From Brevibacillus laterosporus (GTDB lineage Bacteria; Bacillota; Bacilli; Brevibacillales; Brevibacillaceae): a stretch of DNA of 64,000 nt. The notes beneath the pieces were generated by a model. The model had not been told where the DNA came from and made no database searches. It was given only the letters and a program-made list of their open reading frames with translations. How positions within the stretch are numbered: the stretch's first letter is position 1; the number at the start of each line of letters is the position of its first letter. Shown one piece after another: positions 1-64,000 of the stretch. Position numbers and translations under genes: made by a program. Location: positions 4,830,001 to 4,894,000 of the forward strand of contig CP033464.1 in the NCBI GenBank assembly GCA_007833815.1, in the 5' to 3' direction.

Positions 1-14
1 AGCTTGAATGACTG

Positions 15-50
15 CCTCACTCTTCATTAGAAGCTGTGAGGTATTTTTTT
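15..50 (+). terminator. Intrinsic terminator of a gene left of the window
   Basis: CCTCAC (15-20) can pair with GTGAGG (36-41), and a run of seven T residues follows at 44-50. No complete gene precedes it inside the window, so it should end a transcript entering from the left. Confidence 0.6.
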
Positions 51-112
51 GTCCAAAACAGGGATATTAGTAACAATTCCCCATCCATAAAGGATAAAAG
101 GAGAGAAACAAC

Positions 113-256
113 ATGGGAGCAAAAAATCCATCGGAACGTAAATTGAAAGCTTCTAAAGCACAATCGCAAGCGGATCGCACTGGCGTTGGCATAGAACATG
201 CCCGTGATATGCAATCCGAAGCAGATCATGCTAACGTAAAAAAGCATAATCAATAA
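113..256 (+). CDS. Small hydrophilic protein, 47 aa, unknown
   Basis: ATG at 113 is preceded by a good AAAGGAG site at 97-103 and gives a 47-residue, highly charged protein (begins MGAKNPSERK, ends VKKHNQ) rich in Lys, Ala, Gln, Asp and His, without Cys, Trp or a membrane segment. Composition and size resemble minor small acid-soluble spore proteins, but I do not recognise a named family. It lies directly upstream of ku on the same strand. In Bacillus ku is a late-sporulation gene, so a forespore role is plausible but purely inferred. Confidence 0.6.
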   Translation: MGAKNPSERKLKASKAQSQADRTGVGIEHARDMQSEADHANVKKHNQ

Positions 257-296
257 TACTTTTGGACGTCCCAAAAGTTACATGCCAACACATCTT

Positions 297-334
297 GCCT
301 CCTTGTGGATACTACTTATAAGGAGGCGTTTTTT
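297..334 (+). promoter_or_regulatory. Hairpin that contains the ku Shine-Dalgarno
   Basis: GCCTCCTT (297-304) is a perfect complement of AAGGAGGC (320-327), with a 15-nt loop and six T residues at 329-334. The 3' arm is the ribosome binding site of ku (start 335). The element has the form of an intrinsic terminator for the upstream small gene and would also hide the ku SD in the RNA. Confidence 0.55.
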
Positions 335-1312
335 ATGCACACCGTTTGGAAAGGTTCCATTAGTTTTGGCTTAGTGAACATCCCAGTTCGTATGTTTACA
401 GCAACAGAAGACCGCGACATCCGTTTTCGTCAACTGCATAAAGAGTGCCACACTCCTATCCGTTATTCCAAGCTTTGCCCAACATGTGACCGAGAAGTAG
501 CTTCAGACGAAATCATAAAAGGATACGAATATGAAAAAGGCAATTTCGTTATGATCCAAGATGAAGATTTAGAAAAAATTGCACCAGAAACAAAGCGTGC
601 TATTGAAATTGTCGATTTTGTTCAATTGTCAGAGATTGACCCGATTTACTTTGATAAGAGCTACTATCTCTCCCCACAGGAAACTGGAGAAAAAGCTTAT
701 TCCTTACTACGAGTGGCTCTACAACAGACAGGTAAAATTGCTATTGCCAGAATCACTCTGCGTAATAAAGAAAGCTTGGCCGTATTACGGATCTATGAAA
801 ATGGCATGGTGTTGGAAACGATTTTTTACCCAGATGAGGTGCGCTCTCTCTCACAAGTACCAGCTCTTCCTCAAGCTGATGCTACGTTAGTTGAAAGTGA
901 GTTGGCCATGGCCATTCAATTGGTCGAGGGCATGTCGCGCCCCTTCCATCCTGAACAATACCAAGATACGTATCGACAGCATTTACAAGAACTTATTCAA
1001 AAAAAGCTGGAAGGCAAAGAAGTAGCAACCGCTCCCTCCGCCCCACGCGCCAATGTCATTGATCTTATGCAGGCGTTAAAAGAAAGCTTGGCTCAAACAG
1101 GAACGCCTCAAGCTCCAGCTGGTAAGGAAACAGAGAGGGACCGGGATGTTGTGGAACGTTATCCTGAACCAAAGCCTATCGGCGAGAAAGCAACCAGGAA
1201 AGGAAAAGCACCTGTAATCACGGAGGAAACAAGCACACTCTCTCCTGTATCAAGCTCTACTACCGTGACCAAAGCGTTACGACGTAAAAAAACACAGAAA
1301 CCAAAATCCTGA
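335..1312 (+). CDS. ku: Ku, non-homologous end-joining DNA-end-binding protein
   Basis: 325 aa. Homodimeric Ku forms a ring on double-strand ends and recruits the LigD-type ligase. The protein opens with the family hallmark HTVWKGSISFGLVNIPVRM, followed by a Cys/His-containing stretch (HKECHTPIRYSKLCPTC) and the Ku core to about residue 195. A Pro/Ala/Lys-rich tail ends in basic KALRRKKTQKPKS, the kind of tail that binds DNA or ligase. I chose ATG 335 rather than the upstream in-frame GTG at 305 because AGGAGG (321-326) is 8 nt before 335 and family members start with MHTVWKG. The ligase and polymerase partners are at 3572-4507 and 6869-7765. Confidence 0.96.
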   Translation: MHTVWKGSISFGLVNIPVRMFTATEDRDIRFRQLHKECHTPIRYSKLCPTCDREVASDEIIKGYEYEKGNFVMIQDEDLEKIAPETKRAIEIVDFVQLSEIDPIYFDKSYYLSPQETGEKAYSLLRVALQQTGKIAIARITLRNKESLAVLRIYENGMVLETIFYPDEVRSLSQVPALPQADATLVESELAMAIQLVEGMSRPFHPEQYQDTYRQHLQELIQKKLEGKEVATAPSAPRANVIDLMQALKESLAQTGTPQAPAGKETERDRDVVERYPEPKPIGEKATRKGKAPVITEETSTLSPVSSSTTVTKALRRKKTQKPKS

Positions 1313-1324
1313 CCAATAGCTAAA

Positions 1325-1378
1325 AAGCTGAGGCTTAGCTGTTTGCTCTCAGCTTCTTAGTCTTTTTTCTTCCTATTG
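1325..1378 (+). terminator. Terminator downstream of ku
   Basis: AAGCTGAG (1325-1332) pairs with CTCAGCTT (1348-1355). A T-rich tract (CTTAGTCTTTTTTCTT) follows, though the T run begins about 6 nt after the stem. It sits just after the ku stop and just before the convergent peroxidase gene. Confidence 0.55.
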
Positions 1379-1381
1379 CTT

Positions 1382-1927
1382 CTATAATAAATTCTGAATA
1401 GGAATCTCCATATCCATTGGCTCTACTGGAGACTCATAGCGACCCACTACATTTCCCTCTCGATCAACTAAAAACTTGGTAAAATTCCATTTTATAGAGT
1501 TATCCAGCAATGTCTCAGGAAATTTTTCTTGCAAAAACATATGTAAAAGACGACCAGATGATTGTGATTCGTCAAAACCAGCAAACGGAATTTCTTGGCA
1601 TAAATAACGGAACAATGGGTTCGCATTCGTTCCCTTTACATCTGTTTTCGCGAAAACAGGGAACTTCACCCCATAATTTAGCTGACAAAACTGAGCAATC
1701 TGCTTGTTATTTCCTGGTTCTTGTTGCTCAAACTGATTGCAGGGAAATCCTAGAATTTCTAAACCTTGCTCTTGATAACGCTCATACAACTTTTGTAAAT
1801 CTGTAAATTGAGGAGTAAAGCCACATTTGCTAGCTGTATTCACAATGAGTAAAACCTTACCTTTATAGCGTCCTAATGATACTGTTTCCTCATTCATCGT
1901 TTGTACTGAAAAATCAAGCACGTTCAT
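1382..1927 (-). CDS. bsaA: Glutathione peroxidase-family thiol peroxidase (BsaA-like)
   Basis: 181 aa. Reduces peroxides, in Bacilli probably with thioredoxin rather than glutathione. The sequence has the GPx signature with cysteine instead of selenocysteine ([11 protein letters not shown], Cys35), the [12 protein letters not shown] block carrying the catalytic Gln, and [13 protein letters not shown] with the catalytic Trp. Length fits the family (about 160-185). I chose ATG 1927 (MNVLDFSV) because relatives start at this point and a GAAGGAT lies close upstream. In-frame starts at 1939 and 1951 are possible. It is transcribed toward ku and its neighbours do not suggest a special partner. Confidence 0.9.
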
Positions 1928-2100
1928 ATCCTTCACCATCCTCTCTACCACATTATAATCATTCTAAATAAAATCACGCAATTATTTTTTCACTTTGATA
2001 CAGTTTGTCTCCCATTTACAACGTAACATTGTTATGTTACGATCATTTACACAAGTAAAACACCTCTTTCCACTCATCTTTTACAAAGGAGGTCTCCAAA

Positions 2101-2742
2101 ATTAATCAAGAGTTGCTTTCAAAAAAAGAATTGTTAGAACAAACTGGTATCTCCTATGGCCAACTATATCGCTGGAAGCGCAAAAACCTAATTCCCGAAG
2201 ACTGGTTTATCCGTAAGTCAACCTTTACAGGACAGGAGACCTTTTTCCCTAAGCAAGAAATTCTTCATAGGGTGAACAAAATTCTAAGCATGAAGGATGA
2301 TCTGTCACTGGATGAATTGGCTGATATGTTCTCACCTATCCCTTTGGATCATTCAATCAGTAGGCAAAGCATTCTTTCTCGCAACATTGTTTCATCGATT
2401 TCTCTTGAACTATATGAAGAGTGTTTTGATCAACAGCAGGAATACTCGTTTGAAATGGTCTTATCCCTGTACACAGTAGACCAATTACTCCTCAGTGGAA
2501 ATTGCAGTAAGGAGGAAGCCAAGACCGTGCTGCGCACATACGCTGCCAACTACTCTTCTTTACAAGGAAAAGCTACTGAACTCATTCTCGTTAGAAAAAT
2601 GGGCATGTCAATCTGTCTATTCACAATGTCCCCCTGCGAAATATATTGGGAAGAGCATGCTCGTGTTATCGCCCGACTCTCTCTTCCCGTTTTACTTGAA
2701 AATTTGAAACAAAAATGGGACATACTCAAGGAGGAGCTGTAA
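2101..2742 (+). CDS. yhbD: YhbD-like DUF4004 protein with MerR-type HTH; likely ATT start
   Basis: About 213 aa. The N-terminus (LLSKKELLEQTGISYGQLYR WKRK, residues 5-28) is a MerR-like helix-turn-helix, and the rest resembles the DUF4004 family represented by B. subtilis YhbD, which is also followed by bactofilin-like genes. There is no ATG near the start. AAAGGAGG ends at 2092, and 8 nt later an in-frame ATT (2101, ATT AAT CAA GAG) is ideally placed. The only conventional alternative, TTG at 2113, is 20 nt from the SD. I therefore prefer the rare ATT. The stop (2740-2742) directly abuts the next start, so the two genes are translationally coupled. Confidence 0.82.
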   Translation: MNQELLSKKELLEQTGISYGQLYRWKRKNLIPEDWFIRKSTFTGQETFFPKQEILHRVNKILSMKDDLSLDELADMFSPIPLDHSISRQSILSRNIVSSISLELYEECFDQQQEYSFEMVLSLYTVDQLLLSGNCSKEEAKTVLRTYAANYSSLQGKATELILVRKMGMSICLFTMSPCEIYWEEHARVIARLSLPVLLENLKQKWDILKEEL

Positions 2743-3465
2743 ATGTCAAAAAAAGAATCAGACGATCTGGTAATTAACGGGTCCATGAAAGTGCCTGGAG
2801 GAACATTTCATTCAGTCAAAATAGCAGGTAGTGCGAAAATCACAAATGATATTGTTTGCAAGGAGTTTTCCTGCGCGGGACACGCTACCGTGGAAGGGTA
2901 TGTAGAGTCTGAATCCTTTATCGTTCGTGGTAACTCCTCCATTCACGGCAATGTGGAGAGCCAGATCATGAAAATTAGTGGAAATACAAAAGTAAATGGT
3001 CAAGTAAAAGGTCAAGAAATTAGCATTGATGGTAGTATTCTAGTGGAAGGTTCTTGCCATGGAGAAGAGGTGAAGGTACGTGGCTATGCTAAAATCACCG
3101 GTGATTGTGAAGCTGAGTCCTTCCAGACGTATGGGTGCTTTCAAATTGAAGGATTACTTAATGCTGGTCGCATTTATGTTCAACCAAGTGGTGAGTGCAG
3201 AGCAAAAGAAATAGGCGGAGAGCATATTGAAGTAAAACGAAGAGCCTCTTTCCTACCTTCCCTGCTTCGTCCATTCTTCTCCAATTGCCTAACTACACAC
3301 ATCATCGAGGGTGACGATATTTATCTTGAAGACACAAAAGCCGCCATCGTCCGCGGCAATCATATAACCTTGGGTCCCGGATGTGATATTCAGTTGGTCG
3401 AATACAAAACTAGCCTTATTTGTGATGATAAAGCAAGTGTGAAAGAAAAGGTAAAACAGCAATAG
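2743..3465 (+). CDS. Bactofilin-like polymer-forming protein (YhbE/YhbF-like)
   Basis: 240 aa. Bactofilins are beta-helical proteins that polymerise at the membrane. The region from about residue 12 to 150 is a run of short beta-helix turns with alternating Gly/Val/Ile and periodic SF/V-GNxxI patterns (for example GSMKVPGGTFHSVKIAGSAK). A less regular tail (residues 155-240) carries a second, weaker helix. ATG 2743 follows GGAGG at 2731-2735. In B. subtilis the yhbD-yhbE-yhbF cluster has the same order, so the pair here probably acts together. The partner's HTH suggests a regulatory or scaffold link, not shown by sequence. Confidence 0.85.
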   Translation: MSKKESDDLVINGSMKVPGGTFHSVKIAGSAKITNDIVCKEFSCAGHATVEGYVESESFIVRGNSSIHGNVESQIMKISGNTKVNGQVKGQEISIDGSILVEGSCHGEEVKVRGYAKITGDCEAESFQTYGCFQIEGLLNAGRIYVQPSGECRAKEIGGEHIEVKRRASFLPSLLRPFFSNCLTTHIIEGDDIYLEDTKAAIVRGNHITLGPGCDIQLVEYKTSLICDDKASVKEKVKQQ

Positions 3466-3526
3466 AATCTGTACTCTGAATAGATGACCTAGATTTGTTT
3501 ACAGACACTGAATATGAGTGAAATAG

Positions 3527-3558
3527 AAAATGGGTCTAGCTTATTATAGACCCATTTT
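3527..3558. terminator. Bidirectional terminator between bactofilin and ligase
   Basis: Perfect 12-bp stem AAAATGGGTCTA (3527-3538) / TAGACCCATTTT (3547-3558) with an 8-nt loop. The flanking A and T runs can serve the plus-strand yhbD operon and the convergent ligase gene. Confidence 0.75.
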
Positions 3559-3571
3559 GCTGTAGTGCTTG

Positions 3572-4507
3572 TTACTGGGTAAATACACAACTTGAAGGAG
3601 GAACAGTGACAAATGCTTGTATGCTAGGCTGCCTTAAATTATGTCCATCAATCCATTCAAGATAGTTTACCTTCACCGTTAATATGGGAGTTATCCATGT
3701 CACTTCACGTGCTTTGGGCGGTCTATTCTTAAATGGAATTTTATCCTGAATAATTGGTTTGATTCCATCAGTAAGATTTCTCCAGTCCTTATTAGTTAAT
3801 GTACCGGAACCTACGCTCCCTATATACCATAGTTGGCCAAGTTGGTCATAAAGGCCAAGTAACAAGGAGTTTACGATGGTATCCCTATAAGTTACCCCAC
3901 CTACAACAGCTATGAGATCATTTATTTTCTTTTTCTTTCTCCATCGTTGATCTTTTCCATTGATTATGTAAGTGCTACTTAGGTCTTTATATACAACTCC
4001 TTCAAGGTCATTATTAACAACCACATCATACAAAGAAACGGTTTCTGTAAAATTATCGACTAGCTGTACATGATTGTTTGGGCTAATGATCTGGGTGAGC
4101 AAATTCTGTCTTTCTTCCAAAGAAGAAGTAGTGACCCATTTGCCGTCAAAAAAAAGAATATCAAAAATCATGTATGTAATTGGCACTTCATTTATAGTAG
4201 ATGCCATTTTACTAAAGCTTTTAATCCCATCTCGTCTCATTACTTCATAAAACGAGGGCTTATTGTTCGTAAAGGCGATGATTTCACCATCTAATATCGC
4301 AGATTTTGCTGAACAATAATCCCTACTATTTATTAATTCTGGATAGTGATTGGTTCTTTCGTTACGTTTTCGGTTGAACAATAGCGTTTTATTATCGGTA
4401 AAGTAGGTTAATACACGGACTCCATCCCATTTTACTTGTCCAACCCAGTTGGCTCCAGTCGGAACTTCGTTTGTACTTATTGGTTCAAAAGGCACAATTG
4501 GCTCCAT
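3572..4507 (-). CDS. ligD: ATP-dependent DNA ligase, LigD ligase domain only
   Basis: 311 aa. Seals nicks and ends after Ku-dependent joining. Motif I with the adenylated lysine is VKWDGVR (near residue 26). Further nucleotidyltransferase motifs follow: ILDGEII (motif III), a central FDILFFDGKWV and EGVVYKDL (motif IV), with WRKKKK at motif V. A C-terminal OB fold runs from about residue 195 (VGGVTYRDT to the end). No polymerase or phosphoesterase domain is attached, unlike B. subtilis LigD. I chose ATG 4507 (MEPIVPFEP) because AAGGA lies 8 nt upstream. ATG 4513 is the alternative. It converges on the yhbD operon, and the polymerase half is at 6869. Confidence 0.92.
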   Translation of the reverse strand: MEPIVPFEPISTNEVPTGANWVGQVKWDGVRVLTYFTDNKTLLFNRKRNERTNHYPELINSRDYCSAKSAILDGEIIAFTNNKPSFYEVMRRDGIKSFSKMASTINEVPITYMIFDILFFDGKWVTTSSLEERQNLLTQIISPNNHVQLVDNFTETVSLYDVVVNNDLEGVVYKDLSSTYIINGKDQRWRKKKKINDLIAVVGGVTYRDTIVNSLLLGLYDQLGQLWYIGSVGSGTLTNKDWRNLTDGIKPIIQDKIPFKNRPPKAREVTWITPILTVKVNYLEWIDGHNLRQPSIQAFVTVPPSSCVFTQ

Positions 4508-4675
4508 AATCATAATCCTTTTTAAGAATTAGTATGATCAATTCCTAATTCTTCCATCCAGGAAGATGAAAATTTTGTATCATGCGGCATATATACCAAA
4601 ATATCCGAATGGGAACAAAATTCCAATTCAAAGCTTATTTCTTCCTGGATTCACTGCGATGTTCATATCATTGGC

Positions 4676-6118
4676 TCATCCCCACCATGCTTTATGTAAT
4701 TCTTCTACTCCTGCTGTTATCTCTTCTACCGGAATGGCACCAAATCCTAAAAGCAGTACAGGGTACTCAGATTTATCTAAGTTCTCTTGCTGGCCTTCTT
4801 TTCGCTGATAATACTGATCTATGGAATAAACCTGACAGCCCCGTTGGCTTGCCCGTGTAATGAGCTCATTTTCCGTATATGTTGTATGGATGCGAAGTAA
4901 GATATGCAGCCCCGCTTCACTCCCGATAATCTCTATTCGCTCTCCCATCGTTTTCTCTAGGGATTGAAGTAAAAGACGATGCTTTTTCGCATACAGATTT
5001 CTCATACGTCTGATGTGCCTCGCCCACTCTCCTTTTTGTATGAACAGAGCAAGTGCATACTGAATTACTCTGGGTGCGGTCTGTAAATACTTTTGCCATA
5101 ATTCCTTGTATTGTGTAACCAATGTTTGAGGCAAGATCATGTAGCTGATTCGTAGGGACGGTAATAAGACCTTTGAGGCTGTCCCGAAATAAATGATCCG
5201 TCCATTGTCGTCTAACGCTTTCAAAGCTGGAATAGGCTTAGTGCCATAGCGGAATTCTCCATCGTAATCATCTTCAATCAGGTATGCCCCCGTTTCTTTT
5301 GCCCAAGCGATTATTTGCAATCGTCGCACAATAGACATAACCATACCATAGGGATATTGATGAGACGGGGTGACATAGGCGATATCAGCCTTACTTGTCA
5401 GCAACTGATCTAAGCGAATACCATCCTCATCCAACTGGATAGGTTGTACTGAAAATTCATGCTGATGAAATACGTGTCGCACGCGATCGTAGCCGGGATT
5501 TTCCATTGCTACAACAGATTTGTCACGAAAGACAGTCTGACATAACAGGCTTGCTAACTGCTGCGTTCCTGATCCTATAAAAATTTGGTCTGCTACACAT
5601 TTAATTCCTCTTGCCTGATATACGTACGTAGCCAAAGCCTCCCGTAATTGATACTCTCCCTGGTATTCACCATATGCCTCTGTTCGTTCTAATTCGGATT
5701 GCATCGCTTCCTGCATACAGGCTCTCCATTGTTTTACTGGAAATGCAGTCCCATCCACCTTGCCATAGACAAAATCATAGCGTATAGGCAAAGGCATGGA
5801 ATCCTCTTCGCTATGAACTACTCCGTTTGTTTGTTCGACTGACCCCGCTTCCAAATCTCTGGTCCATCCATCGGTCAATAAATCTTCTACATAATATCCG
5901 CTTTTCTCTTTGCTTTTCACATATCCTTCATCCAATAGTTGATGATAGGCTGCCTCTACTGTGTTCCGACTCACTTGCCATTCTTGGGCCATCTGTCTGA
6001 CCGATAAAAGCTTACTACCAGGCACTAGCCTGTTATTTTCAATATCAGTTTTGATCGCTTCATATAACTGCTGATACATTGGCTTTTTCTGTTGCATCTT
6101 TGTAGTGGAGAAAAACAT
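4676..6118 (-). CDS. MocR/PdxR-type regulator: GntR HTH fused to PLP aminotransferase fold
   Basis: 480 aa. Residues 13-80 form a GntR winged helix (MYQQLYEAIKTDIENNRLVPG...VSRNTVEAAYHQLLDEGY). Residues about 105-480 are a class I aminotransferase-like domain. The PLP site is visible: IEDDYDGEFRY with the pyridoxal-contacting Asp/Tyr, and GTASKVLLPSLRISY with the Schiff-base Lys. Such proteins sense PLP or an aminated ligand and usually control a divergent gene. Here that is an FMN-binding PNPOx-fold protein (6262), and a 9-bp inverted repeat lies in the shared promoter region. Target metabolism is not evident; vitamin B6 or amino acid control are options. Confidence 0.92.
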   Translation of the reverse strand: MFFSTTKMQQKKPMYQQLYEAIKTDIENNRLVPGSKLLSVRQMAQEWQVSRNTVEAAYHQLLDEGYVKSKEKSGYYVEDLLTDGWTRDLEAGSVEQTNGVVHSEEDSMPLPIRYDFVYGKVDGTAFPVKQWRACMQEAMQSELERTEAYGEYQGEYQLREALATYVYQARGIKCVADQIFIGSGTQQLASLLCQTVFRDKSVVAMENPGYDRVRHVFHQHEFSVQPIQLDEDGIRLDQLLTSKADIAYVTPSHQYPYGMVMSIVRRLQIIAWAKETGAYLIEDDYDGEFRYGTKPIPALKALDDNGRIIYFGTASKVLLPSLRISYMILPQTLVTQYKELWQKYLQTAPRVIQYALALFIQKGEWARHIRRMRNLYAKKHRLLLQSLEKTMGERIEIIGSEAGLHILLRIHTTYTENELITRASQRGCQVYSIDQYYQRKEGQQENLDKSEYPVLLLGFGAIPVEEITAGVEELHKAWWG

Positions 6119-6142
6119 ATATACACCTCCGATTAGCTTCTG

Positions 6143-6194
6143 AATCTGACCTTATTATATATTCTTATTCTGGTTCTATGAAAAGGGTCAGATT
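6143..6194. promoter_or_regulatory. Candidate MocR operator, divergent promoter region
   Basis: AATCTGACC (6143-6151) is repeated as its exact reverse complement GGTCAGATT (6186-6194). Centre-to-centre distance is 43 bp, about four helical turns, which suits a dimeric MocR protein bending DNA. The AT-rich centre (TTATTATATATTC) would hold one or both promoters. Confidence 0.45.
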
Positions 6195-6261
6195 TTCACG
6201 ATAATTATGATGTAAATCAAATTGTTATGTCAAGAAACCTTTATTATACAGGAGGAAAACC

Positions 6262-6837
6262 ATGTCCAATCCACTAAGAAGATCCCTGAAACAAGTTCAT
6301 GATCAGCACAAAATTACTCGTTTTTTGGAAACAACCCCAATCGGTCACGTAGGCCTTTCCCTTCATGACGAACCATACGTAATTCCTGTCAATTTCGTCT
6401 GGGCAGATGGCTGTATTTATTTCCATGGGTCAATGGAGGGACGAAAAAATACGGTGATAGCTGAGAACCCTCGCGTCTGTTTCACAGTCAGCCACGAGCA
6501 AGGTACTATGTCAGACCCCGTCCCTGCCCACGTGGATACCGCTTATTTTAGCGTTCTTGTCTTTGGACAAATTGAACTCATTACCGATCCTAAAGAAGCA
6601 ACAGCGGTGTTACAGGTCATGTTAGATAAATATGTACCTGGCTATTTTGACCGTTCCCTATCTGAGGCTCATGTCACCCATTATCGCTCTTCATTGGGCA
6701 GTGCGGTTGGTGTGTTTAAAATTTCTCCTACTCACATTAGTGCTAAAGAAAATCCATTAAAAGAGTATAAACTCTTTTATCCCGGAAAAAAAGTAACTGA
6801 CGATGTGAAGCAATTACCGAAAAATCGGGAAGAATAA
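6262..6837 (+). CDS. Pyridoxamine 5'-phosphate oxidase-like FMN-binding protein (NimA-like)
   Basis: 191 aa. Predicted split-barrel flavoprotein. Residues 15-160 fit the PNPOx/NimA-like family: an N-terminal HKITRFLETTPIGHVGLSL strand pair, PVNFVWADGCIYFHGSMEGRK (the conserved substrate/FMN loop), and NPRVCFTVS. It is a single-domain, soluble protein. ATG 6262 follows AGGAGG (6251-6256). Members reduce or bind small heterocycles, and some confer nitroimidazole resistance, so the substrate here is unknown. Divergence from a MocR regulator suggests PLP- or substrate-linked control. The polymerase gene starts 31 bp downstream on the same strand. Confidence 0.85.
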   Translation: MSNPLRRSLKQVHDQHKITRFLETTPIGHVGLSLHDEPYVIPVNFVWADGCIYFHGSMEGRKNTVIAENPRVCFTVSHEQGTMSDPVPAHVDTAYFSVLVFGQIELITDPKEATAVLQVMLDKYVPGYFDRSLSEAHVTHYRSSLGSAVGVFKISPTHISAKENPLKEYKLFYPGKKVTDDVKQLPKNREE

Positions 6838-6868
6838 GGCGCATCCGAACAGCAGGAGGTGTTTATTC

Positions 6869-7765
6869 TTGGCGGTTGCTACGAAAGAATATCATTTAGA
6901 CATCGATGGAAAAGAGCTGATAATAACCAATCCGGATAAGCCTTTATGGCCTAAAGCTGGCGTAACCAAACTCATTTATTTGCAATACCTCATACAGATG
7001 GCGCCTTATTTGCTACCTTATACAACTGATCGGTTTCTAACTGTTATCCGCTATCCGCACGGAGTCGGAGATAAATCCTTTTACCAAAAGAATCTTCCAA
7101 ACTATGCACCAGATTGGATTCCACGTGCTGTAGATGGCACAATCACCTATGCGTTGTTAAATGATGTTGCTACACTGGTCTGGATGGCCAATCAAGCGGT
7201 ATTAGAATGGCATATCGCCTTTCATACCTCCCAGCAGGAATGGCCCACCGAGTTAGTCTTTGATCTTGACCCATCCACTCCTGATTTTGATGATGCTATA
7301 GAGGCTAGTCTCTATGTAAAAGAAATCCTAGATGAGTTACAGCTCATCAGCTATCCCAAAACATCGGGTGCAAGTGGTATTCAAGTCTATATTCCTATTC
7401 AATCAGGCTATTCCTTCGAACAGACTCGTAAAGTAGGGGAATTTATTTGTAACTATCTAACGCAAAAGTATCCACAAAAACTAACTATTGAACGCCTAAC
7501 AAAGAATCGGGGAACCAAGTTGTATCTGGATTACTTGCAACATTGGCGTGGCAAAACCTTACCTGCTCCCTACACAACTAGAGCCAAGGAGCTAGCGACC
7601 GTCTCTGCCCCTTTACGTTGGTCAGAAATAGAGTATGCGCATCCGAGTGATTTTACCGTCCATACAATGCCAGCTCGGGTTAAGAATAAAGGAGATTTAT
7701 TTCTTCCCTTGCAACACAAGGAAAATCGGGCTTCCTTGGCACATATTTTAGAAATTTTGACCTAA
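6869..7765 (+). CDS. LigD polymerase/primase domain protein
   Basis: 298 aa. Archaeo-eukaryotic-primase-like polymerase that fills or extends ends in NHEJ. Visible motifs: KPLWP near residue 27, FDLDPS (metal-binding Asp pair, near 131-135), KTSGASGIQVYIP (nucleotide-binding block, near 168-180; many relatives have His where Gln stands here) and LYLDYLQHWRGKTL, containing the third Asp. Length matches an isolated POL domain, so the ligase domain is encoded separately at 3572-4507. Start is TTG 6869, with AGGAGG (6854-6859) 9 nt before it. Confidence 0.93.
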   Translation: MAVATKEYHLDIDGKELIITNPDKPLWPKAGVTKLIYLQYLIQMAPYLLPYTTDRFLTVIRYPHGVGDKSFYQKNLPNYAPDWIPRAVDGTITYALLNDVATLVWMANQAVLEWHIAFHTSQQEWPTELVFDLDPSTPDFDDAIEASLYVKEILDELQLISYPKTSGASGIQVYIPIQSGYSFEQTRKVGEFICNYLTQKYPQKLTIERLTKNRGTKLYLDYLQHWRGKTLPAPYTTRAKELATVSAPLRWSEIEYAHPSDFTVHTMPARVKNKGDLFLPLQHKENRASLAHILEILT

Positions 7766-7896
7766 GACATAAAGAGTCATTTGGTTTTTATTCCTTATGC
7801 TTTTAGAAAAACAGCTTTCATTGGAATGCATGAGGAAATACGAGTGTATTCTATGTTATACTTTCCCCATGAGTAAACATGAGGAGGAGATTCACT

Positions 7897-8691
7897 TTGT
7901 ATGATCCGATTGCCTTTTCCATCGGAAGCTTAGATGTCCATTGGTATGGACTTATTATGGGGACTGCTTTTTTAGTAGGAACATATCTCGCGCGTTATAA
8001 TGCCAAGCGCTCCGGTATAGATCCCGATCATATTTTAAACATGGTGGTTTGGATTATTCCTGCTGCTATCATCTGTGCTCGCCTTTATTACGTAGCCTTT
8101 GAGTGGAATACGTATAAAGATCATTTACTCGATATCGTTAAGGTATGGAATGGTGGTCTAGCGATTCACGGAGGGTTAATTGGAGGATTTATAGCAGGTG
8201 CTCTCTATGTAAAAAAATACAATCTGCCTTTCCTTACATTAGCAGATGCCATGCTACCTAGTGTTATCTTGGGCCAAGCCATTGGTCGCTGGGGTAATTT
8301 CATGAATCAGGAAGCGCATGGAGATGTGGCTTCTGCTGCGTTCATGTCTAACTTCCCTGCCTTTATTCGCGAGCAAATGTTCATTCAAGGCCAATACTAC
8401 CATCCTACTTTCTTGTATGAATCCGTGTGGAATCTGCTCGTATTAGGACTTCTGTTATTGATGTTGTATCGTTTCAAAAAATTTGATGGTCAAATTATGG
8501 GAAGCTACCTCATTTTATATTCATTTGGCCGCTTCTTTATTGAAGGAATGCGTACAGACTCTCTATATCTTGGACCTTTGCGTATTGCTCAAGTAATGAG
8601 CCTTGGGCTGATGGTTGTAGGTTTGATTGTACTAATCTACTGTTACCGACGCCAAAAAAATGCTGGACCCACGCAAAAAAATAGCATGTAG
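7897..8691 (+). CDS. lgt: Prolipoprotein diacylglyceryl transferase
   Basis: 264 aa integral membrane enzyme that transfers diacylglycerol from phosphatidylglycerol to the lipobox Cys of prolipoproteins. It starts MYDPIAFSIGSLDVHWYGL with the conserved N-terminal HWYG, then the signature GRWGNFMNQEAHG near residues 129-141 and RFFIEGMRTDS near the end. About seven hydrophobic segments are visible. I take TTG 7897 as start because AGGAGGAG (7882-7889) precedes it by 7 nt. The earlier in-frame ATG 7879 includes that SD. Several lipoproteins in this window would be its substrates. Confidence 0.95.
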   Translation: MYDPIAFSIGSLDVHWYGLIMGTAFLVGTYLARYNAKRSGIDPDHILNMVVWIIPAAIICARLYYVAFEWNTYKDHLLDIVKVWNGGLAIHGGLIGGFIAGALYVKKYNLPFLTLADAMLPSVILGQAIGRWGNFMNQEAHGDVASAAFMSNFPAFIREQMFIQGQYYHPTFLYESVWNLLVLGLLLLMLYRFKKFDGQIMGSYLILYSFGRFFIEGMRTDSLYLGPLRIAQVMSLGLMVVGLIVLIYCYRRQKNAGPTQKNSM

Positions 8692-8709
8692 CCTGACTAA
8701 TGAATAAAC

Positions 8710-8756
8710 AAGCATCCTGTATCCCTAAGAATGGGGAACAGGATGCTTTTATTTTG
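8710..8756 (+). terminator. Terminator after lgt
   Basis: AAGCATCCTGT (8710-8720) pairs exactly with ACAGGATGCTT (8738-8748), with a further TCCC/GGGGA inner pairing. TTATTTT follows. Confidence 0.85.
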
Positions 8757-8875
8757 ATGAGAGAAGAACGATTATCTAAAAAAGGCTTCCTTCTCGTTTA
8801 AAAGAAATATGGAAGGGTCATAATGGATATACAGTCATAATCGACTGGCATTTCTGATAAGAAGGAGATGATAGA

Positions 8876-9115
8876 ATGACCAGTGAGCTTTTAGAAGAAT
8901 ATCTGGATCACTTTGTCATTGTGTATTATCAACAAACAAACACAACGAATACCCTTACCTCCCATCACACGGAAGAAGGCGTGTTTTATGATTTTGACGG
9001 GGCTGGAATCCTCTTACGTCAAAATCACTTATGCTATATCCCTTTTCATTCCATTCAAAAAATCGAAATAAAAGCTAGGCCCACTCTCTGGCAACGATTA
9101 ACAGGAGTGTCCTAG
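8876..9115 (+). CDS. Hypothetical 79-aa protein
   Basis: ATG 8876 follows AAGGAGATG at 8862-8870. The product is a small acidic-to-neutral soluble protein with beta-strand-like alternation (HFVIVYYQQTN, EGVFYDFDGAGILLRQN, CYIPFHSIQKIEIK). The shape recalls an Sm/LSM-like or PH-like small barrel, but I cannot assign a family. Its last 15 codons lie inside the hairpin 9070-9120. It is flanked by lgt and the convergent pit operon, and neither suggests a function. Confidence 0.6.
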   Translation: MTSELLEEYLDHFVIVYYQQTNTTNTLTSHHTEEGVFYDFDGAGILLRQNHLCYIPFHSIQKIEIKARPTLWQRLTGVS

Positions 9116-9120
9116 CTTTT
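9070..9120. terminator. Terminator hairpin overlapping a gene's 3' end
   Basis: AAAAGCTAGG (9070-9079) and CCTAGCTTTT (9111-9120) are perfectly complementary, with additional inner ACTC/GAGT pairing. The stem carries T residues in both directions and can end the 79-aa gene and the convergent pit operon. Confidence 0.7.
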
Positions 9121-9149
9121 AGGCTTTACAGATTTATTTTAGTATGATC

Positions 9150-10157
9150 TTAGAAAAATACATCAAGTACACGATAACTGATGGCAGCTAATAGAGCTAC
9201 TGATGGAAGTGTAATTACCCACGTGAAGATGATACGTCCCGCAACGCCCCACTTTACAGCAGAGAACTTCTGTGAAGCACCTACCCCCATGATAGCAGAG
9301 GAGATTACATGTGTTGTACTAACCGGCAATTTCAAGATTGTAAATAGCGTAATGATAAATGCAGAGGAAATATCAGCAGAGAACCCAGAAATAGGCTTGA
9401 TTTTCATAATCTTGCCACCTAGAGTTTTGATAATTCTCCATCCTCCAACAGAAGTACCAAATGCCATTGCGAGAGCCGCGGACACTTTTACCCACAAAGG
9501 AATGTCCGTTGATGTCGTAAATCCACCTGATACCATAGCAAAAGTGATGATCCCCATTGTCTTCTGGGCATCGTTGGCCCCGTGACTAAATGCTTGCCAA
9601 GAAGCAGATAGCACCTGTAAGTAACGGAAGCCTTTGTTGGTTTTGTGATATGGCATGTTAGCAACGATTTTAGAAACAATCTTGATAACAATAAATCCTA
9701 ATGCAAAGGCAATAAGCGGAGATACAATCAAACCCTGAATGATTTTTATAAATCCACTATAATTAACCGCCCCTAAGCCTTCTGCACCTACAACCGCACC
9801 AGCAATCCCGCCGATTAACGCATGTGAAGAAGAACTAGGAATCCCGAACCACCAGGTAATCAGATTCCAAAGGATAGCAGCCACCAATGCAGCAAGTACT
9901 ACGACCAACCCATTTTGCAATTCAAATGGATTAGCGATATCGCTACCAATCGTTTTGGCAACACCCGTATAAGTGAGTGCACCGATCAAATTAAAGACAG
10001 CAGCCATAAGAATAGCCGTACGCGGGCTTAACGCGCGGGTTGAAACAGAAGTCGCAATTGCATTGGCCGTATCATGGAACCCGTTGATAAAGTCAAAGCT
10101 TAAAGCCATAATCACCACGAGAATCAGGATGATCATTTCTGGCGACAGATTAAGCAT
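9150..10157 (-). CDS. pit: Low-affinity inorganic phosphate permease, PiT family
   Basis: 335 aa, about ten hydrophobic segments. Phosphate/cation symporter of the plasma membrane. The duplicated PiT signatures are present: GFHDTANAIATSVSTRAL at residues 26-43 and HGANDAQKTMGIITFA in the second half (around 195-210). GIPSSSSHALIGGIAG and LPVSTTHVISSAIMG are the matching serine-rich loops. The start overlaps the end of the upstream DUF47 gene by 8 bp, so the two are cotranscribed and probably coupled. Confidence 0.94.
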   Translation of the reverse strand: MLNLSPEMIILILVVIMALSFDFINGFHDTANAIATSVSTRALSPRTAILMAAVFNLIGALTYTGVAKTIGSDIANPFELQNGLVVVLAALVAAILWNLITWWFGIPSSSSHALIGGIAGAVVGAEGLGAVNYSGFIKIIQGLIVSPLIAFALGFIVIKIVSKIVANMPYHKTNKGFRYLQVLSASWQAFSHGANDAQKTMGIITFAMVSGGFTTSTDIPLWVKVSAALAMAFGTSVGGWRIIKTLGGKIMKIKPISGFSADISSAFIITLFTILKLPVSTTHVISSAIMGVGASQKFSAVKWGVAGRIIFTWVITLPSVALLAAISYRVLDVFF

Positions 10158-10767
10158 TCTTCAGCACAATCCCTTCAACCAGATTAGAAACGTCCTCAGC
10201 AAAGTCCGCACAGTCTTCCAGTTTCTCATAAATCTCTTTTAACTTAATCGCTTCAATTGGGTCTTGCCCTGGTGTATTTAACAACTCAGAGACCATTTTG
10301 CGATAATTCGCGTCTGATTCATGTTCAAGGGTTTTGATATCTTTTGCGATACCTTCTACCACTTTATGATCCAGTTTACGCAGAGTCCGAATCAATTCGA
10401 TTAGTTTAGAAGTTAGTTGATGTAAGATATTTGCTTGAGCTAGTACACGCTTGTCTACTTGTTTCACTTGGTAGAGATACATGCATTCTGCGGTACCATC
10501 AATCAAGTCAATAACGGAATCAAGCGTATGAGCCAACGCGTGAATATCCTCACGTTCCAACGGTGTGATAAATGTTGAGTTTAATTGGTTCATTATTTGA
10601 CGAACAACAGCGTCGCCTTCCTTTTCAACTGCTTTAATCTCAGCTACTCTCTCCTGTAAATTTTGGTAGTTACTTACCATTTCAAAAAAGAGATGGGAAC
10701 CTTTATGTACAGTCGCAGCTTGCTGTTCAAAAAGATCGAAGAATGTTGTTTTGTTAGATTTGATCAT
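10150..10767 (-). CDS. DUF47 / PhoU-like Pit accessory protein
   Basis: 205 aa, almost entirely alpha-helical, soluble. The PhoU-like pattern EKEGDAVVRQIMNQLNSTFITPLEREDIHALAHTLD includes the conserved TPxxREDIxxL motif at about residues 60-75. EHESDANYRKMV repeats it in the second half. It typically regulates the PiT permease encoded immediately downstream, with which it overlaps by 8 bp. ATG 10767 follows GGAGTGAG upstream. Confidence 0.92.
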   Translation of the reverse strand: MIKSNKTTFFDLFEQQAATVHKGSHLFFEMVSNYQNLQERVAEIKAVEKEGDAVVRQIMNQLNSTFITPLEREDIHALAHTLDSVIDLIDGTAECMYLYQVKQVDKRVLAQANILHQLTSKLIELIRTLRKLDHKVVEGIAKDIKTLEHESDANYRKMVSELLNTPGQDPIEAIKLKEIYEKLEDCADFAEDVSNLVEGIVLKNA

Positions 10768-11146
10768 GGAAGAAATCTCACTCCTTCAGAATTATCACCT
10801 CTACGATTATATAAAACATGTTTTTCTACGTAAATTGATTTATAGTCAAAATTCGACATAAACTATGTTAAGTTTTTGTAAAGATATTAATAAGATTTGA
10901 TGAACCGCTAGATGACAGGGTTTTCAGCACACTGACTCACTTTTTTTTGTAAAAAAATACACAAATACCTTCAGAAAAAATACACAATAAATGTCTTGAT
11001 TTTCATTTAATCTTAATTCAGGCACAGATTTACTGGAATCATTTAGGCGGTTGTCTGTTGTTTGGTAACAAATTGTTAACAAAATGTTTACTTGCCAATC
11101 AGTAGGTCCTTTTGTATCAGACCATCTTCTATTCAATTTTATCCAT
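10768..11146. other. Upstream region of the pit operon, no gene seen
   Basis: AT-rich DNA. TATAAT on the minus strand (10806-10811) could be the -10 of the pit operon, but no good -35 stands 17 bp before it. TGTTAA and TGTAAA (10866-10871 and 10877-10882), spaced 5 bp, look like weak PhoP half-sites on the minus strand. Short reading frames here lack a convincing ribosome site. Confidence 0.3.
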
Positions 11147-11172
11147 TAAAAAAACCAGGTCGTACCCCGGTT
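11147..11172 (-). terminator. Minus-strand terminator of a decayed GGDEF gene
   Basis: On the minus strand AACCGGG...CCTGGTT (one mismatch) is followed by seven T residues. It lies just downstream of the GGDEF fragment at 11212-11457, so it probably once ended that gene. Confidence 0.45.
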
Positions 11173-11211
11173 TCGTACTCTCTTTTCTATTGTGTGCGTT
11201 GTTACATGCAT

Positions 11212-11457
11212 TCATGTATATGTTTTCATCTTATTGTAAGGAAATGTGACTGGTCTCTCGATGCCAAATTTCCATCTCACCACCCACGGGACCACAATAT
11301 AGGCAATCACGTTGTTTTTCGCTTTATGTATCTCCCTGTCCATCATCTTAAAAAACTGCCGATTGACCAGGACTTCTGTTAAAGAGTCATGATGAGCTTG
11401 TTTTTTGTAGGCCTCCAGCATTTTGCCAAAATAAAGACCGCCCGCTCCGCCATATCG
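11212..11457 (-). pseudogene. Remnant of a GGDEF (diguanylate cyclase) gene
   Basis: The open frame reads LYFGKMLEAYKKQAHHDSL TEVLVNRQFF and MMDREIHKAKNN, which closely matches the first 40 residues of GGDEF domains (xxAxxDxLTGLxNRRxF). Everything after that, including the active-site GGDEF motif, is missing, and the frame ends within 30 unrelated residues. No start codon with a ribosome site precedes it. I call this a truncated pseudogene. Confidence 0.6.
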
Positions 11458-11646
11458 TTATCTCATTTTGATACTCCCTCTAACAGGACGCTTTTTCATA
11501 TTAATCGGGAATAAATCTTAAGAACCACAATCTTTAGTTCATTTTATCCACTGTTACTACTCATTTCAAGTTGAAACATTCCCTATATCCCGATGGAAAA
11601 AGGGATAAATATGAGTTTTTTGTCATTAATAAGTATCCTTGCCTTG

Positions 11647-11742
11647 TTAGGTCCAATTACTCATTCTATATTGCAAAGTACTTGTATGTAGTTCCAGCAT
11701 GATTTGATCAGGATCACGAAAATAAACACTTTGGCCGCCATT
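11647..11742 (-). pseudogene. C-terminal remnant of a VOC/glyoxalase-type protein
   Basis: 31 codons reading NGGQSVYFRDPDQIMLELHT and ending at TAA 11647-11649. SVYFRDPDxxxxEL is the characteristic C-terminal strand of vicinal-oxygen-chelate proteins such as glyoxalase and fosfomycin-resistance enzymes, with the metal-binding Glu. A stop lies immediately upstream in frame and no N-terminal part is visible, so only the tail survives. Confidence 0.55.
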
Positions 11743-11906
11743 CTAATATGCTTATTTTTTTATTATAGACAGGCTTATCTTTCAGAGAATGAGCCAGCCA
11801 TAAAATTCATTTGCACAAAGTCGTCACTTTCCACGCTTTGACGAAGCTTTCTATCTGTGGTTATATAAGAAGAAAAGGCTTTTTTTGAATGGAAAGGACC
11901 CTGTTT

Positions 11907-12356
11907 ATGAACCCTAGCTCGTACTTAGCTGATGTATGCAATAGTTTAGGTCATAATCTTCATCGAATTGGTCAGCTTACCCGTGAGGAAACTAATAAGG
12001 TATTAAAGCCTTACGATCTAACCCCTGAACAGTGGCAAATGCTAGCTGTATTATATAAAACAAATGGTGTTACCCCAACAGAACTAGGGGAGATTACCTT
12101 ACGTGACAAAACGACTATCTCTCGAATTTTGCCAGGGTTATTTAAAAAGGGATTTATTTATAAGGAAGCACATCCCCAAGATTCCCGTAGCTATGTGGTC
12201 AAGTTAGTAGATAAATACCAAAGCTTGGTAGAAGAATCATTAGTGAAAATCCGTGAGCATTACCAAAATAGTTTCTTTGCCCCATTATCAAAAGACGAGC
12301 AACAGCAATTATTACATCTTTTAGTGAAATTACGTAAAGGCGCAGGCGACTTGTGA
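11907..12356 (+). CDS. MarR-family transcriptional regulator
   Basis: 149 aa. Winged-helix dimer typical of regulators of stress or drug response. Recognition region: NGVTPTELGEITLRDKTTISRILPGLFKKGFI, followed by the wing basic residues (HPQDSRSYVVKL). ATG 11907 has GAAAGGA 8 nt upstream. An in-frame ATG at 11889 exists but has no SD. No target gene is adjacent: the left side is decayed DNA and the right neighbour is convergent. Confidence 0.9.
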   Translation: MNPSSYLADVCNSLGHNLHRIGQLTREETNKVLKPYDLTPEQWQMLAVLYKTNGVTPTELGEITLRDKTTISRILPGLFKKGFIYKEAHPQDSRSYVVKLVDKYQSLVEESLVKIREHYQNSFFAPLSKDEQQQLLHLLVKLRKGAGDL

Positions 12357-12452
12357 TCATTTTATTTATGTTCCTTTTTGTCGATCTAAGGCACTATTTC
12401 CAAGGAAATGATGTCTTTTCTTTTACTTACATACTTTATTTCTTATAGAAGA

Positions 12453-12494
12453 AGGAGTAAGAAGCCCTTGGTATCAAGCTTCTTGCTCCTTTTT
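12453..12494 (+). terminator. Terminator downstream of the MarR gene
   Basis: AGGAGTAAGAAGC (12453-12465) pairs with GCTTCTTGCTCCT (12478-12490) with one wobble pair, followed by TTTT. Confidence 0.7.
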
Positions 12495-12532
12495 CATGTA
12501 CATACATGCTTACTTATTTAGGTCGATTTTCA

Positions 12533-14203
12533 TTACTGTAAATGTAACAATCTCTTTACACGCAATTCCAACTCAACCATGGAAAATGGCTTCGACATAT
12601 AATCGTCTGCCCCTAACGACAATCCTTGAACGATGTCGCCCTCACTATTTCGGTGTGAAAGCATCATTACTTTCATTTTGCGTAGATTCTGATCTTGTCG
12701 AATAATCTTCAATAACGAAAACCCATCCATTTTCGGCATAATTCCATCTAAAATACAGAGATGCGGTCTATTTTTCCTCATTACTTTCAACGCTTCTTCC
12801 CCATCTGCTGCTTCTATAATATCTACTTCTGGATGGGCAAGCCTTGCTTTTAAGATCGAACGAATAATTTGATCATCGTCTGCCAGAAGCAACCGTTTTT
12901 TCTTGTTGGAATCCAAATTGTTCTGGGGTTCTTCCATGTTTAATTTGGCTCGAACAACTCGATTACGCCCTTGACGCTTCGCCTCATACATGGCGTGATC
13001 AGCCTGCTCCATCCATTTTTGTTTCGACATCATTTCATCCCACTCTGCTACACCAGCAGAGAACGTGATATGAAAATTCTGACCATCTAATTGCACAACA
13101 GGATCTTGCTGTAACTGAGCAAGAATCCGCTCTAAGACCATTGTAGCCTGTTCAGCTGTTGTGCCAGGGAAGGCGATAACAAATTCTTCACCGCCATAAC
13201 GTGCTAACAAATCTGTTGCACGTAAGTTTTGTTGGATTTTGTAGCTTAACCCTTGCAAAACCAAATCACCGATATGATGTCCGTAGATGTCATTAATCTT
13301 TTTAAAATAATCAATATCAATAAAGGCAAGTGAATTAGGTTCCTGCTGCCTACGTGTTTGTGCCAATTCCACTTGTAATTGATGGTCAAAATAGCGGCGA
13401 TTGTTCACTCCAGTTAACGGATCACGGAAAGCCATCTGTTCATAGTGCTGAGTTCTCGTAAGCAAGCGGTAGATACATGCTTCCAACTCCTCAAAATGAA
13501 ATGGTTTGGTCACATAGTGGTCTGCTCCCATCCGATAGCACCTTACCTTATCCTCGCTATCTTTTCTTCCAGATAACACGATGAGCGGAATCCACTTTAA
13601 CACCATATCATTTCTCACAAAGTCAAAAATCTCATACCCAGATTGTGGGGGCATCATCAAATCCAACGTGATTAAATCAAAGGTATGCTCCCGTAATAAT
13701 TGCTTGGCCTCTTCCACATTGGCTGCCTCTTCGACTTGATAGCCTTCTTGAGAAAGACGTTTGACAAGATAGGTGCGCAATACATCATCGTCGTCAATTA
13801 ATAGGAGTCGATATGCTTGTTTATTTAGCAACAGATATTCTTCCTGTTTCTCTTCATGTAAAATTTCTTCCTTACTAAAACTTTGTTCCATTTTTAATTG
13901 GCCAATTAGCATGTTAACCATACCAATTTGGTCAGGCGCTAGCCTTTTTCTGGTATCCATTTGTGTCCATTCAAATTCTCGAACCAGTAAATCTGCCACT
14001 TTACCGATTGCCATCAGTCCAAAGATAGGTGCACTACCCTTCAAGGTATGGGCGATTCGATAAAATTCTTGGGCAGACTGCAAATTTTGTTCATTAGCAT
14101 AATGCTCCAGATGTTCCTCCATGCTGCTTAACTGATTCGTTAATTCATGCAAAAATAGCTTACGGGCTTCGTGCAAATGTTTTTGATTTTTATTCATAGT
14201 CAT
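12533..14203 (-). CDS. Hpt-REC-GGDEF-REC hybrid signalling protein, predicted diguanylate cyclase
   Basis: 556 aa, soluble. Order: Hpt domain (residues 10-110, phosphoacceptor His52 in IAHTLKGSA); receiver 1 (about 133-250, DDDD acidic pocket and LDLMMPP); GGDEF domain (about 265-425) with RYGGEEF active site and an intact RxxD inhibition site (RATD) five residues before it; receiver 2 (about 435-555, ADDDQ and LDGIMPKMDG). The protein can receive phosphoryl groups at three sites and should make cyclic di-GMP under feedback control. No histidine kinase survives next to it; fragments of one lie immediately upstream at 14238-14528. The SD is weak (GGATGTG). Confidence 0.93.
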   Translation of the reverse strand: MTMNKNQKHLHEARKLFLHELTNQLSSMEEHLEHYANEQNLQSAQEFYRIAHTLKGSAPIFGLMAIGKVADLLVREFEWTQMDTRKRLAPDQIGMVNMLIGQLKMEQSFSKEEILHEEKQEEYLLLNKQAYRLLLIDDDDVLRTYLVKRLSQEGYQVEEAANVEEAKQLLREHTFDLITLDLMMPPQSGYEIFDFVRNDMVLKWIPLIVLSGRKDSEDKVRCYRMGADHYVTKPFHFEELEACIYRLLTRTQHYEQMAFRDPLTGVNNRRYFDHQLQVELAQTRRQQEPNSLAFIDIDYFKKINDIYGHHIGDLVLQGLSYKIQQNLRATDLLARYGGEEFVIAFPGTTAEQATMVLERILAQLQQDPVVQLDGQNFHITFSAGVAEWDEMMSKQKWMEQADHAMYEAKRQGRNRVVRAKLNMEEPQNNLDSNKKKRLLLADDDQIIRSILKARLAHPEVDIIEAADGEEALKVMRKNRPHLCILDGIMPKMDGFSLLKIIRQDQNLRKMKVMMLSHRNSEGDIVQGLSLGADDYMSKPFSMVELELRVKRLLHLQ

Positions 14204-14237
14204 GGCGACATATCACATCCACTCGCTTTCCTTCTCG

Positions 14238-14528
14238 TTAGATCGAGGAGACTTCCGTTATTTGATGAATCACCTGTGTCAATTGATCTGTATCTGCTTT
14301 CACGTAAATATTTTGTTCCGGCTTAGTAAGAACAATATGATGATTTTGCCCTACTTGCCACTGTTCCAATAGTTCTTGCAACAATTCACCTAGTTGGACA
14401 TGAATAAAATGAATATTTTGTTTACCTGCTTGCATTCTTTGCAATCTAAAAAATCATTCAGCAGGTTGGAGAGCCGCTTGCCTTCTTTATTGATCGTCTA
14501 CTACTAATATTTTCTTCATTTTTGTCAT
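14238..14528 (-). pseudogene. Fused remnants of a response regulator and a histidine kinase
   Basis: Reading the minus strand, ATG 14528 opens MTKMKKILVVDDQ, the start of a response regulator, and stops at once. The next bases encode EGKRLSNLLNDFLD, part of a histidine-kinase dimerisation helix. A one-base loss then shifts the frame, which continues LQRMQAGKQNIHF...VKADTDQLTQVIHQI and stops at the N-box, before any ATP-binding G-box. The receiver-to-kinase joint implies an internal deletion. The intact Hpt-REC-GGDEF-REC gene lies directly downstream. Confidence 0.7.
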
Positions 14529-14645
14529 CCTCTCTCTTGCTTTACTCTTATGTATATAATTTCTTGAACTTTTGTAGCATTCTGTACGTTTATCATAAAG
14601 CGAGGAAGCAGGTACTCTACTAAGTACCCGCATACCTATCATTCT

Positions 14646-15257
14646 CTAGTTGGCACTGAATCCTTCTGTATAAGCTCCCACATCATTAATTAAACGTCTG
14701 AACTCACTTTCGTCCACATGTTGGCCTGCCAACAATCTGTCATGGACGGATAAAATTCGTTTGTACATTTTAAAATCAGGAGTAATGAAGACAAGACGCA
14801 CCTTATCCTGACGAATTAATGTGTCTCGAATCCCACGGATAATTCGATTGTCATGTCCATCAACATTTAATTTTAAACTTAGTTTCGGTCGTAATTCACT
14901 TGTTGGATCACGCTGGATCGGTTTTCGTTCATACTTTCCATTAGGAGTTCCGTCCGTCATCACACCGATCAGCATGGTATCTCCAAAAACTATCGCTTTT
15001 GCATCAAGAACTCCAGGTACTTTTTTGGCTCGTTCTTCCACGGCTGTCAACTGATAGCTATTTGTATTTTTTCCTTTATACATCATTGCCATTGGTCCAG
15101 GTTCTACAAACTCATGGTTATTGCGACGATCACTTTTGTACTCTTGAATGTCAATATGCGTATTTGTGCCACCTGGAGAATGGGTAGAACACCCCCATAG
15201 AGAAAGGGTCAGTAGTATTGCTGAGCTCCGTATAATAGCTGTATAGATTCGTTTCAT
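14646..15257 (-). CDS. YhcN/YlaJ-family sporulation lipoprotein
   Basis: 203 aa. Residues 1-23 are a lipoprotein signal (MKRIYTAIIRSSAILLTLSL) with lipobox LWGC, Cys23 being the lipidation site. The rest matches the YhcN/YlaJ pattern: AVEERAKKVPGVLDAKAIVFGDTMLIGV, followed by a second strand-helix unit (IRDTLIRQDKVRLVFITPD). Family members are spore membrane or cortex lipoproteins. It is monocistronic here and would need Lgt (7897) for processing. Confidence 0.88.
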   Translation of the reverse strand: MKRIYTAIIRSSAILLTLSLWGCSTHSPGGTNTHIDIQEYKSDRRNNHEFVEPGPMAMMYKGKNTNSYQLTAVEERAKKVPGVLDAKAIVFGDTMLIGVMTDGTPNGKYERKPIQRDPTSELRPKLSLKLNVDGHDNRIIRGIRDTLIRQDKVRLVFITPDFKMYKRILSVHDRLLAGQHVDESEFRRLINDVGAYTEGFSAN

Positions 15258-16074
15258 GCTAACACCCCCAGTTATAGCATGCTTGTTTTAAGGGTGTTTT
15301 ACTCGATTGACAGAAAAGGAAATAGTTCTAACGACACACCATGTATAACAAGAAGTAGACCTCCCTTACGTATATCACTAAAAGGAGGTCTATCTTCACT
15401 TTATTTCTCTTTATCTATGGTATATATACGTTCACATACTACCCTATCTATAACATTTTAACTATCTAGCGTATCAATGTAAACAAAAAACAATTTATCT
15501 ATCTATTTACAAACCTTCCAATACTATTAAAAACCTTGCAAATATACGGTTTTTTACAGATAAATTAGTTCTCGAGATGATTCCAGTTCATTCACTACCT
15601 CCAACTCACTGATCCCACGTGCAACGCTTTATAACAAGATGAACAAGCTCCTTATCCCGATTACTTCCTAATACCCCATTTTTTCTTGCCAAAAACCTTC
15701 TGGAAATCACTAGCACTCTTATGGGATGAAAAGTGAAAGTTAGTAACATTTTTCGTCCTTGCATCGTGATATGAGTGTTACATTGTGAATGATTCCTGAG
15801 GTTTTTTGCTTTCCTCATTTTTGGTTTTATTCTTTTTTTCGCTTTTTTCTGTCTTTTTGCTTTCTCCTTACGATTCTTACTTGTCCTCCAACGGTTTTTA
15901 CCCGCAAAAAGAATCATACACTCCCCCTGTCTACTTGTTTGACTTATAAGACACCCTCTGCGCTCTGTATGGTTAAAATTCTCGTTTTGCCTCTTTCCCA
16001 AATAGGCACATTACTTGCATTAGTAAAATAGTAAACCACGTCCAAGGAGGGAGAGACTAACGACGTACGTCTAA
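15258..16074. other. Low-complexity intergenic DNA, probably decayed
   Basis: No convincing gene. TAGACCTCC (15356-15364) and GGAGGTCTA (15384-15392) form a possible hairpin without a clear T run. A minus-strand frame (15606-16001) has a plausible SD (GGGGGAGTG) before an internal ATG, but its product is an extremely Lys/Arg-rich string without recognisable domain. I regard it as doubtful. Confidence 0.3.
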
Positions 16075-16388
16075 CAAGAACTGTGGAAAACAGGCCAACA
16101 AGAATTGGGAACCAAGCAGGTATCCTTAGAGTTTCTCACTTACGATAGTCCTTTAAGCAAAAAGCTTGCTGAATACATGAAGAATCAGCTAGAACAAAAA
16201 CAACAAGCGATATCAACGAACGCTGGAACTCAACGCTGGAAGCAGAAAAAATCCTGATGAACGATGCTGTAATTGGCCCTGTTTATCAAGTAGGGGCAAC
16301 CAGATTGACAAAGTCTTACCTAAAGGGAATAGCCTATCATCCATTTGGCGCTAGCTATAGTTTGAAATGGGTGGAAATCACAAAGTGA
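16075..16388 (+). pseudogene. Remnant of an OppA-type peptide-binding protein gene
   Basis: Two frames join into the C-terminus of an oligopeptide-binding protein: ELWKTGQQELGTKQVSLEF and SKKLAEYMKNQLEQ (16078-16200), then AEKILMNDAVIGPVYQVGA and AYHPFGASYSLKWVEITK ending at TGA 16386-16388. HPFGASYSxKW is characteristic of Bacillus DppE/OppA relatives. Some 60 residues between the two parts and the whole N-terminal lobe are missing, and the frame is broken. Confidence 0.65.
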
Positions 16389-16726
16389 ATAACCTGATTT
16401 TTCTAATATTCCCAAATTATGTTTTATTCTATTTATTCATCCAACAAATCTTGTAACTAATCTACAAATTTTTTAGCTAATCTAGCTGTTTTTTTTCATC
16501 GTCCTTTAACATGTTACTAAAATGTTTTTACAGAATAGGATTTTGATGATGGTAGATTTTTCCTAATGATAACTAGCTATAGTAAGCTCTCGTAACACTT
16601 TGGTCTATTTTTTTGAGAGAAGACCTTAACACACTTAGAAATAACAATACAACAAAAAGGTAAATAAAAATTAATATTTCGACATATTTTTATCTTTTGA
16701 GACATTTTTTGTCGATAAGTTATATA

Positions 16727-16754
16727 TTGTGTTTTTTCGTAATTTTCGTATAAT
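16727..16754 (+). promoter_or_regulatory. Candidate promoter of the subtilase gene
   Basis: Exact TATAAT at 16749-16754 with a poor -35 (TTGTGT, 16727-16732; 16-bp spacer). It lies 44 bp before the start codon. A TCGACA...TGTCGA inverted repeat (16679-16684, 16710-16715) just upstream could bind a regulator. A weak -35 suits activator or transition-state control. Confidence 0.45.
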
Positions 16755-16797
16755 TTAGACTAGTAACAAAATATTTTAAAGGGAGTTGTTGTTAAAA

Positions 16798-18003
16798 ATG
16801 AAAAAATCACTAAAAGTCCTATCTCTTTGCACAGCGTTAGCCACGATTTTACCTATCAATGTTTTCGCTTCAATGACTGAAAAGGTTGAGCATCAAGTAC
16901 AAACGGAAGCTGCTGCTCCTGCTGGTGAATTTAAAGATGACGAAATATTGGTAAAATTCAAACACACCCTTCAACCTATTAACACCGAGCAAATTCATTC
17001 TACTTTAGGTGCTGAAGAAGTAGAACAGTTGGGTAATGGCAAATCAGAATGGCAATTAGTAAAAGTTCCAGATGGACAAGCTGAGGAATTTAGACAAAAA
17101 TATTTAGCAGACCCAAATGTAGATTCCGTTGAATTTAACCTGATGTATCATGTAGATTACACACCAAATGATCCTCTGATCAATAAGCAATGGCACCACA
17201 AAAATATCAACTCTTATGGTGCTTGGGACATTATTAAAGGATCTCAAAAGAAAGTAGCTATCTTGGATACTGGCGTTCAATTAAACCATCCTGATCTACA
17301 GGCTAGCCTGTTACCTGGTAAGAGCTTTGTCTCTGGTGCATCTACACCTAACGACGACCATGGTCATGGTACACACTGCGCAGGTCTAGCTGCTGCCATC
17401 GGTGACAATGGAATTGGCGTCAGCGGTGTTGACGGTTCAGCCAAAATTATTCCTGTAAAAGTACTAAATGCACAGGGATCTGGATATACAGCTGACATCA
17501 TCAATGGCGTAACATGGGCTACTGATAATGGAGCTGACATCATCTCTATGTCACTTGGTGGCGGAGCTTATCAACAATCTTTCCAAGATGCCATTAACTA
17601 TGCTTGGGGCAAAAACAAAATCATCGTAGCTGCCGCAGGTAACAGCGGATCATCTTCTCTTTCTTACCCAGCTGCTTACAACAACGTACTTGCTGTAGCT
17701 GCTACTGATTCTAACGACGGACTTGCTTACTTCTCCAACTACGGAAGCTGGGTTGACATTGCTGCTCCTGGTGTAGATATTTACTCTACTTACAAAAACA
17801 GTGGCTACACCAATATGTCTGGTACGTCCATGGCTACTCCAGTTGCTGTATCCGTTCTTGCATTGACTTGGGGCAAAGAACCAGGTGCTACGAACAAACA
17901 AATCGTCGATCGTGTTTTGTCTACAGCTGATCAAACCCCAGCTACAGGCACAAGCTACCAAAACGGTCGCGTGAACGCATTCAAAGCAGTTAACGGATTT
18001 TAA
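16798..18003 (+). CDS. Secreted subtilisin-like serine protease (S8)
   Basis: 401 aa. Signal peptide (residues 1-25, MKKSLKVLSLCTALA...VFA), an I9-type propeptide (about 40-110, EILVKFKHTL...VPDGQAEEF), then the catalytic domain. Triad: Asp157 in ILDTGV, His190 in GHGTHCAG, Ser344 in GTSMATP; the oxyanion Asn is in AAAGNSGSS. The mature form resembles thermitase-like alkaline proteases. ATG 16798 was preferred over TTG 16786 since AAAGGGAG ends right at the TTG. It is exported and probably an extracellular scavenging enzyme. A peptide-uptake gene remnant lies directly upstream. Confidence 0.96.
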   Translation: MKKSLKVLSLCTALATILPINVFASMTEKVEHQVQTEAAAPAGEFKDDEILVKFKHTLQPINTEQIHSTLGAEEVEQLGNGKSEWQLVKVPDGQAEEFRQKYLADPNVDSVEFNLMYHVDYTPNDPLINKQWHHKNINSYGAWDIIKGSQKKVAILDTGVQLNHPDLQASLLPGKSFVSGASTPNDDHGHGTHCAGLAAAIGDNGIGVSGVDGSAKIIPVKVLNAQGSGYTADIINGVTWATDNGADIISMSLGGGAYQQSFQDAINYAWGKNKIIVAAAGNSGSSSLSYPAAYNNVLAVAATDSNDGLAYFSNYGSWVDIAAPGVDIYSTYKNSGYTNMSGTSMATPVAVSVLALTWGKEPGATNKQIVDRVLSTADQTPATGTSYQNGRVNAFKAVNGF

Positions 18004-18131
18004 TTAGAAGCACAGCGGGATCTAGGCGATGTAACCTAATCCTTTCAACACCCTGTTACTTCCAAGACCAGCTAGATAGGAGCGAAACAACAGCATGATG
18101 ATGAGCAAACAAGTCATATGCGTTACCTAAG

Positions 18132-18186
18132 ACAGCCCTATTATTGGATGGCAATACAGCCGTTCCAAGAAAGGGCTGTTTTTATT
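18132..18186 (+). terminator. Terminator after the subtilase gene
   Basis: ACAGCCCT (18132-18139) pairs with AGGGCTGT (18172-18179), followed by TTTTTATTT. The loop is long (32 nt). A short ATG frame with an SD-like TAGGAG lies between the protease stop and this hairpin, but it is only 11 codons. Confidence 0.6.
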
Positions 18187-18200
18187 TGCTTTCTTTTACA

Positions 18201-18238
18201 TACATCGTATTGCAATACAAGATACATCGTTATACAAT
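18201..18238 (+). promoter_or_regulatory. PadR promoter with palindromic operator
   Basis: TTGCAA (18210-18215), a 17-bp spacer and TACAAT (18233-18238) form a sigma-A-type promoter 22 bp from the padR start. It overlaps the perfect 12-bp palindrome GTATTGCAATAC (18207-18218). TACATCGT is repeated directly at 18201-18208 and 18223-18230, 22 bp apart. Autorepression by the PadR protein is the likely use. Confidence 0.6.
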
Positions 18239-18259
18239 GCAAAAAAGGAGTTGAGCTTG

Positions 18260-18586
18260 TTGGATAAGGAACTAATGAAGGGTAGCATCGACATTTTACT
18301 ACTCTCCTTGATCGCTGAACGCGATATGTATGGCTATGAAATTACAAAAGAACTAAAGGAAAAAAGTGATAATTTATATCACATGAGTGAGGGCACACTC
18401 TATCCAGCCTTAAATCGACTACATAAAAAAGGATGGGTCATCTCTTATTGGGGAGACAATGAAGCCCAAGGAAGACGCAAATATTATCAGATTACGGATG
18501 CTGGCACAGAAGAATTACAGCGGAAAGTATCGGAGTGGAACACCATTCACTCACTGGTGAGCAAGGTAGCCAAGGGTTATGTATGA
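18260..18586 (+). CDS. PadR-family transcriptional regulator
   Basis: 108 aa winged-helix repressor. The core is KGSIDILLLSLIAERDMYGYEITKELKEK followed by EGTLYPALNRLHKKGWVISYW and the wing GRRKYYQITDAG, all diagnostic of PadR subfamily 1. TTG 18260 is chosen (MDKELMKG): AAAGGAG (18244-18250) is 9 nt upstream, while TTG 18251 abuts the SD. The stop overlaps the next gene's ATG (ATGA), so regulator and membrane protein are coupled. Confidence 0.92.
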   Translation: MDKELMKGSIDILLLSLIAERDMYGYEITKELKEKSDNLYHMSEGTLYPALNRLHKKGWVISYWGDNEAQGRRKYYQITDAGTEELQRKVSEWNTIHSLVSKVAKGYV

Positions 18587-19209
18587 GTCGATTGGAAGAG
18601 TATGTTTCCTCTATTTTGTCGCACGGGGAATTTAGCGAGCAGGATCGAGCTGAGTTAACAGAAGAATTCCTAGGCCATCTTCACCAGCTACAACAGGATT
18701 ATCTGCAAGCTGGCTATTCACAAGAGGAAGCAGAGCGGCTAGCCATTCGTGATTTTGGAGGCGAGCAGGAGATTGGTGAGGAATTACAAGAATCTCAATC
18801 TCCACATTATCGCCTGCTACTAGTACTTGTGGGAGCAGGATCCATTCTGTTCACCATTTTTTATTACTTGTATTCCCTGTTTATTTTGCAAGCATTTCTT
18901 CCTTTCCCTATGGTAACTGGAATGCTACTTGGAAGCATATTGCTTTGGTTCTATTGGAATCCAGAAAAAATCTTCCCGAGGAAACTACTGATAAGCACGG
19001 TTCTGATTCTACTCACTCTACTCTTTTTGTTTTGGGGATACGGGAAAAAACCTATGCATCTAACCATCTCGGAGCGCAAGCAAAGAAACGTGATCCATAC
19101 AGCAAACTTAACTTTGCTGTTAGTTATGCTGTATCCCCTGTCAAAATGGGCAAGTGGTATTCTAATGTTCGGCTGGTTTTTATTGGACACAGTACAAGTT
19201 AATCGGTAG
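18583..19209 (+). CDS. HAAS-domain (permease-prefix) membrane protein
   Basis: 208 aa. Residues 1-65 are an acidic helical domain (MSRLEEYVSSILSHGEFSEQ ... AERLAIRDFGGEQEIGEELQ), typical of the HAAS/DUF1700/permease-prefix group that pairs with PadR regulators. Then come four to five hydrophobic segments (about residues 78-205). It starts with ATG 18583 inside the padR stop (4-bp overlap). The DNA after its stop keeps coding-like hydrophobic frames to 19295 (FPLLFLLAFSVLFRKHVR in another frame), so the natural C-terminus may have been lost by a frameshift. Confidence 0.8.
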   Translation: MSRLEEYVSSILSHGEFSEQDRAELTEEFLGHLHQLQQDYLQAGYSQEEAERLAIRDFGGEQEIGEELQESQSPHYRLLLVLVGAGSILFTIFYYLYSLFILQAFLPFPMVTGMLLGSILLWFYWNPEKIFPRKLLISTVLILLTLLFLFWGYGKKPMHLTISERKQRNVIHTANLTLLLVMLYPLSKWASGILMFGWFLLDTVQVNR

Positions 19210-19300
19210 TATGCCGTTTCTAGGATTATTGCTTGGGATTTCCTCTGCTGTTTCTGTTGGCTTTTTCTGTTCTTTTTAGAAAACACGTGAGGTGATACAA

Positions 19301-20350
19301 ATGAACAAAAAAACGCGCAAGTGGTTATTTTTAGGAATTGCTTTTTGTCTTACAATCGGTCTTTGGGTGACAGGCTCTCTGTACGCTTCTACTACTGCAA
19401 TGAATTCGGGAAAAACAGGTTTGGAGGTAGGTGTTGATGTTGCTCCAGATGATTCTCGTATTTTATTTTCCTATTCGGTTAATGGGGTAGCTAGTCTCTA
19501 TACAGCAAATCCAGATGGGACAGGTGTCAAAAAGCTAGCAAGTCTTCCTGGTCATTCTTTGCTCCAGCCCGTCTACTCTAGTGATGGGAAAAAGATTCTT
19601 GCTCTTGTGCGACCTACAGCAGTAGAAAATAAGACTACTGAACAGGCTCTTTATATAATGAATGCAGATGGCTCTGAATTGCAGCATTTATCCGATCCGC
19701 ATGATTTGATCACAGACGCAGCATTTGCTCCTGATAATCAAACCATCTATTTTCTAAAAGCTGGGGTATTTAAAAATTACTCTCCAATCGCTTCCAAACG
19801 CCCCCATGATTATGATATCTTTTCTATCGATATACAGGGGAAAAACAAACGACAAATTACGAACGATAAAGAATATCAAATGTCAGACCTGTCTGTATCA
19901 TCGGACGGACAAAAACTGTTCTTCACCAAATTTACAAATACAGCAGATAAGCCTGACTTTACTCAAGATAAACTATCAATATTTGCCACTGATTTACAAG
20001 GGAAAACACTGTCCAGCTACTTGCCAGTAAACGAGGCGCTAGGAACACCTGAGATGTATAACGTTCATTTTTCACCGGATGATAAACAAGTTGCCTTTAC
20101 AGCTGTTTCCCTTGCTTCTTCCAAAAAAACGTTTGAGTATGAACTGTTCACCATGGATATAGCAACGCAACAAGCAAAGCAAATCACCACATTACACAAG
20201 TATGCTGGTTCACCTGTCTATTTTCATAAACAGAACAAACTAATTTTCCAAGAAGATATCGGCTGGCCCGCTGAATCCTCTTATCAGCTTAAAACAGTGA
20301 AAACAGATGGTTCTAGCTTGCAAACTCTAGATATCGTTCTGCCAAAATAA
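19301..20350 (+). CDS. Exported PD40/TolB-like beta-propeller protein
   Basis: 349 aa. An N-terminal hydrophobic segment (about residues 6-30, WLFLGIAFCLTIGLWVTGSLY) acts as signal or anchor. The rest contains repeated propeller blades with the pattern ...F/YSxDGKKIL / APDNQTIYF / SSDGQKLFF / SPDDKQVAF, each followed by a LYxMNADG- or LFTMDIA-type strand. Such proteins bind or scaffold other cell-surface factors. No catalytic site is visible. ATG 19301 has GAGGTG 7 nt upstream. It may be cotranscribed with the padR operon. Confidence 0.8.
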   Translation: MNKKTRKWLFLGIAFCLTIGLWVTGSLYASTTAMNSGKTGLEVGVDVAPDDSRILFSYSVNGVASLYTANPDGTGVKKLASLPGHSLLQPVYSSDGKKILALVRPTAVENKTTEQALYIMNADGSELQHLSDPHDLITDAAFAPDNQTIYFLKAGVFKNYSPIASKRPHDYDIFSIDIQGKNKRQITNDKEYQMSDLSVSSDGQKLFFTKFTNTADKPDFTQDKLSIFATDLQGKTLSSYLPVNEALGTPEMYNVHFSPDDKQVAFTAVSLASSKKTFEYELFTMDIATQQAKQITTLHKYAGSPVYFHKQNKLIFQEDIGWPAESSYQLKTVKTDGSSLQTLDIVLPK

Positions 20351-20600
20351 AAAGACCTCCCAACCACTCGCTGTCATGCAGTCGATGTTGAGATTGGCCC
20401 ATCTAGCCCCTTCTTGCCGATCCAATTGCGCACGGCCGCTGTTGAAATTATCGGAGAAAGCCAAGTAGGGGGGCAAGAACCTGCCAGCTTACTACTACTG
20501 GGAAACTAATAGCTGGTTCAGAGTAAATCATCCCAGCTGATTTTGTCTGTATAGCCGGTGTTTATTTCAAGCAACGGTAGATATGTAAAGATGCTTTTGG
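20351..20600. other. Intergenic DNA with a possible gene fragment
   Basis: An open plus-strand frame (about 20377-20509) reads AVDVEIGPSSPFLPIQL and VEIIGESQVGGQEPASLLLL but has no start and matches nothing I recognise. It may be a remnant. Nothing else is evident. Confidence 0.25.
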
Positions 20601-20653
20601 AAAAAAACGAAAAGCGCATGAAGATACCCGTATGGATATCCTCTTGCGCTTTT
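20601..20653 (-). terminator. Terminator of the 218-aa membrane protein gene
   Basis: On the minus strand AAAAGCGCA pairs with TGCGCTTTT (20645-20653 with 20610-20618). An inner GGATATCC-centred pairing is possible, and CGTTTTTTTCC follows. Confidence 0.65.
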
Positions 20654-20698
20654 GCTATGTACCAACTTGTTCAAGCTCATTATCAAAAAAACTTCTTT

Positions 20699-21355
20699 CT
20701 AAAATCTCCGCTCATATCCCTCTGCCTGCACCATAATTTCTGGGCTTGTAATGCTACCTCCCCCTATTTCCTCTGGTTCGTCAGTCCGAATCATTTGATA
20801 AGGTCGAATTTGAAACGGCATTTCAAAAATTTCTTCAGAGCGTGGTTGAATCACATATTCTTCACGCAAAAGCTCCTGCTGAATTTTGTTAGTATTGAAT
20901 GGTGAAAAAGGCATATCTATGGAGAAATAGACTTCTTTACCGCCATAATTCTTAATATAGAATTGGCAACTCCCTTTAACCAAGCCATCTGAGGTCTTTT
21001 TGTAATTACAGGAGCTTCTTTTTTTCTCATAATCAAGTGCGTAGACACCTGTGGCAATAAAATGTTGAAATCCACCTATAAGAAGAGAAGTTGCTAACGG
21101 AACAGCGATCCATAATATTAAAATTGTTTTGCCTACCCCGTATTCTTTCAGGAAAAGGGCAAGTACAAAGAAAAATAATAATATAAGAAAAATGCCATCC
21201 ACTTGGAAAGTTTCTATATTGGTAGGAATGCCTATCTGCTGTAAAAGGCGGTATAAAACTGTGGTATTATGCGGGAAGGAGGCGCCCAGAAGAAGTAACA
21301 AAGACAAACTAATCCACGCAGTCCAACGTAGTTTTTGATTTTTTGTATCGTTCAA
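20699..21355 (-). CDS. Membrane protein of unknown function
   Basis: 218 aa. Three hydrophobic segments (about residues 10-28, 51-68, 75-97) are followed by a 120-residue extracytoplasmic domain with beta character (GSCQFYIKNYGGKEVYFSIDMPF ... VIQPRSEEIFEMPFQIRP) and two cysteines that could form a disulfide (CNYKKTSDGLVKGSC). TTG 21355 is preceded by AAAGGAG. I do not recognise the family. The layout suggests a surface-exposed sensing or immunity-type protein, not demonstrable here. Confidence 0.7.
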   Translation of the reverse strand: MNDTKNQKLRWTAWISLSLLLLLGASFPHNTTVLYRLLQQIGIPTNIETFQVDGIFLILLFFFVLALFLKEYGVGKTILILWIAVPLATSLLIGGFQHFIATGVYALDYEKKRSSCNYKKTSDGLVKGSCQFYIKNYGGKEVYFSIDMPFSPFNTNKIQQELLREEYVIQPRSEEIFEMPFQIRPYQMIRTDEPEEIGGGSITSPEIMVQAEGYERRF

Positions 21356-22057
21356 AGTAACACTCCTTTCTCTTGGCTTGGACTGTAAGCTTACAATTGG
21401 ACATGGTAAGTTTACGTTCTAGGTGGAGAAGGTTTTGCTTCTTCTATTTTACCATTGTTTTCCCAGTCATGACATCCTTCTGCTGTCTTTTTCGCCTTCA
21501 TTCAGGAGAATTTTTAGTGATAATATTTAACAATTATCTGTCAGAAGGTTTTGGATTCTTCCTATCGGTTTCGCGGCTCCTGACCACTAGCAATCCTTAT
21601 CCTATCAGCCAGCTCATCAAGGTTGTGACGACCTATATTTTTTTATTATACGGGTAGGTGGTCGTACTTTATCACTCTCTTATTTGTTCTTCCCAGATAA
21701 TATTAATGAAAGCTGTGCCTCCAGCTGATCTGAAAGTTGCAATTGCTTTATTACTATAATTACTGTTTCGTGTTATTTACAAAAGTTCCTGATGTTGTTC
21801 CAGTTCTAGTGCGTTTTTTATTCTGATACAGGAACAGCGTTTGACGTTTTTAAGGTTGAGCTTGAGTAAGACAAAAGGAGCACTTTTATGCGCCCCCTTA
21901 TTTGTTAGATTCTTGAAGTTGTACCTAGCGAATGGTCCATCTATTTCAAAAAGTATAAGCCAGACCATTTTGTACAATTCTATATAATCTGTTGTCTTTC
22001 AATTCAATTTCTCTAACCAAGATGTAAACCATTCTGAACTTCAGTATATGCTTATAT
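21356..22057. other. Gene-free stretch
   Basis: About 700 bp. CGACCTA (21631-21637) and TAGGTGGTCG (21657-21666) give an imperfect hairpin. Short frames in all phases lack ribosome sites, and none resembles a known protein. Confidence 0.3.
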
Positions 22058-23092
<1,035 letters not shown>

Positions 23093-23200
23093 AAAAACAC
23101 ACCTCCGAATATTTGATATACCACATTATGTAAGAAATGATTAACTCGCTATTCCTCTTTTAAAAATGAGCAGAAGTACAAGATTTCACGCAGGCTATGA

Positions 23201-23248
23201 AAAAGGTTTCCAACAGTTTAGATTTTACATCTCTGTTGGAAACCTTTT
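23201..23248. terminator. Perfect 16-bp hairpin, orphan bidirectional terminator
   Basis: AAAAGGTTTCCAACAG (23201-23216) and CTGTTGGAAACCTTTT (23233-23248) are perfectly complementary, with T and A runs at the ends. No gene stops close by on either strand, so it may be left from a lost gene. Confidence 0.5.
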
Positions 23249-23466
23249 ACTAATTTCATATCCTCAAAAGACAACCTAGTAGTTTTTTGATAAGGTCATA
23301 GCTTGGCGTGATATGGAGATTATAAAGGAGCCGCCATCCTTCTAACGAGAAGATAGGCTTCAGGTATTTAGCTTGCTCGAAACAAGACGCACCTTACCAG
23401 CATCAGTTGTTTACCCCTTAAGTTATGCACTATTGTAACGCCACTCAACGAAAGGATTGATATTTG

Positions 23467-23919
23467 ATGACAATACCTATTACCATGCCTGACCTTTCAA
23501 CAAGGCAGTTTAGTCTGACGGTGGAACGCCTGATGGATTCATCGCCCGGCGTACTATTCCAAGCGTGGACGAAGCAGTTCGACCATTGGTTTGCAGCTCC
23601 TGGATCGGTGTTAATGAAGGGTGAAGTCAACACGGTTTTCTTTTTCGAGACGCATTTTGAAGGGAAGCGTCATCCGCATTACGGACGATTTCTGAGGCTT
23701 GAGCAAGATTGTCTCGTCGAATTAACGTGGGTTACTGGGGCTGGGGGAACAAAGGGGGCTGAAACGGTTGTCACGGTTGAGCTTGAACCGCACAGCGCGG
23801 GTACACAACTTCGTCTTACCCACGCAGGGTTTCCAGAAGAGGAGCCGAGGAACCAGCATGAACAGGCGTGGCCAATTGTGCTTGAACAGCTCAACAAGAG
23901 GATGATGTCAAGTACCTAA
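23467..23919 (+). CDS. SRPBCC/AHSA1-like START-fold protein
   Basis: 150 aa. The pattern [20 protein letters not shown], then [25 protein letters not shown] and a C-terminal helix [15 protein letters not shown] is that of the AHSA1 (Aha1-C) branch of SRPBCC ligand-binding proteins. Function is unknown, possibly small-molecule binding or detoxification. ATG 23467 has AAAGGA 10 nt upstream. Its base composition (sampled lines 55-57% GC) is clearly higher than the flanking AT-rich DNA, which suggests recent transfer. Confidence 0.8.
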
Positions 23920-24024
23920 TGAACAACCCAGGAATGAAAACCACTTTTTTCCCCTCTGAGGGTTTTATTCAGTCCGACATTCGGAGGTCGATTGTTGCAC
24001 TATCGGGAATCAATAGTTTCATAA

Positions 24025-24071
24025 AAGGTGGCAGTCCGGAACAAATTTGTCATGTTCCAAGACTGCCACTT
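24025..24071. repeat. Long palindrome with GGCAGTC...GAACA core, copy 1
   Basis: AAGGTGGCAGTCCGGAACA (24025-24043) pairs with TGTTCCAAGACTGCCACTT (24053-24071), one bulge. A similar palindrome is at 32825-32864. Confidence 0.55.
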
Positions 24072-24440
24072 GGCATTTATATAGTCAATAAGTTGACTTA
24101 GTTATAATAACTACTCCATTTTCTTTTTCTACAAACGTCGCACGCTATCACCATTCATGCGCTAACAGGTTCTTACATTTCCTTGAAGGATAATATAAAT
24201 ATAAGTATAAATATAAATATGGTCACAGGTCTTTATTAAAAGAAAAAATCCCCAAACCAATGAATGATTTAGAGCTTGAATCTTTGTTAAAAAGTAATCG
24301 TAACATTTAGAGAATGGAGGTTCGCCATGTGACGCTTTAATACCTTATCATTTACACTAAATGGGATGAAAATAATCCTTTATGAATACATATCTAGGTA
24401 GAAATACCACTACTTTTAGACGATAAGGAGCGTGAGTGAT
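24072..24440. other. AT-rich stretch with a short gene fragment
   Basis: ATATAAATATAAGTATAAAT-type microrepeat around 24196-24222. An open frame runs from it (YKYKYKYKYGHRSLLKEK, then NDLELESLLKSNRNI, stop about 24310) but has no start codon; it may be a remnant. Confidence 0.25.
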
Positions 24441-25067
24441 ATGCTACGAGATTTATATGCTCAGGAATGGGAACACTTCAGGCATGATTACAAGAAAAGT
24501 TTTTGGATCATTATGGTGGTATCCTTGTTGATCGCTATTGTGTTTTATTTACTCATTGTACAAAATCCACAGATGGTCAAAGAACTGTTTACAACACTTG
24601 CTCAAGCCTTTGATGCAAAAGGTATCAAGTCAGACGGTACATCCACACACTTTTTTTGGTCTATTTTTAAAAATAACGCACAAGCGACCTTTCTTTCCGT
24701 GTTAATAGGGATTATTCCACTTATTATATTACCTGCCTTCTCAGCTATAGTGACAATTAGCACCATCAGTATTCTGCTCGCGTCGGTTGCCATTCAGAAC
24801 AAACCCTGGGTAGATATCTTAGTTTACGGAATTCTTCCCCATGGCATTATCGAGATGATTGCGATCTTTTTAAGTGGAAGTGTCGGCATTTTTCTAAGCA
24901 TTACTGTGTTTCGCCGCCTCTTTTCCCCTAATCGACATCGTTATTCCATCCGAAAAGCTGGATTCCAATCGCTTAAAACCTATATTTTGGTCATTTTACC
25001 GTTGGTGCTACTTGCGGCACTTATAGAAGGCTATGTGACACCTATTTTGATTCACAAGGTGGTATAA
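24441..25067 (+). CDS. Stage II sporulation protein M-like membrane protein (DUF95)
   Basis: 208 aa. Five to six membrane segments with a long loop between the first two. The family pattern FKNNAQATFLSVLIGIIPLI followed by HGIIEMIAIFLSGSVGIFLS is typical of SpoIIM/DUF95 proteins, whose B. subtilis member works in engulfment with SpoIID/SpoIIP. No spoIID or spoIIP is adjacent, so this is probably a paralogue with an unknown membrane role. ATG 24441 is preferred, AAGGAG lying 10 nt upstream. GTG 24432 is too close to it. Confidence 0.8.
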   Translation: MLRDLYAQEWEHFRHDYKKSFWIIMVVSLLIAIVFYLLIVQNPQMVKELFTTLAQAFDAKGIKSDGTSTHFFWSIFKNNAQATFLSVLIGIIPLIILPAFSAIVTISTISILLASVAIQNKPWVDILVYGILPHGIIEMIAIFLSGSVGIFLSITVFRRLFSPNRHRYSIRKAGFQSLKTYILVILPLVLLAALIEGYVTPILIHKVV

Positions 25068-25139
25068 ACTGTAAACAACTACTTCTTATGATATAATACA
25101 TGTGAATATTCCCTATTTTTGTACTAGGAGGATTCCATT

Positions 25140-25526
25140 TTGTTTTTTACTAATACGTTCGATCCTGAACCATCTATGCTTGATTCTATGCTCTCTTTTA
25201 TGTCTACCGTTATTCCTGTTATTGTAATTGGTGGTTTTGTTTTTGTTATTGGTTTCTCCCTATTTATTTGGACGAAAAACAACAATTCTCCTCTCGAAAA
25301 TAAGCAAGCTCACATTATTTCAAAACGTCTTCAAGTGTCTGGAGGTTCTGAAAATCATTCTACTCACACCTCTTATTATGTCACATTTGAATTTGCAGAT
25401 GGTGATCGCAAAGAATTTCAATTGACTGGACCGCAATATGGATTGTTAGTAGAAGGAGATCGCGGTATTATCTCTTATCAAGGAACACGGTTTAAAGGCT
25501 TTCAGCGTCAAACTGCTTCGGTTTAA
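25140..25526 (+). CDS. DUF2500-like membrane-anchored protein
   Basis: 128 aa. One N-terminal membrane segment (about residues 20-46, FMSTVIPVIVIGGFVFVIGF) and an outer or cytoplasmic beta domain. The pattern AHIISKRLQVSGG ... TSYYVTFEFADGDRKEF ... GLLVEGDRGIISYQGTRFKGFQR is characteristic of DUF2500. Function unknown. Start TTG 25140, with AGGAGG (25126-25131) 8 nt upstream. An exact TATAAT stands at 25092-25097. Confidence 0.82.
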   Translation: MFFTNTFDPEPSMLDSMLSFMSTVIPVIVIGGFVFVIGFSLFIWTKNNNSPLENKQAHIISKRLQVSGGSENHSTHTSYYVTFEFADGDRKEFQLTGPQYGLLVEGDRGIISYQGTRFKGFQRQTASV

Positions 25527-25569
25527 AAGCATAAAAAATTGAGGGACATTATGACATATATCCTTATCT

Positions 25570-25602
25570 GACGTTGCTGTTCTATCGGCAACGTCCTTTT
25601 TC
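25570..25602 (+). terminator. Terminator after the DUF2500 gene
   Basis: GACGTTGC (25570-25577) / GCAACGTC (25588-25595), then CTTTTTC. Confidence 0.8.
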
Positions 25603-25722
25603 GCCGCTTACATATTTCTCCCACAACCATCCGTTATAATAAACATTGTTGTGCTCACCATGCCTATGAACTGCATTCAATGGCTTGCCGTAAAAGTCAC
25701 AAAAGATACAAGGAGCGTACCT

Positions 25723-26364
25723 ATGCTAGAAAATATGGAAGTCTGGAAAAACATGGCCTTTCATTACCAGTTCGCCTTACGTGAATTGGAAACGAAGATC
25801 ATGATTGTGAATACAGAATGGAAATTGCAAGACGGGTATTCCCCCATTGAACATATAAAAACACGTTTAAAAGAACCAGCTAGTATCATGAATAAGCTGG
25901 AGCGTAAACGATTGCCCAAGACGTTGGAAAGTGTGCGAGACAAGCTGTTTGATGTAGCTGGTGTTCGTATCGTTTGCGCCTTTGTGGAAGACATTTATCG
26001 TATTGCGGACCATTTTAAACAGCGAGAAGATTTGCGCCTTGTAGATATTAAAGATTACATAGCCTCTCCAAAGCCAAATGGTTATCAGAGCTTGCACCTC
26101 ATCGTCCAAGTGCCTCTCGTGCTAAATGAAGGAACTCAATGGGTAAACGCAGAAATTCAACTACGGACCCTAGCCATGGATTTCTGGGCTAGTCTCGAGC
26201 ATATTTTGTTTTACAAATACGATAAACAAGTACCATCCTATGTGTTACATGAATTAACAGAAGCGGCTGAGGCAGCCAATAGTTTGGATCAAAAAATGCT
26301 ACGATTGCGCAAGGAAATCCTAAATGGAAAAGAATTCAAAGTAATTGCAGGAGCCAAGGTGTAG
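25723..26364 (+). CDS. relP: Small alarmone synthetase, RelP-type
   Basis: 213 aa. Makes (p)ppGpp or related alarmones from ATP and GDP/GTP. Synthetase motifs: DVAGVRIVCAF, VDIKDYIASPKPNGYQSLHLIV (G-loop region) and AEIQLRTLAMDFWASLEHILFYK, plus a C-terminal helical pair. There is no hydrolase, TGS or ACT domain. The PxxGY(Q/R)SLH and MDFWASLEH blocks and overall length follow B. subtilis YwaC (RelP/SasA) more closely than YjbM. ATG 25723 has AAGGAGC 6 nt upstream; earlier in-frame starts lack an SD. It is usually induced by envelope stress. Confidence 0.9.
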   Translation: MLENMEVWKNMAFHYQFALRELETKIMIVNTEWKLQDGYSPIEHIKTRLKEPASIMNKLERKRLPKTLESVRDKLFDVAGVRIVCAFVEDIYRIADHFKQREDLRLVDIKDYIASPKPNGYQSLHLIVQVPLVLNEGTQWVNAEIQLRTLAMDFWASLEHILFYKYDKQVPSYVLHELTEAAEAANSLDQKMLRLRKEILNGKEFKVIAGAKV

Positions 26365-26389
26365 TTTGCTTCTATCATGTAAAAAAGAT

Positions 26390-26437
26390 AAAGGATAATT
26401 GTAAGTGTCCCGTACGCTTACAACTATCCTTTTTTTG
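26390..26437 (+). terminator. Terminator after relP
   Basis: AAGGATAATTGTAAG (26391-26405) pairs with CTTACAACTATCCTT (26417-26431) with one mismatch, followed by six T residues. Confidence 0.85.
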
Positions 26438-26536
26438 TTATGAACAACGAGAATATAAAGATATGAGGGGGCATCCTAAAAAAGCAGAACAAATATTCGT
26501 ATTTTTAGGTTATAATTTAGGAGGGAGGGGGTTTTC

Positions 26537-27154
26537 ATGAATCTCGAATTATATCAAATGACACCTTTAGAAGACTGGATTTCCGCTAGCTATCAAAGAC
26601 ATGGCTTTCTAGCCCCTGAGGAATTGCATCTAGAAGAGATTGCCGAGTTGTTTGGAGGCGAAATTGCTTTTACAAGGCTACCATCCCACGTAAGATGGTG
26701 CGAGAAAAGCGGAGACTTTCTCATTTTTTTACACCAGCATTTATCAGAAACCCAACGACGAGCAGAATTTTTTCATGAATTATGTCATCCATTGCGTCAC
26801 TCTGGCAACCAGCTTTCTTTGCCACCTGCTCTGCGCGACTTACAGGAAATGCAGGCAGGTCACTTTCAACTGTACGCAGCTATGCCCTTTTATTTACTTC
26901 AGACATTAACCATGCCAAGATATGAGCGGGATTGGCTAAATCAGCTAGCTCTAGCTTTTCGCGTACCTATCTCATTGGCCTCCCGTCGATGGGAACAAAT
27001 CAAGCGGCGCATCTGGTTGGCACAGGAACAAAAATGGAATATGACGGGTTATCAGCAAAGAGGAAGACAAGCTACTGATCTTCCTCTCCAAACTCCCGAA
27101 ACGAGACGCTTGCTTATTCAATTGCAACAACAATTATCTAAACAACGAAAGTAG
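26537..27154 (+). CDS. ImmA/IrrE-type metallopeptidase-like protein
   Basis: 205 aa. FFHELCHPLRH (near residues 76-86) carries the zinc HExxH motif typical of ImmA/IrrE proteins, preceded by the LAELFGGEI-type helix-strand of that family (IAELFGGEIAFTRL). The C-terminal part is helical, positively charged and glutamine-rich (QLQQQLSKQRK). ImmA-like proteases usually cleave a phage or ICE repressor, but no HTH repressor or integrase stands beside it. ATG 26537 follows GGAGGGAGGGGG, and TATAAT is at 26511-26516. Confidence 0.78.
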   Translation: MNLELYQMTPLEDWISASYQRHGFLAPEELHLEEIAELFGGEIAFTRLPSHVRWCEKSGDFLIFLHQHLSETQRRAEFFHELCHPLRHSGNQLSLPPALRDLQEMQAGHFQLYAAMPFYLLQTLTMPRYERDWLNQLALAFRVPISLASRRWEQIKRRIWLAQEQKWNMTGYQQRGRQATDLPLQTPETRRLLIQLQQQLSKQRK

Positions 27155-27515
27155 GCTAGCTTTAGAAAAAGGTTTAAGCATTTTTTTGGGACATGTTCAT
27201 CCAAATTTCTCTGTTGCTAACCATTATGTCTTGTTTACTATCGAAAGTTCTACTATTTTTTGCTAACAAGCGCCATTTTACTTTATCATTCATATTTTTC
27301 ATACATATGTATCTAATCGTCATTTAAATGGGATAAGCAGCCACTTGAGTTCAGCTTTCTTGTTTCCTTTTGAATATGCTCTTGTAACATGCACTCATCC
27401 AAAACATACAGGCTAGCTCATCTGAGGCAGTCTGTTTTGTTTTTATAGGGGTGTGTAAGCTAATCATTATTAATCTCAAAATAAGAAAAAGGTGGGCAAA
27501 AAATAAAGAAGGAAT
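27155..27515. other. Gene-free stretch
   Basis: AT-rich. Nothing beyond short frames without ribosome sites. Confidence 0.3.
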
Positions 27516-27545
27516 AAAAAGCTCTCTTTCCAAGCGAAAGAGAGC
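27516..27545 (-). terminator. Terminator of the 93-aa gene
   Basis: Perfect 10-bp stem (GCTCTCTTTC 27521-27530 / GAAAGAGAGC 27536-27545) with five T residues on the minus strand. Confidence 0.8.
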
Positions 27546-27625
27546 CATGCAGCAGTTGCATTCGTGTGTAATTAGTTTCATTTTAGTAGGTTTAGTTGTT
27601 TGAGTGTTTTCGTTTCGTTTGACTT

Positions 27626-27907
27626 TTATGATCCGCTAGTGACATCTACTTGCTTTTTTACGATATGATGGCCAACATCTAGGCCTTTTGCTAGCAATTC
27701 TTCTTCTGTCAAAACCGTCAGCTGTTGATTTTTCGAAGGCATCGGCATCAATCCACCTAGTGGACTGAGCATGCGGCAGTTGGTGTCTGTCTCGATAACG
27801 ACGTACAAACCCTTCTTTTCCATTTGTTCAATCAGATTCGCCCAACGCTTTGCATCCATCAATTCCGCGTGCTTGGTTAAAACCATGCCCATCTCTTGTG
27901 CTAACAT
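27626..27907 (-). CDS. Hypothetical 93-aa protein
   Basis: ATG 27907 is preceded by AAAGGGGATT and the gene has its own terminator, so I consider it real. The product is soluble, alpha/beta: two helices (MLAQEMGMVLTKHAELMDAK RWANLIEQM), then a strand pair (GLYVVIETDTNCRMLSPLGG) and a C-terminal acidic helix (LTEEELLAKGLDVG). No family is recognised and neighbours are unrelated. Confidence 0.6.
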   Translation of the reverse strand: MLAQEMGMVLTKHAELMDAKRWANLIEQMEKKGLYVVIETDTNCRMLSPLGGLMPMPSKNQQLTVLTEEELLAKGLDVGHHIVKKQVDVTSGS

Positions 27908-28215
27908 TTGTAATCCCCTTTTGTGCTCATGCGTGTTTTGGTATAAATCTCACGTTACATACAATACAGCGAAAAGGGTTCCCAACGCAAAATGCATTTT
28001 CGCACAAAAATCCAGTGAAAAATACATAATTTCAGTTAGAAACGTAAAATAGATCGTTCAATCTTTGCCAATCTTGATTTTTTACGTTACTACTCATTTT
28101 CTCTGTATTTCCATGATATTTGCTCATGTTTATTTTTCCTTTTATCATCCACATTCTTTTCAAAACCAACAATTTTTTTGAATAACTGCTTGGTAGCTAA
28201 TCCTTTCACCAGCTT

Positions 28216-28392
28216 TCACCAGCTCTCCTCCACTTCAGCAGCCAAATTTCTTTGGTAGTTAAGCCAAGATACTCCGTTCTCCGTCTGTAGCTTAAGTCGT
28301 TGTGACACAGGATCAACATGTAGCACATGCCCTACCATACGCTGTTCTCCCTCATCATCGTAATAACGTAGGGTCGATCCTATTCGGGCATT
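28216..28392 (-). pseudogene. Remnant of a YolD-like gene
   Basis: 58 codons ending at TGA 28216-28218 read ARIGSTLRYYDDEGEQRMVG HVLHVDPVSQRLKLQTENG and VSWLNYQRNLAAEVEE, close to the C-terminal half of YolD-like proteins, which usually partner Y-family polymerases. A stop precedes it in frame and the N-terminal half is absent. A Y-family polymerase lies 2.3 kb away at 30697. Confidence 0.5.
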
Positions 28393-28443
28393 TTATGACG
28401 AGTCTGGGTTCCCTCATATCAAAAGTTCGTTCAACTAAAGATA

Positions 28444-28476
28444 TTTACAAAAATAATTGTCTTACATATAATTGTC
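28444..28476 (+). promoter_or_regulatory. Promoter and direct-repeat operator of the MarR/MFS operon
   Basis: TTTACA (28444-28449), 17-bp spacer, TATAAT (28467-28472). ATAATTGTC occurs twice (28453-28461 and 28468-28476, 15 bp apart) covering the spacer and -10. Binding of the encoded MarR protein would block the polymerase. Confidence 0.65.
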
Positions 28477-28510
28477 ATAGCAAGTATTTTCTTAGAAAGG
28501 AGGAACTCCC

Positions 28511-28957
28511 TTGACCAAACAAATTGTATCCGAGGATTCTATAGGCTTTATGCTGGGGCAGACCTACCGCAAAATCGTTTATCTGCTCTCTTCGCGCTTA
28601 AAGGACTTTGATATTACTACCGAGCAATTTTCACTTTTGTATCAATTGGATAAACAAGACGGTATTAATCAAAAAGAACTAGCACATCGCACATCCAAAG
28701 ATCAACCGACTACAACCCGAATTTTGGATGTACTCTATAAAAAAGGATTGATTCACAAAAAAACGTCCGAAAATGATCGTCGCGCTTTTTTGCTTTTTTT
28801 AACCGATGCTGGCAAAGAAATGGTCAAACAAACACTTCCCATCGAGCAGCAAACCATTCAGGAAGCACTTCACCACATTTCGGATGCTGATCTGGCGTTT
28901 ATGAAACAGCTTTTACAACAAATGAGTGAGAATGCTCAAAAACAGATAGAGTCTTAG
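28511..28957 (+). CDS. MarR-family regulator of an efflux pair
   Basis: 148 aa. DNA-binding region GINQKELAHRTSKDQPTTTRILDVLYKKGLI with wing SENDRRAFLLFLTDAG, flanked by the long dimerisation helices of MarR proteins. TTG 28511 follows AAAGGAGG by 7 nt. Only 12 bp separate it from the MFS gene, so the repressor very likely controls that transporter and itself through the direct repeats in its promoter. The inducing compound cannot be deduced. Confidence 0.92.
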   Translation: MTKQIVSEDSIGFMLGQTYRKIVYLLSSRLKDFDITTEQFSLLYQLDKQDGINQKELAHRTSKDQPTTTRILDVLYKKGLIHKKTSENDRRAFLLFLTDAGKEMVKQTLPIEQQTIQEALHHISDADLAFMKQLLQQMSENAQKQIES

Positions 28958-28969
28958 GAGTGGTACGTT

Positions 28970-30235
28970 TTGTTAGGAGAACAAGAGAAACTTTGGTCTA
29001 AAAAATTTATACTGTTAACTGTCTGTAATCTGTTGTTATTTCTTAACTTACAAATGATCCTCCCCGCTTTTCCGGCCTATGTCAAAGAGACCTTCCATGC
29101 TAATGACTTTATGATCAGTCTAGTGACAAGTCTCTTTGCCTTGTCTGCCATTGTGACACGGTTATTCGCAGGTGAGTTGCTGAAGCGTGGTAAGATGACC
29201 TTCTTACTATTCTCAGGATTAGCAATTGCCGCCCTCTCTACAGCCGGTTACTATTGGTGTGGAACCATAGCCATGTTGCTTGTTATGCGAGTTTGCTACG
29301 GAATCGGCTTTGGGATGTCCAGTACAACCTTCCCCACGATGGTTTCCCACGTCATTCCGATTCGCCGTATTGGAGAAGGGATGGGTTACTTCGGTTTATC
29401 TACAAGCCTAGCCATGTCTATTGCGCCGATGATTGGACTATGGGTATTAGCAACGTATGGCTTTGGAGCATTGACTACCTCTTCTACTCTGTTGATTTTC
29501 TTGATCTTCCCTTTGCTGTACCTAGTTTTGCCAAAAGAAAATCATGTAGCTACTACAAATACCGAACCCATTATGCAAACAGACGTTAAGGCGTTCAACA
29601 CGCAATCAGTACTAGAATCTGTACCATCCAGCCGCGCTTCATTTCTGGATAAAAACATCTTGCTTCCCTGCTTTTTAAACCTCTTGCTGTCAGTTACTTA
29701 TGGCGGCTTACTTAGCTTTTTAGCTTTATTCGGAAAAGAAATGCAGATCGACAATGTAGGTAACTTCTTTTTGTTTAACGCGCTAGCAATTCTGTGCATT
29801 CGCCCGCTATCTGGCAAAATCTTTGACCAAAAAGGACATATAGCTGTTCTGATTCCTGGTGCTTTGCTAGTCATCGCTGGTCTACTATCCCTCTCCTTCA
29901 CTACTGGTATGATAGGTCTTATCTGTTCGGCTGTATTGTATGGTTTAGGCTACGGAACCTTGCAGCCTTCTATGCAAGCTTGGATCATTAAGGAAGTGAG
30001 CCCCGATAAGCGAGGAATGGCTAACGCTGCTTTTCTCAACTCTATTGACTTGGGAGTTGCGATCGGTTCTATGTTGCTCGGCGTAGTAGCATCTAGTGCC
30101 AATTATGCGATCATGTATCGAATCTCCGCTTTAGCCATGGTGACCTATGTGCTAGCTTACCTGTTCTTCTTAATGACACGTGGGAGACGCATGAAGCGAG
30201 AGCTAGCTAAACACGCTGAGAACGTAAAGCTGTAG
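28970..30235 (+). CDS. MFS transporter, probable drug efflux
   Basis: 421 aa, twelve hydrophobic segments in two halves joined by a polar loop around residues 185-225. Features of the major facilitator superfamily include the RxxxGELLKRGK-type loop after TM2 (RLFAGELLKRGK) and GRxG-like RIGEGMGYFG in TM5. The gene is cotranscribed with a MarR regulator, which indicates drug or metabolite export. TTG 28970 has AGGAG 9 nt upstream. No terminator is evident before the convergent gene at 30302. Confidence 0.92.
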   Translation: MLGEQEKLWSKKFILLTVCNLLLFLNLQMILPAFPAYVKETFHANDFMISLVTSLFALSAIVTRLFAGELLKRGKMTFLLFSGLAIAALSTAGYYWCGTIAMLLVMRVCYGIGFGMSSTTFPTMVSHVIPIRRIGEGMGYFGLSTSLAMSIAPMIGLWVLATYGFGALTTSSTLLIFLIFPLLYLVLPKENHVATTNTEPIMQTDVKAFNTQSVLESVPSSRASFLDKNILLPCFLNLLLSVTYGGLLSFLALFGKEMQIDNVGNFFLFNALAILCIRPLSGKIFDQKGHIAVLIPGALLVIAGLLSLSFTTGMIGLICSAVLYGLGYGTLQPSMQAWIIKEVSPDKRGMANAAFLNSIDLGVAIGSMLLGVVASSANYAIMYRISALAMVTYVLAYLFFLMTRGRRMKRELAKHAENVKL

Positions 30236-30301
30236 CATGAGAAAGTGAGATCATGACGTAGATATTAAGCAGCACACTCGGTTTTGGGAAATCTCTAGTT
30301 T

Positions 30302-30700
30302 TCAACCAATCCCCTGCTTGCCTCCACTTCCTGCACCATCCTGCTGCTCCTCTCCCGTCAGCCATTGCTGGACACGCGCCTGACATTCTGCCCGCAATAA
30401 TTCGGGGGAGTAGAGTAGTTCGTGTACATAGCCATTGAGCCGGGCCTGCACCCGATACAACCCCTCTTTGGTCTGTGTGCCAATCACTTCGCATCCTCTG
30501 TCTAGTAGGGCTCTGCGCAGATAATGATGTCTACGCTCTGCCCAACGCGACAGGTGCTCTAATAAGTTGATATAGGAGAGGGACAATGGAATTTGTCGCA
30601 AAGTCTGCCGATCCACCATTGCCACTTTAAACAACAAATCAAACAAGATACATTCGCGCACATGCTCCTGCCATTCGGTAGGAACGGCTGGCTGGCTCAT
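30302..30700 (-). CDS. Conserved-type partner of a Y-family polymerase, 132 aa
   Basis: The ATG overlaps the polymerase stop (ATGA), so the two are coupled. The product is soluble, mostly helical: WQEHVRECILFDLLFKVAMV, LSYINLLEHLSRWAERRHHY LRRALLDRG, then a beta hairpin (CEVIGTQTKEGLYRVQARLNG) and a Gln/Gly-rich tail. It is not a YolD-like protein. I do not recognise the family. Base composition (sampled about 55% GC) exceeds that of most of the window. Coupling argues for a role with the polymerase in lesion bypass or its control. Confidence 0.7.
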   Translation of the reverse strand: MSQPAVPTEWQEHVRECILFDLLFKVAMVDRQTLRQIPLSLSYINLLEHLSRWAERRHHYLRRALLDRGCEVIGTQTKEGLYRVQARLNGYVHELLYSPELLRAECQARVQQWLTGEEQQDGAGSGGKQGIG

Positions 30701-31932
30701 TTATAGTGTCCCCCGATCTTGTGTGCTCTCTCCTTCACTTGACCGGCCGAGAGCACCGAGACTGCGCGTATAATCGCATCATTGCCAAAGCGAGATCGAA
30801 TGCCATCCATGGTGTAGGCAAGAGATCGCTTTTTCATTTTGTCTTCAAATAAACTAAGCTGACACACATCATCTGGTGTCAATTGTCCAATGTGAACGCC
30901 CACGCTACGTACCGGGGAATGCTCCCAATGACGCTCAAATAACTCCAAGACAACTGCATAAATCGTCATCGCATCGTTCGTAGGCTCCAGCATTTTCATT
31001 TGGCGGGAAAAACCTGTCGGCACATCAAAATCTGCCCCTCGACATCCAACAGATATGACCCAGCCCATTCGTTCTTTGCTTCTAGCCCTGCGACACACTT
31101 CTTCACATAGCTCCAACAAAACCACCTTAATCTCTGCCGCTGTATGATAGTCACGCGGCAATGTCATATGGTGACCAATTCCTTTCTGAACATCATGCGC
31201 CTTAACCGACACAGGTGACTCATCAATGCCATGTGCAGTCCGCCACAGCACTTCTCCATTTACTCCAAAGCGCTTAATCATGACCTCAAGTGATGTTTCT
31301 GCTAGCTGACCAATTTTGTACAGACCCATACGATGAAGATGACGCTTCATCCGTGAGCCCACACCAAACAACTTTTCAATGGGTAACTGCCACAGCGTTT
31401 CATCTAGTTCCGCTTTTTTAAGACAAAAAATACCATTTTCTCGCTTTTTAGCCATATCGCACGCCATTTTAGCCAAAGCCTTATTCTCGCCAATTCCCAC
31501 TCGACAGACTACACCCGTCTCCATGAGAACACGTTGTCTAATCTTAGTCGCAATCACTTCCGGATCAGTACCAAATAACCGCAAGCTGCCCGTGATATCT
31601 AGGAACTGTTCGTCAATCGAAAAGGGCTCCACTAGATCGGTAAAGGATTCAAAAATAAGCGTAATCTGCGCCGCTACCTCCAAATAACGTTGCATGCGGG
31701 GGCGTACTACCACAAGATGACGGCATTTTTGTTCGGCTTGCCACAAAGGCTCTGCTGTGGTCACGCCATATGCTTTTGCTAATGGACAAGCAGCTAGTAT
31801 CACACCGCTCCGCCTCTTCGGATCACCAGCCACCACGACCGCTTGATCACGAAGATCCGGATTGGCTGCTTTCTCAACGCTTGCGTAAAAGCTTTGCATA
31901 TCGATTAGAAAAATCACCCGCTTCTTGTTCAT
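30697..31932 (-). CDS. Y-family DNA polymerase (UvrX/YqjW type)
   Basis: 411 aa translesion polymerase. Palm and fingers (residues 1-235): FLIDMQSFYASVEKA (metal Asp), AACPLAKAYGV, EPFSIDEQFLDITG (SIDE catalytic motif); HhH thumb (VGIGENKALAKMACDMAKK, KLFGVGSRMKRHL); little-finger domain at about 250-360. The C-terminal QLSLFEDK is a plausible beta-clamp-binding motif. I chose ATG 31932, AGGAG being 8 nt upstream; GTG 31941 is an alternative. LexA-like boxes precede it, so SOS induction is likely. Confidence 0.93.
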   Translation of the reverse strand: MNKKRVIFLIDMQSFYASVEKAANPDLRDQAVVVAGDPKRRSGVILAACPLAKAYGVTTAEPLWQAEQKCRHLVVVRPRMQRYLEVAAQITLIFESFTDLVEPFSIDEQFLDITGSLRLFGTDPEVIATKIRQRVLMETGVVCRVGIGENKALAKMACDMAKKRENGIFCLKKAELDETLWQLPIEKLFGVGSRMKRHLHRMGLYKIGQLAETSLEVMIKRFGVNGEVLWRTAHGIDESPVSVKAHDVQKGIGHHMTLPRDYHTAAEIKVVLLELCEEVCRRARSKERMGWVISVGCRGADFDVPTGFSRQMKMLEPTNDAMTIYAVVLELFERHWEHSPVRSVGVHIGQLTPDDVCQLSLFEDKMKKRSLAYTMDGIRSRFGNDAIIRAVSVLSAGQVKERAHKIGGHYK

Positions 31933-31947
31933 ATCGAACACTCCTAT

Positions 31948-31989
31948 CGAACATATATTCTCATTAAACAGTATAGCAAACGCATGTTC
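31948..31989 (-). promoter_or_regulatory. Two LexA (DinR)-like boxes before the Y-family polymerase
   Basis: CGAACATATATTC (31948-31960) and AAACGCATGTTC (31978-31989) both approximate the Gram-positive SOS box CGAAC-N4-GTTCG, with one or two deviations each. They lie 16-57 bp upstream of the start. Confidence 0.55.
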
Positions 31990-32074
31990 TTATTTATACT
32001 ATGAACGCGGAGGTAATTTTATACAGTCGACAGATACGCGGACTACCAATTCATTTACATAAACCTTTATTTAA

Positions 32075-32492
32075 TGGGTCTCCGATAATGTGTTAGATGC
32101 CGTCGATATAGACTTAGCATCTCTTGGAATCTCCGAAAGTAAATTAGGTTTCTTGTTGTTATTCATTTTGCGCCAGTGAAGAAGAAACTAATATGAGTCC
32201 ATCAGCTATAGCTGATCGGTTAGGTATTGAACGTGCTTCTGTCACAAGCCTACTCGATTGGATGGAAAAACGAGGGCTTATTATACGATACAGCCACCCA
32301 CAAGATCGTAGGAGATTAATCATCAAGATCACAGAAAAAGGAAAAGAGATTACTTTTCGCTCGTTACCGGTTTTCTGGTCCTCTTGTGCCTCTTTACTAG
32401 AAGAATTTACTCAAGAAGAATGTCAGGTCTTAGAAAAATTATTAACGAAAATGCATGAAAGAACAAAATCGAAGCTGAAAAAAGAAAGATAA
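32075..32492 (+). pseudogene. Frameshifted MarR-family regulator
   Basis: Two frames together form a MarR protein. The first, 32081-32176, reads DLASLGISESKLGFLLLFIL R. After one displaced base near 32177 (CAG TGA) the second frame reads MSPSAIADRLGIERASVTSL and LDWMEKRGLI, then HPQDRRRLIIKITEKGKE and ends at 32492. The recognition helix and wing are intact, but the start region is lost (a stop at 32072-32074) and the frame is broken. Confidence 0.7.
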
Positions 32493-32600
32493 ATACGTTG
32501 ATCATAAAAGTTACCGATTCAGCACCCCCTGGAAAAAAGATCAGCTCCAATATAACCTTCAACATTATGGGAACTATACCGCAATCTAAAACGAATAGCG

Positions 32601-32812
32601 ATGTTAGAAGGTACAATTACCCCAACCAGTTCTAAAGAAATAGCTGAAGTATGGAGTAAAGCCGTTACAGATCGCAACGGAGCTATCCAATTTTCTGTTT
32701 TTTCTCATGATCTAAGAGAAAAGAAAAATGGTACATCTCTGACATTAAAATGAAAGACAGCTCCACTTTAGGAGTTTGGAATACCTATCAAAGCTTTCCA
32801 GCGAACAAGTAG
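32601..32812 (+). pseudogene. Broken gene fragment, secreted beta-sandwich type
   Basis: ATG 32601 opens MLEGTITPTSSKEIAEVWSK and DRNGAIQFSVFSHDLREKK. Within an A-rich run near 32720 another frame takes over: WYISDIKMKDSSTLGVWNTY, stop 32810-32812. The joined sequence looks like part of a surface-protein beta-sandwich, but I do not know the family. Confidence 0.4.
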
Positions 32813-32824
32813 GAATTAGATAAA

Positions 32825-32864
32825 ACAATGGCAGTCTAGAACTTTTGTTCTGGACTGCCATTGT
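32825..32864. repeat. Long palindrome with GGCAGTC...GAAC core, copy 2
   Basis: ACAATGGCAGTCTAGAAC (32825-32842), TTTT loop, GTTCTGGACTGCCATTGT (32847-32864): an 18-bp stem with one wobble pair. It shares its core with 24025-24071. It might act as a terminator, though no T run follows. Confidence 0.6.
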
Positions 32865-32905
32865 TGCATGCAAAGGATACCGTAGCTTATTACGGGGTTT
32901 CTTGG

Positions 32906-33976
32906 TTATTTGGATGGATCCTCTAGCAGTATGAAATTATTAATATAGCTGTCGGACTTTGAATATATTTTGGTAATTTTACGAGTTTTGAAGTCATAAT
33001 AGTATAATCCATTTGGTGGCCCGTCTACTGTTACGTCATTATTTTTCAGAGTCGTTTTAAGGTTTCCTTTTATGAAAAGGCCTTGTTTGTCAGGAGCAAA
33101 ATATGCCTCTTCGATTGTATTTAGTTCTGGAATAATAAGTGGCTCTTTTTTGCCTGAATGAAAGTAGTAGAGATACAATTGTTTTTCTTTAAAAACCTTA
33201 GAGCCACTTTTTATCAGTGCAACTTCTGTATTTGTTGAGACAGAGAATAATCTGATTACTTCTTTTGCTTTGTATAATTCTCTTTGTTTTATTTGTTCCC
33301 CTTGATTCATATCGTATTCGACGACGCGATGAGTGGCCGCATCTACGTCAGGTGCTTGTTCTTTCGCTGCTTTTCTGGAAAGTGATCTGCGTTCCTGAGT
33401 AGAATAGAGAGTAGCATACAGCTTTTTTGTAAATGGGTTATACATTAGATGTTCTACTGCGGTATCGTCATCATTTTGGGGAACCCAAAATGATAGTTTT
33501 TTTGTTTGTAAGTCATACGAAGCTAATTGGACCGAGGATTTTGTTTTTTCGGCAGCGGCTACAATAATTTGATTTCCCACTGGGATAATATAATTGATTG
33601 CAAATAAATTGGTGGTCAATTTCTCCTTCTTTTTCGTAGCTAGATCAAGTTTTACCAGTTGATCGGACCCTGTAGAATCACGTTCGGAATAATAGAGTGA
33701 CTGATTATTTAGGTCAACGGCTCCAAGAGGGTATTGAGCGGTATCAGGGGTTTTAGCGACTTCTTTTATGATTTTCGTATCTATATCGTATGTAAAAAAA
33801 TAGTTTTCACTTTGTTTGTTTGTCAAGGTGAGAGAAAAATAGTCAGAATTGTTATGTTCTACAGCATTTGTGGCTGAGGGCGGAACAGTTGTAGTGTTGG
33901 TGGTGCTTGTATTTGGTGTACAGGCATTGATCACTACAGATACAATAAGAATGAACATGTTAAAGATTTTTTTCAT
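32906..33976 (-). CDS. Propeller-like lipoprotein
   Basis: 356 aa. Signal sequence and lipobox in residues 1-19 (MKKIFNMFILIVSVVINAC, Cys19), then a Thr/Ser-rich linker and repeated strands of a beta-propeller-like domain (SLYYSERDSTGSDQLVKLD, NQIIVAAAEKTKSSVQLASY, KLYATLYSTQERRSLS, KGLYYYDFKTRKITKIY). The pattern (value-reading strand, then 'LxxYDLxTKKL') resembles the exported proteins at 19301 and 40187. ATG 33976 follows AAAGGAGG by 10 nt; the longer frame to 34054 has no SD and would destroy the signal. Function unknown. Confidence 0.78.
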   Translation of the reverse strand: MKKIFNMFILIVSVVINACTPNTSTTNTTTVPPSATNAVEHNNSDYFSLTLTNKQSENYFFTYDIDTKIIKEVAKTPDTAQYPLGAVDLNNQSLYYSERDSTGSDQLVKLDLATKKKEKLTTNLFAINYIIPVGNQIIVAAAEKTKSSVQLASYDLQTKKLSFWVPQNDDDTAVEHLMYNPFTKKLYATLYSTQERRSLSRKAAKEQAPDVDAATHRVVEYDMNQGEQIKQRELYKAKEVIRLFSVSTNTEVALIKSGSKVFKEKQLYLYYFHSGKKEPLIIPELNTIEEAYFAPDKQGLFIKGNLKTTLKNNDVTVDGPPNGLYYYDFKTRKITKIYSKSDSYINNFILLEDPSK

Positions 33977-34115
33977 CTGGGGGAACCCTCCTTTATAACA
34001 AGTGAGATACATGAAAAAGAGATAAGTGTCGTGAAATAATTCGACACTTATCACAAATCAGTTATTGTTGAATAACTTTTTGAAGTATGAGTTACGCTCT
34101 AGAGGAGTATCAGGT

Positions 34116-34371
34116 CTACTTTTCGTAGAAGGTTCTTCCCTCAAATCGACCAGTATTTTTTTTTCTGTCTACGGGAGAATCAAAGTCATCTTCCATTTTT
34201 TCAGGCATGATATCTAGGACTGCATTAGGAAGGCCACCAACATCTGCCTTATATACATAGTCAACAATATCGTTATTTAAGAATGTTTTTATCGATTTGT
34301 TATTTCTTAAGTAGAATAATTTAAACAGACAGTTCAGATAAAAAAGATACCTAAATGCGGATACATCCTTT
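34116..34371 (-). pseudogene. C-terminal gene fragment of unknown family
   Basis: 85 codons open to a stop at 34116-34118, with the text SIKTFLNNDIVDYVYKADVG GLPNAVLDIMPEKMEDDF and ending RFEGRTFYEK. The reading is protein-like, yet there is no start codon (a stop precedes at 34372-34374). I take it as the tail of a truncated gene. Confidence 0.4.
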
Positions 34372-34495
34372 CAAATTTCATCGGATAAATGATTCAAAAC
34401 TCCATAAAAAATAAAGAATACCGATATCTCCAATCCACAGAAGATTACCGGCACCTAAATATTTCTATTTCTTCTTTTTCGCCCCTTCAGTTAGC

Positions 34496-34678
34496 TCAAC
34501 ATTTTCCTTGCTTTTTCAATTCTGTAATTTGCTTATTATAAGATTCGCTTTGTAGTTTTAACTCTTGCTCATGATCTTCTCGCAACTGTTCGATGCGTTC
34601 ATATAGAGATTGAATTTTAGCTGTATATTCTTCATTTGCCTTCTGTAGCTTGTCCTGGAATTCAGTGTGAAACTGCAT
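34496..34678 (-). CDS. Small coiled-coil protein, 60 aa, doubtful
   Basis: ATG 34678 gives MQFHTEFQDKLQKANEEYTA ... IQSLYERIEQLREDHEQELK, a continuous heptad-containing helix ending in KKQGKC. The SD is weak. The DNA just upstream also contains a short helical frame (SEIERIFEKKDVE, stop), so both might be pieces of one decayed protein. Confidence 0.35.
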   Translation of the reverse strand: MQFHTEFQDKLQKANEEYTAKIQSLYERIEQLREDHEQELKLQSESYNKQITELKKQGKC

Positions 34679-34757
34679 AACTCGCGTTCTTACTCAACAT
34701 CCTTCTTTTCAAAGATACGCTCAATCTCTGACTTGTGACGCTATTCAGATTGACGTA

Positions 34758-35207
34758 TTAGTATCCTTTAGTTTTGATCAATTGAGTATTTCCCACAACT
34801 TCAAACCCTAATCTTGTGTAATAGTTAAACACCCTCTTATTGGAAGGATTTGTTTCTAGCTGAAGGGCTACGATATTATCCATTTTCTCTATACAATTAA
34901 GAAAATAAGCACCTATCCCTCTACTTCTAGAATCTTCTTTAACGTATAACTCATCTATGAATAGAATGTTTCCACCATACTCGTTACTCCAAAAGTAAGC
35001 CAGTATTGAATATCCGATAATTTCATTGTTGTTTAATAAAATGATAATCCGAACCTTTTGTGGATTTTTTTTACACTCGTTAATAGTAGCGTTTACTTTC
35101 GTACGGTTCATTGGTTGACCTTCAAGATCTTTGCTATAGAGGGAACTTACCATTTCAAGAAATTCATTATAGTCAGCATCCAAATAATCCCTTACCTTTA
35201 TATCCAT
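34758..35207 (-). CDS. GNAT-family N-acetyltransferase
   Basis: 149 aa. Acetyl-CoA-binding motif A is ELYVKEDSRSRGIGAYFLNCIEK (R-x-x-G-x-G near residues 98-103), with strand 4 IILLNNNEIIGYSILAYF before it and YYTRLGFEVVG (motif B) after. The substrate is unknown. ATG 35207 follows AGGTGATAT. The closest comparisons are small general acetyltransferases; nothing nearby suggests a target. Confidence 0.88.
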   Translation of the reverse strand: MDIKVRDYLDADYNEFLEMVSSLYSKDLEGQPMNRTKVNATINECKKNPQKVRIIILLNNNEIIGYSILAYFWSNEYGGNILFIDELYVKEDSRSRGIGAYFLNCIEKMDNIVALQLETNPSNKRVFNYYTRLGFEVVGNTQLIKTKGY

Positions 35208-35377
35208 CTCTATATCACCTGTCTAATTTTTAAAAATTGTACCATATGAGGGTGCACTTCAAGAAAGCGCAGGGTTTTTATTAGTTTCTTAGTCGTAATT
35301 GTAGCATGTACGGATACAGACACTGATTTCCGAGGTATAGCGAGCTTAGGAGACAAGTGTGGCCACCTCTATAAAAA

Positions 35378-35884
35378 TCACAATTTGCGTATAAATTCTT
35401 TTACTTTCCACTTGCCGTTTTCTTTCACTAAAATAATTTGACCATATCTTAGTCTTTCTATGTTCATTGATTCCATATTTAGTTCACTCTCTGCCTGTTT
35501 TTTAAATATCATCGCACCTACAATAAAGGTGTTATTTTGTCCCTCACCATCATCTGATAGACTCAAAACAATCTCATTTCCTTTATCCAATTCACCATTC
35601 TTAATAATCCATTCTTGAGCTGTTTTCACTTTTTCTACCTGATTCTTATCTTCAATTTTTAATACTGGTAGCGCTGGCCCAATCTCTTTGAAAATGGAGT
35701 CAATATCATCTACATATCTTTTCATGATGTTCTTTCTTACTTCCGCGTCTGTCTCGCTTGGGTTTTCAATTTCGGCAATCTTAGCTGTTGAATTGGCTGA
35801 ACTTGTTTCTTTTGAATTCGAGAAATAAAACGTACTACCTACGATTGAGGCACCCACTATAAAACTGATTACGATTTTTTTCAT
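35378..35884 (-). CDS. Exported protein of unknown function, 168 aa
   Basis: Residues 1-24 are a signal sequence or anchor (MKKIVISFIVGASIVGSTFY). The remainder is a charged alpha/beta domain ending VKENGKWKVKEFIRKL, reminiscent of the nuclear transport factor-like C-terminal strand pattern but too short to assign. It starts at ATG 35884 with AGGAGG 7 nt upstream. It stands 66 bp downstream of the amidase-domain gene on the same strand and may be cotranscribed. Confidence 0.7.
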   Translation of the reverse strand: MKKIVISFIVGASIVGSTFYFSNSKETSSANSTAKIAEIENPSETDAEVRKNIMKRYVDDIDSIFKEIGPALPVLKIEDKNQVEKVKTAQEWIIKNGELDKGNEIVLSLSDDGEGQNNTFIVGAMIFKKQAESELNMESMNIERLRYGQIILVKENGKWKVKEFIRKL

Positions 35885-35950
35885 TTGCTATCCTCCTAAA
35901 GAAGTATAGTGTCAAGATTAATCTTGACACTACTTATCCTCTTATTTATT

Positions 35951-37171
35951 TTATTCTTCTTCATTCCACTTGTTACCATAGATTAGCATGAATTCCATAT
36001 CTAATTTTGATGGGCTTGCTCCCCCATACAATGCCTTTAAATTCTTATTTTTTTGATTATTGGTATGTGCACTGATGTAGATTTCTTCATAATCTGTTTT
36101 ATCATTGTTATTATCATCATCAACTCGTGTTACGAACATCACATGTCCAGGTACATATATGAAGTCTCCAGCCTCGATCAACTTTGGTGAAGAGGATGCG
36201 CCTCCTTGGATACCATAATCATCATTGCTGTCATTTCTAGTAATAAACTTATAAAAATATTTTGTCCCTGTCCAATTCCAAGTAGAAGTTTCTCCTTTTT
36301 TATTGGCCCACCAATCGCTTCTCATAGGGTAATCCTTTGTAGAACTATCTCTACCACCTAGTCCATACCAGATTGCTTGAGAAACAAAGTTTTGGCAATC
36401 TGTGTCTCCATAGGCTTTGAATTGGCTGTTATTGTAATTGGACGTTGAGGTAGTATTGCTACTATCCGTATACTTTTTAGCATAGTATACAGCGTCTTCT
36501 CGATCAGATGCGCTGTAACCGTCCCATCTATCCCCAGGAATTTTAAACATTGATACCTCACCTGTTCGTTCAATTTTTGCTCGTTTTTCCGCCCACGTTT
36601 GTGGAATATTCTCTTCCTTAGTTTGTTCTAAAGAAACAGTTTCCTTTCCTAGGCGTTTGAAATCAGTACCGACATCGAATAATTCTTTTAAGTTATCCAT
36701 ATATTCGTCCTTAACAATGAGCCATTCACCATTTTGATTTATCAATTCTACCTTATGGTCAATCTCATTTTCGAAAGTATCCTTGAGAAAAGAGTATTCA
36801 ATATTTTGGGTAAGTGACAATGTGACATTGGCTGTATCCCCCTTAACCTCAATATTTTTGATATCTATTTTATTTTTAAAGCCATTGATTTTAGTACCAT
36901 CTTCATTATGTGAGTCGATCAAAAATTTTGCTCGTTCGATTTCATAATCCACTATTTCTTGCACTTCTTTGTTGTCATTGTCAAACATATTTCGGAGGTC
37001 TTGTAGGCTGTCTTTATCTTTATTTTCGATAGAGGAGAGCTCTGTATCAAAATAAGATTGTAATTGGGATGTAATCTTATTTTCATCTGATTGCTTATTG
37101 GAACTTGCTAGAGACGTGACTGGAGATAGAGCAAGTCCTAAAACTGAAAGAAATAAAATACTTTTCTTCAT
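35951..37171 (-). CDS. Secreted putative amidase-domain protein (Amidase_6)
   Basis: 406 aa. Signal peptide (1-22, MKKSILFLSVLGLALSPVTS LA), a central NTF2-like or helical region (about 28-190), then the C-terminal Amidase_6/CHAP-like domain (about 215-400). The catalytic block is GDTDCQNFVSQAIWYGLGG (Cys near residue 259), and the His partner is in GHVMFVTRV. Domain members may hydrolyse peptide or glutamyl bonds at the cell surface. ATG 37171 has GGGGG upstream. The adjacent exported gene (35378) may form a pair with it. Confidence 0.85.
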   Translation of the reverse strand: MKKSILFLSVLGLALSPVTSLASSNKQSDENKITSQLQSYFDTELSSIENKDKDSLQDLRNMFDNDNKEVQEIVDYEIERAKFLIDSHNEDGTKINGFKNKIDIKNIEVKGDTANVTLSLTQNIEYSFLKDTFENEIDHKVELINQNGEWLIVKDEYMDNLKELFDVGTDFKRLGKETVSLEQTKEENIPQTWAEKRAKIERTGEVSMFKIPGDRWDGYSASDREDAVYYAKKYTDSSNTTSTSNYNNSQFKAYGDTDCQNFVSQAIWYGLGGRDSSTKDYPMRSDWWANKKGETSTWNWTGTKYFYKFITRNDSNDDYGIQGGASSSPKLIEAGDFIYVPGHVMFVTRVDDDNNNDKTDYEEIYISAHTNNQKNKNLKALYGGASPSKLDMEFMLIYGNKWNEEE

Positions 37172-38063
37172 AAAAAATCCCCCTTAAACATTTGTTATTT
37201 TCTGAATTTTAAACTCCTTAACAGTCCTACTTTGATAACAGTTGGACGTTCTGAAAACAATCACCTTCCTTTTTATGTATAATTATTCTAATTATTACTA
37301 TAAACCATTCTACAAAAAAACCTATACTTAGAAAAACGGTAAAAAACAGCACTCTCTCTCGTTTAGAAAGTGCTGGGTTTATTTCAACTTCCTGCTCCAT
37401 GATTGTATGCAATCACTGCACTAGCCTCTTTACCTATCTCCATTATTAACACACCTGCTCCATGTTCGTATTGTATAATTTTTTGATTCAACAGGTTATG
37501 CAACTAAACAGTCCAAAGATCATTCACACCGAAAGTAAAAAGACCTTTGTTGCTATAGAATTTAAGATAAAATATAAGGAATTGATATTAGGAAGCAGGA
37601 GGGGGTTGCAAAGAAGTCAGAAATTGGTCTTACAATGACTTCCTGACTTCTTCAAAGCTTGTTACGAAAAAGGATAGGTTTTATGGTTTCCCACTCCGAA
37701 TGGGTGCACCTTCCCTACTAAAGGAATATATGTTCTTCATTATACTGTAGGGAAAGGTAAAATTCCCCTCTATCTCAAAACACAGACTTTCTAGGCTTCT
37801 ATCATGAACTATGAACTGATGAAATCATGTATAAAACGACTAATACAAGATACATCGTTAGGGGATTTAGTGCCTGGTGGAATTAAGTAGAAGTCCTTTT
37901 CTATCAATCTTTTACTGTTTGCGCCTACTTTTATATTAGTCAGTAACAATCTGACGAAGATTCGCCTCATCCAACCCTCACTCCCCTTCACCATGTAAAC
38001 GAATCACCCCCACTAAAATGTGACAACTAGCTACCTGTTTTTTTACATATTGTTTTGATTTTA
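37172..38063. other. ORF-poor region with several hairpins
   Basis: A minus-strand terminator-like hairpin lies at 37341-37375 (CAGCACT/AGTGCTG followed by TTTTTT on the minus strand) without an evident gene before it. AAGAAGTCAG/CTGACTTCTT (37611-37620, 37643-37652) and a CCTTCCCTAC-type repeat (37709-37719, 37747-37758) are further hairpins. A 61-aa minus frame (37809-37994) has an SD-like GGGGGTGAT 8 nt before its ATG; it starts MVKGSEGWMRRIF and has no recognised family. Confidence 0.35.
37341..37375 (-). terminator. Minus-strand terminator without an assigned gene
   Basis: CAGCACT (37347-37353) / AGTGCTG (37369-37375). On the minus strand the stem is followed by six T residues. Confidence 0.55.
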
Positions 38064-38092
38064 TTGTAAACGACTGGGTACTGTGCTAAAAT
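38064..38092 (+). promoter_or_regulatory. Strong promoter of the macrolide phosphotransferase leader
   Basis: TTGTAA (38064-38069), 17-bp spacer, TAAAAT (38087-38092) with TG in extended -10 position. Transcription should begin near 38099, about 380 nt before the resistance gene. Confidence 0.65.
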
Positions 38093-38123
38093 CGGGTTAC
38101 TTTATAGGAACGGAGGGTTATGT

Positions 38124-38171
38124 GTGGCAAATCAATATATCCGAATGAGAATTTTGTACACTACAATTTAA
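38124..38171 (+). CDS. Candidate leader peptide with R-x-R motif (15 aa)
   Basis: GTG 38124 gives MANQYIRMRILYTTI. GGAGG (38112-38116) is 7 nt upstream. Residues 7-9 are Arg-Met-Arg, a '+x+' motif at nearly the position where macrolides stall ribosomes on ErmDL-type leaders. ATG 38120 in another frame gives a 26-aa peptide (MCGKSIYPNENF..., stop 38198-38200) with a shorter 3-nt spacing. Either could be translated. Between them and the phosphotransferase lie two terminators. Confidence 0.4.
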   Translation: MANQYIRMRILYTTI

Positions 38172-38252
38172 TAGTGCTCAAAGCCTCTGCCTGTGAGTAG
38201 AGCAATCGGGATTGGTCTGCCTTACAAGAAAACCCTATTTAGTCATATGCTG

Positions 38253-38285
38253 AAAGAGGGAGGGACGCATCTGCCCTCTTTTTTT
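38253..38285 (+). terminator. First leader terminator upstream of mph
   Basis: AAAGAGGG (38253-38260) / CCCTCTTT (38274-38281) ending in a T run. Upstream CCTCT (38184-38188) can pair with AGAGG in its 5' arm, and AACCCT (38231-38236) with AGGGTT (38114-38119) at the leader SD, giving possible alternative folds. Confidence 0.65.
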
Positions 38286-38398
38286 GTATGCCTTCTTTCT
38301 ACTGTCGCTCATCATGGACAAATAATCGTTACGCATATCTATCTATTTTCGATTCCATGACCAAGGGATTTTTTTGCGATCTCCTTTTCCAATTATCG

Positions 38399-38427
38399 AA
38401 ACACAGGCAACGAGTCTGTGTTTTTTT
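38399..38427 (+). terminator. Second leader terminator upstream of mph
   Basis: AAACACAG / CTGTGTTT (38399-38406, 38416-38423), 9-nt loop, seven T residues. It ends 53 nt before the mph start codon, with no gene in between. Confidence 0.7.
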
Positions 38428-38479
38428 GTTGTCCAGTCTAGTGAAACACCATTCTATGTAAACAAAGGGTGCATAATCT

Positions 38480-39394
38480 ATGACATCTGATCAAGAAATG
38501 CTAACCATCGCCAGGAAAAATGGTCTCATATTACAGGATACTCAGGTGGAAATAAATGAATCAGGGATGGACTTCCGTGTGGCATTCGCGAAAGATGAGG
38601 AAGGCATTTCATGGGTGTTACGCCAACCTAGACGTCAGGATGTATACAAACGTGCCGTCAATGAACACCATGTTTTGAAGCTGGTACAGAACCACCTTCC
38701 CGTCGAGATACCGAATTGGCGAATTTTCACAGAGGAGATAATCGCCTATCCGAAATTGCGTGGAATTCCAGCCGCTACGATGGATATAGAAGCAAAAGCA
38801 TATAAGTTCCAAATCGACCATCAAGCACTCCCTGCTTCTTTCATCGATTCATTAGCCAGCACACTCGCCGCCTTACATGGGATTGATCATGAACAAGCAT
38901 CGTCAGCCGGCATACGTATTCAGAATCCATCCGAAGCAAGGGAATCAATGATCAAGAGAATGGATCAGATACAATGTGAGCTAGGTGTTTCCGAAGCTCT
39001 GTGGGAGCGGTGGCAAAAATGGACTTCTGACGATACGTACTGGCCACAGCATTCTGTCCTCGTACACGGAGATTTGCACCCACCACATATTTTGATTGAC
39101 ATTGACAACCGTGTAAGTGGTCTATTGGATTGGACAGAGGCTGAGGTTTCTAATCCAGCAACAGACTTTGTACTGTATTACGCCATTTTTGGAGAGATTG
39201 CGCTTGATGCCCTACTCAAAAAATACCATGCCGCGGGAGGGCGAATTTGGCCACGAATGCGTGAACATATCATCGAACAATGGGCAGCCTATCCTGTCTT
39301 GATTGCCATGTTTGCGTTAACGACCGGAAAAAAAGAGGATATAGAGATGGCTCAAGTAGCACTCGGAGTACTTCCATCAGAAGAAAAGTCTTAA
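38480..39394 (+). CDS. mph: Macrolide 2'-phosphotransferase (Mph family)
   Basis: 304 aa. Inactivates macrolides by phosphorylating the 2'-OH of the desosamine sugar using GTP. The kinase-like fold is visible: WVLRQPRRQDVY (nucleotide-binding Lys/Arg region), VHGDLHPPHILID (catalytic loop with the HGDL Asp) and GLLDWTEAEVSNPATDF (metal-binding Asp), with IAYPKLRGIPA typical of Mph rather than aminoglycoside kinases. Mph subtype cannot be fixed by eye. ATG 38480 follows AAAGGGTG by 8 nt. It is alone on its strand and preceded by an attenuator-like leader. Confidence 0.88.
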   Translation: MTSDQEMLTIARKNGLILQDTQVEINESGMDFRVAFAKDEEGISWVLRQPRRQDVYKRAVNEHHVLKLVQNHLPVEIPNWRIFTEEIIAYPKLRGIPAATMDIEAKAYKFQIDHQALPASFIDSLASTLAALHGIDHEQASSAGIRIQNPSEARESMIKRMDQIQCELGVSEALWERWQKWTSDDTYWPQHSVLVHGDLHPPHILIDIDNRVSGLLDWTEAEVSNPATDFVLYYAIFGEIALDALLKKYHAAGGRIWPRMREHIIEQWAAYPVLIAMFALTTGKKEDIEMAQVALGVLPSEEKS

Positions 39395-39486
39395 ATTAAA
39401 ACGTTGTGAATGTCTACCCTCTGGCGTTGGCAAATCCCGCGTTTCAGAAAAATAACCGTCCATAAAATTTTATACGGTCCGCTCAT

Positions 39487-39531
39487 AAAAAAAAAGAACC
39501 AGTCTACCCTTATACGGGTTTAGACTGGTTC
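39487..39531 (-). terminator. Terminator of the DUF1499 gene
   Basis: GAACCAGTCTA (39496-39506) / TAGACTGGTTC (39521-39531) with nine T residues on the minus strand. Confidence 0.85.
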
Positions 39532-39965
39532 TATGTTTGTAGCAATCTTTTTTGAAACAGATCATGAGCCTGATACTCATCTTCCACTTGAGAGGACAAC
39601 GATGCGTGCAAGGCACCAAAAAAATGAGAAACATGCCGATAACAGGCCCCAAGATCACCCATACAGGAGCGTTTTGCTGATAAAACATCAATGGTACTTT
39701 TGCCTGTAAACAAGGAGTAGACAGAGATAACCACATCATATTGGTGAAACCATTCGGTTGTCTCCAACATGATTTCCCCTCGTTCTGCATCTAAATGAAT
39801 GATCTGCCACTTAGGCAAATAATGTTCCACGGTCCAAAGTACAATCAGTACTAGCTCAGTCTGATCCATCTCGTAATAACGCGTGGCTAACATGGGGTCC
39901 CAAGCCTGTTCATATGTTTCTTCCTGCGTTCGCCACAAGCCAGTGATAATGCGTAAAAAAGACAT
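39531..39965 (-). CDS. DUF1499-like protein, 144 aa
   Basis: The C-terminal half contains VISVYSLFTGKSTIDVLSAK and GDLGACYRHVSHFFGALHA, matching the DUF1499 signature (xxDVRSxSRxGxxDLGxNxxRI). The N-terminal half has a helix and strands (LVLIVLWTVEHYLPKWQIIHL) without a signal peptide. ATG 39965 is preceded by AGGAG. The role is unknown; members occur in many bacteria and plastids. Neighbours give no hint. Confidence 0.72.
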   Translation of the reverse strand: MSFLRIITGLWRTQEETYEQAWDPMLATRYYEMDQTELVLIVLWTVEHYLPKWQIIHLDAERGEIMLETTEWFHQYDVVISVYSLFTGKSTIDVLSAKRSCMGDLGACYRHVSHFFGALHASLSSQVEDEYQAHDLFQKRLLQT

Positions 39966-40186
39966 GTTGCCCTGCTCCTCTTTCCATCGTGCTGTAGATA
40001 CTAAGAATCATCATAGTGAAAAAAGAATCTTTCGCCAACTACTTCCGTTAAATGACGCAACTTTGCCACAATTAAAAACGCTTTCATCATGTGAATGTAA
40101 GTGCGCAACTATTCTTTTTCTATTTCGTCTTATATATGTAATCATTTACCATCAAATTTCCTATCAAACAGGGGGTTTTTCTTTTC

Positions 40187-41695
40187 ATGAAAAAATGGCT
40201 TTTCATACTCATGAGTAGTACGTTCTTATGTGGTTTCTCCCTAGTTCAACCCATATTTGCCCACACAGCTATGAACACGTCCATACTTGCAAGACAAGCA
40301 CCAAGCGATGCAAATACGCAACAGAATAATCCTTTCGTGCCTAAGCCTGATCTAAGCAAACAGGACGTATGGATTCAGCTCAACAGCGAGCCACGAATTC
40401 ACTCTCCGCTGCAATCCCTGGTTTCGCCCAATGAGCAGGAATACACCCTGTTTTTCCGTGAAACGATGGAAAGACAATCTGTAGAAGATGCTTTACGTAA
40501 AAATGTGGTGACAGATACGGAGGCCATACCCACTAGCCTTTCCTTTAGTTGGGTCAGCGATGTTGAGCTAAAAGTAGGGGCTAAGCAGGAGCAAGAGCTA
40601 GATAAATCCGACGCCTTTGCTGAATATCAATTACAACCAGTAGGTGCTAAAACGAAAAGCGGACACGTGTTAACAAACGAACAATTTCTTAAGCTCCACC
40701 TGAAATCTCCAGAACAGATGTATAAATTATCTCTTATTGACAATAAAGTGACCGTACTAACAGAGTTTACAGATGCTCCAGCTAGCATGACACTCATCGG
40801 CTTGGAAAAAAGATTTTTGTTAAAAGAACGATTTTTAGACTATTGCTATTGTGACGGTCCACTTCGCAAACTGGGCTCCATCTACGATATCAATACAAAA
40901 ACTACGCAACAATACCCGATCCCTCTGGATACTACTTATATAGGAAAAGGTGACTTCATTGCAGATACACGCGGGTTCTTTTATGAAACACCCAAAACAT
41001 CCTTAGAGAAATATGTACCCAAAAATATGACTGCTCATCGCATTCAATTACCAGAATACGTACACGGAGCTAGTTTTACTAAAGATTATCAAAAGATTTT
41101 GCTGGCTTTGGGAACCGAACGACAAGTAGAGAATTTCGATCTGGGAATCTATGATCTAAAAACCAAGAAACTAACAAAACAGTCTAAAGCCCTTCTAGGA
41201 ACTCCTGCCATAAGCTCTGTTTCAGATAGTTATCTTCCCATCACTTTTGAAGACTTAGGAAATATCGTTCTTGTATATATGAACGGATTGACTCCCAATA
41301 AAGAGTATCGGGAACTCCCCTTAATCTTTGACTGGAAAACCCAAAAAACTCATACATGGATGACTTCAGAAGAGGTTGACTTCCCCTCCTTCCAAGTATC
41401 GGATGATGGTACGTATAAGTATTTCTATTATCCAAGCAGTGTGACAAAAGATGATAAACCACTTGCACAGAACCTGCCAGAAAAAATAAAACACGCCATA
41501 TGGCTACCTAATACAACTACTCTTGCTTTCTTAATCAATGTCAATATGGACACGGAGAAAGAAAGTAGCTATGCTGTTGTATTACATGACGTCGATCAAA
41601 ATAAGAGTGTTACCCTGCCAGAACGCTTCAAATTGTCCCATCAAATCCAGGCTAGCCCTGACGGTAAAGAAGTGTACATGGCGGGACGTAAGTAA
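40187..41695 (+). CDS. Secreted propeller-like protein, 502 aa
   Basis: Signal peptide in residues 1-25 (MKKWLFILMSSTFLCGFSLV, then QPIFA). An N-terminal beta domain (about 55-180, EPRIHSPLQSLVSPNEQEYT) precedes a propeller-like series with 'YDIxTKTT', 'IYDLKTKKLTK' and 'FDWKTQKTHTW' strands, similar to proteins at 19301 and 32906. It ends SPDGKEVYMAGRK, a PD40 blade. ATG 40187 has CAGGGGG 13 nt upstream. No catalytic motif is seen; a cell-surface binding or stress-related role is a guess. Confidence 0.75.
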   Translation: MKKWLFILMSSTFLCGFSLVQPIFAHTAMNTSILARQAPSDANTQQNNPFVPKPDLSKQDVWIQLNSEPRIHSPLQSLVSPNEQEYTLFFRETMERQSVEDALRKNVVTDTEAIPTSLSFSWVSDVELKVGAKQEQELDKSDAFAEYQLQPVGAKTKSGHVLTNEQFLKLHLKSPEQMYKLSLIDNKVTVLTEFTDAPASMTLIGLEKRFLLKERFLDYCYCDGPLRKLGSIYDINTKTTQQYPIPLDTTYIGKGDFIADTRGFFYETPKTSLEKYVPKNMTAHRIQLPEYVHGASFTKDYQKILLALGTERQVENFDLGIYDLKTKKLTKQSKALLGTPAISSVSDSYLPITFEDLGNIVLVYMNGLTPNKEYRELPLIFDWKTQKTHTWMTSEEVDFPSFQVSDDGTYKYFYYPSSVTKDDKPLAQNLPEKIKHAIWLPNTTTLAFLINVNMDTEKESSYAVVLHDVDQNKSVTLPERFKLSHQIQASPDGKEVYMAGRK

Positions 41696-41852
41696 ATCTT
41701 TCAGAGCCTTCAGCATCAAGAAAGAGCCACAATCTATTTTCACGTACACATAAGACCGGGTAGTAATTCTGTATCATTCCGAAAACAGCCTGGACGTTTC
41801 CCGTGAAACCTTTTCAGACGAAATCTCGTATCTTCCAATAGAGGTGATAATT

Positions 41853-43139
41853 ATGGATAAACGATTGCAAGAAATTATTAATGCTACAAGCGAAAAATTT
41901 GGTCTGCAAGCATATCACTTACATACCAGCCGTTTATATACAACCGTGGATACTATTCGTGGTACAACCTATCAATTAAGCATGGAATGGTTTGTAAATG
42001 GGGTGACAGAACGTACGGAGGAAGACCTGAATCCATCTGGTACAGCCGTAATTGAATATGATATTAGCTCCAAACGCTATAATAGTGTCATTTTTGTCGG
42101 GGGAGAAACATTTGCAACGAGTTCCTCACGCTTTGCTACTATTTCAGAAGTAATTGAGTGGATAGAAAAAGAAACAGGACTTCGCCATAAAGAGCAGTTC
42201 ATTCTAAATGGACGGAAACAGCCATCTACCACCTACAATTTTATCGCCTGCCATAACGGAATTCCTCTTTCTCCAGGGGGAATGATCACCGTAGCACATA
42301 ATGATGCGGGGCAACTTATTGATTTTTCAGTAAGTAGGTCGTTTCCTGTAAAAGAAACGATTAAAGAAGAACCGTATACACTTACCCTAGATGCGGATGT
42401 GCTACGAATCGCAGACGAACAAATCAGCTTAATCGAGTTCCCCTCAACGGAGGAAAATAAATGGGTGCCGGCATATGCACTCGAAGAGATTTATATCACT
42501 AATGATCTATCAGCAACATATCCCTTTGAATTTTTAGTAGATAATCGTTTTCGATTGGATATCGATCACATATTTCAATGGAAAACACCATTAACGCTTA
42601 CCTATGAGGAACAAAAACTTTCCCTGTTTCAGAACCAAGAGGAAGTGACGGCTGAACAAGCCTTCTCTAACGAATCACATCCAGATATGCTGCCAATCAC
42701 ATTGGATGAGCAGCAACAAGCCATTCATGCGATATCAGACTTTTTACGTTCTATCTATCCAACAGAGTCTGGACGCTGGAGACTAACCTATCTGTATCGG
42801 CAAAATAACTATATCCAAGCAGTGCTCCGACCTGTTTCTAGCACCAAAGTGATATCAGGTAAAATCGTCGTGTTCCTAGATTCTAAACAGCTACAAATCG
42901 TTTCCTATTTCGATAATCAGTTTTTTTGGAAAGAGGTATACGAGAATCTAGAGCAAGCTGAACCTATTACAATTGAAAAAGAAATCGCCTTCGAGAAACT
43001 GAAACAGCATATCACTTTAACACCTATGTATGTATTACATCCAGACGGAACCCATTATGTATTGTGCGGAAAACTAGATTGCGACTATGGAGTGCTAGCA
43101 TCAAGCGGAGATGTGATTTTGTTAGATTCCATCGAGTAG
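41853..43139 (+). CDS. Protein of unknown function, YcdB/YcdC-like, 428 aa
   Basis: No signal peptide. Two similar halves of alternating strands and helices are visible (IEYDISSKRYNSVIFVGGET, then IVVFLDSKQLQIVSYFDN). The layout resembles the YcdB/YcdC (DUF4901) repeats of Bacillus, a tentative comparison. ATG 41853 follows GAGGTG by 6 nt, so the GTG at 41844 is not used. It follows the exported 502-aa gene by 157 bp on the same strand. Confidence 0.6.
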   Translation: MDKRLQEIINATSEKFGLQAYHLHTSRLYTTVDTIRGTTYQLSMEWFVNGVTERTEEDLNPSGTAVIEYDISSKRYNSVIFVGGETFATSSSRFATISEVIEWIEKETGLRHKEQFILNGRKQPSTTYNFIACHNGIPLSPGGMITVAHNDAGQLIDFSVSRSFPVKETIKEEPYTLTLDADVLRIADEQISLIEFPSTEENKWVPAYALEEIYITNDLSATYPFEFLVDNRFRLDIDHIFQWKTPLTLTYEEQKLSLFQNQEEVTAEQAFSNESHPDMLPITLDEQQQAIHAISDFLRSIYPTESGRWRLTYLYRQNNYIQAVLRPVSSTKVISGKIVVFLDSKQLQIVSYFDNQFFWKEVYENLEQAEPITIEKEIAFEKLKQHITLTPMYVLHPDGTHYVLCGKLDCDYGVLASSGDVILLDSIE

Positions 43140-43194
43140 TAGAAAGATACCCTCGATTCACGTTATTTAAACCAGTTTCTGGAAAAATAAGAGT

Positions 43195-43237
43195 AACCCC
43201 CTCTTTCTTCTATATTAAAGAAGCAAAAGGGGGTTTT
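43195..43237. terminator. Terminator between the YcdB-like gene and recG
   Basis: AACCCCCT (43195-43202) / AGGGGGTT (43228-43235) with an inner CTTC/GAAG pairing and a T run. It can serve both convergent genes. Confidence 0.75.
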
Positions 43238-43317
43238 CCATGTATGCACTAATAAGCACAGGTTCCTGTTCGGTATATGTTTTTCGAACGGATCCCTAGA
43301 CGAAGGTGGCAGTCCAC

Positions 43318-45372
43318 CTAATCTAGAACTGTACCATCCAAAATTCCCTGCTCTCGCAAGTATGCGCGCAAATATGCATACGCAGGCTCTGACCAAAACT
43401 TATCTGTGTTAACCATAACCGCTGCTTCCTGGCGAGCTACCTCCAATGCTTTATAGTCACTGAGTAAATCTGCTACCTTAAAGTCAGGCACCCCGCTCTG
43501 CTTGGTTCCAAAGAAATCACCCGGACCTCGCAGTTCCAAGTCGCGTTGAGATAATTCAAAACCGTCGTTCGTTTCACACATGACACGCATCCGTTCTTTT
43601 CCAACTTCCGATTTCGGATCGGCAATGAGCACACAATACGACTGATCTGCACCACGACCAACACGCCCCCGCAACTGATGCAACTGGGCAAGACCAAATC
43701 GCTCGGCATCATAAATGACCATGAAGGTTGCATTGGGCACGTTTACCCCAACCTCTACAACGGTCGTAGAAACAAGAATTTGGGTTTTTGCACTAGCAAA
43801 CAACTGCATGACTGCATCCTTCTCCTTGGACGGTAAACGACCATGCATCAAGCCCACTTGATACTCCTGAAAATACATACTTAATTGCGCATGCACATCA
43901 ATCGCATTTTGCACATCCAGCTTGTCCGATTCTTCAATCAAGGGACAGATTACATAAGCTTGGCGACCTTGTGATAATTCTGCCCGCATCCGTTCTAACA
44001 CCTGATGAAACTGCTCATGCTTAGCCCATGAAGTCTCTACTGGTTTACGTCCGGCAGGCATCTCATCGATTACAGAGACATCCATATCGCCAAAAGCCGT
44101 GATTGCCAACGTACGTGGGATCGGTGTGGCTGTCATGAACAAAACATCTGGATAGAGTCCCTTGTTACGTAACACACGCCTTTGTTCTACTCCAAAACGA
44201 TGCTGCTCATCTGTTATCACCAGACCCAGCTTGGAGAAAAATACATCGTCCTGAATAAGTGCGTGCGTACCAACTACTACATCTAGAGTACCTGTTTGCA
44301 AAGCCTCAAGAAGCTCTCGACGTCTTTTGCCTGTAACAGAGCCTGATAACAATGCAATCTGTAGCCCCAATGGTTCTAATAAATTTTTTAATGAATGCAG
44401 ATGCTGTTCGGCCAAAATTTCTGTCGGCACCATTAAAGCCCCTTGGTAGCCAGCCTTAACTGTGGCATACAGGGCAATGGCTGCTACTACTGTTTTACCT
44501 GAGCCTACGTCTCCTTGCAATAAACGATTCATCGCATAGGGTGCCTGCATATCGTCTAGCACCTCTTTTACCACACGTTTCTGAGCTCCCGTTAACGGAA
44601 ACGGTAGGGAACACACGAATTTTCGCACTAACTCCAATGGAATGGCTTGGGTAATCCCCTCGGTCTGCTGGCGTGTTATACGGCGAAAAGCCTGCATTTT
44701 CACTTGAAACAAAAATAGCTCTTCAAACATAATTCGCCGACGAGCTTGATGCCCTTCTTGTGCATCCCCCGGAAAATGGATCAACTCTATCGCCTCATGA
44801 CGTGGCAACAAGCGGTAGCGTTCCAGAAGTTCCTGAGGCAAAATTTCCGGAATCAGCTTACCGTATTTCTCAAGAGCACGCTGGATGGTTTTTCGTAAAA
44901 ATAAAAGATTGATGCCCGCACTTAAAGGGTAAACAGGGACTAGATCATTGCGTTTTTGCGCCCGCGGTGAATCCTTTTGTGTCATTTCACTCACGGTAAT
45001 TTGTAATTTATGCTTGTCCCACTTACCTGTCACCACGATCTCTTTACCTGGAGATAACTGCGTTTTAACATACATTTGGTTAAACCAAACAGCCGTAACC
45101 ACTACGCGATCCATGACAATTTTGACGCTGATCCGTGATTTTTTTTTGCCAAAAAAGCGAACAGAGGGTTCGCCGTAGACTGTGCCTACAAGAGTAACCC
45201 TCTCCTCATGTTTCACTTCAGTTAAATCGCGAATGCGATAATCTTCATAGCGCGACGGAAAATACTCTACTAAATCCTTGATGCTGTAGATGCCCAACGC
45301 CTCTAAATCTTTGGCCCTCTCTTCCCCAATTCCGTGCAGGTTGCTAACAGGACCAGCTAACAAATCAATCAT
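43318..45372 (-). CDS. recG: ATP-dependent DNA helicase RecG
   Basis: 684 aa, family length. The N-terminal wedge/OB domain (about 55-150) precedes the helicase core: Walker A GDVGSGKT, ITDEQHRFGVEQR (DEQH), TATPIPRT (motif III), STTVVEVGVNVPNAT and QLRGRVGRG (motif VI), then the RecG TRG region (DGFELSQRDLELRGPGDFFG). It remodels stalled replication forks. It overlaps the upstream sdaAA by 8 bp, as expected in the conserved ylo region. Confidence 0.97.
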   Translation of the reverse strand: MIDLLAGPVSNLHGIGEERAKDLEALGIYSIKDLVEYFPSRYEDYRIRDLTEVKHEERVTLVGTVYGEPSVRFFGKKKSRISVKIVMDRVVVTAVWFNQMYVKTQLSPGKEIVVTGKWDKHKLQITVSEMTQKDSPRAQKRNDLVPVYPLSAGINLLFLRKTIQRALEKYGKLIPEILPQELLERYRLLPRHEAIELIHFPGDAQEGHQARRRIMFEELFLFQVKMQAFRRITRQQTEGITQAIPLELVRKFVCSLPFPLTGAQKRVVKEVLDDMQAPYAMNRLLQGDVGSGKTVVAAIALYATVKAGYQGALMVPTEILAEQHLHSLKNLLEPLGLQIALLSGSVTGKRRRELLEALQTGTLDVVVGTHALIQDDVFFSKLGLVITDEQHRFGVEQRRVLRNKGLYPDVLFMTATPIPRTLAITAFGDMDVSVIDEMPAGRKPVETSWAKHEQFHQVLERMRAELSQGRQAYVICPLIEESDKLDVQNAIDVHAQLSMYFQEYQVGLMHGRLPSKEKDAVMQLFASAKTQILVSTTVVEVGVNVPNATFMVIYDAERFGLAQLHQLRGRVGRGADQSYCVLIADPKSEVGKERMRVMCETNDGFELSQRDLELRGPGDFFGTKQSGVPDFKVADLLSDYKALEVARQEAAVMVNTDKFWSEPAYAYLRAYLREQGILDGTVLD

Positions 45373-46255
45373 GCTGATTCACCGGCACACCAAAGATTTT
45401 TGCCTCAATTGCACGACCTGTTTTCGTATCCGCCAACCCGCCTTGTGCCGTTTCCTTCAGGGTATTAGGCATACTGCATCCAATACGATACATCGCTAAA
45501 ATTACTTCATCAGCAGGGATCACACTCTTAATTCCCGCCATCGCCATATCGGCAGCCACTGTTGCAATGGCTGCTCCCATCGCATTACGTTTCACACAAG
45601 GAACCTCAACCAAACCAGCTACCGGATCACAGACCAAACCAAGCATATTCTTCAAAGCTATTGCCACCGCTTGTGCTGATTCCTTTGGTGTACCTCCAGC
45701 CATTTCAACGATCGCTGCTGCTGCCATCGCTGTCGCAGATCCTACCTCCGCTTGACAACCACCAGCCGCTCCCGAAATAAAAGCATTGTTGGCAATGCAA
45801 TATCCAATCGCCCCCGCTGCAAAAAGATAATTCACCATCTCCTCGCGCGTCGGGTTCAGCTTTCCTGATACAGCAAACAATGTTCCAGGTACAATTCCAC
45901 AGGCACCTGCTGTTGGTGTGGCAACAATCGTCCCCATCGCCGCGTTCACTTCATTCACAGCGACAGACATACTTACAGCATTTAACAACGTTTTACCTGA
46001 TAAAAACGGTTTTTCCTTCATATATTGTTGCAACCTTTTAGCGTCTCCACCAGTCAGACCACTATGCGAACGAATATCTTCGGTCAATCCCCGTTGCACC
46101 GCTTTTTCCATCACATCCAGATTGCGATACATCTCTTCCATAATAGACTCACGAGACCGCTCAGAAAAGTTCATCTCTGCATCAATCATGATTTGAGAAA
46201 TGGGCTTTCCTTGTGATTCCGCCAGTTCCACTAGCTCTGCTACATTGCGAAACAT
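45365..46255 (-). CDS. sdaAA: L-serine dehydratase, alpha subunit (Fe-S)
   Basis: 296 aa. With SdaAB converts L-serine to pyruvate and ammonia, using a [4Fe-4S] cluster. The cysteine-containing blocks are AGACGIVPGT, AAGGCQAEVGSATAM, GLVCDPVAGLVEVPCVKRNA and GCSMPNTLKETAQGGLADTKTG. ATG 46255 (MFRNVAEL) was chosen because AAAGGAG is 9 nt upstream; TTG 46264 abuts the SD. A 103-bp gap separates it from sdaAB. Confidence 0.95.
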   Translation of the reverse strand: MFRNVAELVELAESQGKPISQIMIDAEMNFSERSRESIMEEMYRNLDVMEKAVQRGLTEDIRSHSGLTGGDAKRLQQYMKEKPFLSGKTLLNAVSMSVAVNEVNAAMGTIVATPTAGACGIVPGTLFAVSGKLNPTREEMVNYLFAAGAIGYCIANNAFISGAAGGCQAEVGSATAMAAAAIVEMAGGTPKESAQAVAIALKNMLGLVCDPVAGLVEVPCVKRNAMGAAIATVAADMAMAGIKSVIPADEVILAMYRIGCSMPNTLKETAQGGLADTKTGRAIEAKIFGVPVNQHD

Positions 46256-46358
46256 GGACCTCAACTCCTTTTAGCACTTGCCTTCCAGTTCTATCTCCAC
46301 TCCCATATACGGGACTCTGTTTTTTTTATAAAAGTACCCAATTGCGACAGCTCTAGGC

Positions 46359-47024
46359 TTATACAGTGGGCAACAATAATACACGCTCAATGGACGCCAA
46401 GCTTTCCATCTCCTGAATCGTCACCTGATCAACAAGCGTATCTAGCTCAATAATCATGAGAGCTAGACTCCCGCGCACCTGTCGAGATACTTCCATAAAG
46501 CCAATATTGACACGATGTTCGGCCAAAATCTCAGATACCTTGGCAATCATGCCAAAGCGATCTTCATGAAACACCAATAACGTAGGTGCACTGGCTGACA
46601 ACGTTAATTGGAAACCGTTAATTTCTGTAATCAGCATCTTACCGCCGCCAATAGAAATTCCAACGATCTCCACACTATCATGCTCATCTGAGAGCTTAAT
46701 CCGGGACGTGTTAGGATGCTCCGTCTGTAGCTCCGAGGTAGTAAGAATAACTTCAATTCCCAAGTCTTTTGCTATCTGTATAGAATCTTTCAATCGTAAA
46801 TCACTTGTATCGAAATCAAGGATACCTGCCACAGTCGCTACATCTGAGCCATGCCCTTGATAGGTTTTTGCAAAGGAACCATAAAACGTGATTTCCGCCT
46901 TTTTTGGTTGTTTACCAAACAAAGTGCGAGCAACGCGTCCAATTCGAGCCGCTCCGGCTGTATGTGAACTGGATGGACCAACCATCACGGGTCCAATAAT
47001 ATCGAAAACGCTTTTAAATTTCAT
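46359..47024 (-). CDS. sdaAB: L-serine dehydratase, beta subunit with ACT domain
   Basis: 221 aa. MKFKSVFDIIGPVMVGPSSSHTAGA is the conserved start, carrying the serine-binding SSHTAG motif. The C-terminal ACT domain (about 145-215, TLLVFHEDRFGMIAKVSEIL) binds an amino acid. ATG 47024 has GAGGG 8 nt upstream. The longer frame to 47117 reads into the end of gerAC and lacks support. The gene follows the gerA operon closely and may receive its transcripts. Confidence 0.94.
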   Translation of the reverse strand: MKFKSVFDIIGPVMVGPSSSHTAGAARIGRVARTLFGKQPKKAEITFYGSFAKTYQGHGSDVATVAGILDFDTSDLRLKDSIQIAKDLGIEVILTTSELQTEHPNTSRIKLSDEHDSVEIVGISIGGGKMLITEINGFQLTLSASAPTLLVFHEDRFGMIAKVSEILAEHRVNIGFMEVSRQVRGSLALMIIELDTLVDQVTIQEMESLASIERVLLLPTV

Positions 47025-47117
47025 TTGAGCAGCCCTCGCTCTCCCAAAAATCTCGTACACCTTATTGTATCGCAGGTTAGGGAAATCGGCTACTTCCAAA
47101 AGCACACGTTGCACCAC

Positions 47118-48278
47118 CTACTGAATCACTCCTCGGCTTTCTATCTGAATAGTAGGTATGATATTCACCCGTGCTTTTGAAAAGTGAGCAGGCCACTGAT
47201 CTTGAACCTTCTTCCAATGAGGATACTCATAAGCTCTTGCATACCATCCAAAACCAAATGGATCCAACGCTTTCTGCTGTACCTTTGTAACTAGTGACTC
47301 TATTTCCGCCTTCATTTTGTTGCCAATTATATGTTCCAGCTTATCCTTTTCCTTCTCCAAATCAATAAAGATCGTTCGCTCAATGACACGTACGACAAAT
47401 TCTAGGTTGACCGTAAAGACGAATTGATTATCTTGATAAGAGGTCAAAATCCTTGGCCGTATTTCTTGAATGTTCATCGTAACAAAGCCTTCCTTTTTCT
47501 GTTTACCCGACTGACCTTGCGAAAACAGAGCTGACGGAACTGATATTGTATAAGAGATCGGAGTTCTAGCTTTCCGTTTCAACATGAGCAGATATAGATT
47601 CTCTCGACGGTTCAAAGATAATTGCTGCCTGCCTGTTTTGTCCAATAAGGCAGTTCCTACTACCACGACCCCATCCTTATCTTTTTTTACCTCCATGATA
47701 GCTGGCGTAATCCCCTTGTCGTAAAGTAACGTATGAAATTCTTGAAGCGTGGTTGCTATTCCTTGATTAAGTTTGGAGCTATTTTGAAGGGCATCCGTAA
47801 TATAGCGCGGCAAGATAGATTTATCAGGAAAGTTACTATGTACGAGATCAGACATTGATCCTTTTACCGACGCGAGCAGGAGATTTCCTACATTTTTAGA
47901 ATCACGATACACCACATCCAGATAAGGAGCAATACCTCCCTCCTGCTTCAAAAGCGCTTCACCAAACATCACGACTTGCAATTTTCCTACAACTACCTGT
48001 CCCTGTGCCACACTGTTAAACACTTCTTTCGCTTGCCGAATCGTATGTGCTTTTGCCCCATAGACTGCGAATTTTTTTTTAGCATCTTTATCAAAGATAG
48101 GGTTCATTTCATACACCACTAGCTGATTGTCAGGCGTCCTATCCATCGCATAAATCAGAGCTAAATTAATATCTTCCACGAGAAGCTGATCCCCACAGCC
48201 ACTCAAACTAATTAGACAGCAACAGGCACCCATGAAGCTAAGTAACTGAAAAACTTTACCTTTATCCCGCTTTTTCAT
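47118..48278 (-). CDS. gerAC: GerA-type germinant receptor C subunit (lipoprotein)
   Basis: 386 aa. Lipoprotein signal ending in LSGC (Cys28). The Ger(x)C domain fills the remainder: YAMDRTPDNQLVVYEMNP, RQAKEVFNSVAQGQVVVGKLQ, and the C-terminal third with FGFGWYARAYEYPHWKK. It forms the receptor with the A and B subunits in the spore inner membrane. The start overlaps gerAB's end by 17 bp. The following gene on the strand is sdaAB. Confidence 0.95.
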   Translation of the reverse strand: MKKRDKGKVFQLLSFMGACCCLISLSGCGDQLLVEDINLALIYAMDRTPDNQLVVYEMNPIFDKDAKKKFAVYGAKAHTIRQAKEVFNSVAQGQVVVGKLQVVMFGEALLKQEGGIAPYLDVVYRDSKNVGNLLLASVKGSMSDLVHSNFPDKSILPRYITDALQNSSKLNQGIATTLQEFHTLLYDKGITPAIMEVKKDKDGVVVVGTALLDKTGRQQLSLNRRENLYLLMLKRKARTPISYTISVPSALFSQGQSGKQKKEGFVTMNIQEIRPRILTSYQDNQFVFTVNLEFVVRVIERTIFIDLEKEKDKLEHIIGNKMKAEIESLVTKVQQKALDPFGFGWYARAYEYPHWKKVQDQWPAHFSKARVNIIPTIQIESRGVIQ

Positions 48279-49371
48279 TCAACTGTCGCCCCCTCCATCG
48301 ACCAACCAGCATGGTATACAGCAAAAAGAGCACTGGAAACGTATATACGACAAAATAGCCCATCCATTGCCACGCCTCTTTCCAATACGTAATATCTGTA
48401 TACGAAGGCTGATAAAACAGATAACTGATCGCATATACCAGCAAGATAACGTATGGTACTTGCCAGTCCTGCTTATGAAACAGTTGGGCAATATTCTCTA
48501 TTGCAAAGAAAAAGTAAGGAATCACAGACGTGGAAAAAGTGAAAATATAGAAGGATAGATAGATGATCTCAAAGCGTTCCAAAAAGGAAAACTTAATCGG
48601 TTTGACCAAGGTAAGTGTAGGCCAAATAAACTTTGTGATTTCATCTGGACTAAAAAAGGAAAAACAGCTCAACGTAATTTGCAAATATACCAACAGTGTG
48701 ATGGTATTTGCAATGATAACTCCTTTGACCGCATGCTTCTTATTCTCTAAATAAGGATAAAACAAAAATATCCACTCAAAACCTAAAAACGCTAATACCG
48801 TTACCTTCACCCCATGTAGAACAGGCATCCATCCCTCTTTAATCACAGGTAGCAAGAACGTAAGATGGCCATTCTTTAGTGAAAACAGCAAAATCAGGGG
48901 CATCCACAGTGTAAAGAAGAAAACGAACACCTGATATCGACAAATCAGTCGAACGCCCCCCCGTAAAGCCGTGTACGTGCAAAGAAGGAAGAGGACTACA
49001 ATGAGAAATGTCATTGTATTGGGTAATACCCATTCTTTGATAATATAGATGCTGGTATAAAAGATCGTGATAGCTCCAAGTAATGAATATAGAATCCATA
49101 CCACCATGACTGATTTACCTAAAAAAGAACCTAAATAGTGATTCAACACCTCGAGCATCGTTTTATGTGGGTGTTTAGACATGATACCGATAATGCAAAG
49201 ACTAATTAGAATCGTTAACAAGTATCCGATAATAATAGAAATCCAGCCGTCGGTACCAGTTACACGAGCCAGGTCAGCAGGTAGAGTCAAAATACTACTA
49301 CCTACCTCGATTCCACTGATGGTCAAAATAAATTGCAGTAAAGAGATTTTTCGATCAATCAATTTTTTCAT
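48262..49371 (-). CDS. gerAB: GerA-type germinant receptor B subunit (permease-like)
   Basis: 369 aa, ten hydrophobic segments, of the endospore germination permease family related to APC transporters; it binds the germinant. The N-terminus KKLIDRKISLLQFILTISGI and the first helix GSSILTLPADLA are typical. ATG 49371 has GGAGGG 8 nt upstream, and the longer frame to 49413 is unlikely. The start overlaps gerAA by 17 bp. Confidence 0.95.
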   Translation of the reverse strand: MKKLIDRKISLLQFILTISGIEVGSSILTLPADLARVTGTDGWISIIIGYLLTILISLCIIGIMSKHPHKTMLEVLNHYLGSFLGKSVMVVWILYSLLGAITIFYTSIYIIKEWVLPNTMTFLIVVLFLLCTYTALRGGVRLICRYQVFVFFFTLWMPLILLFSLKNGHLTFLLPVIKEGWMPVLHGVKVTVLAFLGFEWIFLFYPYLENKKHAVKGVIIANTITLLVYLQITLSCFSFFSPDEITKFIWPTLTLVKPIKFSFLERFEIIYLSFYIFTFSTSVIPYFFFAIENIAQLFHKQDWQVPYVILLVYAISYLFYQPSYTDITYWKEAWQWMGYFVVYTFPVLFLLYTMLVGRWRGRQLNEKAG

Positions 49372-50905
49372 GATGCCCACCCTCCCCTCCGTCGTTGTCT
49401 CCATGTCGATCAACTTGCTTGGGCTTGAGCTCTACTGGCCGTTTCTTCATCATCCACATGGGTAAACGGACGAAGGTATCCTTTAGTTCGGAAAAATGCA
49501 TGGGTGAAAAAGAAGCTCCGTATGGAGTGCCAAGCGATTCTAGAGAGAGTAGATGCAAAATGAGAAGAATAAGCCCCCAAATGATGCCCACCATGCCGAA
49601 TAAGGAAGCAACCAGCATCATGGGAAAGCGAATCATACGAATTCCAGCCGACATTTCCAAATTCGGAATAATAAACGAGGCAATTGCTGTCAGAGCCACT
49701 ACAATCACCATGATATTACTAACCAATCCAGCCGATACAGCAGCTTGACCAATAACAATACCGCCTACGATACCAATGGTTTGACCAATGGGGGCCGGTA
49801 AACGTAAGCCAGCTTCTCGTAACATCTCAAGTACCAGTTCCATAATAAATGCTTCCAGAATCGGGGGTAGTGGAACTCTTTCACGCGATTCTCCAATCGT
49901 TAACAGCAAAGAGAGTGGTATTAATTCGTAATGAAATGATACGGTAGCAATATAAGTCGCAGGAGCTAAAATCGCGATAAAAAAGGCAAGAAAGCGCAAC
50001 AAGCGGATAAAGGAAGCAACGATCCAGCGAACGCTGTAATCATCCACGGTTTGAAAATAAGAAAAGAAGGTCATCGGAGCCACTAGCACGCCTGGCGAGC
50101 GATCCATTATAATGACTACTCTACCTTGTAAGATGTGTGAAGCGGCTGTATCGGGACGCTCTGTCATGGAAAATTGAGGAAAGGGAGTGAATGCCTGATC
50201 CTCTAAATATCCCTCTAGTTCCCCTGTATTTAAAATGATATCAACGTTAAGCGATTCCAATCTTGTTTCAAGCTCTTCCAAAATACCAGGATTCGTCACG
50301 TCTTCCAAATACAAGAGCGACACTTTGACCCCACCACGTTCCCCAATGGTATGCTCCTTCACCTTCAGCTCACTACTAGGGATATAGCGTCGAATCATAG
50401 CAATATTGGCATTTGCTGTCTCGATAAATCCCTGATGAGCACTTTTAATAGCAGATTCGATCTGAGGTTCCTGAATAGCACGTTGTGGCCATCCTTGTGC
50501 TTCAATAAGAAAAGCATAAGAAAACCCATCCATAAATATAATGCAGCAACCATGAAACAAGGATTCCTCAATCTCAGCCCATAAAGTAATTTTTTTGATT
50601 TTGCCTACGCATAATACGGATTCTATTTTTTCGGGATATAAAGATTCCGTAACCAATAGGGGATGAACAATATCGCGATTTACAATGGTTTTATCTACCA
50701 AGCCATCTAAATAGACCAGCAGTGCCTTCTCCCCTGATTTTAAAGGGAGCTCACGCATGGTTAGCTCCGGAATTCCAGAGAATATCGTTTCCAATTTCGT
50801 CAGATTGGTATACATAGAAGAGTGGATACAGTTAGAATCTGTAGATCCGCTGCCTCTTGTCTGACTTCCCTGTCTAGTTGTCCAATATCGTTGGAAGAAT
50901 GACAT
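49355..50905 (-). CDS. gerAA: GerA-type germinant receptor A subunit
   Basis: 516 aa. A soluble N-terminal part (residues 1-270) carries the conserved TNLTKLETIFSG opening, and VTNPGILEELETRLESLNVD and DRSPGVLVAPMTFFSYFQT. The membrane part (about 280-470) includes ERVPLPPILEAFIMELVLE and GIVGGIVIGQAAVSAGLVS. A basic tail follows. It is the first gene of gerAA-gerAB-gerAC and is intact, as are the other two. AGGTGAGG precedes ATG 50905. Forespore (sigma-G) control is expected, but I could not identify a clear promoter. Confidence 0.96.
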   Translation of the reverse strand: MSFFQRYWTTRQGSQTRGSGSTDSNCIHSSMYTNLTKLETIFSGIPELTMRELPLKSGEKALLVYLDGLVDKTIVNRDIVHPLLVTESLYPEKIESVLCVGKIKKITLWAEIEESLFHGCCIIFMDGFSYAFLIEAQGWPQRAIQEPQIESAIKSAHQGFIETANANIAMIRRYIPSSELKVKEHTIGERGGVKVSLLYLEDVTNPGILEELETRLESLNVDIILNTGELEGYLEDQAFTPFPQFSMTERPDTAASHILQGRVVIIMDRSPGVLVAPMTFFSYFQTVDDYSVRWIVASFIRLLRFLAFFIAILAPATYIATVSFHYELIPLSLLLTIGESRERVPLPPILEAFIMELVLEMLREAGLRLPAPIGQTIGIVGGIVIGQAAVSAGLVSNIMVIVVALTAIASFIIPNLEMSAGIRMIRFPMMLVASLFGMVGIIWGLILLILHLLSLESLGTPYGASFSPMHFSELKDTFVRLPMWMMKKRPVELKPKQVDRHGDNDGGEGGHHEKID

Positions 50906-51144
50906 GACCTCACCTTTTTATTCAATGTGAACCTCTACGTTCCATCTTGATATTGAAATCTGTATGTGTATGATTTGCCAAAAAGGGAGTAGAGATTCTC
51001 TTATCAAGGGAAAAAAGAATGTTCGAATATTCTGGACAACGATAGAACTCATTTTTGTCACGTTCATGAACGGTGAATATCCCCATATGTAGCCTTTCCA
51101 TCTGCCATCAAGTCTATTGACCCAGATCCCATATATTACCACAA

Positions 51145-51191
51145 CAAAAAACACCTTACTTAATCGCAACCAACACGATTCAAGCAAGGTG
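51145..51191 (-). terminator. Terminator of the fakA-degV operon
   Basis: Minus strand CACCTTGCTT / AAGTAAGGTG (51182-51191 with 51152-51161), one wobble pair, followed by six T residues. It separates degV from the gerA operon. Confidence 0.75.
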
Positions 51192-51280
51192 CTTCTCTTA
51201 TTTTCTTGTTTTAGATGTCACATTTTAAGCTGAAAATGTGCTGTTCTCCGTAATTGCTAGCTAAAAAGGTAGCTTTGTCC

Positions 51281-52138
51281 TTACTCTTTTACCATGGCGC
51301 AGGCAATACCACCTGGACCAATGTGTGCTCCGATTACAGGACCAATTTCGGATATATAGGTCTCGATTACCTGAAATTCCTGGTTAACCCGCTCTTTTAA
51401 CGCCTTCGCTTCTTCTAGTGCATTTGCATGCATGATCGCTACCTTTACTCTCGCATCTGCAGCATAGGTTTTCAGTTCGTCCACCATCCGAGCTACTGCT
51501 TTTTTATTGCCACGCACCTTATCAAAAGCGTACACAGCGCCGTTAGCATCGAGCGACAGGATAGGCTTAATGTTTAATAGCGAACCAATAAATGCGGAAG
51601 CACGACCGATACGACCACCTTTTTGCAGAAATTCAAGTGTATCGAGTATAAAGAAATTTTGCATATGCTGAATCATCCGGTCTACTTCATCCAGAATTTG
51701 TTGTTTGGATCGACCTGCACGAGCCATTTTTGCAGCTTCTATAGCAAGGAGTCCTTCAAACATAGCGCCTTTCTTGGAATCAATAATCGTCAAATCCAGT
51801 TCTTGTTCCAGCATACTCTTTCCAATAACAGCAGATTGATAGGTGCCTGATAGCTGACTGGACAACAAAATAGCAATGATGCACACATCCGCACCATGCT
51901 TTTCGCTAATGTCCTTAAATTTTTGGGAGAACTCTGCTGGTGATGGCTGGGATGTTCTTGGAAACACATCTGATGTACGTAAACGCTCAAAAAACTCGGT
52001 AGAACGTATAGTGATTCCGTCCAAAAACGTTTCGTCACCAAAGCTCACCTTCAATGGAACAATCTCAATACCCAACTGTGAAATCAGAGCTGGGTCAATA
52101 TCTGACGCACTATCCGTAACAATTACAATAGGTGACAA
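51281..52138 (-). CDS. DegV-family fatty acid-binding protein (FakB-type)
   Basis: 285 aa. DSASDIDPALISQLGIEIVPL opens the protein as in DegV folds. DVFPRTSQPSPAEFSQKF holds the Ser/Thr site that contacts the carboxylate, and GRIGRASAFIGSLLNIKPIL is the second binding region. FakB proteins present fatty acids to FakA for phosphorylation. FakA is encoded 18 bp upstream. The start overlaps nothing, and ATG 52138 lies just after the fakA stop. Confidence 0.93.
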   Translation of the reverse strand: MSPIVIVTDSASDIDPALISQLGIEIVPLKVSFGDETFLDGITIRSTEFFERLRTSDVFPRTSQPSPAEFSQKFKDISEKHGADVCIIAILLSSQLSGTYQSAVIGKSMLEQELDLTIIDSKKGAMFEGLLAIEAAKMARAGRSKQQILDEVDRMIQHMQNFFILDTLEFLQKGGRIGRASAFIGSLLNIKPILSLDANGAVYAFDKVRGNKKAVARMVDELKTYAADARVKVAIMHANALEEAKALKERVNQEFQVIETYISEIGPVIGAHIGPGGIACAMVKE

Positions 52139-52156
52139 CGTAACATTACTCCTCTC

Positions 52157-53875
52157 TTACTCGACAGCAAAAATAAAAGGATAAAGTGGTTGTCTACCAG
52201 AAAGGATCTCAACTTCCACATCCTCGAATGCGTCCGCTAACATTTCTTCTAGCAGAGCCCCTTGTTCTTCGGAAGCATCTTCGCCATAAATAATCGTGAC
52301 CAGCCCCGTCTCTTCATCCACCATTTGGTTCAAAAGTTCCTGTGCGCTTGCCATCATGTCTGACTGTGCTGTGATAATGGTTCCTTCGTTGATCCCAATA
52401 AAGTCACCTTCAGCAATCTCGACATCTCCCATTTTGGTGTCGCGTACTGCATGAGTAACCAGCCCTGTTTTTACCTGTTCCAGTGCTTTTGTCATCGTTT
52501 CTTTATTGTTCTCTAAATCTTCTCCGCCATTAAATGCTACCAACGCAGCCATACCCTGTGGCACACTCTTCGTCGGCACAACAGCCACTGGCATACTAGC
52601 TAATACAGCTGCCTGTTGAGCCGCCATGATGATGTTTTTGTTGTTTGGTAAAATAATAATTTTTTCAGCGTGAAGTTCTTCAATAGCTTTTATGAAGTCT
52701 TCCGTACTCGGATTCATGGTTTGTCCACCTTGTACCACTACTTGTACTCCTAAGCTTTGGAAAATCTCCGCGATGCCATCACCTGCTGCTACCGCAATAA
52801 TGCCATAAGGTACTGGAGCAGCTACCTCTTCTTCTTGGGTTAACACAGGTGTAGCCTCTATCGGAGTCACAGCTGCGGTTTCTTCACGCAAGATATTAGA
52901 ATGTTGCTCACGCATGTTATCAATTTTAATTCGATGTAGGGAACCGAATTGCTGTGCATAGTTAAGTACATTTCCTGGGTGTTCTGCGTGAATATGTACT
53001 TTCACAACGTCCTCGTCGGATACAACTAGCAACGAATCTCCCATTGTATCTAATTGAGCACGGAAAGCTGCTTCTACATAAGGCTTTTTGCTCGCCTCTG
53101 TGCTTCCTGTCAGATAAACCATGAACTCCGTGCAATATCCATACAGAATATCTTCCGTTTTCAATTGAGATTGAGCGCTGTGCTTTTCTTCTACCAAGTC
53201 ATTCATGTTCTGTGTCATAGATGTTGCGCCTGGCATCTGTTTTTGTTCTACAACATTTTCTCCATGAAGGGTACGAATAAATCCTTCATAGATATAAACT
53301 AATCCTTGTCCACCTGAATCAACAACGCCTACTTCTTTTAATACAGGTAGATATTCAGGGGTTTGGCTCAACGTAAGCTTCGCCTGTTCATAGGTCTTGT
53401 CCATCACAGTCAGGATATCATCCGTTGTGCGAGAAATTTTAACCGCCATCTCAGCTGCTTCACGTGCTACCGTAAGAACAGTACCTTCAACCGGTTTCAT
53501 TACCGCCTGATAGGCTGTATCCACCCCCATTTTTAATGCATCTGCAAACGTGCGAGCATCGATGGATTCCTTACCTGCTACCACCTTGCTAAATCCACGG
53601 AATAATTGAGACAATATAACGCCTGAATTTCCGCGGGCCCCCATTAATAGTCCTTTTGCCAACGCCTGAGCTGAATTACCGATATGTGCAGACTCTTTAC
53701 GGGAAAGCTCCTCTACACCAGCCGTAAACGTAAGATTCATATTTGTACCTGTATCACCATCTGGAACAGGGAACACGTTTAAAGCATCTACTATTTTGTA
53801 GTTCGTATGCAGGTTATTGGCGCCTAGATAAACCATCTGACTAAACTGCACGCCATCAAGACGCTTTTGTACCAC
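52157..53875 (-). CDS. fakA: Fatty acid kinase FakA (DAK2/DhaL-domain, YloV)
   Basis: 572 aa. N-terminal DhaL domain (about 1-200): DGDTGTNMNLTF (ATP-Mg loop), GARGNSGVILSQLFRGF, KPVEGTVLTVAREAAE and VVDSGGQGLVYIYEGF. The middle and C-terminal domains (about 225-572) show VHIHAEHPGNVL and the DAK2-associated ATMMASAQELL region. It phosphorylates exogenous fatty acids together with DegV proteins, one of which follows. The upstream Asp23 gene is 12 bp away. Confidence 0.95.
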   Translation of the reverse strand: MVQKRLDGVQFSQMVYLGANNLHTNYKIVDALNVFPVPDGDTGTNMNLTFTAGVEELSRKESAHIGNSAQALAKGLLMGARGNSGVILSQLFRGFSKVVAGKESIDARTFADALKMGVDTAYQAVMKPVEGTVLTVAREAAEMAVKISRTTDDILTVMDKTYEQAKLTLSQTPEYLPVLKEVGVVDSGGQGLVYIYEGFIRTLHGENVVEQKQMPGATSMTQNMNDLVEEKHSAQSQLKTEDILYGYCTEFMVYLTGSTEASKKPYVEAAFRAQLDTMGDSLLVVSDEDVVKVHIHAEHPGNVLNYAQQFGSLHRIKIDNMREQHSNILREETAAVTPIEATPVLTQEEEVAAPVPYGIIAVAAGDGIAEIFQSLGVQVVVQGGQTMNPSTEDFIKAIEELHAEKIIILPNNKNIIMAAQQAAVLASMPVAVVPTKSVPQGMAALVAFNGGEDLENNKETMTKALEQVKTGLVTHAVRDTKMGDVEIAEGDFIGINEGTIITAQSDMMASAQELLNQMVDEETGLVTIIYGEDASEEQGALLEEMLADAFEDVEVEILSGRQPLYPFIFAVE

Positions 53876-53887
53876 TACATTTCCTCC

Positions 53888-54253
53888 TTACAGTTCACGG
53901 TCTGTTCTGACCCCTTGGACATATATATTAATCGCCGATACCTCAACTCCCAGTGTTTGCTCGAGTGTATATCGCACACGGCTCTGCACATTGCCGGCCA
54001 CTTCAGAAATCTTTGTACCATAGCTCACAATGATATGCAAATCTAGGTTGACTTCGTTATTCTCATTGCGAACAACGACCCCTTTGCTTAAATTATCTTT
54101 TTTCAGAAGTTCGGCAATACCGTCTTTTAATGCTTTACGCGAAGCCATACCCACAAGACCAAATACTTCCATGGCAGCCCCGCCAGCAATACGAGCAATT
54201 ACTTCTTCGCTGACGTCAATTTTTCCAAGAGGTGTATTCATTTCCACTGACAT
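53888..54253 (-). CDS. Asp23/Gls24-family envelope stress protein (YloU-like)
   Basis: 121 aa. TPLGKIDVSEEVIARIAGGA AMEVFGLVGM and VDLHIIVSYGTKISEVAGNVQSRVRYTLEQTLGVEVSAINIYVQGVR fit the Asp23 domain. It is soluble or membrane-associated and is believed to be an envelope protein. It begins the fakA-degV operon in the order known from other Firmicutes, opposite rpmB. Confidence 0.93.
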   Translation of the reverse strand: MSVEMNTPLGKIDVSEEVIARIAGGAAMEVFGLVGMASRKALKDGIAELLKKDNLSKGVVVRNENNEVNLDLHIIVSYGTKISEVAGNVQSRVRYTLEQTLGVEVSAINIYVQGVRTDREL

Positions 54254-54389
54254 TCAAGGTTCCTCCTTTTACACAGACCAATCCGCATAATGGTATATCT
54301 TGTGCTTCATCCCATTCTACTATAAGTAAAGTGTGATTTGAAGGTTTTTTCATTTGACGAAATAGCCACAGGGAATTTCCTGTCAAGTA

Positions 54390-54418
54390 TTGCAATTGAC
54401 AGCTTGCTATGATACTAT
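54390..54418 (+). promoter_or_regulatory. Candidate rpmB promoter
   Basis: TTGCAA (54390-54395), 17-bp spacer, TACTAT (54413-54418), 64 bp before the rpmB start. TTGACA (54396-54401) overlaps it but gives no suitable spacing. Confidence 0.4.
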
Positions 54419-54482
54419 GATTCAAGCTGTTCTTATGCCCGTAATGGGCTTGTTTAATAGGCTTCAAGGGAGGTGGATGTAA

Positions 54483-54671
54483 ATGTCACGTAAATGTTTT
54501 GTTACTGGAAAAACAGCGAAAGCTGGTAATGCACGTTCTCACTCTATGCGTGCTAGTCGCCGTACTTGGGGTGTTAACGTTCAAAAAGTGCGCATCCTTG
54601 TTAACGGGAAACCAAAACGCGTTTATGTAAGCACTAGAGCTTTGAAATCTGGTCTTGTAACTCGCGTATAA
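54483..54671 (+). CDS. rpmB: Ribosomal protein L28
   Basis: 62 aa, the usual length. [36 protein letters not shown] and [13 protein letters not shown] are highly conserved L28 features. ATG 54483 follows GGGAGGTGG. It is divergent from asp23/yloU and convergent with spoVM, as in related genomes. Confidence 0.97.
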
Positions 54672-54782
54672 CCTCAGCCCAGCTGAGCTAGAAGCGAATC
54701 GCTTTTTGTGATTCGTCATAGAATGGGGTCTGTTTAGTATTTGACTGGACAAGACAACGTTGCACTTACATGGAACATGTAG

Positions 54783-54810
54783 AAAAAGCACCTTTCGTGG
54801 GTGCTTTTTT
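54783..54810 (+). terminator. Terminator of rpmB
   Basis: AAAAAGCACC (54783-54792) / GGTGCTTTTT (54800-54809), with further T residues after it. Confidence 0.85.
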
Positions 54811-54951
54811 TATTTGCTATTAATATCCCCTAATAAGGGAATCATCATAAGTGCCAAGGCATCCACCTACCACAATTACAGGGTGAATGCCTGATTAACA
54901 TGCTGATGGGCAATCGAATGTCGCTTCTCATCTGAGCCACATCCTCAGCGT

Positions 54952-55038
54952 TTACTTGGCTTTCTTATTGAAAGCTTCAATCATGGCGCGAACCATACCA
55001 CCTAGAATTTTCGGCAACTTGATCGTATAGAAACGCAT
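54952..55038 (-). CDS. spoVM: SpoVM, spore coat/cortex assembly peptide
   Basis: 28 aa: MRFYTIKLPKILGG, then MVRAMIEAFNKKAK, compared with the 26-aa B. subtilis SpoVM that begins MKFYTIKLPKFLGG. The amphipathic helix recognises positive membrane curvature of the forespore and anchors SpoIVA. AAGGAGGGG precedes ATG 55038. The position between thiN and rpmB is the standard one. The gene is too short for a routine ORF search. Confidence 0.92.
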   Translation of the reverse strand: MRFYTIKLPKILGGMVRAMIEAFNKKAK

Positions 55039-55061
55039 TTTGACCCCTCCTTACTCCGGAA

Positions 55062-55238
55062 TTACTTGTGATGAAATAAAAACCAGCCTGCTGCTATGAG
55101 TGCTGCTCCCAGAATGGCATACCACACCCAGAGGGGCATTGTATTCAAAATGAGGATAAGTCCACCCACTCCAAAAATGACTCCGAGAACGCGTTTGATT
55201 GCCATCCCCTGCTTCACGTGAAACGAGCGAAAACTCAT
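55062..55238 (-). CDS. Small membrane protein, 58 aa, between spoVM and thiN
   Basis: Two hydrophobic helices (about residues 15-34, RVLGVIFGVGGLILILNTM, and 35-55, PLWVWYAILGAALIAAGWF) joined by a Trp-rich turn, ending LFHHK. ATG 55238 has AAGGGGGG 11 nt upstream; GTG 55250 and ATG 55205 are other possible starts. I do not recognise the family. It lies 23 bp upstream of spoVM on the same strand and may be cotranscribed with it. Confidence 0.55.
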   Translation of the reverse strand: MSFRSFHVKQGMAIKRVLGVIFGVGGLILILNTMPLWVWYAILGAALIAAGWFLFHHK

Positions 55239-55461
55239 ACCATGTCGCACCCCCCTTGGGCTTAGTCCGTAACAAAGCTATTACATACATATTCCGAAGA
55301 GGGTCAAACATATGTCCAGTATGCCGGGGAAAAACAGAAAAACTTCTTACACAAGAAGAATATCTACCTACCTGATATGTATATGCGCCCATTTTCATTT
55401 GTTGCTGGTTTTTCCAGAAAAAGTTGTAGCACCTTTTTAGAACAGGACTTGTGCAATGCAT

Positions 55462-56178
55462 TTAGTGATCTCTAGCCGCAATAACAAATAAATCCCCAGA
55501 TGCCCGTTCTATTTTTCCATATTCATCCACCCATTCATTACTAACACCAATCGAGGAACCAAACGGAATAGTGGCGTCGGTTAACGGATAGGCAAATCCT
55601 GTTAGATTGATGCCTGTCACTTCAAGTGAAGCTGGCACTAAAGAAAGGAACTCACCTGAGTGCCCCCGAAGATCCAAGCTCGGAAAATGATCCGATAACA
55701 GCATGACACGATTTTGGCGATTAACGATCTCCATCCATACACCTACCAAATGCGCTTTTTTTAGCAGAGACAAATTGGCAAGCGAATGATCTAATCTACT
55801 ACCTACCGCCCCATACATTACAATTTTATAGCGATGATCTGGATACAAATGAACCACACCGTCTTCGTTATCTAGTGCGGAACCTAACTCTCGCAAATGT
55901 TCACGAGCAGCCTCTACAGCGATCTCTACAGCAATTTCTGTGTCTGTTGCATTTTTCATAGCTGAGAACTTTTTAATAGCAATACCAGCATCTTGAAGCA
56001 GTCTAAGCCCCTCGTCCTGAATGGTGTCGAAATCCCCTACAGCTATATGCGGGATCATTCCCCCTTCCAATAAGGCAATCGCTCCTCCATCTACGCCAAT
56101 CAATAAGTCCTCTCTTTCCACCTGCGGCAACATATCAAGATCTCCGCCCGTGCAAATATGTATGGTAAAATCGATCAT
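55462..56178 (-). CDS. thiN: Thiamine pyrophosphokinase
   Basis: 238 aa. VGDFDTIQDEG and KNATDTEIAVEIA carry the TPK DFD/TD metal and thiamine motifs, and GAVGSRLDHSLANLSLL is the ATP-site block. It forms thiamine diphosphate from thiamine in one step. Slightly longer than the usual 210-215 because of an insert near residues 95-110. It starts the group thiN-(small membrane protein)-spoVM. Confidence 0.93.
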   Translation of the reverse strand: MIDFTIHICTGGDLDMLPQVEREDLLIGVDGGAIALLEGGMIPHIAVGDFDTIQDEGLRLLQDAGIAIKKFSAMKNATDTEIAVEIAVEAAREHLRELGSALDNEDGVVHLYPDHRYKIVMYGAVGSRLDHSLANLSLLKKAHLVGVWMEIVNRQNRVMLLSDHFPSLDLRGHSGEFLSLVPASLEVTGINLTGFAYPLTDATIPFGSSIGVSNEWVDEYGKIERASGDLFVIAARDH

Positions 56179-56330
56179 ATTTTTTTACATTCCTTTCTAG
56201 TATGTGTCTCTTAGCAGTTATTTTTTGCTTTTGATATATCTGTTTAGCTAGCACTTTCAGTAAGCTACCCTTTATTGTACGGTCGGCGCTTGGGGAAGTA
56301 AACGTAAGCGGTGCTAAAACAATATAAAAA

Positions 56331-56378
56331 AACCGAAAAACCCCCTATCTATTCTAAGAAAAAAGAAATAGACAGAGG
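56331..56378 (-). terminator. Terminator of the amino acid ABC operon
   Basis: Minus strand CCTCTGTCTATT / AATAGATAGGGG (with two wobble pairs; 56367-56378 and 56342-56353), followed by TTTTTCGGTTTTTTT. Confidence 0.65.
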
Positions 56379-56458
56379 TCTGTCAAAACAATATTTTTTA
56401 AAAATTTCAGAAGAAAAAAGCTTCCTTTTTCAGGAATATATGATTCTTACCTTGTCTT

Positions 56459-57181
56459 CTATAATACTTTTTCCAAAAACTGACGGGCACGCTCGCTTGT
56501 TGGCTGCGTAAAAAATTCTTTCGGTGGAGCATCTTCCACCAGCAAACCTCCGTCTAGAAACAGTACGCGATCCGCCACTTCCCGAGCAAAGCCCATCTCA
56601 TGCGTAACGATCGCCATCGTCATACCAGAATGCGCTAAACTTTTCATTACTTCCAGTACCTCTTTTACCATCTCGGGGTCAAGAGCGGATGTTGGTTCGT
56701 CGAATAACATAATCTCTGGCTCCATCGCTAATGCCCGTGCAATCGCCACACGTTGCTTTTGTCCACCAGATAAGCTACTTGGATAGACACCTGCCTTATC
56801 AGATAGTCCAACACGTTTCAATAGCTCCATTCCCTTTTTCTCCGCAACCGCCTTTGCCATTCTTTTTACCTTGATCGGTGCGTAGGTCAGGTTTTGCAGT
56901 ACCGTCATATGAGGAAATAAATGAAAATGCTGAAACACCATTCCTACCTTCTGCCGAATGACATTAATGTTGCTTTTGGAGGTGGTAATATCTACTCCAT
57001 TGATAATTACTTGTCCCTTTGTGGGCTCTTCCAGCATATTAATACAACGCAGGAACGTAGATTTCCCCGAACCAGATGGGCCAATGATTGCCACTACGTC
57101 CCCTTTATTAATATTGGTATTGATTCCTTTCAGAACCTCCAGTTTGCCGTACGCTTTATGCAGATTCTCAATTTTAACCAT
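56459..57181 (-). CDS. Polar amino acid ABC transporter, ATP-binding protein
   Basis: 240 aa. Walker [13 protein letters not shown], signature [16 protein letters not shown], Walker [15 protein letters not shown] and the switch [11 protein letters not shown]. It is of the GlnQ/ArtM class. The start overlaps the permease by 8 bp. Confidence 0.95.
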
Positions 57182-57845
57182 TACGACGCAACCTCCGTTC
57201 TAACCATGTAGACAATAGAGTTAAAATCATGACCAAAATATAGTACTGTAAGCCAGCAAAAACAAGTGGCTCAAAATAAATGTACAACTGACCTTTAACG
57301 ATATCTGCACGGCGCAAAATCTCTGCCACACCTATAACTGATACTAACGAGGAATCCTTTAGTAATGTAATAAATTCATTCATAATGGCAGGCAAAATGT
57401 TGCGAATCGCCTGAGGGAAAATAATGTCTTTCATCATACGTGAGTAAGGAACACCCAATGCTTTGGCCGCCTCCCACTGCCCCTTATCTACAGCCAAAAT
57501 TCCCGCGCGCATCGTTTCTGACAAATATGCAGCAGAGTTCAAGCTAAATGCAAGCACTCCTGCAAACAAGGCTGGAATTTGATAACCCGTTAATTGCGGA
57601 ATTGCATAATAAATTAATAAGAGCTGTACCAACAAAGGTGTACCGCGGAAAATGCTTGTATAAAAAGCAGCAAACACATGTAAAAATTTGCTGTTGGATA
57701 TTTTACATAAGGTTAAAATCGTTCCTAAAATAAATCCAAAGAAAACGGACAAAACAGTAAACTGTAAGGTAATTCCCATACCTGCTAACATGTATGGGAG
57801 ATGTGGTTCAAGCAATGAAAAATCTATTGGTATGGTAGTAGTCAT
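57174..57845 (-). CDS. Polar amino acid ABC transporter, permease
   Basis: 223 aa, about five membrane helices. The EAA loop for contact with the ATPase is [20 protein letters not shown] (around residues 128-147). [17 protein letters not shown] is typical of the His/Glu/Gln/Arg permease family. It is preceded by a hairpin that may lower its expression relative to the binding protein. Confidence 0.93.
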
Positions 57846-57889
57846 GTTTTTTTGCTCACCTCTATTTAATCATGAAATCTTATTAATTC

Positions 57890-57925
57890 TGTAAAAAAAG
57901 CAGACTGGGATTATTGTCCCAGCCA
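57890..57925 (-). terminator. Attenuating hairpin between binding protein and permease
   Basis: Minus strand CTGGG (57918-57922, inside the last codons of the binding-protein gene) / CCCAG, then TCTGC and seven T residues. A partial terminator would give more binding protein than permease, common in such operons. Confidence 0.5.
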
Positions 57926-58723
57926 CTTTTTAATCAGTTTGTCCATTTCGCCGTTCTCTTCCATCTTCTTCAAGACTTCATTAAACTTCTCTACATGTTC
58001 TGATCCTTTTGGGAACGCAATCGCATAGCCTTCTGTATTATTTGTTGTCATAACGGTAGATTGTAAATTGGGATTCTTATCCAGGAAGCCTTGTGCGACA
58101 GTATTTTCCACAACCGCTGCCCCAGATCGTCCGGTAATTACTTCCTGAATGATTTCACCCATTTTATTTAAGGAAACCACCTCAACACCCTGTACCTCTT
58201 TAGCAATAGCTTGAGCAGCAGTTTCTTGCATAGACCCAATTTGAGCGGCTACCCGTTTGCCTGCCAATTGTTCAGGCTGGGTAATTGGCGAGTCCTTTTT
58301 ACTTACTAATGTATTTTTTGCTTCATAATAGTTATTAGAAAAGTCTACGTTCTTTTTACGCTCAGGTGAAGTGGACATACCCGCCATTACGAAATCTGCC
58401 CGTTTGGATTGCAAAGCAGGGACTAGACCATTAAAGTCAGTATCCACTACTTTCAGCTCATACCCAAGCTCTTTAGCGATGTAAGTAGCGATATCAATGT
58501 CCATTCCTACAATCTGATCATTACCATCCTTCGTTTCGTGGAATTCATAAGGATAGTAGTCGGCTGAAGTGAACATGGTTAGGGTTTTAGCTGCTGCTTT
58601 ATCTGTGCTCCCCCCAGCTGCATTTCCACTGTCTTTACTCGCTGTGCCACATCCTGTTAATAAGGAAATAGATAGAAGAGATGATAATGCAAGTGTTACA
58701 AATGCTTTTGTATGTTTTGTCAT
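57911..58723 (-). CDS. Polar amino acid ABC transporter, substrate-binding lipoprotein (ArtP-like)
   Basis: 270 aa. Lipoprotein signal (MTKHTKAFVTLALSSLLSIS, lipobox LLTGC, Cys25). The mature part is a periplasmic-binding-protein type 2 fold: TSADYYPYEFHETKDG, GMDIDIATYIAKELGYELKV, FNGLVPALQSKRADFVMAGMS, SPERKKNVDFSNNYYEAKNT, then QIGSMQETAAQAIA. These blocks are closest to arginine binder ArtP by my recollection. ATG 58723 follows AGGAGGG by 9 nt; the longer frame has no SD. It is the first gene of a three-gene operon. Confidence 0.9.
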   Translation of the reverse strand: MTKHTKAFVTLALSSLLSISLLTGCGTASKDSGNAAGGSTDKAAAKTLTMFTSADYYPYEFHETKDGNDQIVGMDIDIATYIAKELGYELKVVDTDFNGLVPALQSKRADFVMAGMSTSPERKKNVDFSNNYYEAKNTLVSKKDSPITQPEQLAGKRVAAQIGSMQETAAQAIAKEVQGVEVVSLNKMGEIIQEVITGRSGAAVVENTVAQGFLDKNPNLQSTVMTTNNTEGYAIAFPKGSEHVEKFNEVLKKMEENGEMDKLIKKWLGQ

Positions 58724-59463
58724 GTGGTAAAACCCTCCTGTATGAAACATCGATTATCTACGATGTATTTATTCCAAATTATTTACTAAACACCGAAAAC
58801 TTATATTTATAATACCATATGTATAAAAATAAGAAAGTAAAATTTAATAATATTTATTAAATTTTTATAAAAATCGTGGTGTTTATTTAATTAAAATGAA
58901 AATGATAAGTATAAACGTAAGAAATCAGTCTTATTTGCTGTTATTTTTCATGTATCTTATCGTACCAAATTCGTTTATGCCTAAAATATATGTATAGTTT
59001 GTGATCATAAAGGGTCATCTATTCATTAATAGGCCACTCATATAGCCTACTTATAAACTCTATTTATGCAGTTCATTGATTTTTTTATGCATTTTTCTCG
59101 TTAAGATGATGTTTGATACATTTGTGGGTTAAACATCATACCCATTCTATTACAGTTGGAAATGATCAACACATAAAGTTGTATATGCTTCAATGATTGT
59201 ATATACAACTTTGTTCTTTCTTAGCAAGTCATACATAACCGTAAGCTTCATAAAAAACCTCCAAAAAAATATAATGCTGATAGTCATCCGTGGTTATTAA
59301 ATGTAACAATTTTCCCCTCCTTTCACATCATTCACCCCTATATACATATAGCTCCCATCATCTAAGCTCTTATGTAATCATCATACAATCTAGTATTAAT
59401 TGAATACATTTCCTTCCACATTTCTTACATTCTGATCCCTGTGTTTAAAACGTTTTATAACAT
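58724..59463. other. Gene-free region with inverted repeats and a possible ArgR site
   Basis: AT-rich, no credible ORF on either strand. ATGTATAAAAAT (58819-58830) resembles the core of the Bacillus ARG box, about 100 bp before the ArtP-like gene. Perfect inverted repeats: ATGATGTTT / AAACATCAT (59106-59114, 59131-59139) and AAAGTTGTATAT / ATATACAACTTT (59175-59186, 59201-59212). The latter is a 12-bp stem without a T run. Confidence 0.4.
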
Positions 59464-59501
59464 AAAAAAGGATGCTCTCTATACAAAATAAGAGAACATC
59501 C
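59464..59501 (-). terminator. Terminator of the prpC-prkC-rsgA-rpe operon
   Basis: Minus strand GGATGTTCTC / GAGAGCATCC (59492-59501, 59470-59479; one wobble), then six T residues. Confidence 0.85.
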
Positions 59502-59509
59502 TTCTTTCG

Positions 59510-60157
59510 TTACCCGCGAATCTCAGCGATCGCCTTCGCACGATCTGCTTGATTATAAACAGCAGAACCAGCAACAAGTACAGTCGCTCCAGCATCTTCA
59601 CATAAGCGAGCTGTTTCGGCATTTACGCCACCATCAATTTCAATATCAACATGGGATAGCCCACGTTCATTTAACAAATGGCGTAGATCACGCACTTTTG
59701 GTAATACGCTATGTATAAATTTCTGTCCACCGAATCCTGGGTTTACAGTCATCAATAATACCAGATCCAAATCCTCCAACACATGTTGAATCGTGCTGAT
59801 AGGCGTTGCGGGATTTAGCACGACTCCTGCTTTTACACCTTGTTCCTTAATGTGATGAATAGTCCGATGTAGATGTCGACATGCTTCTTGGTGGACCGTG
59901 ATATAATCTGCACCACTTTTAGCAAATTGAGCGATATAGCTATCGGGTTCCTCAATCATTAGATGTACATCCAGGGGGAGCTGTGTAATTGGACGGATCG
60001 CATCAACGATCAGTGGTCCTATCGTAATATTAGGTACAAAATGGCCATCCATCACATCTACGTGAATCCAGTCGGCACCTCCACGCTCCACATCTTTAAT
60101 CTCTTCTCCCAAGCGAGCAAAATCAGCTGATAGGATAGATGGTGCGATTTTTACCAT
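59510..60157 (-). CDS. rpe: Ribulose-phosphate 3-epimerase
   Basis: 215 aa TIM barrel. [30 protein letters not shown] (metal His/Asp), [12 protein letters not shown] and [14 protein letters not shown] are the family blocks. It interconverts ribulose-5-P and xylulose-5-P in the pentose phosphate pathway. The start overlaps the end of rsgA by 7 bp. Confidence 0.97.
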
Positions 60158-61050
60158 TGTTTGTTCCTCCTCAGGTATTCTCTCAACTCTTCCATGAACT
60201 GTAGATAATGTTTATAGCGATGTACAACTATTTCATCAGCTTTCAAAGCCGCTTGAACAGCACAGCTTGGCTCTGTTATATGCAAGCACCCCCGAAATTT
60301 ACATCCATCGCTTTGTTGCTCAAAATCACGGAATGCTTGCGCCAAATCTAGCTCGGTCATGTTCATAAAATCTAATGAACTAAATCCAGGTGTATCGGCC
60401 ACATAACCACCTTCTCGAAGCGGTAGTAGCTCTACGTGGCGAGTAGTATGTCGACCACGCCCCAGCTTTTGGCTGATTTCCCCTGTTTGCAAGCTTATGC
60501 CTGGAAAAATTTCATTTAATAGGGATGATTTACCTACACCCGATTGTCCGGCGAACACTGCTAACTTACCGATTAATTCTTCACGTACTTCTTCTACACC
60601 ACGCTGATCATGAATGGAGGTGGGAATCACTCGATACCCCACCTTTTCATATTGCGCTACAATTTTTTGACATTCTTCCTCTTCTAACAAATCCGCTTTC
60701 GTAATAACGATGATCGCCTCAATGCCAGCATGCTCCGTATGCACTAGGAATTTATCCAACAACAACGGGCTCATGTCAGGTTCTTTAGCAGAGAACACCA
60801 AGACCGCTAAATCTACATTGGCAATAGAAGGGCGAACCAATTCACTTGTTCGCTCTCCTATCTCCATCACATAGCCGTCTCGATCATTTGGGGCTTCAAA
60901 TACCACCCAATCACCAACTAAAGGGGTAATTTTTGATCCTTTCTTTTTAAACAAGCCACGCGCACGACATTGGACGATTCGCTCTGGATTCGCTTGATCG
61001 GCTACGTAATAAAATCCACTTAATGCTTTTACAATGCGCCCTTCTGGCAT
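60151..61050 (-). CDS. rsgA: Ribosome small-subunit GTPase RsgA (CpgA/YloQ)
   Basis: 299 aa, circularly permuted GTPase. An N-terminal OB fold (1-65); G4 VITKADLL comes before G1 [14 protein letters not shown] and G3 [10 protein letters not shown], and the C-terminal Zn knuckle [14 protein letters not shown] contains the Cys/His ligands. It acts in late 30S maturation and in Bacillus also influences cell-wall deposition. It follows prkC by 18 bp. Confidence 0.96.
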
Positions 61051-61068
61051 GCAGGTACCTCCAACGTT

Positions 61069-63081
61069 TTACGGATACGATTGATAATCAACTTCCATGG
61101 TATTGATGGGCTCACCATTCTTTTTGACCTCGATTTTTGCATTCGTCTCTGGTGATAAGACTACTTCAACGTTAAAGTTGGTGCTTTCCGATATGGTTTG
61201 ATGAACTGGTTTTTGTTCTTTTTTACGAGCATCTTTCACAACTACTTCAATCTCTGCTGAAGGAACATCTGTTGAATCATGCTCTACATAAACAGGAACA
61301 CTTACAATCTTGGCATCAGCAGGCCACTGTCCATTACTTATCACCATATTAATCTTTGTGCCTTCTTCGACTACAGAGCCAGCAGGCGGACTTGTAGAAA
61401 GGACAATACCTGTTTCCCGATATTCATAAGAACCTTGCTGCTTTAATTCTCCCTGCTCTAGTTTTGCATTATTGAGAGAAGCTCTACCTAAATCCCAATG
61501 ATTACCCACTAAATCATTTGGTACCTTTGTTCGTTTTTTTCCTTCACTAACCGTTAAGGTCATAATAGTATCCACAGGGGCAACATTAGTATCTTTCATC
61601 GGATCCTGACTAATAACCTCACCAACTGGGACCACACTGCTTTCTTCCGTAACAACTTTTACTTCCTTAAAGTTAGCTAGACGCGCTGCTTTCTCCGCTT
61701 CTTGTTGAGACATACCCACATAGTTTGGTGTCGGAAGTTGCTCTTTACCTTTACTAATAGTTACGTTTACAGTGCTATTTTCTTTGACACGCCTTGTGGC
61801 GGCTGGGTCTTGTTCAAAAACCTTGCCCTTCTCAGCGGTGTTAAAGGCTTCAGCAAACGTAGCACTTAGGCCCACATTTTTCAAAGCAGTTTCCGCTTGC
61901 TCCCTCGTCATCCCTATCACGGAAGGTACATCAGTTTCTGGAACCGTAAGTAACTTCATTGCAAGGTTAAAACCTAAAATAGTCAAAACAACGAATAGAA
62001 CAGCGATACCAGACCAAAGAAGGCTTCGTTTCCACCAGGTGCCCTTTTTCTTGCTAGCCAAGTTATCTTCCTCCTCTTCCTCCTCGTCTTCATATCGATC
62101 CTCTGTGCTTGCAACTTTTTGAGGAGTACGGGTAGGATATGTTCTCGGTTGATAGCTATTTTGTTTAGTCTTCTCCAGCATCTCAGGCGTGATTGCGGAA
62201 ATGACTCGTGTTTCTTCATCATTTATATCGCTTGCAAATGTAAGCTTTGCTTCATGGCGCCTCTCTGTTGATAAGCACGTTTCCAAGTCTTCATACATAT
62301 CCCGAGCAGATTTATAGCGCTGGAATGGATCCTTGGCCAAAGCACGAATAATAACATTCTCCAAGCTTTGTGGGATAGCTGGGTTGATTTTGCGCGGCTC
62401 AGGCAAAGGATCTTGTAAATGCTTGAGCGCCACGGTAATCGGTGAATCTCCTGAGAACGGCAACGAACCTGTAACCATTTCATACAGCACAATTCCGAGT
62501 GAATAAATATCGGATTTCTCCGCTGTAATTCCTCCACGGGCCTGTTCTGGAGAAAAATAGTGGACCGAACCAAGTACGGAGCCCGTTTGCGTAATCGTCT
62601 GTGATGTCACAGCACGAGCAATCCCGAAGTCCGTTACTTTCACACGCCCATTCGTTCCAATCATGATATTATGCGGCTTTATATCGCGATGAATAATCTG
62701 GTTTTGATGGGCATGTTCTAATGCATCACACACCTGCATCGCAATCCGAACTGATTCACTCATCAGCATGCCGCCTTGGGATGTAATGATCTCTTTTAAT
62801 GTCGAGCCCTCGATATATTCCATCACCATGTAATGAATATTATCATCTTGCCCAACATCATAAACATTTACGATATTATGATGTGAAAGACTTGCTACCG
62901 CTTGCGCCTCTCTACGAAATCTCTCTACAAAGTCTTCGTCCGTGCCAAATTGGGGTCTTAGCAATTTGACGGCAACAATTCGATTTAATACAAGATCTCT
63001 GGCTTTGTAAACAATAGCCATTCCGCCGCCACCAATCACTTCCTCAAGCTGATAGCGCCCTCCTAGTCGCTGACCTTGCAT
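61069..63081 (-). CDS. prkC: PASTA-domain Ser/Thr protein kinase PrkC
   Basis: 670 aa. Kinase domain 1-270: GGGGMAIVYKARD, IVAVKLLRP (Lys), IIHRDIKPHNIMI (catalytic loop), VTDFGIARA, SPEQARG. An acidic juxtamembrane run (EDEEEEEEDN) is followed by one TM helix (about 350-375). Three PASTA repeats (about 378-575) include DVPSVIGMTREQAETALKN and PNYVGMSQQEAEKA, then an unusually long C-terminal tail. It senses muropeptides and triggers spore germination in Bacillus. It overlaps prpC by 19 bp. Confidence 0.96.
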   Translation of the reverse strand: MQGQRLGGRYQLEEVIGGGGMAIVYKARDLVLNRIVAVKLLRPQFGTDEDFVERFRREAQAVASLSHHNIVNVYDVGQDDNIHYMVMEYIEGSTLKEIITSQGGMLMSESVRIAMQVCDALEHAHQNQIIHRDIKPHNIMIGTNGRVKVTDFGIARAVTSQTITQTGSVLGSVHYFSPEQARGGITAEKSDIYSLGIVLYEMVTGSLPFSGDSPITVALKHLQDPLPEPRKINPAIPQSLENVIIRALAKDPFQRYKSARDMYEDLETCLSTERRHEAKLTFASDINDEETRVISAITPEMLEKTKQNSYQPRTYPTRTPQKVASTEDRYEDEEEEEEDNLASKKKGTWWKRSLLWSGIAVLFVVLTILGFNLAMKLLTVPETDVPSVIGMTREQAETALKNVGLSATFAEAFNTAEKGKVFEQDPAATRRVKENSTVNVTISKGKEQLPTPNYVGMSQQEAEKAARLANFKEVKVVTEESSVVPVGEVISQDPMKDTNVAPVDTIMTLTVSEGKKRTKVPNDLVGNHWDLGRASLNNAKLEQGELKQQGSYEYRETGIVLSTSPPAGSVVEEGTKINMVISNGQWPADAKIVSVPVYVEHDSTDVPSAEIEVVVKDARKKEQKPVHQTISESTNFNVEVVLSPETNAKIEVKKNGEPINTMEVDYQSYP

Positions 63082-63851
63082 TCTCCTCCCCCCTCTTTCT
63101 CACAGACTTGCGAAGGCTTCGTTTTATTACGTATGGCCACACAAGTAATATTATCTTCTCCCCCGGCGTCCAACGCATATTGAACGAGCGCATCAACGCT
63201 TTGTTGAAGGGGTACCGGTTTTGCTAACCATTCCCCCATAATCTCTTCTGGTACCTTATTGGATAACCCATCTGAGCAGAGCAACACAATCTCTGCGTCT
63301 GACCACTCAAACTGTCCCAAATCAATCCGAACATGATCCTCCGTTCCTAACGCTCTCATCAATACATTGCGCTGAGGATGTGAAGAAGCCTCCATTTGGT
63401 TGATTTGCCCACTCTTTAACAATTCCTGTACAAGTGAATGGTCTTCCGTATGTTGAATCAGCTCATTTTCCTTATAAAGGTACAATCTGCTATCGCCAAT
63501 GTGTGCTGTGACACCAGCATCATTCCCCACTAATGTAGCAACGACTGTAGTTCCCATCCCGTTACACTCAGGATGTGCCTCTGCATACTCGTACACCTCC
63601 TGATTAGCGCGAATCAATGCATCCATCAATAATTCGCGCTCATCTAAAGGAGCCATGTTATGCTCAATTTTTTTCATCTCTTTTAAAATGCGTTCAACCG
63701 CCATCTTGCTCGCGACATCGCCAGCCTGATGACCGCCCATGCCATCTGCGACAACTGCAAGCACACGTCCAGCTAGGTCAACTGCGCAAGCATAAAAATC
63801 TTCATTTACTTGTCGGACGCATCCTACATGCGATTTCATCGCTATTTCCAT
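63063..63851 (-). CDS. prpC: PP2C-type Ser/Thr phosphatase PrpC
   Basis: 262 aa. The PP2C metal motifs are visible: RQVNEDFYAC, VVADGMGGHQAGDVAS, HIGDSRLYLY, LCSDGLSN and AGGEDNITCVAIRN. It reverses PrkC phosphorylation. ATG 63851 (MEIAMKSHVG) has AGGGTGAT 7 nt upstream; the reading frame extends to 63926 only because it overlaps rlmN. Only 7 bp follow the rlmN stop. Confidence 0.96.
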   Translation of the reverse strand: MEIAMKSHVGCVRQVNEDFYACAVDLAGRVLAVVADGMGGHQAGDVASKMAVERILKEMKKIEHNMAPLDERELLMDALIRANQEVYEYAEAHPECNGMGTTVVATLVGNDAGVTAHIGDSRLYLYKENELIQHTEDHSLVQELLKSGQINQMEASSHPQRNVLMRALGTEDHVRIDLGQFEWSDAEIVLLCSDGLSNKVPEEIMGEWLAKPVPLQQSVDALVQYALDAGGEDNITCVAIRNKTKPSQVCEKEGGGECKVSD

Positions 63852-63858
63852 ACGTTTA

Positions 63859-64000
63859 TCACCCTGCCGTTTCTTTCGCGTGTTGCGCACGCAATTGACC
63901 GCAAGCAGCCGCAATATCGCTGCCATGCTCTCGTCTGATTGTAACGTTTAAACCGCGATCGTCTAAAATGCGTTTAAAGGTGAAAATATCATTTTTAGCT
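63859..64000 (-). CDS. rlmN: 23S rRNA (adenine2503-C2)-methyltransferase RlmN, C-terminal part
   Basis: Only the last 46 residues lie in the window. They read [20 protein letters not shown] and [15 protein letters not shown], the characteristic end of RlmN with the methylated Cys in AAACGQL. The gene continues beyond 64000. Stop TGA is at 63859-63861. It is the first visible gene of rlmN-prpC-prkC-rsgA-rpe. Confidence 0.85.

What the first reader, a model, noticed from the sequence alone, without database searches (positions are those of the whole stretch)
38064..38482. Macrolide phosphotransferase preceded by an attenuator-like leader
In order: a strong extended -10 promoter (38064-38092), an SD (38112-38116) with two alternative tiny ORFs, an intrinsic terminator (38253-38285), a second terminator (38399-38427), and then mph at 38480. 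One leader ORF (GTG 38124, 15 aa) carries Arg-Met-Arg at residues 7-9, like the '+x+' motif on which macrolide-bound ribosomes arrest in ErmDL-type leaders. AGGGTT at the SD can pair with AACCCT (38231-38236), and CCTCT (38184-38188) with AGAGG of the terminator stem, so mutually exclusive folds are conceivable. Inference: subinhibitory macrolide stalls the ribosome and relieves termination. A leader with two successive terminators would be unusual.
Basis: partly seen in the sequence, partly recalled or inferred. Interest (0 to 1): 0.78.

Follow-up and report, generated by a model that had tools for sequence, protein, structure and literature searches.

The report
Macrolide-sensing RNA switch before mph
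The stretch before this macrolide-resistance gene belongs to a widespread RNA switch, of the kind known from the ermD/ermK genes, that is predicted to let the gene be read only when a macrolide stalls a ribosome on a tiny leader peptide, and related copies sit in front of several other kinds of resistance gene.

Summary
A covariance model of seven leaders of the window's family (its own included) matches 112 of 399 genomes of the class. It also matches the leader of a predicted ErmD gene on a Bacillus licheniformis plasmid, which encodes MTHSMRLRFPTLNQ and has two terminators. So this is a new member of the ermD/ermK kind of transcription attenuator, and two terminators are usual there. Partner-swap tests support P1, P2-P4 and a pairing of the P6 5' strand with the 5' arm of the last terminator, a candidate antiterminator. 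Masking a stalled ribosome raises that pairing in 32 of 68 leaders and lowers it in none; in the window itself the effect is small. Nothing convincing was found for the first terminator, and complete leaders do not switch at equilibrium. There are no expression data; induction is inferred.

The parts
38064..38092 (+). sigma-A-like promoter (TTGTAA-17-TAAAAT, extended -10); start of transcription about 38099 (inferred)
   Evidence: -10 enriched at this place in relatives
38112..38117 (+). Shine-Dalgarno GGAGGG of the leader ORF; its GGG is in P1
38115..38119 (+). P1 5' strand GGGTT (partner 38231-38235)
   Evidence: fold; partner-swap test of the SD region with the 3' side, z -9.6, 0 of 3000 permutations
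38124..38171 (+). leader ORF, GTG start, MANQYIRMRILYTTI*
   Evidence: +x+ leader ORF in 104 of 136 matches
38142..38150 (+). Arg-Met-Arg, codons 7-9, presumed arrest motif
   Evidence: +1/+2 frames hold +x+ in 1 of 208
38122..38148 (+). overlapping alternative ORF MWQINISE*, like the frame-1 peptide of esterase-type leaders; probably not the sensor
38126..38144 (+). P2-P4 5' strands (GGCA, ATCAAT, CCGA); partners 38206-38221
   Evidence: fold; partner-swap z -8.6
38152..38183 (+). P5 hairpin (38152-38156/38179-38183 and 38159-38163/38172-38176), over the last codons and stop of the ORF
   Evidence: pair counts
38185..38202 (+). P6 hairpin; TGCCTGTG of its 5' strand and loop (38188-38195) is the candidate antiterminator strand
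38197..38220 (+). P7, alternative hairpin that replaces P6 in silico when a stalled ribosome is masked
   Evidence: P6 0.89 to 0.00, P7 0.04 to 0.91; no covariation; a like change in 19 of 92 leaders
38206..38235 (+). 3' strands of P4, P3, P2 and P1
38253..38285 (+). terminator T1
38398..38424 (+). terminator T2; 5' arm CACAGGCA 38402-38409 complementary to 38188-38195
   Evidence: CACAG or CATAG followed by G/A in 70 of 87 far terminators against 14 of 94 near ones
38480..39394 (+). mph, macrolide 2'-phosphotransferase (APH fold)

Best explanation
The leader is a macrolide-responsive transcription attenuator of the ermD/ermK kind. Without drug the nascent RNA folds into P1-P6; P6 hides the antiterminator strand, T1 and T2 form and transcription stops before mph. 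A macrolide-bound ribosome stalls on Arg-Met-Arg of the 15-codon ORF and covers the 5' strands of P3-P5. The freed 3' strand can take the 3' half of P6 (P7 in this window), so that the 5' half and loop of P6 (UGCCUGUG) pair with the 5' arm of T2 (CACAGGCA) and T2 cannot form. Shown here: the parts, their conservation, covariation of P1-P6 and of P6 with the last terminator's arm. Computed only: the switch on masking. Inferred: stalling, antitermination, how T1 is passed, and induction of mph.
For: R1 (7 leaders of the family) matches 17 of 40 genomes of the family and 112 of 399 of the class. Leader ORFs with [RK]x[RK] in 104 of 136 matches, 29 of 34 before mph; shifted frames 1 of 208. Partner-swap on 49 leaders under 78% identical: P1 z -9.6, P2-P4 z -8.6, P6 region with the last terminator's 5' arm z -3.8, each 0 of 3000; upstream control z -0.4, coding control z 0.0. 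Both-side changes in 22 of 24 pairs, score 0.291 against 0.149 shuffled and at most 0.058 slid (alignment fitted to the model). At least one terminator in 134 of 135 leaders, at least two in 60; one shuffle each gave 51 and 12. Predicted-ErmD leader of plasmid pBL141-1: 72.3 bits, E 2.2e-17, MTHSMRLRFPTLNQ*, two terminators, P6:T2 duplex -13.4 kcal/mol. Stall mask raises the P6:T2 pairing by over 0.1 in 32 of 68 leaders and lowers it in 0; a control mask 2 and 11. Under stall the far arm pairs mainly with +70..+89.
Against: Complete window leaders at equilibrium keep T2 under the stall mask (0.97 to 0.95), and the T1 register that I measured goes 0.25 to 0.20; but the best fold of the RNA ending at T1 lacks T1 without a ribosome (its 3' arm pairs with the SD region) and has it, in another register, with the stall mask, the wrong way round. 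With T2's 3' arm not yet made, the window's P6:T2 pairing rises only from 0.003 to 0.19 (0.97 if the SD region is covered too), and a control mask over T1 raises it to 0.12. L052-L055 favour the pairing without a stall (0.88-0.96); in L092 a control mask did as much as the stall mask (0.80, 0.81). P7 shows no covariation; P6 falls in 20 and rises in 12 of 92 leaders. Nothing convincing covaries with T1. 32 of 136 leaders have no +x+ ORF by my finder. No expression data.
Confidence: 0.8

Rival explanations
1. Translational attenuation: the stalled ribosome frees the mph ribosome-binding site, as in ermC, and the terminators play little part.
For: Translational control is the usual erm mode (stated in PMC4335068), and yxjB uses both modes (PMC6851288, passages).
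Against: 308 nt and two terminators lie between the leader ORF's stop and the mph start; terminators follow in 134 of 135 relatives; the covarying complementarity is to the terminator arm.
Confidence: 0.08
2. RNA polymerase pausing and a stalled ribosome that blocks terminator folding without an antiterminator, as for yxjB, where none was identified.
For: No convincing antiterminator for T1; the equilibrium fold does not switch.
Against: T1 begins about 100 nt and T2 about 250 nt beyond the stall codons, outside one ribosome's footprint; P6 covaries with the last terminator's arm.
Confidence: 0.2
3. The leader binds the drug directly, as a riboswitch.
For: A conserved multi-helix RNA.
Against: The +x+ leader ORF is conserved; in the Listeria hflXr leader, ErmC-modified ribosomes abolish induction (PMC6310831, passages).
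Confidence: 0.02
4. mph is expressed constitutively from its own promoter beyond T2 and the leader is a relic.
For: Not excluded by any expression data.
Against: No + strand promoter-like site between 38427 and 38480 in a simple consensus scan; ORF, helices and terminators are conserved.
Confidence: 0.05

Closest known systems
ermD/ermK (Bacillus) transcription attenuator
   Same: A predicted-ErmD leader is matched by the window-family model at 72.3 bits (L192); RLR leader peptide; two terminators, the second with a CACAGGCAG arm; similar length (354 bases stated for erm(K); about 380 here).
   Different: Controls an rRNA methyltransferase; leader peptide MTHSMRLRFPTLNQ against MANQYIRMRILYTTI; start 11 against 7 bases after GGAGG.
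uORFC-6-1 motif upstream of hflX (RNA Biol 2021, PMC8632094, passages)
   Same: Bacillales, Arg-Leu-Arg uORF, covarying structure, before hflX; 27 of 135 leaders here precede hflX.
   Different: Described mainly for hflX, 51 representatives; its consensus figure is not held, so identity is likely but was not aligned.
rli80-hflXr of Listeria (PMC6310831, passages)
   Same: 14-aa RLR ORF; transcription attenuation with anti-antiterminator, antiterminator and terminator, tested by mutants there.
   Different: Its sequence was not fetched or compared here.
vmlR leader (PMC9226507, passages)
   Same: Anti-antiterminator, antiterminator, terminator; ABC-F leaders with MIN*/MIH* (L185, L187, L190) match R1 weakly.
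   Different: Tripeptide uORF, lincosamide-responsive; homology to this family is uncertain.
mef(E)/mel leader of streptococci (PMC4335068, passages)
   Same: MTASMRLR peptide, transcription attenuation; mef-like genes of Bacilli with MTASMRLR-type leaders do match R1 here (L136, L181).
   Different: The authors report no discernible homology with the erm(K) leader beyond the peptide; the streptococcal sequence was not tested here.

Membership tests
ermD/ermK-type transcription attenuator | short leader ORF with +x+ arrest motif | tested here: met
   RMR at residues 7-9; motif in 104 of 136 matches
ermD/ermK-type transcription attenuator | homologous leader RNA | tested here: met
   R1, built without it, finds the predicted-ErmD leader L192 at E 2.2e-17
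ermD/ermK-type transcription attenuator | two intrinsic terminators before the gene | tested here: met
   T1, T2; two in L192; two in erm(K) as stated in PMC4335068
ermD/ermK-type transcription attenuator | macrolide-induced readthrough | not testable with these tools
   no expression data
ermD/ermK-type transcription attenuator | mutually exclusive antiterminator | tested here: inconclusive
   P6:T2 pairing covaries and is favoured by stall masking in 32 of 68; equilibrium fold does not switch; none for T1
Rfam families | match to a curated model | tested here: not met
   no match at gathering; only FtrA at E 0.92, taken as chance
Mph macrolide 2'-phosphotransferases | full-length similarity to Mph(B)/Mph(C) | tested here: met
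   E 2.6e-97, 325.7 bits against an allele cut-off of 615, so a distinct member; activity not tested

The most novel reading that the evidence does not exclude
One homologous RNA chassis serves as a portable, programmable sensor: the same P1-P6 fold and terminator-arm antiterminator have been recruited repeatedly in front of at least nine gene families across Bacillota, while the embedded ORF is exchanged to match the drug: +x+ peptides (8-20 residues) before mph, erm, hflX, mef, msr; the tripeptide MAN* before esterases of 16-ring macrolides (13 of 14 leaders) and MIN*/MIH* before vmlR-like genes, where early-blocking drugs would be sensed; and MIDFSR*/MIDSSR* before an SDR (3 of 4) that would then be an unrecognised resistance enzyme.
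Probability: 0.45. Interest if true: 0.78.

Novelty: new member of a known kind. Interest (0 to 1): 0.6.

Why it matters
It suggests that mph, a drug-inactivating enzyme, is under the same RNA control as erm, hflX and msr genes, and that controls studied one gene at a time are copies of one RNA. A model of that RNA can be used to look for antibiotic-inducible genes without knowing the gene, as the SDR case suggests, and it makes an antiterminator for the ermD/ermK kind testable at named bases.

Tried and rejected
Rejected: a riboswitch (ORF motif conserved); CCTCT pairing with T1 (no covariation); P7 as a general feature; a T1 antiterminator in the 3' strand (z -0.1). In the scan of 22 leader windows against four arms the near terminator's 3' arm gave z -2.5 with +16..+34 at a weak -4.6 kcal/mol, and the far 5' arm z -1.7 at +40 and +88; I do not build on these.

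Led nowhere: Rfam; the window leader in plasmids (blastn, E to 1e-5) and an exact 18-base piece of it in viral contigs, no match; MAFFT plus RNAalifold gave no pair changed on both sides in class I and 2 of 24 in the esterase type, I think because the 5' half misaligns, so I used a covariance model and partner-swap tests; a first listing script stopped on a file name. In one search my hairpin finder took P7 for P6 in the window row; the fixed-offset test is the one relied on. R1 carries pairs of P4-P6 only.

Dropped rows: one class match (G318:C80) was not fetched; four loci fetched twice (L097, L101, L106, L141) were left out; L098 (contig end, APH-like fragment) and L100 (no ORF) are in the 136 but in no gene family; 12 of 104 +x+ leaders had no P6 found and are not among the 92. 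Of 23 plasmid records hit six were opened. Gene families come from ORF choice and blastp clusters, checked with NCBIfam on one member each. Many of the 136 matches are close kin; only and part of 75 and 88 use the 49 non-redundant ones. The leader tree is poorly resolved: 61 of 129 inner branches open.

Papers: passages only of PMC4335068, PMC6310831, PMC6851288, PMC8632094, PMC9226507, PMC5418344, PMC9927578, PMC8116656, PMC12704417, PMC11264731, PMC12421871; others from search listings. I saw no paper that treats these leaders as one RNA family in the listings of searches, which cover open-licence PMC papers and list only the best rows. The name ErmDL, and that ErmD-type arrest has been mapped with the middle codon of the motif in the P site (used to place the mask), are recalled; for yxjB the passages say the same.

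Full report
What is there. The window lies in a 5.76 Mb genome (G000). The gene at 38480-39394 is a 304-aa macrolide 2'-phosphotransferase, closest in NCBIfam to MphB and MphC but below their allele cut-offs, 63% identical to its nearest relative in the family and 47-49% to those of its own genus.

Conservation. The 441-base leader as a DNA query hit 20 of 40 genomes of the family at E up to 1e-3; many of these hits are just the SD and start region of esterase-type leaders. Leaders of the same design stood before mph in L034-L037 and L039, before an Erm-like methyltransferase (L033) and before HflX (L038); their ORFs include MAFIRFRFTTLAH, MLDHFSRLRTLRH, MHSARLRTLYI and MKFIRLRSNLFATN. A covariance model (R1) of seven such leaders, the window's included, matched 17 of 40 genomes of the family, 112 of 399 of the class in 50 of 145 genera (16 of the 112 are of the window's own family), and 18 of 398 of the phylum at E up to 1e-3, ten of those outside the class. 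Two of the six genomes of the genus lack mph; one of them has the leader before hflX (L038), the other has no match. Rfam holds no such family.

What it precedes. Of 136 matches read, 135 had a downstream ORF: mph 34, HflX 27, ABC-F 25, Erm 19, Mef-like 9, alpha/beta hydrolase 6, RlmA-like 5, LmrB-like 5, SDR 4, one APH-like fragment. NCBIfam on one member each gave GTPase HflX, Msr-family ABC-F, Erm, Mef(B)/Mef(A) below cut-off, macrolide esterase (NF052610, above cut-off), Erm(32)/RlmA below cut-off, Lmr(B) below cut-off, and an SDR of PRK08263 type. Apart from the SDR and the fragment these are known kinds of resistance gene. On plasmids, in six of 23 records hit, the same RNA precedes a predicted ErmD in Bacillus licheniformis (L192; 501 bases listed, no CDS in the table), Mef(F)-Msr(G) in Macrococcoides canis (L194), a macrolide phosphotransferase in Planococcus maritimus (L197), a putative RNA methyltransferase and an Msr gene in two Priestia (L193, L195) and an MFS gene in Metabacillus (L196); all six match R1 at 62-85 bits. 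On a poorly resolved tree the gene label changes 40 times, the least possible being 8, and the window's leader falls with an mph leader and an erm leader of other genera (SH-aLRT 87).

Leader peptide. A [RK]x[RK] motif stands in a leader ORF in 104 of 136 matches: mph 29 of 34, hflX 25 of 27, erm 15 of 19, ABC-F 17 of 25, rlmA 5 of 5, mef 8 of 9, lmrB-like 3 of 5, the fragment and the locus without ORF 1 of 1 each, esterase 0 of 6, SDR 0 of 4; in 31 of 49 non-redundant ones, and in 1 of 208 shifted frames. RMR occurs once, in the window. Mph leaders without the motif include MANQIPVFALIK and MAFSFRFDPLQS.

Structure. Partner-swap tests, which compare the pairing of each sequence's own strands with strands of others, gave z -9.6 for P1 and -8.6 for P2-P4 in 49 leaders under 78% identical, against -0.4 for an upstream control; P6 itself z -8.5 in 48. 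P4-P6 in the model alignment show changes on both sides in 22 of 24 pairs, on an alignment that leans to that structure.

Terminators. A terminator-like hairpin follows in 134 of 135 leaders and two or more in 60; one shuffle of each gave 51 and 12. Both a near and a far one were found in 47. The 5' arm of far terminators carries CACAG or CATAG followed by G or A in 70 of 87, near ones in 14 of 94. The P6 region is complementary to the last terminator's 5' arm, mean -11.6 kcal/mol against -6.9 for coding stretches, and covaries with it (z -3.8, 0 of 3000; coding control z 0.0). In the scan the strongest signal and by far the lowest energies lie at +64 to +88 (z -2.6 and -2.2). Changed but matched pairs include L118 and L119; the predicted-ErmD leader has the pairing too. 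Not every leader does: a number of those listed have weak or displaced duplexes (for example L069, L074, L138, L143). For T1 nothing convincing was found.

Mechanism. Masking 31 bases for a ribosome stalled on the +x+ motif, with the RNA ending at the far terminator's loop, raised the P6:T2 pairing by more than 0.1 in 32 of 68 leaders and lowered it in none; a control mask gave 2 and 11; means 0.31 (no mask), 0.55 (stall) and 0.25 (control). In the window P6 gives way to P7 (0.89 to 0.00; 0.04 to 0.91) and the pairing with T2 rises from 0.003 to 0.19, or 0.97 with the SD also covered; one control mask leaves it at 0.007, another, over T1, raises it to 0.12. Against this, complete leaders at equilibrium keep T2, and the best fold of the RNA ending at T1 changes the wrong way for T1; some relatives favour the pairing without a stall; a P7-like change is seen in 19 of 92. 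The general frame of anti-antiterminator, antiterminator and terminator is established for hflXr and vmlR; the strand named here as antiterminator was not in the passages I could read, and the ermK papers were not held.

Known or new. erm(K) has a leader of 354 bases with two adjacent terminators and peptide MTHAMRLRFPTLNQ; locus L092, found by R1, encodes exactly that peptide (before an ABC-F gene), and the predicted-ErmD leader L192 is matched at E 2.2e-17 and has two terminators. So the window is a new member of that kind. The uORFC-6-1 motif before hflX is probably part of the same family. What seems new is that these are one RNA across so many genes, and the exchange of the ORF: 13 of 14 esterase-type leaders encode MAN*, the last MANQ*, in the frame whose start spacing is that of the window ORF, while the other frame (MWQI..) varies in length and sequence. 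The Gram-positive esterase paper (PMC12704417) holds neither 'leader' nor 'attenuat' in its main text.

Noticed in passing
L007, L010, L011, L015, L018, L019: mph genes of a sister genus have another short leader ORF, ending ..GIA[FS]MRLR*, at which R1 gives no match: this suggests that mph acquired +x+ leaders more than once.
   Followed up: no
L064, L070, L137: An SDR oxidoreductase (PRK08263 type, tested on L064) stands behind this leader with peptides MIDSSR* or MIDFSR*: a candidate unrecognised resistance enzyme.
   Followed up: partly
L040-L051, L153, L155: Macrolide-esterase leaders encode the tripeptide MAN* (13 of 14 distinct sequences), like MIN* of vmlR; 16-ring macrolides could be sensed by early arrest.
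   Followed up: partly
L185, L187, L190: vmlR-like ABC-F leaders with MIN*/MIH* share the strand GGATTAGTCTGCCCATTTT with leaders of this family, read by eye, and match R1 weakly.
   Followed up: partly
L002, L003, L019: the genome search reports one stop inside the matched mph frame of these relatives; its place was not looked at.
   Followed up: no
window 35951-37171: Protein with a putative amidase domain (Amidase_6) and a signal-peptide-like start, upstream on the opposite strand.
   Followed up: no
plasmids CP031730, CP065518: Two records named Stenotrophomonas rhizophila hold this Gram-positive leader at 81% identity; transfer or mislabelled record.
   Followed up: no
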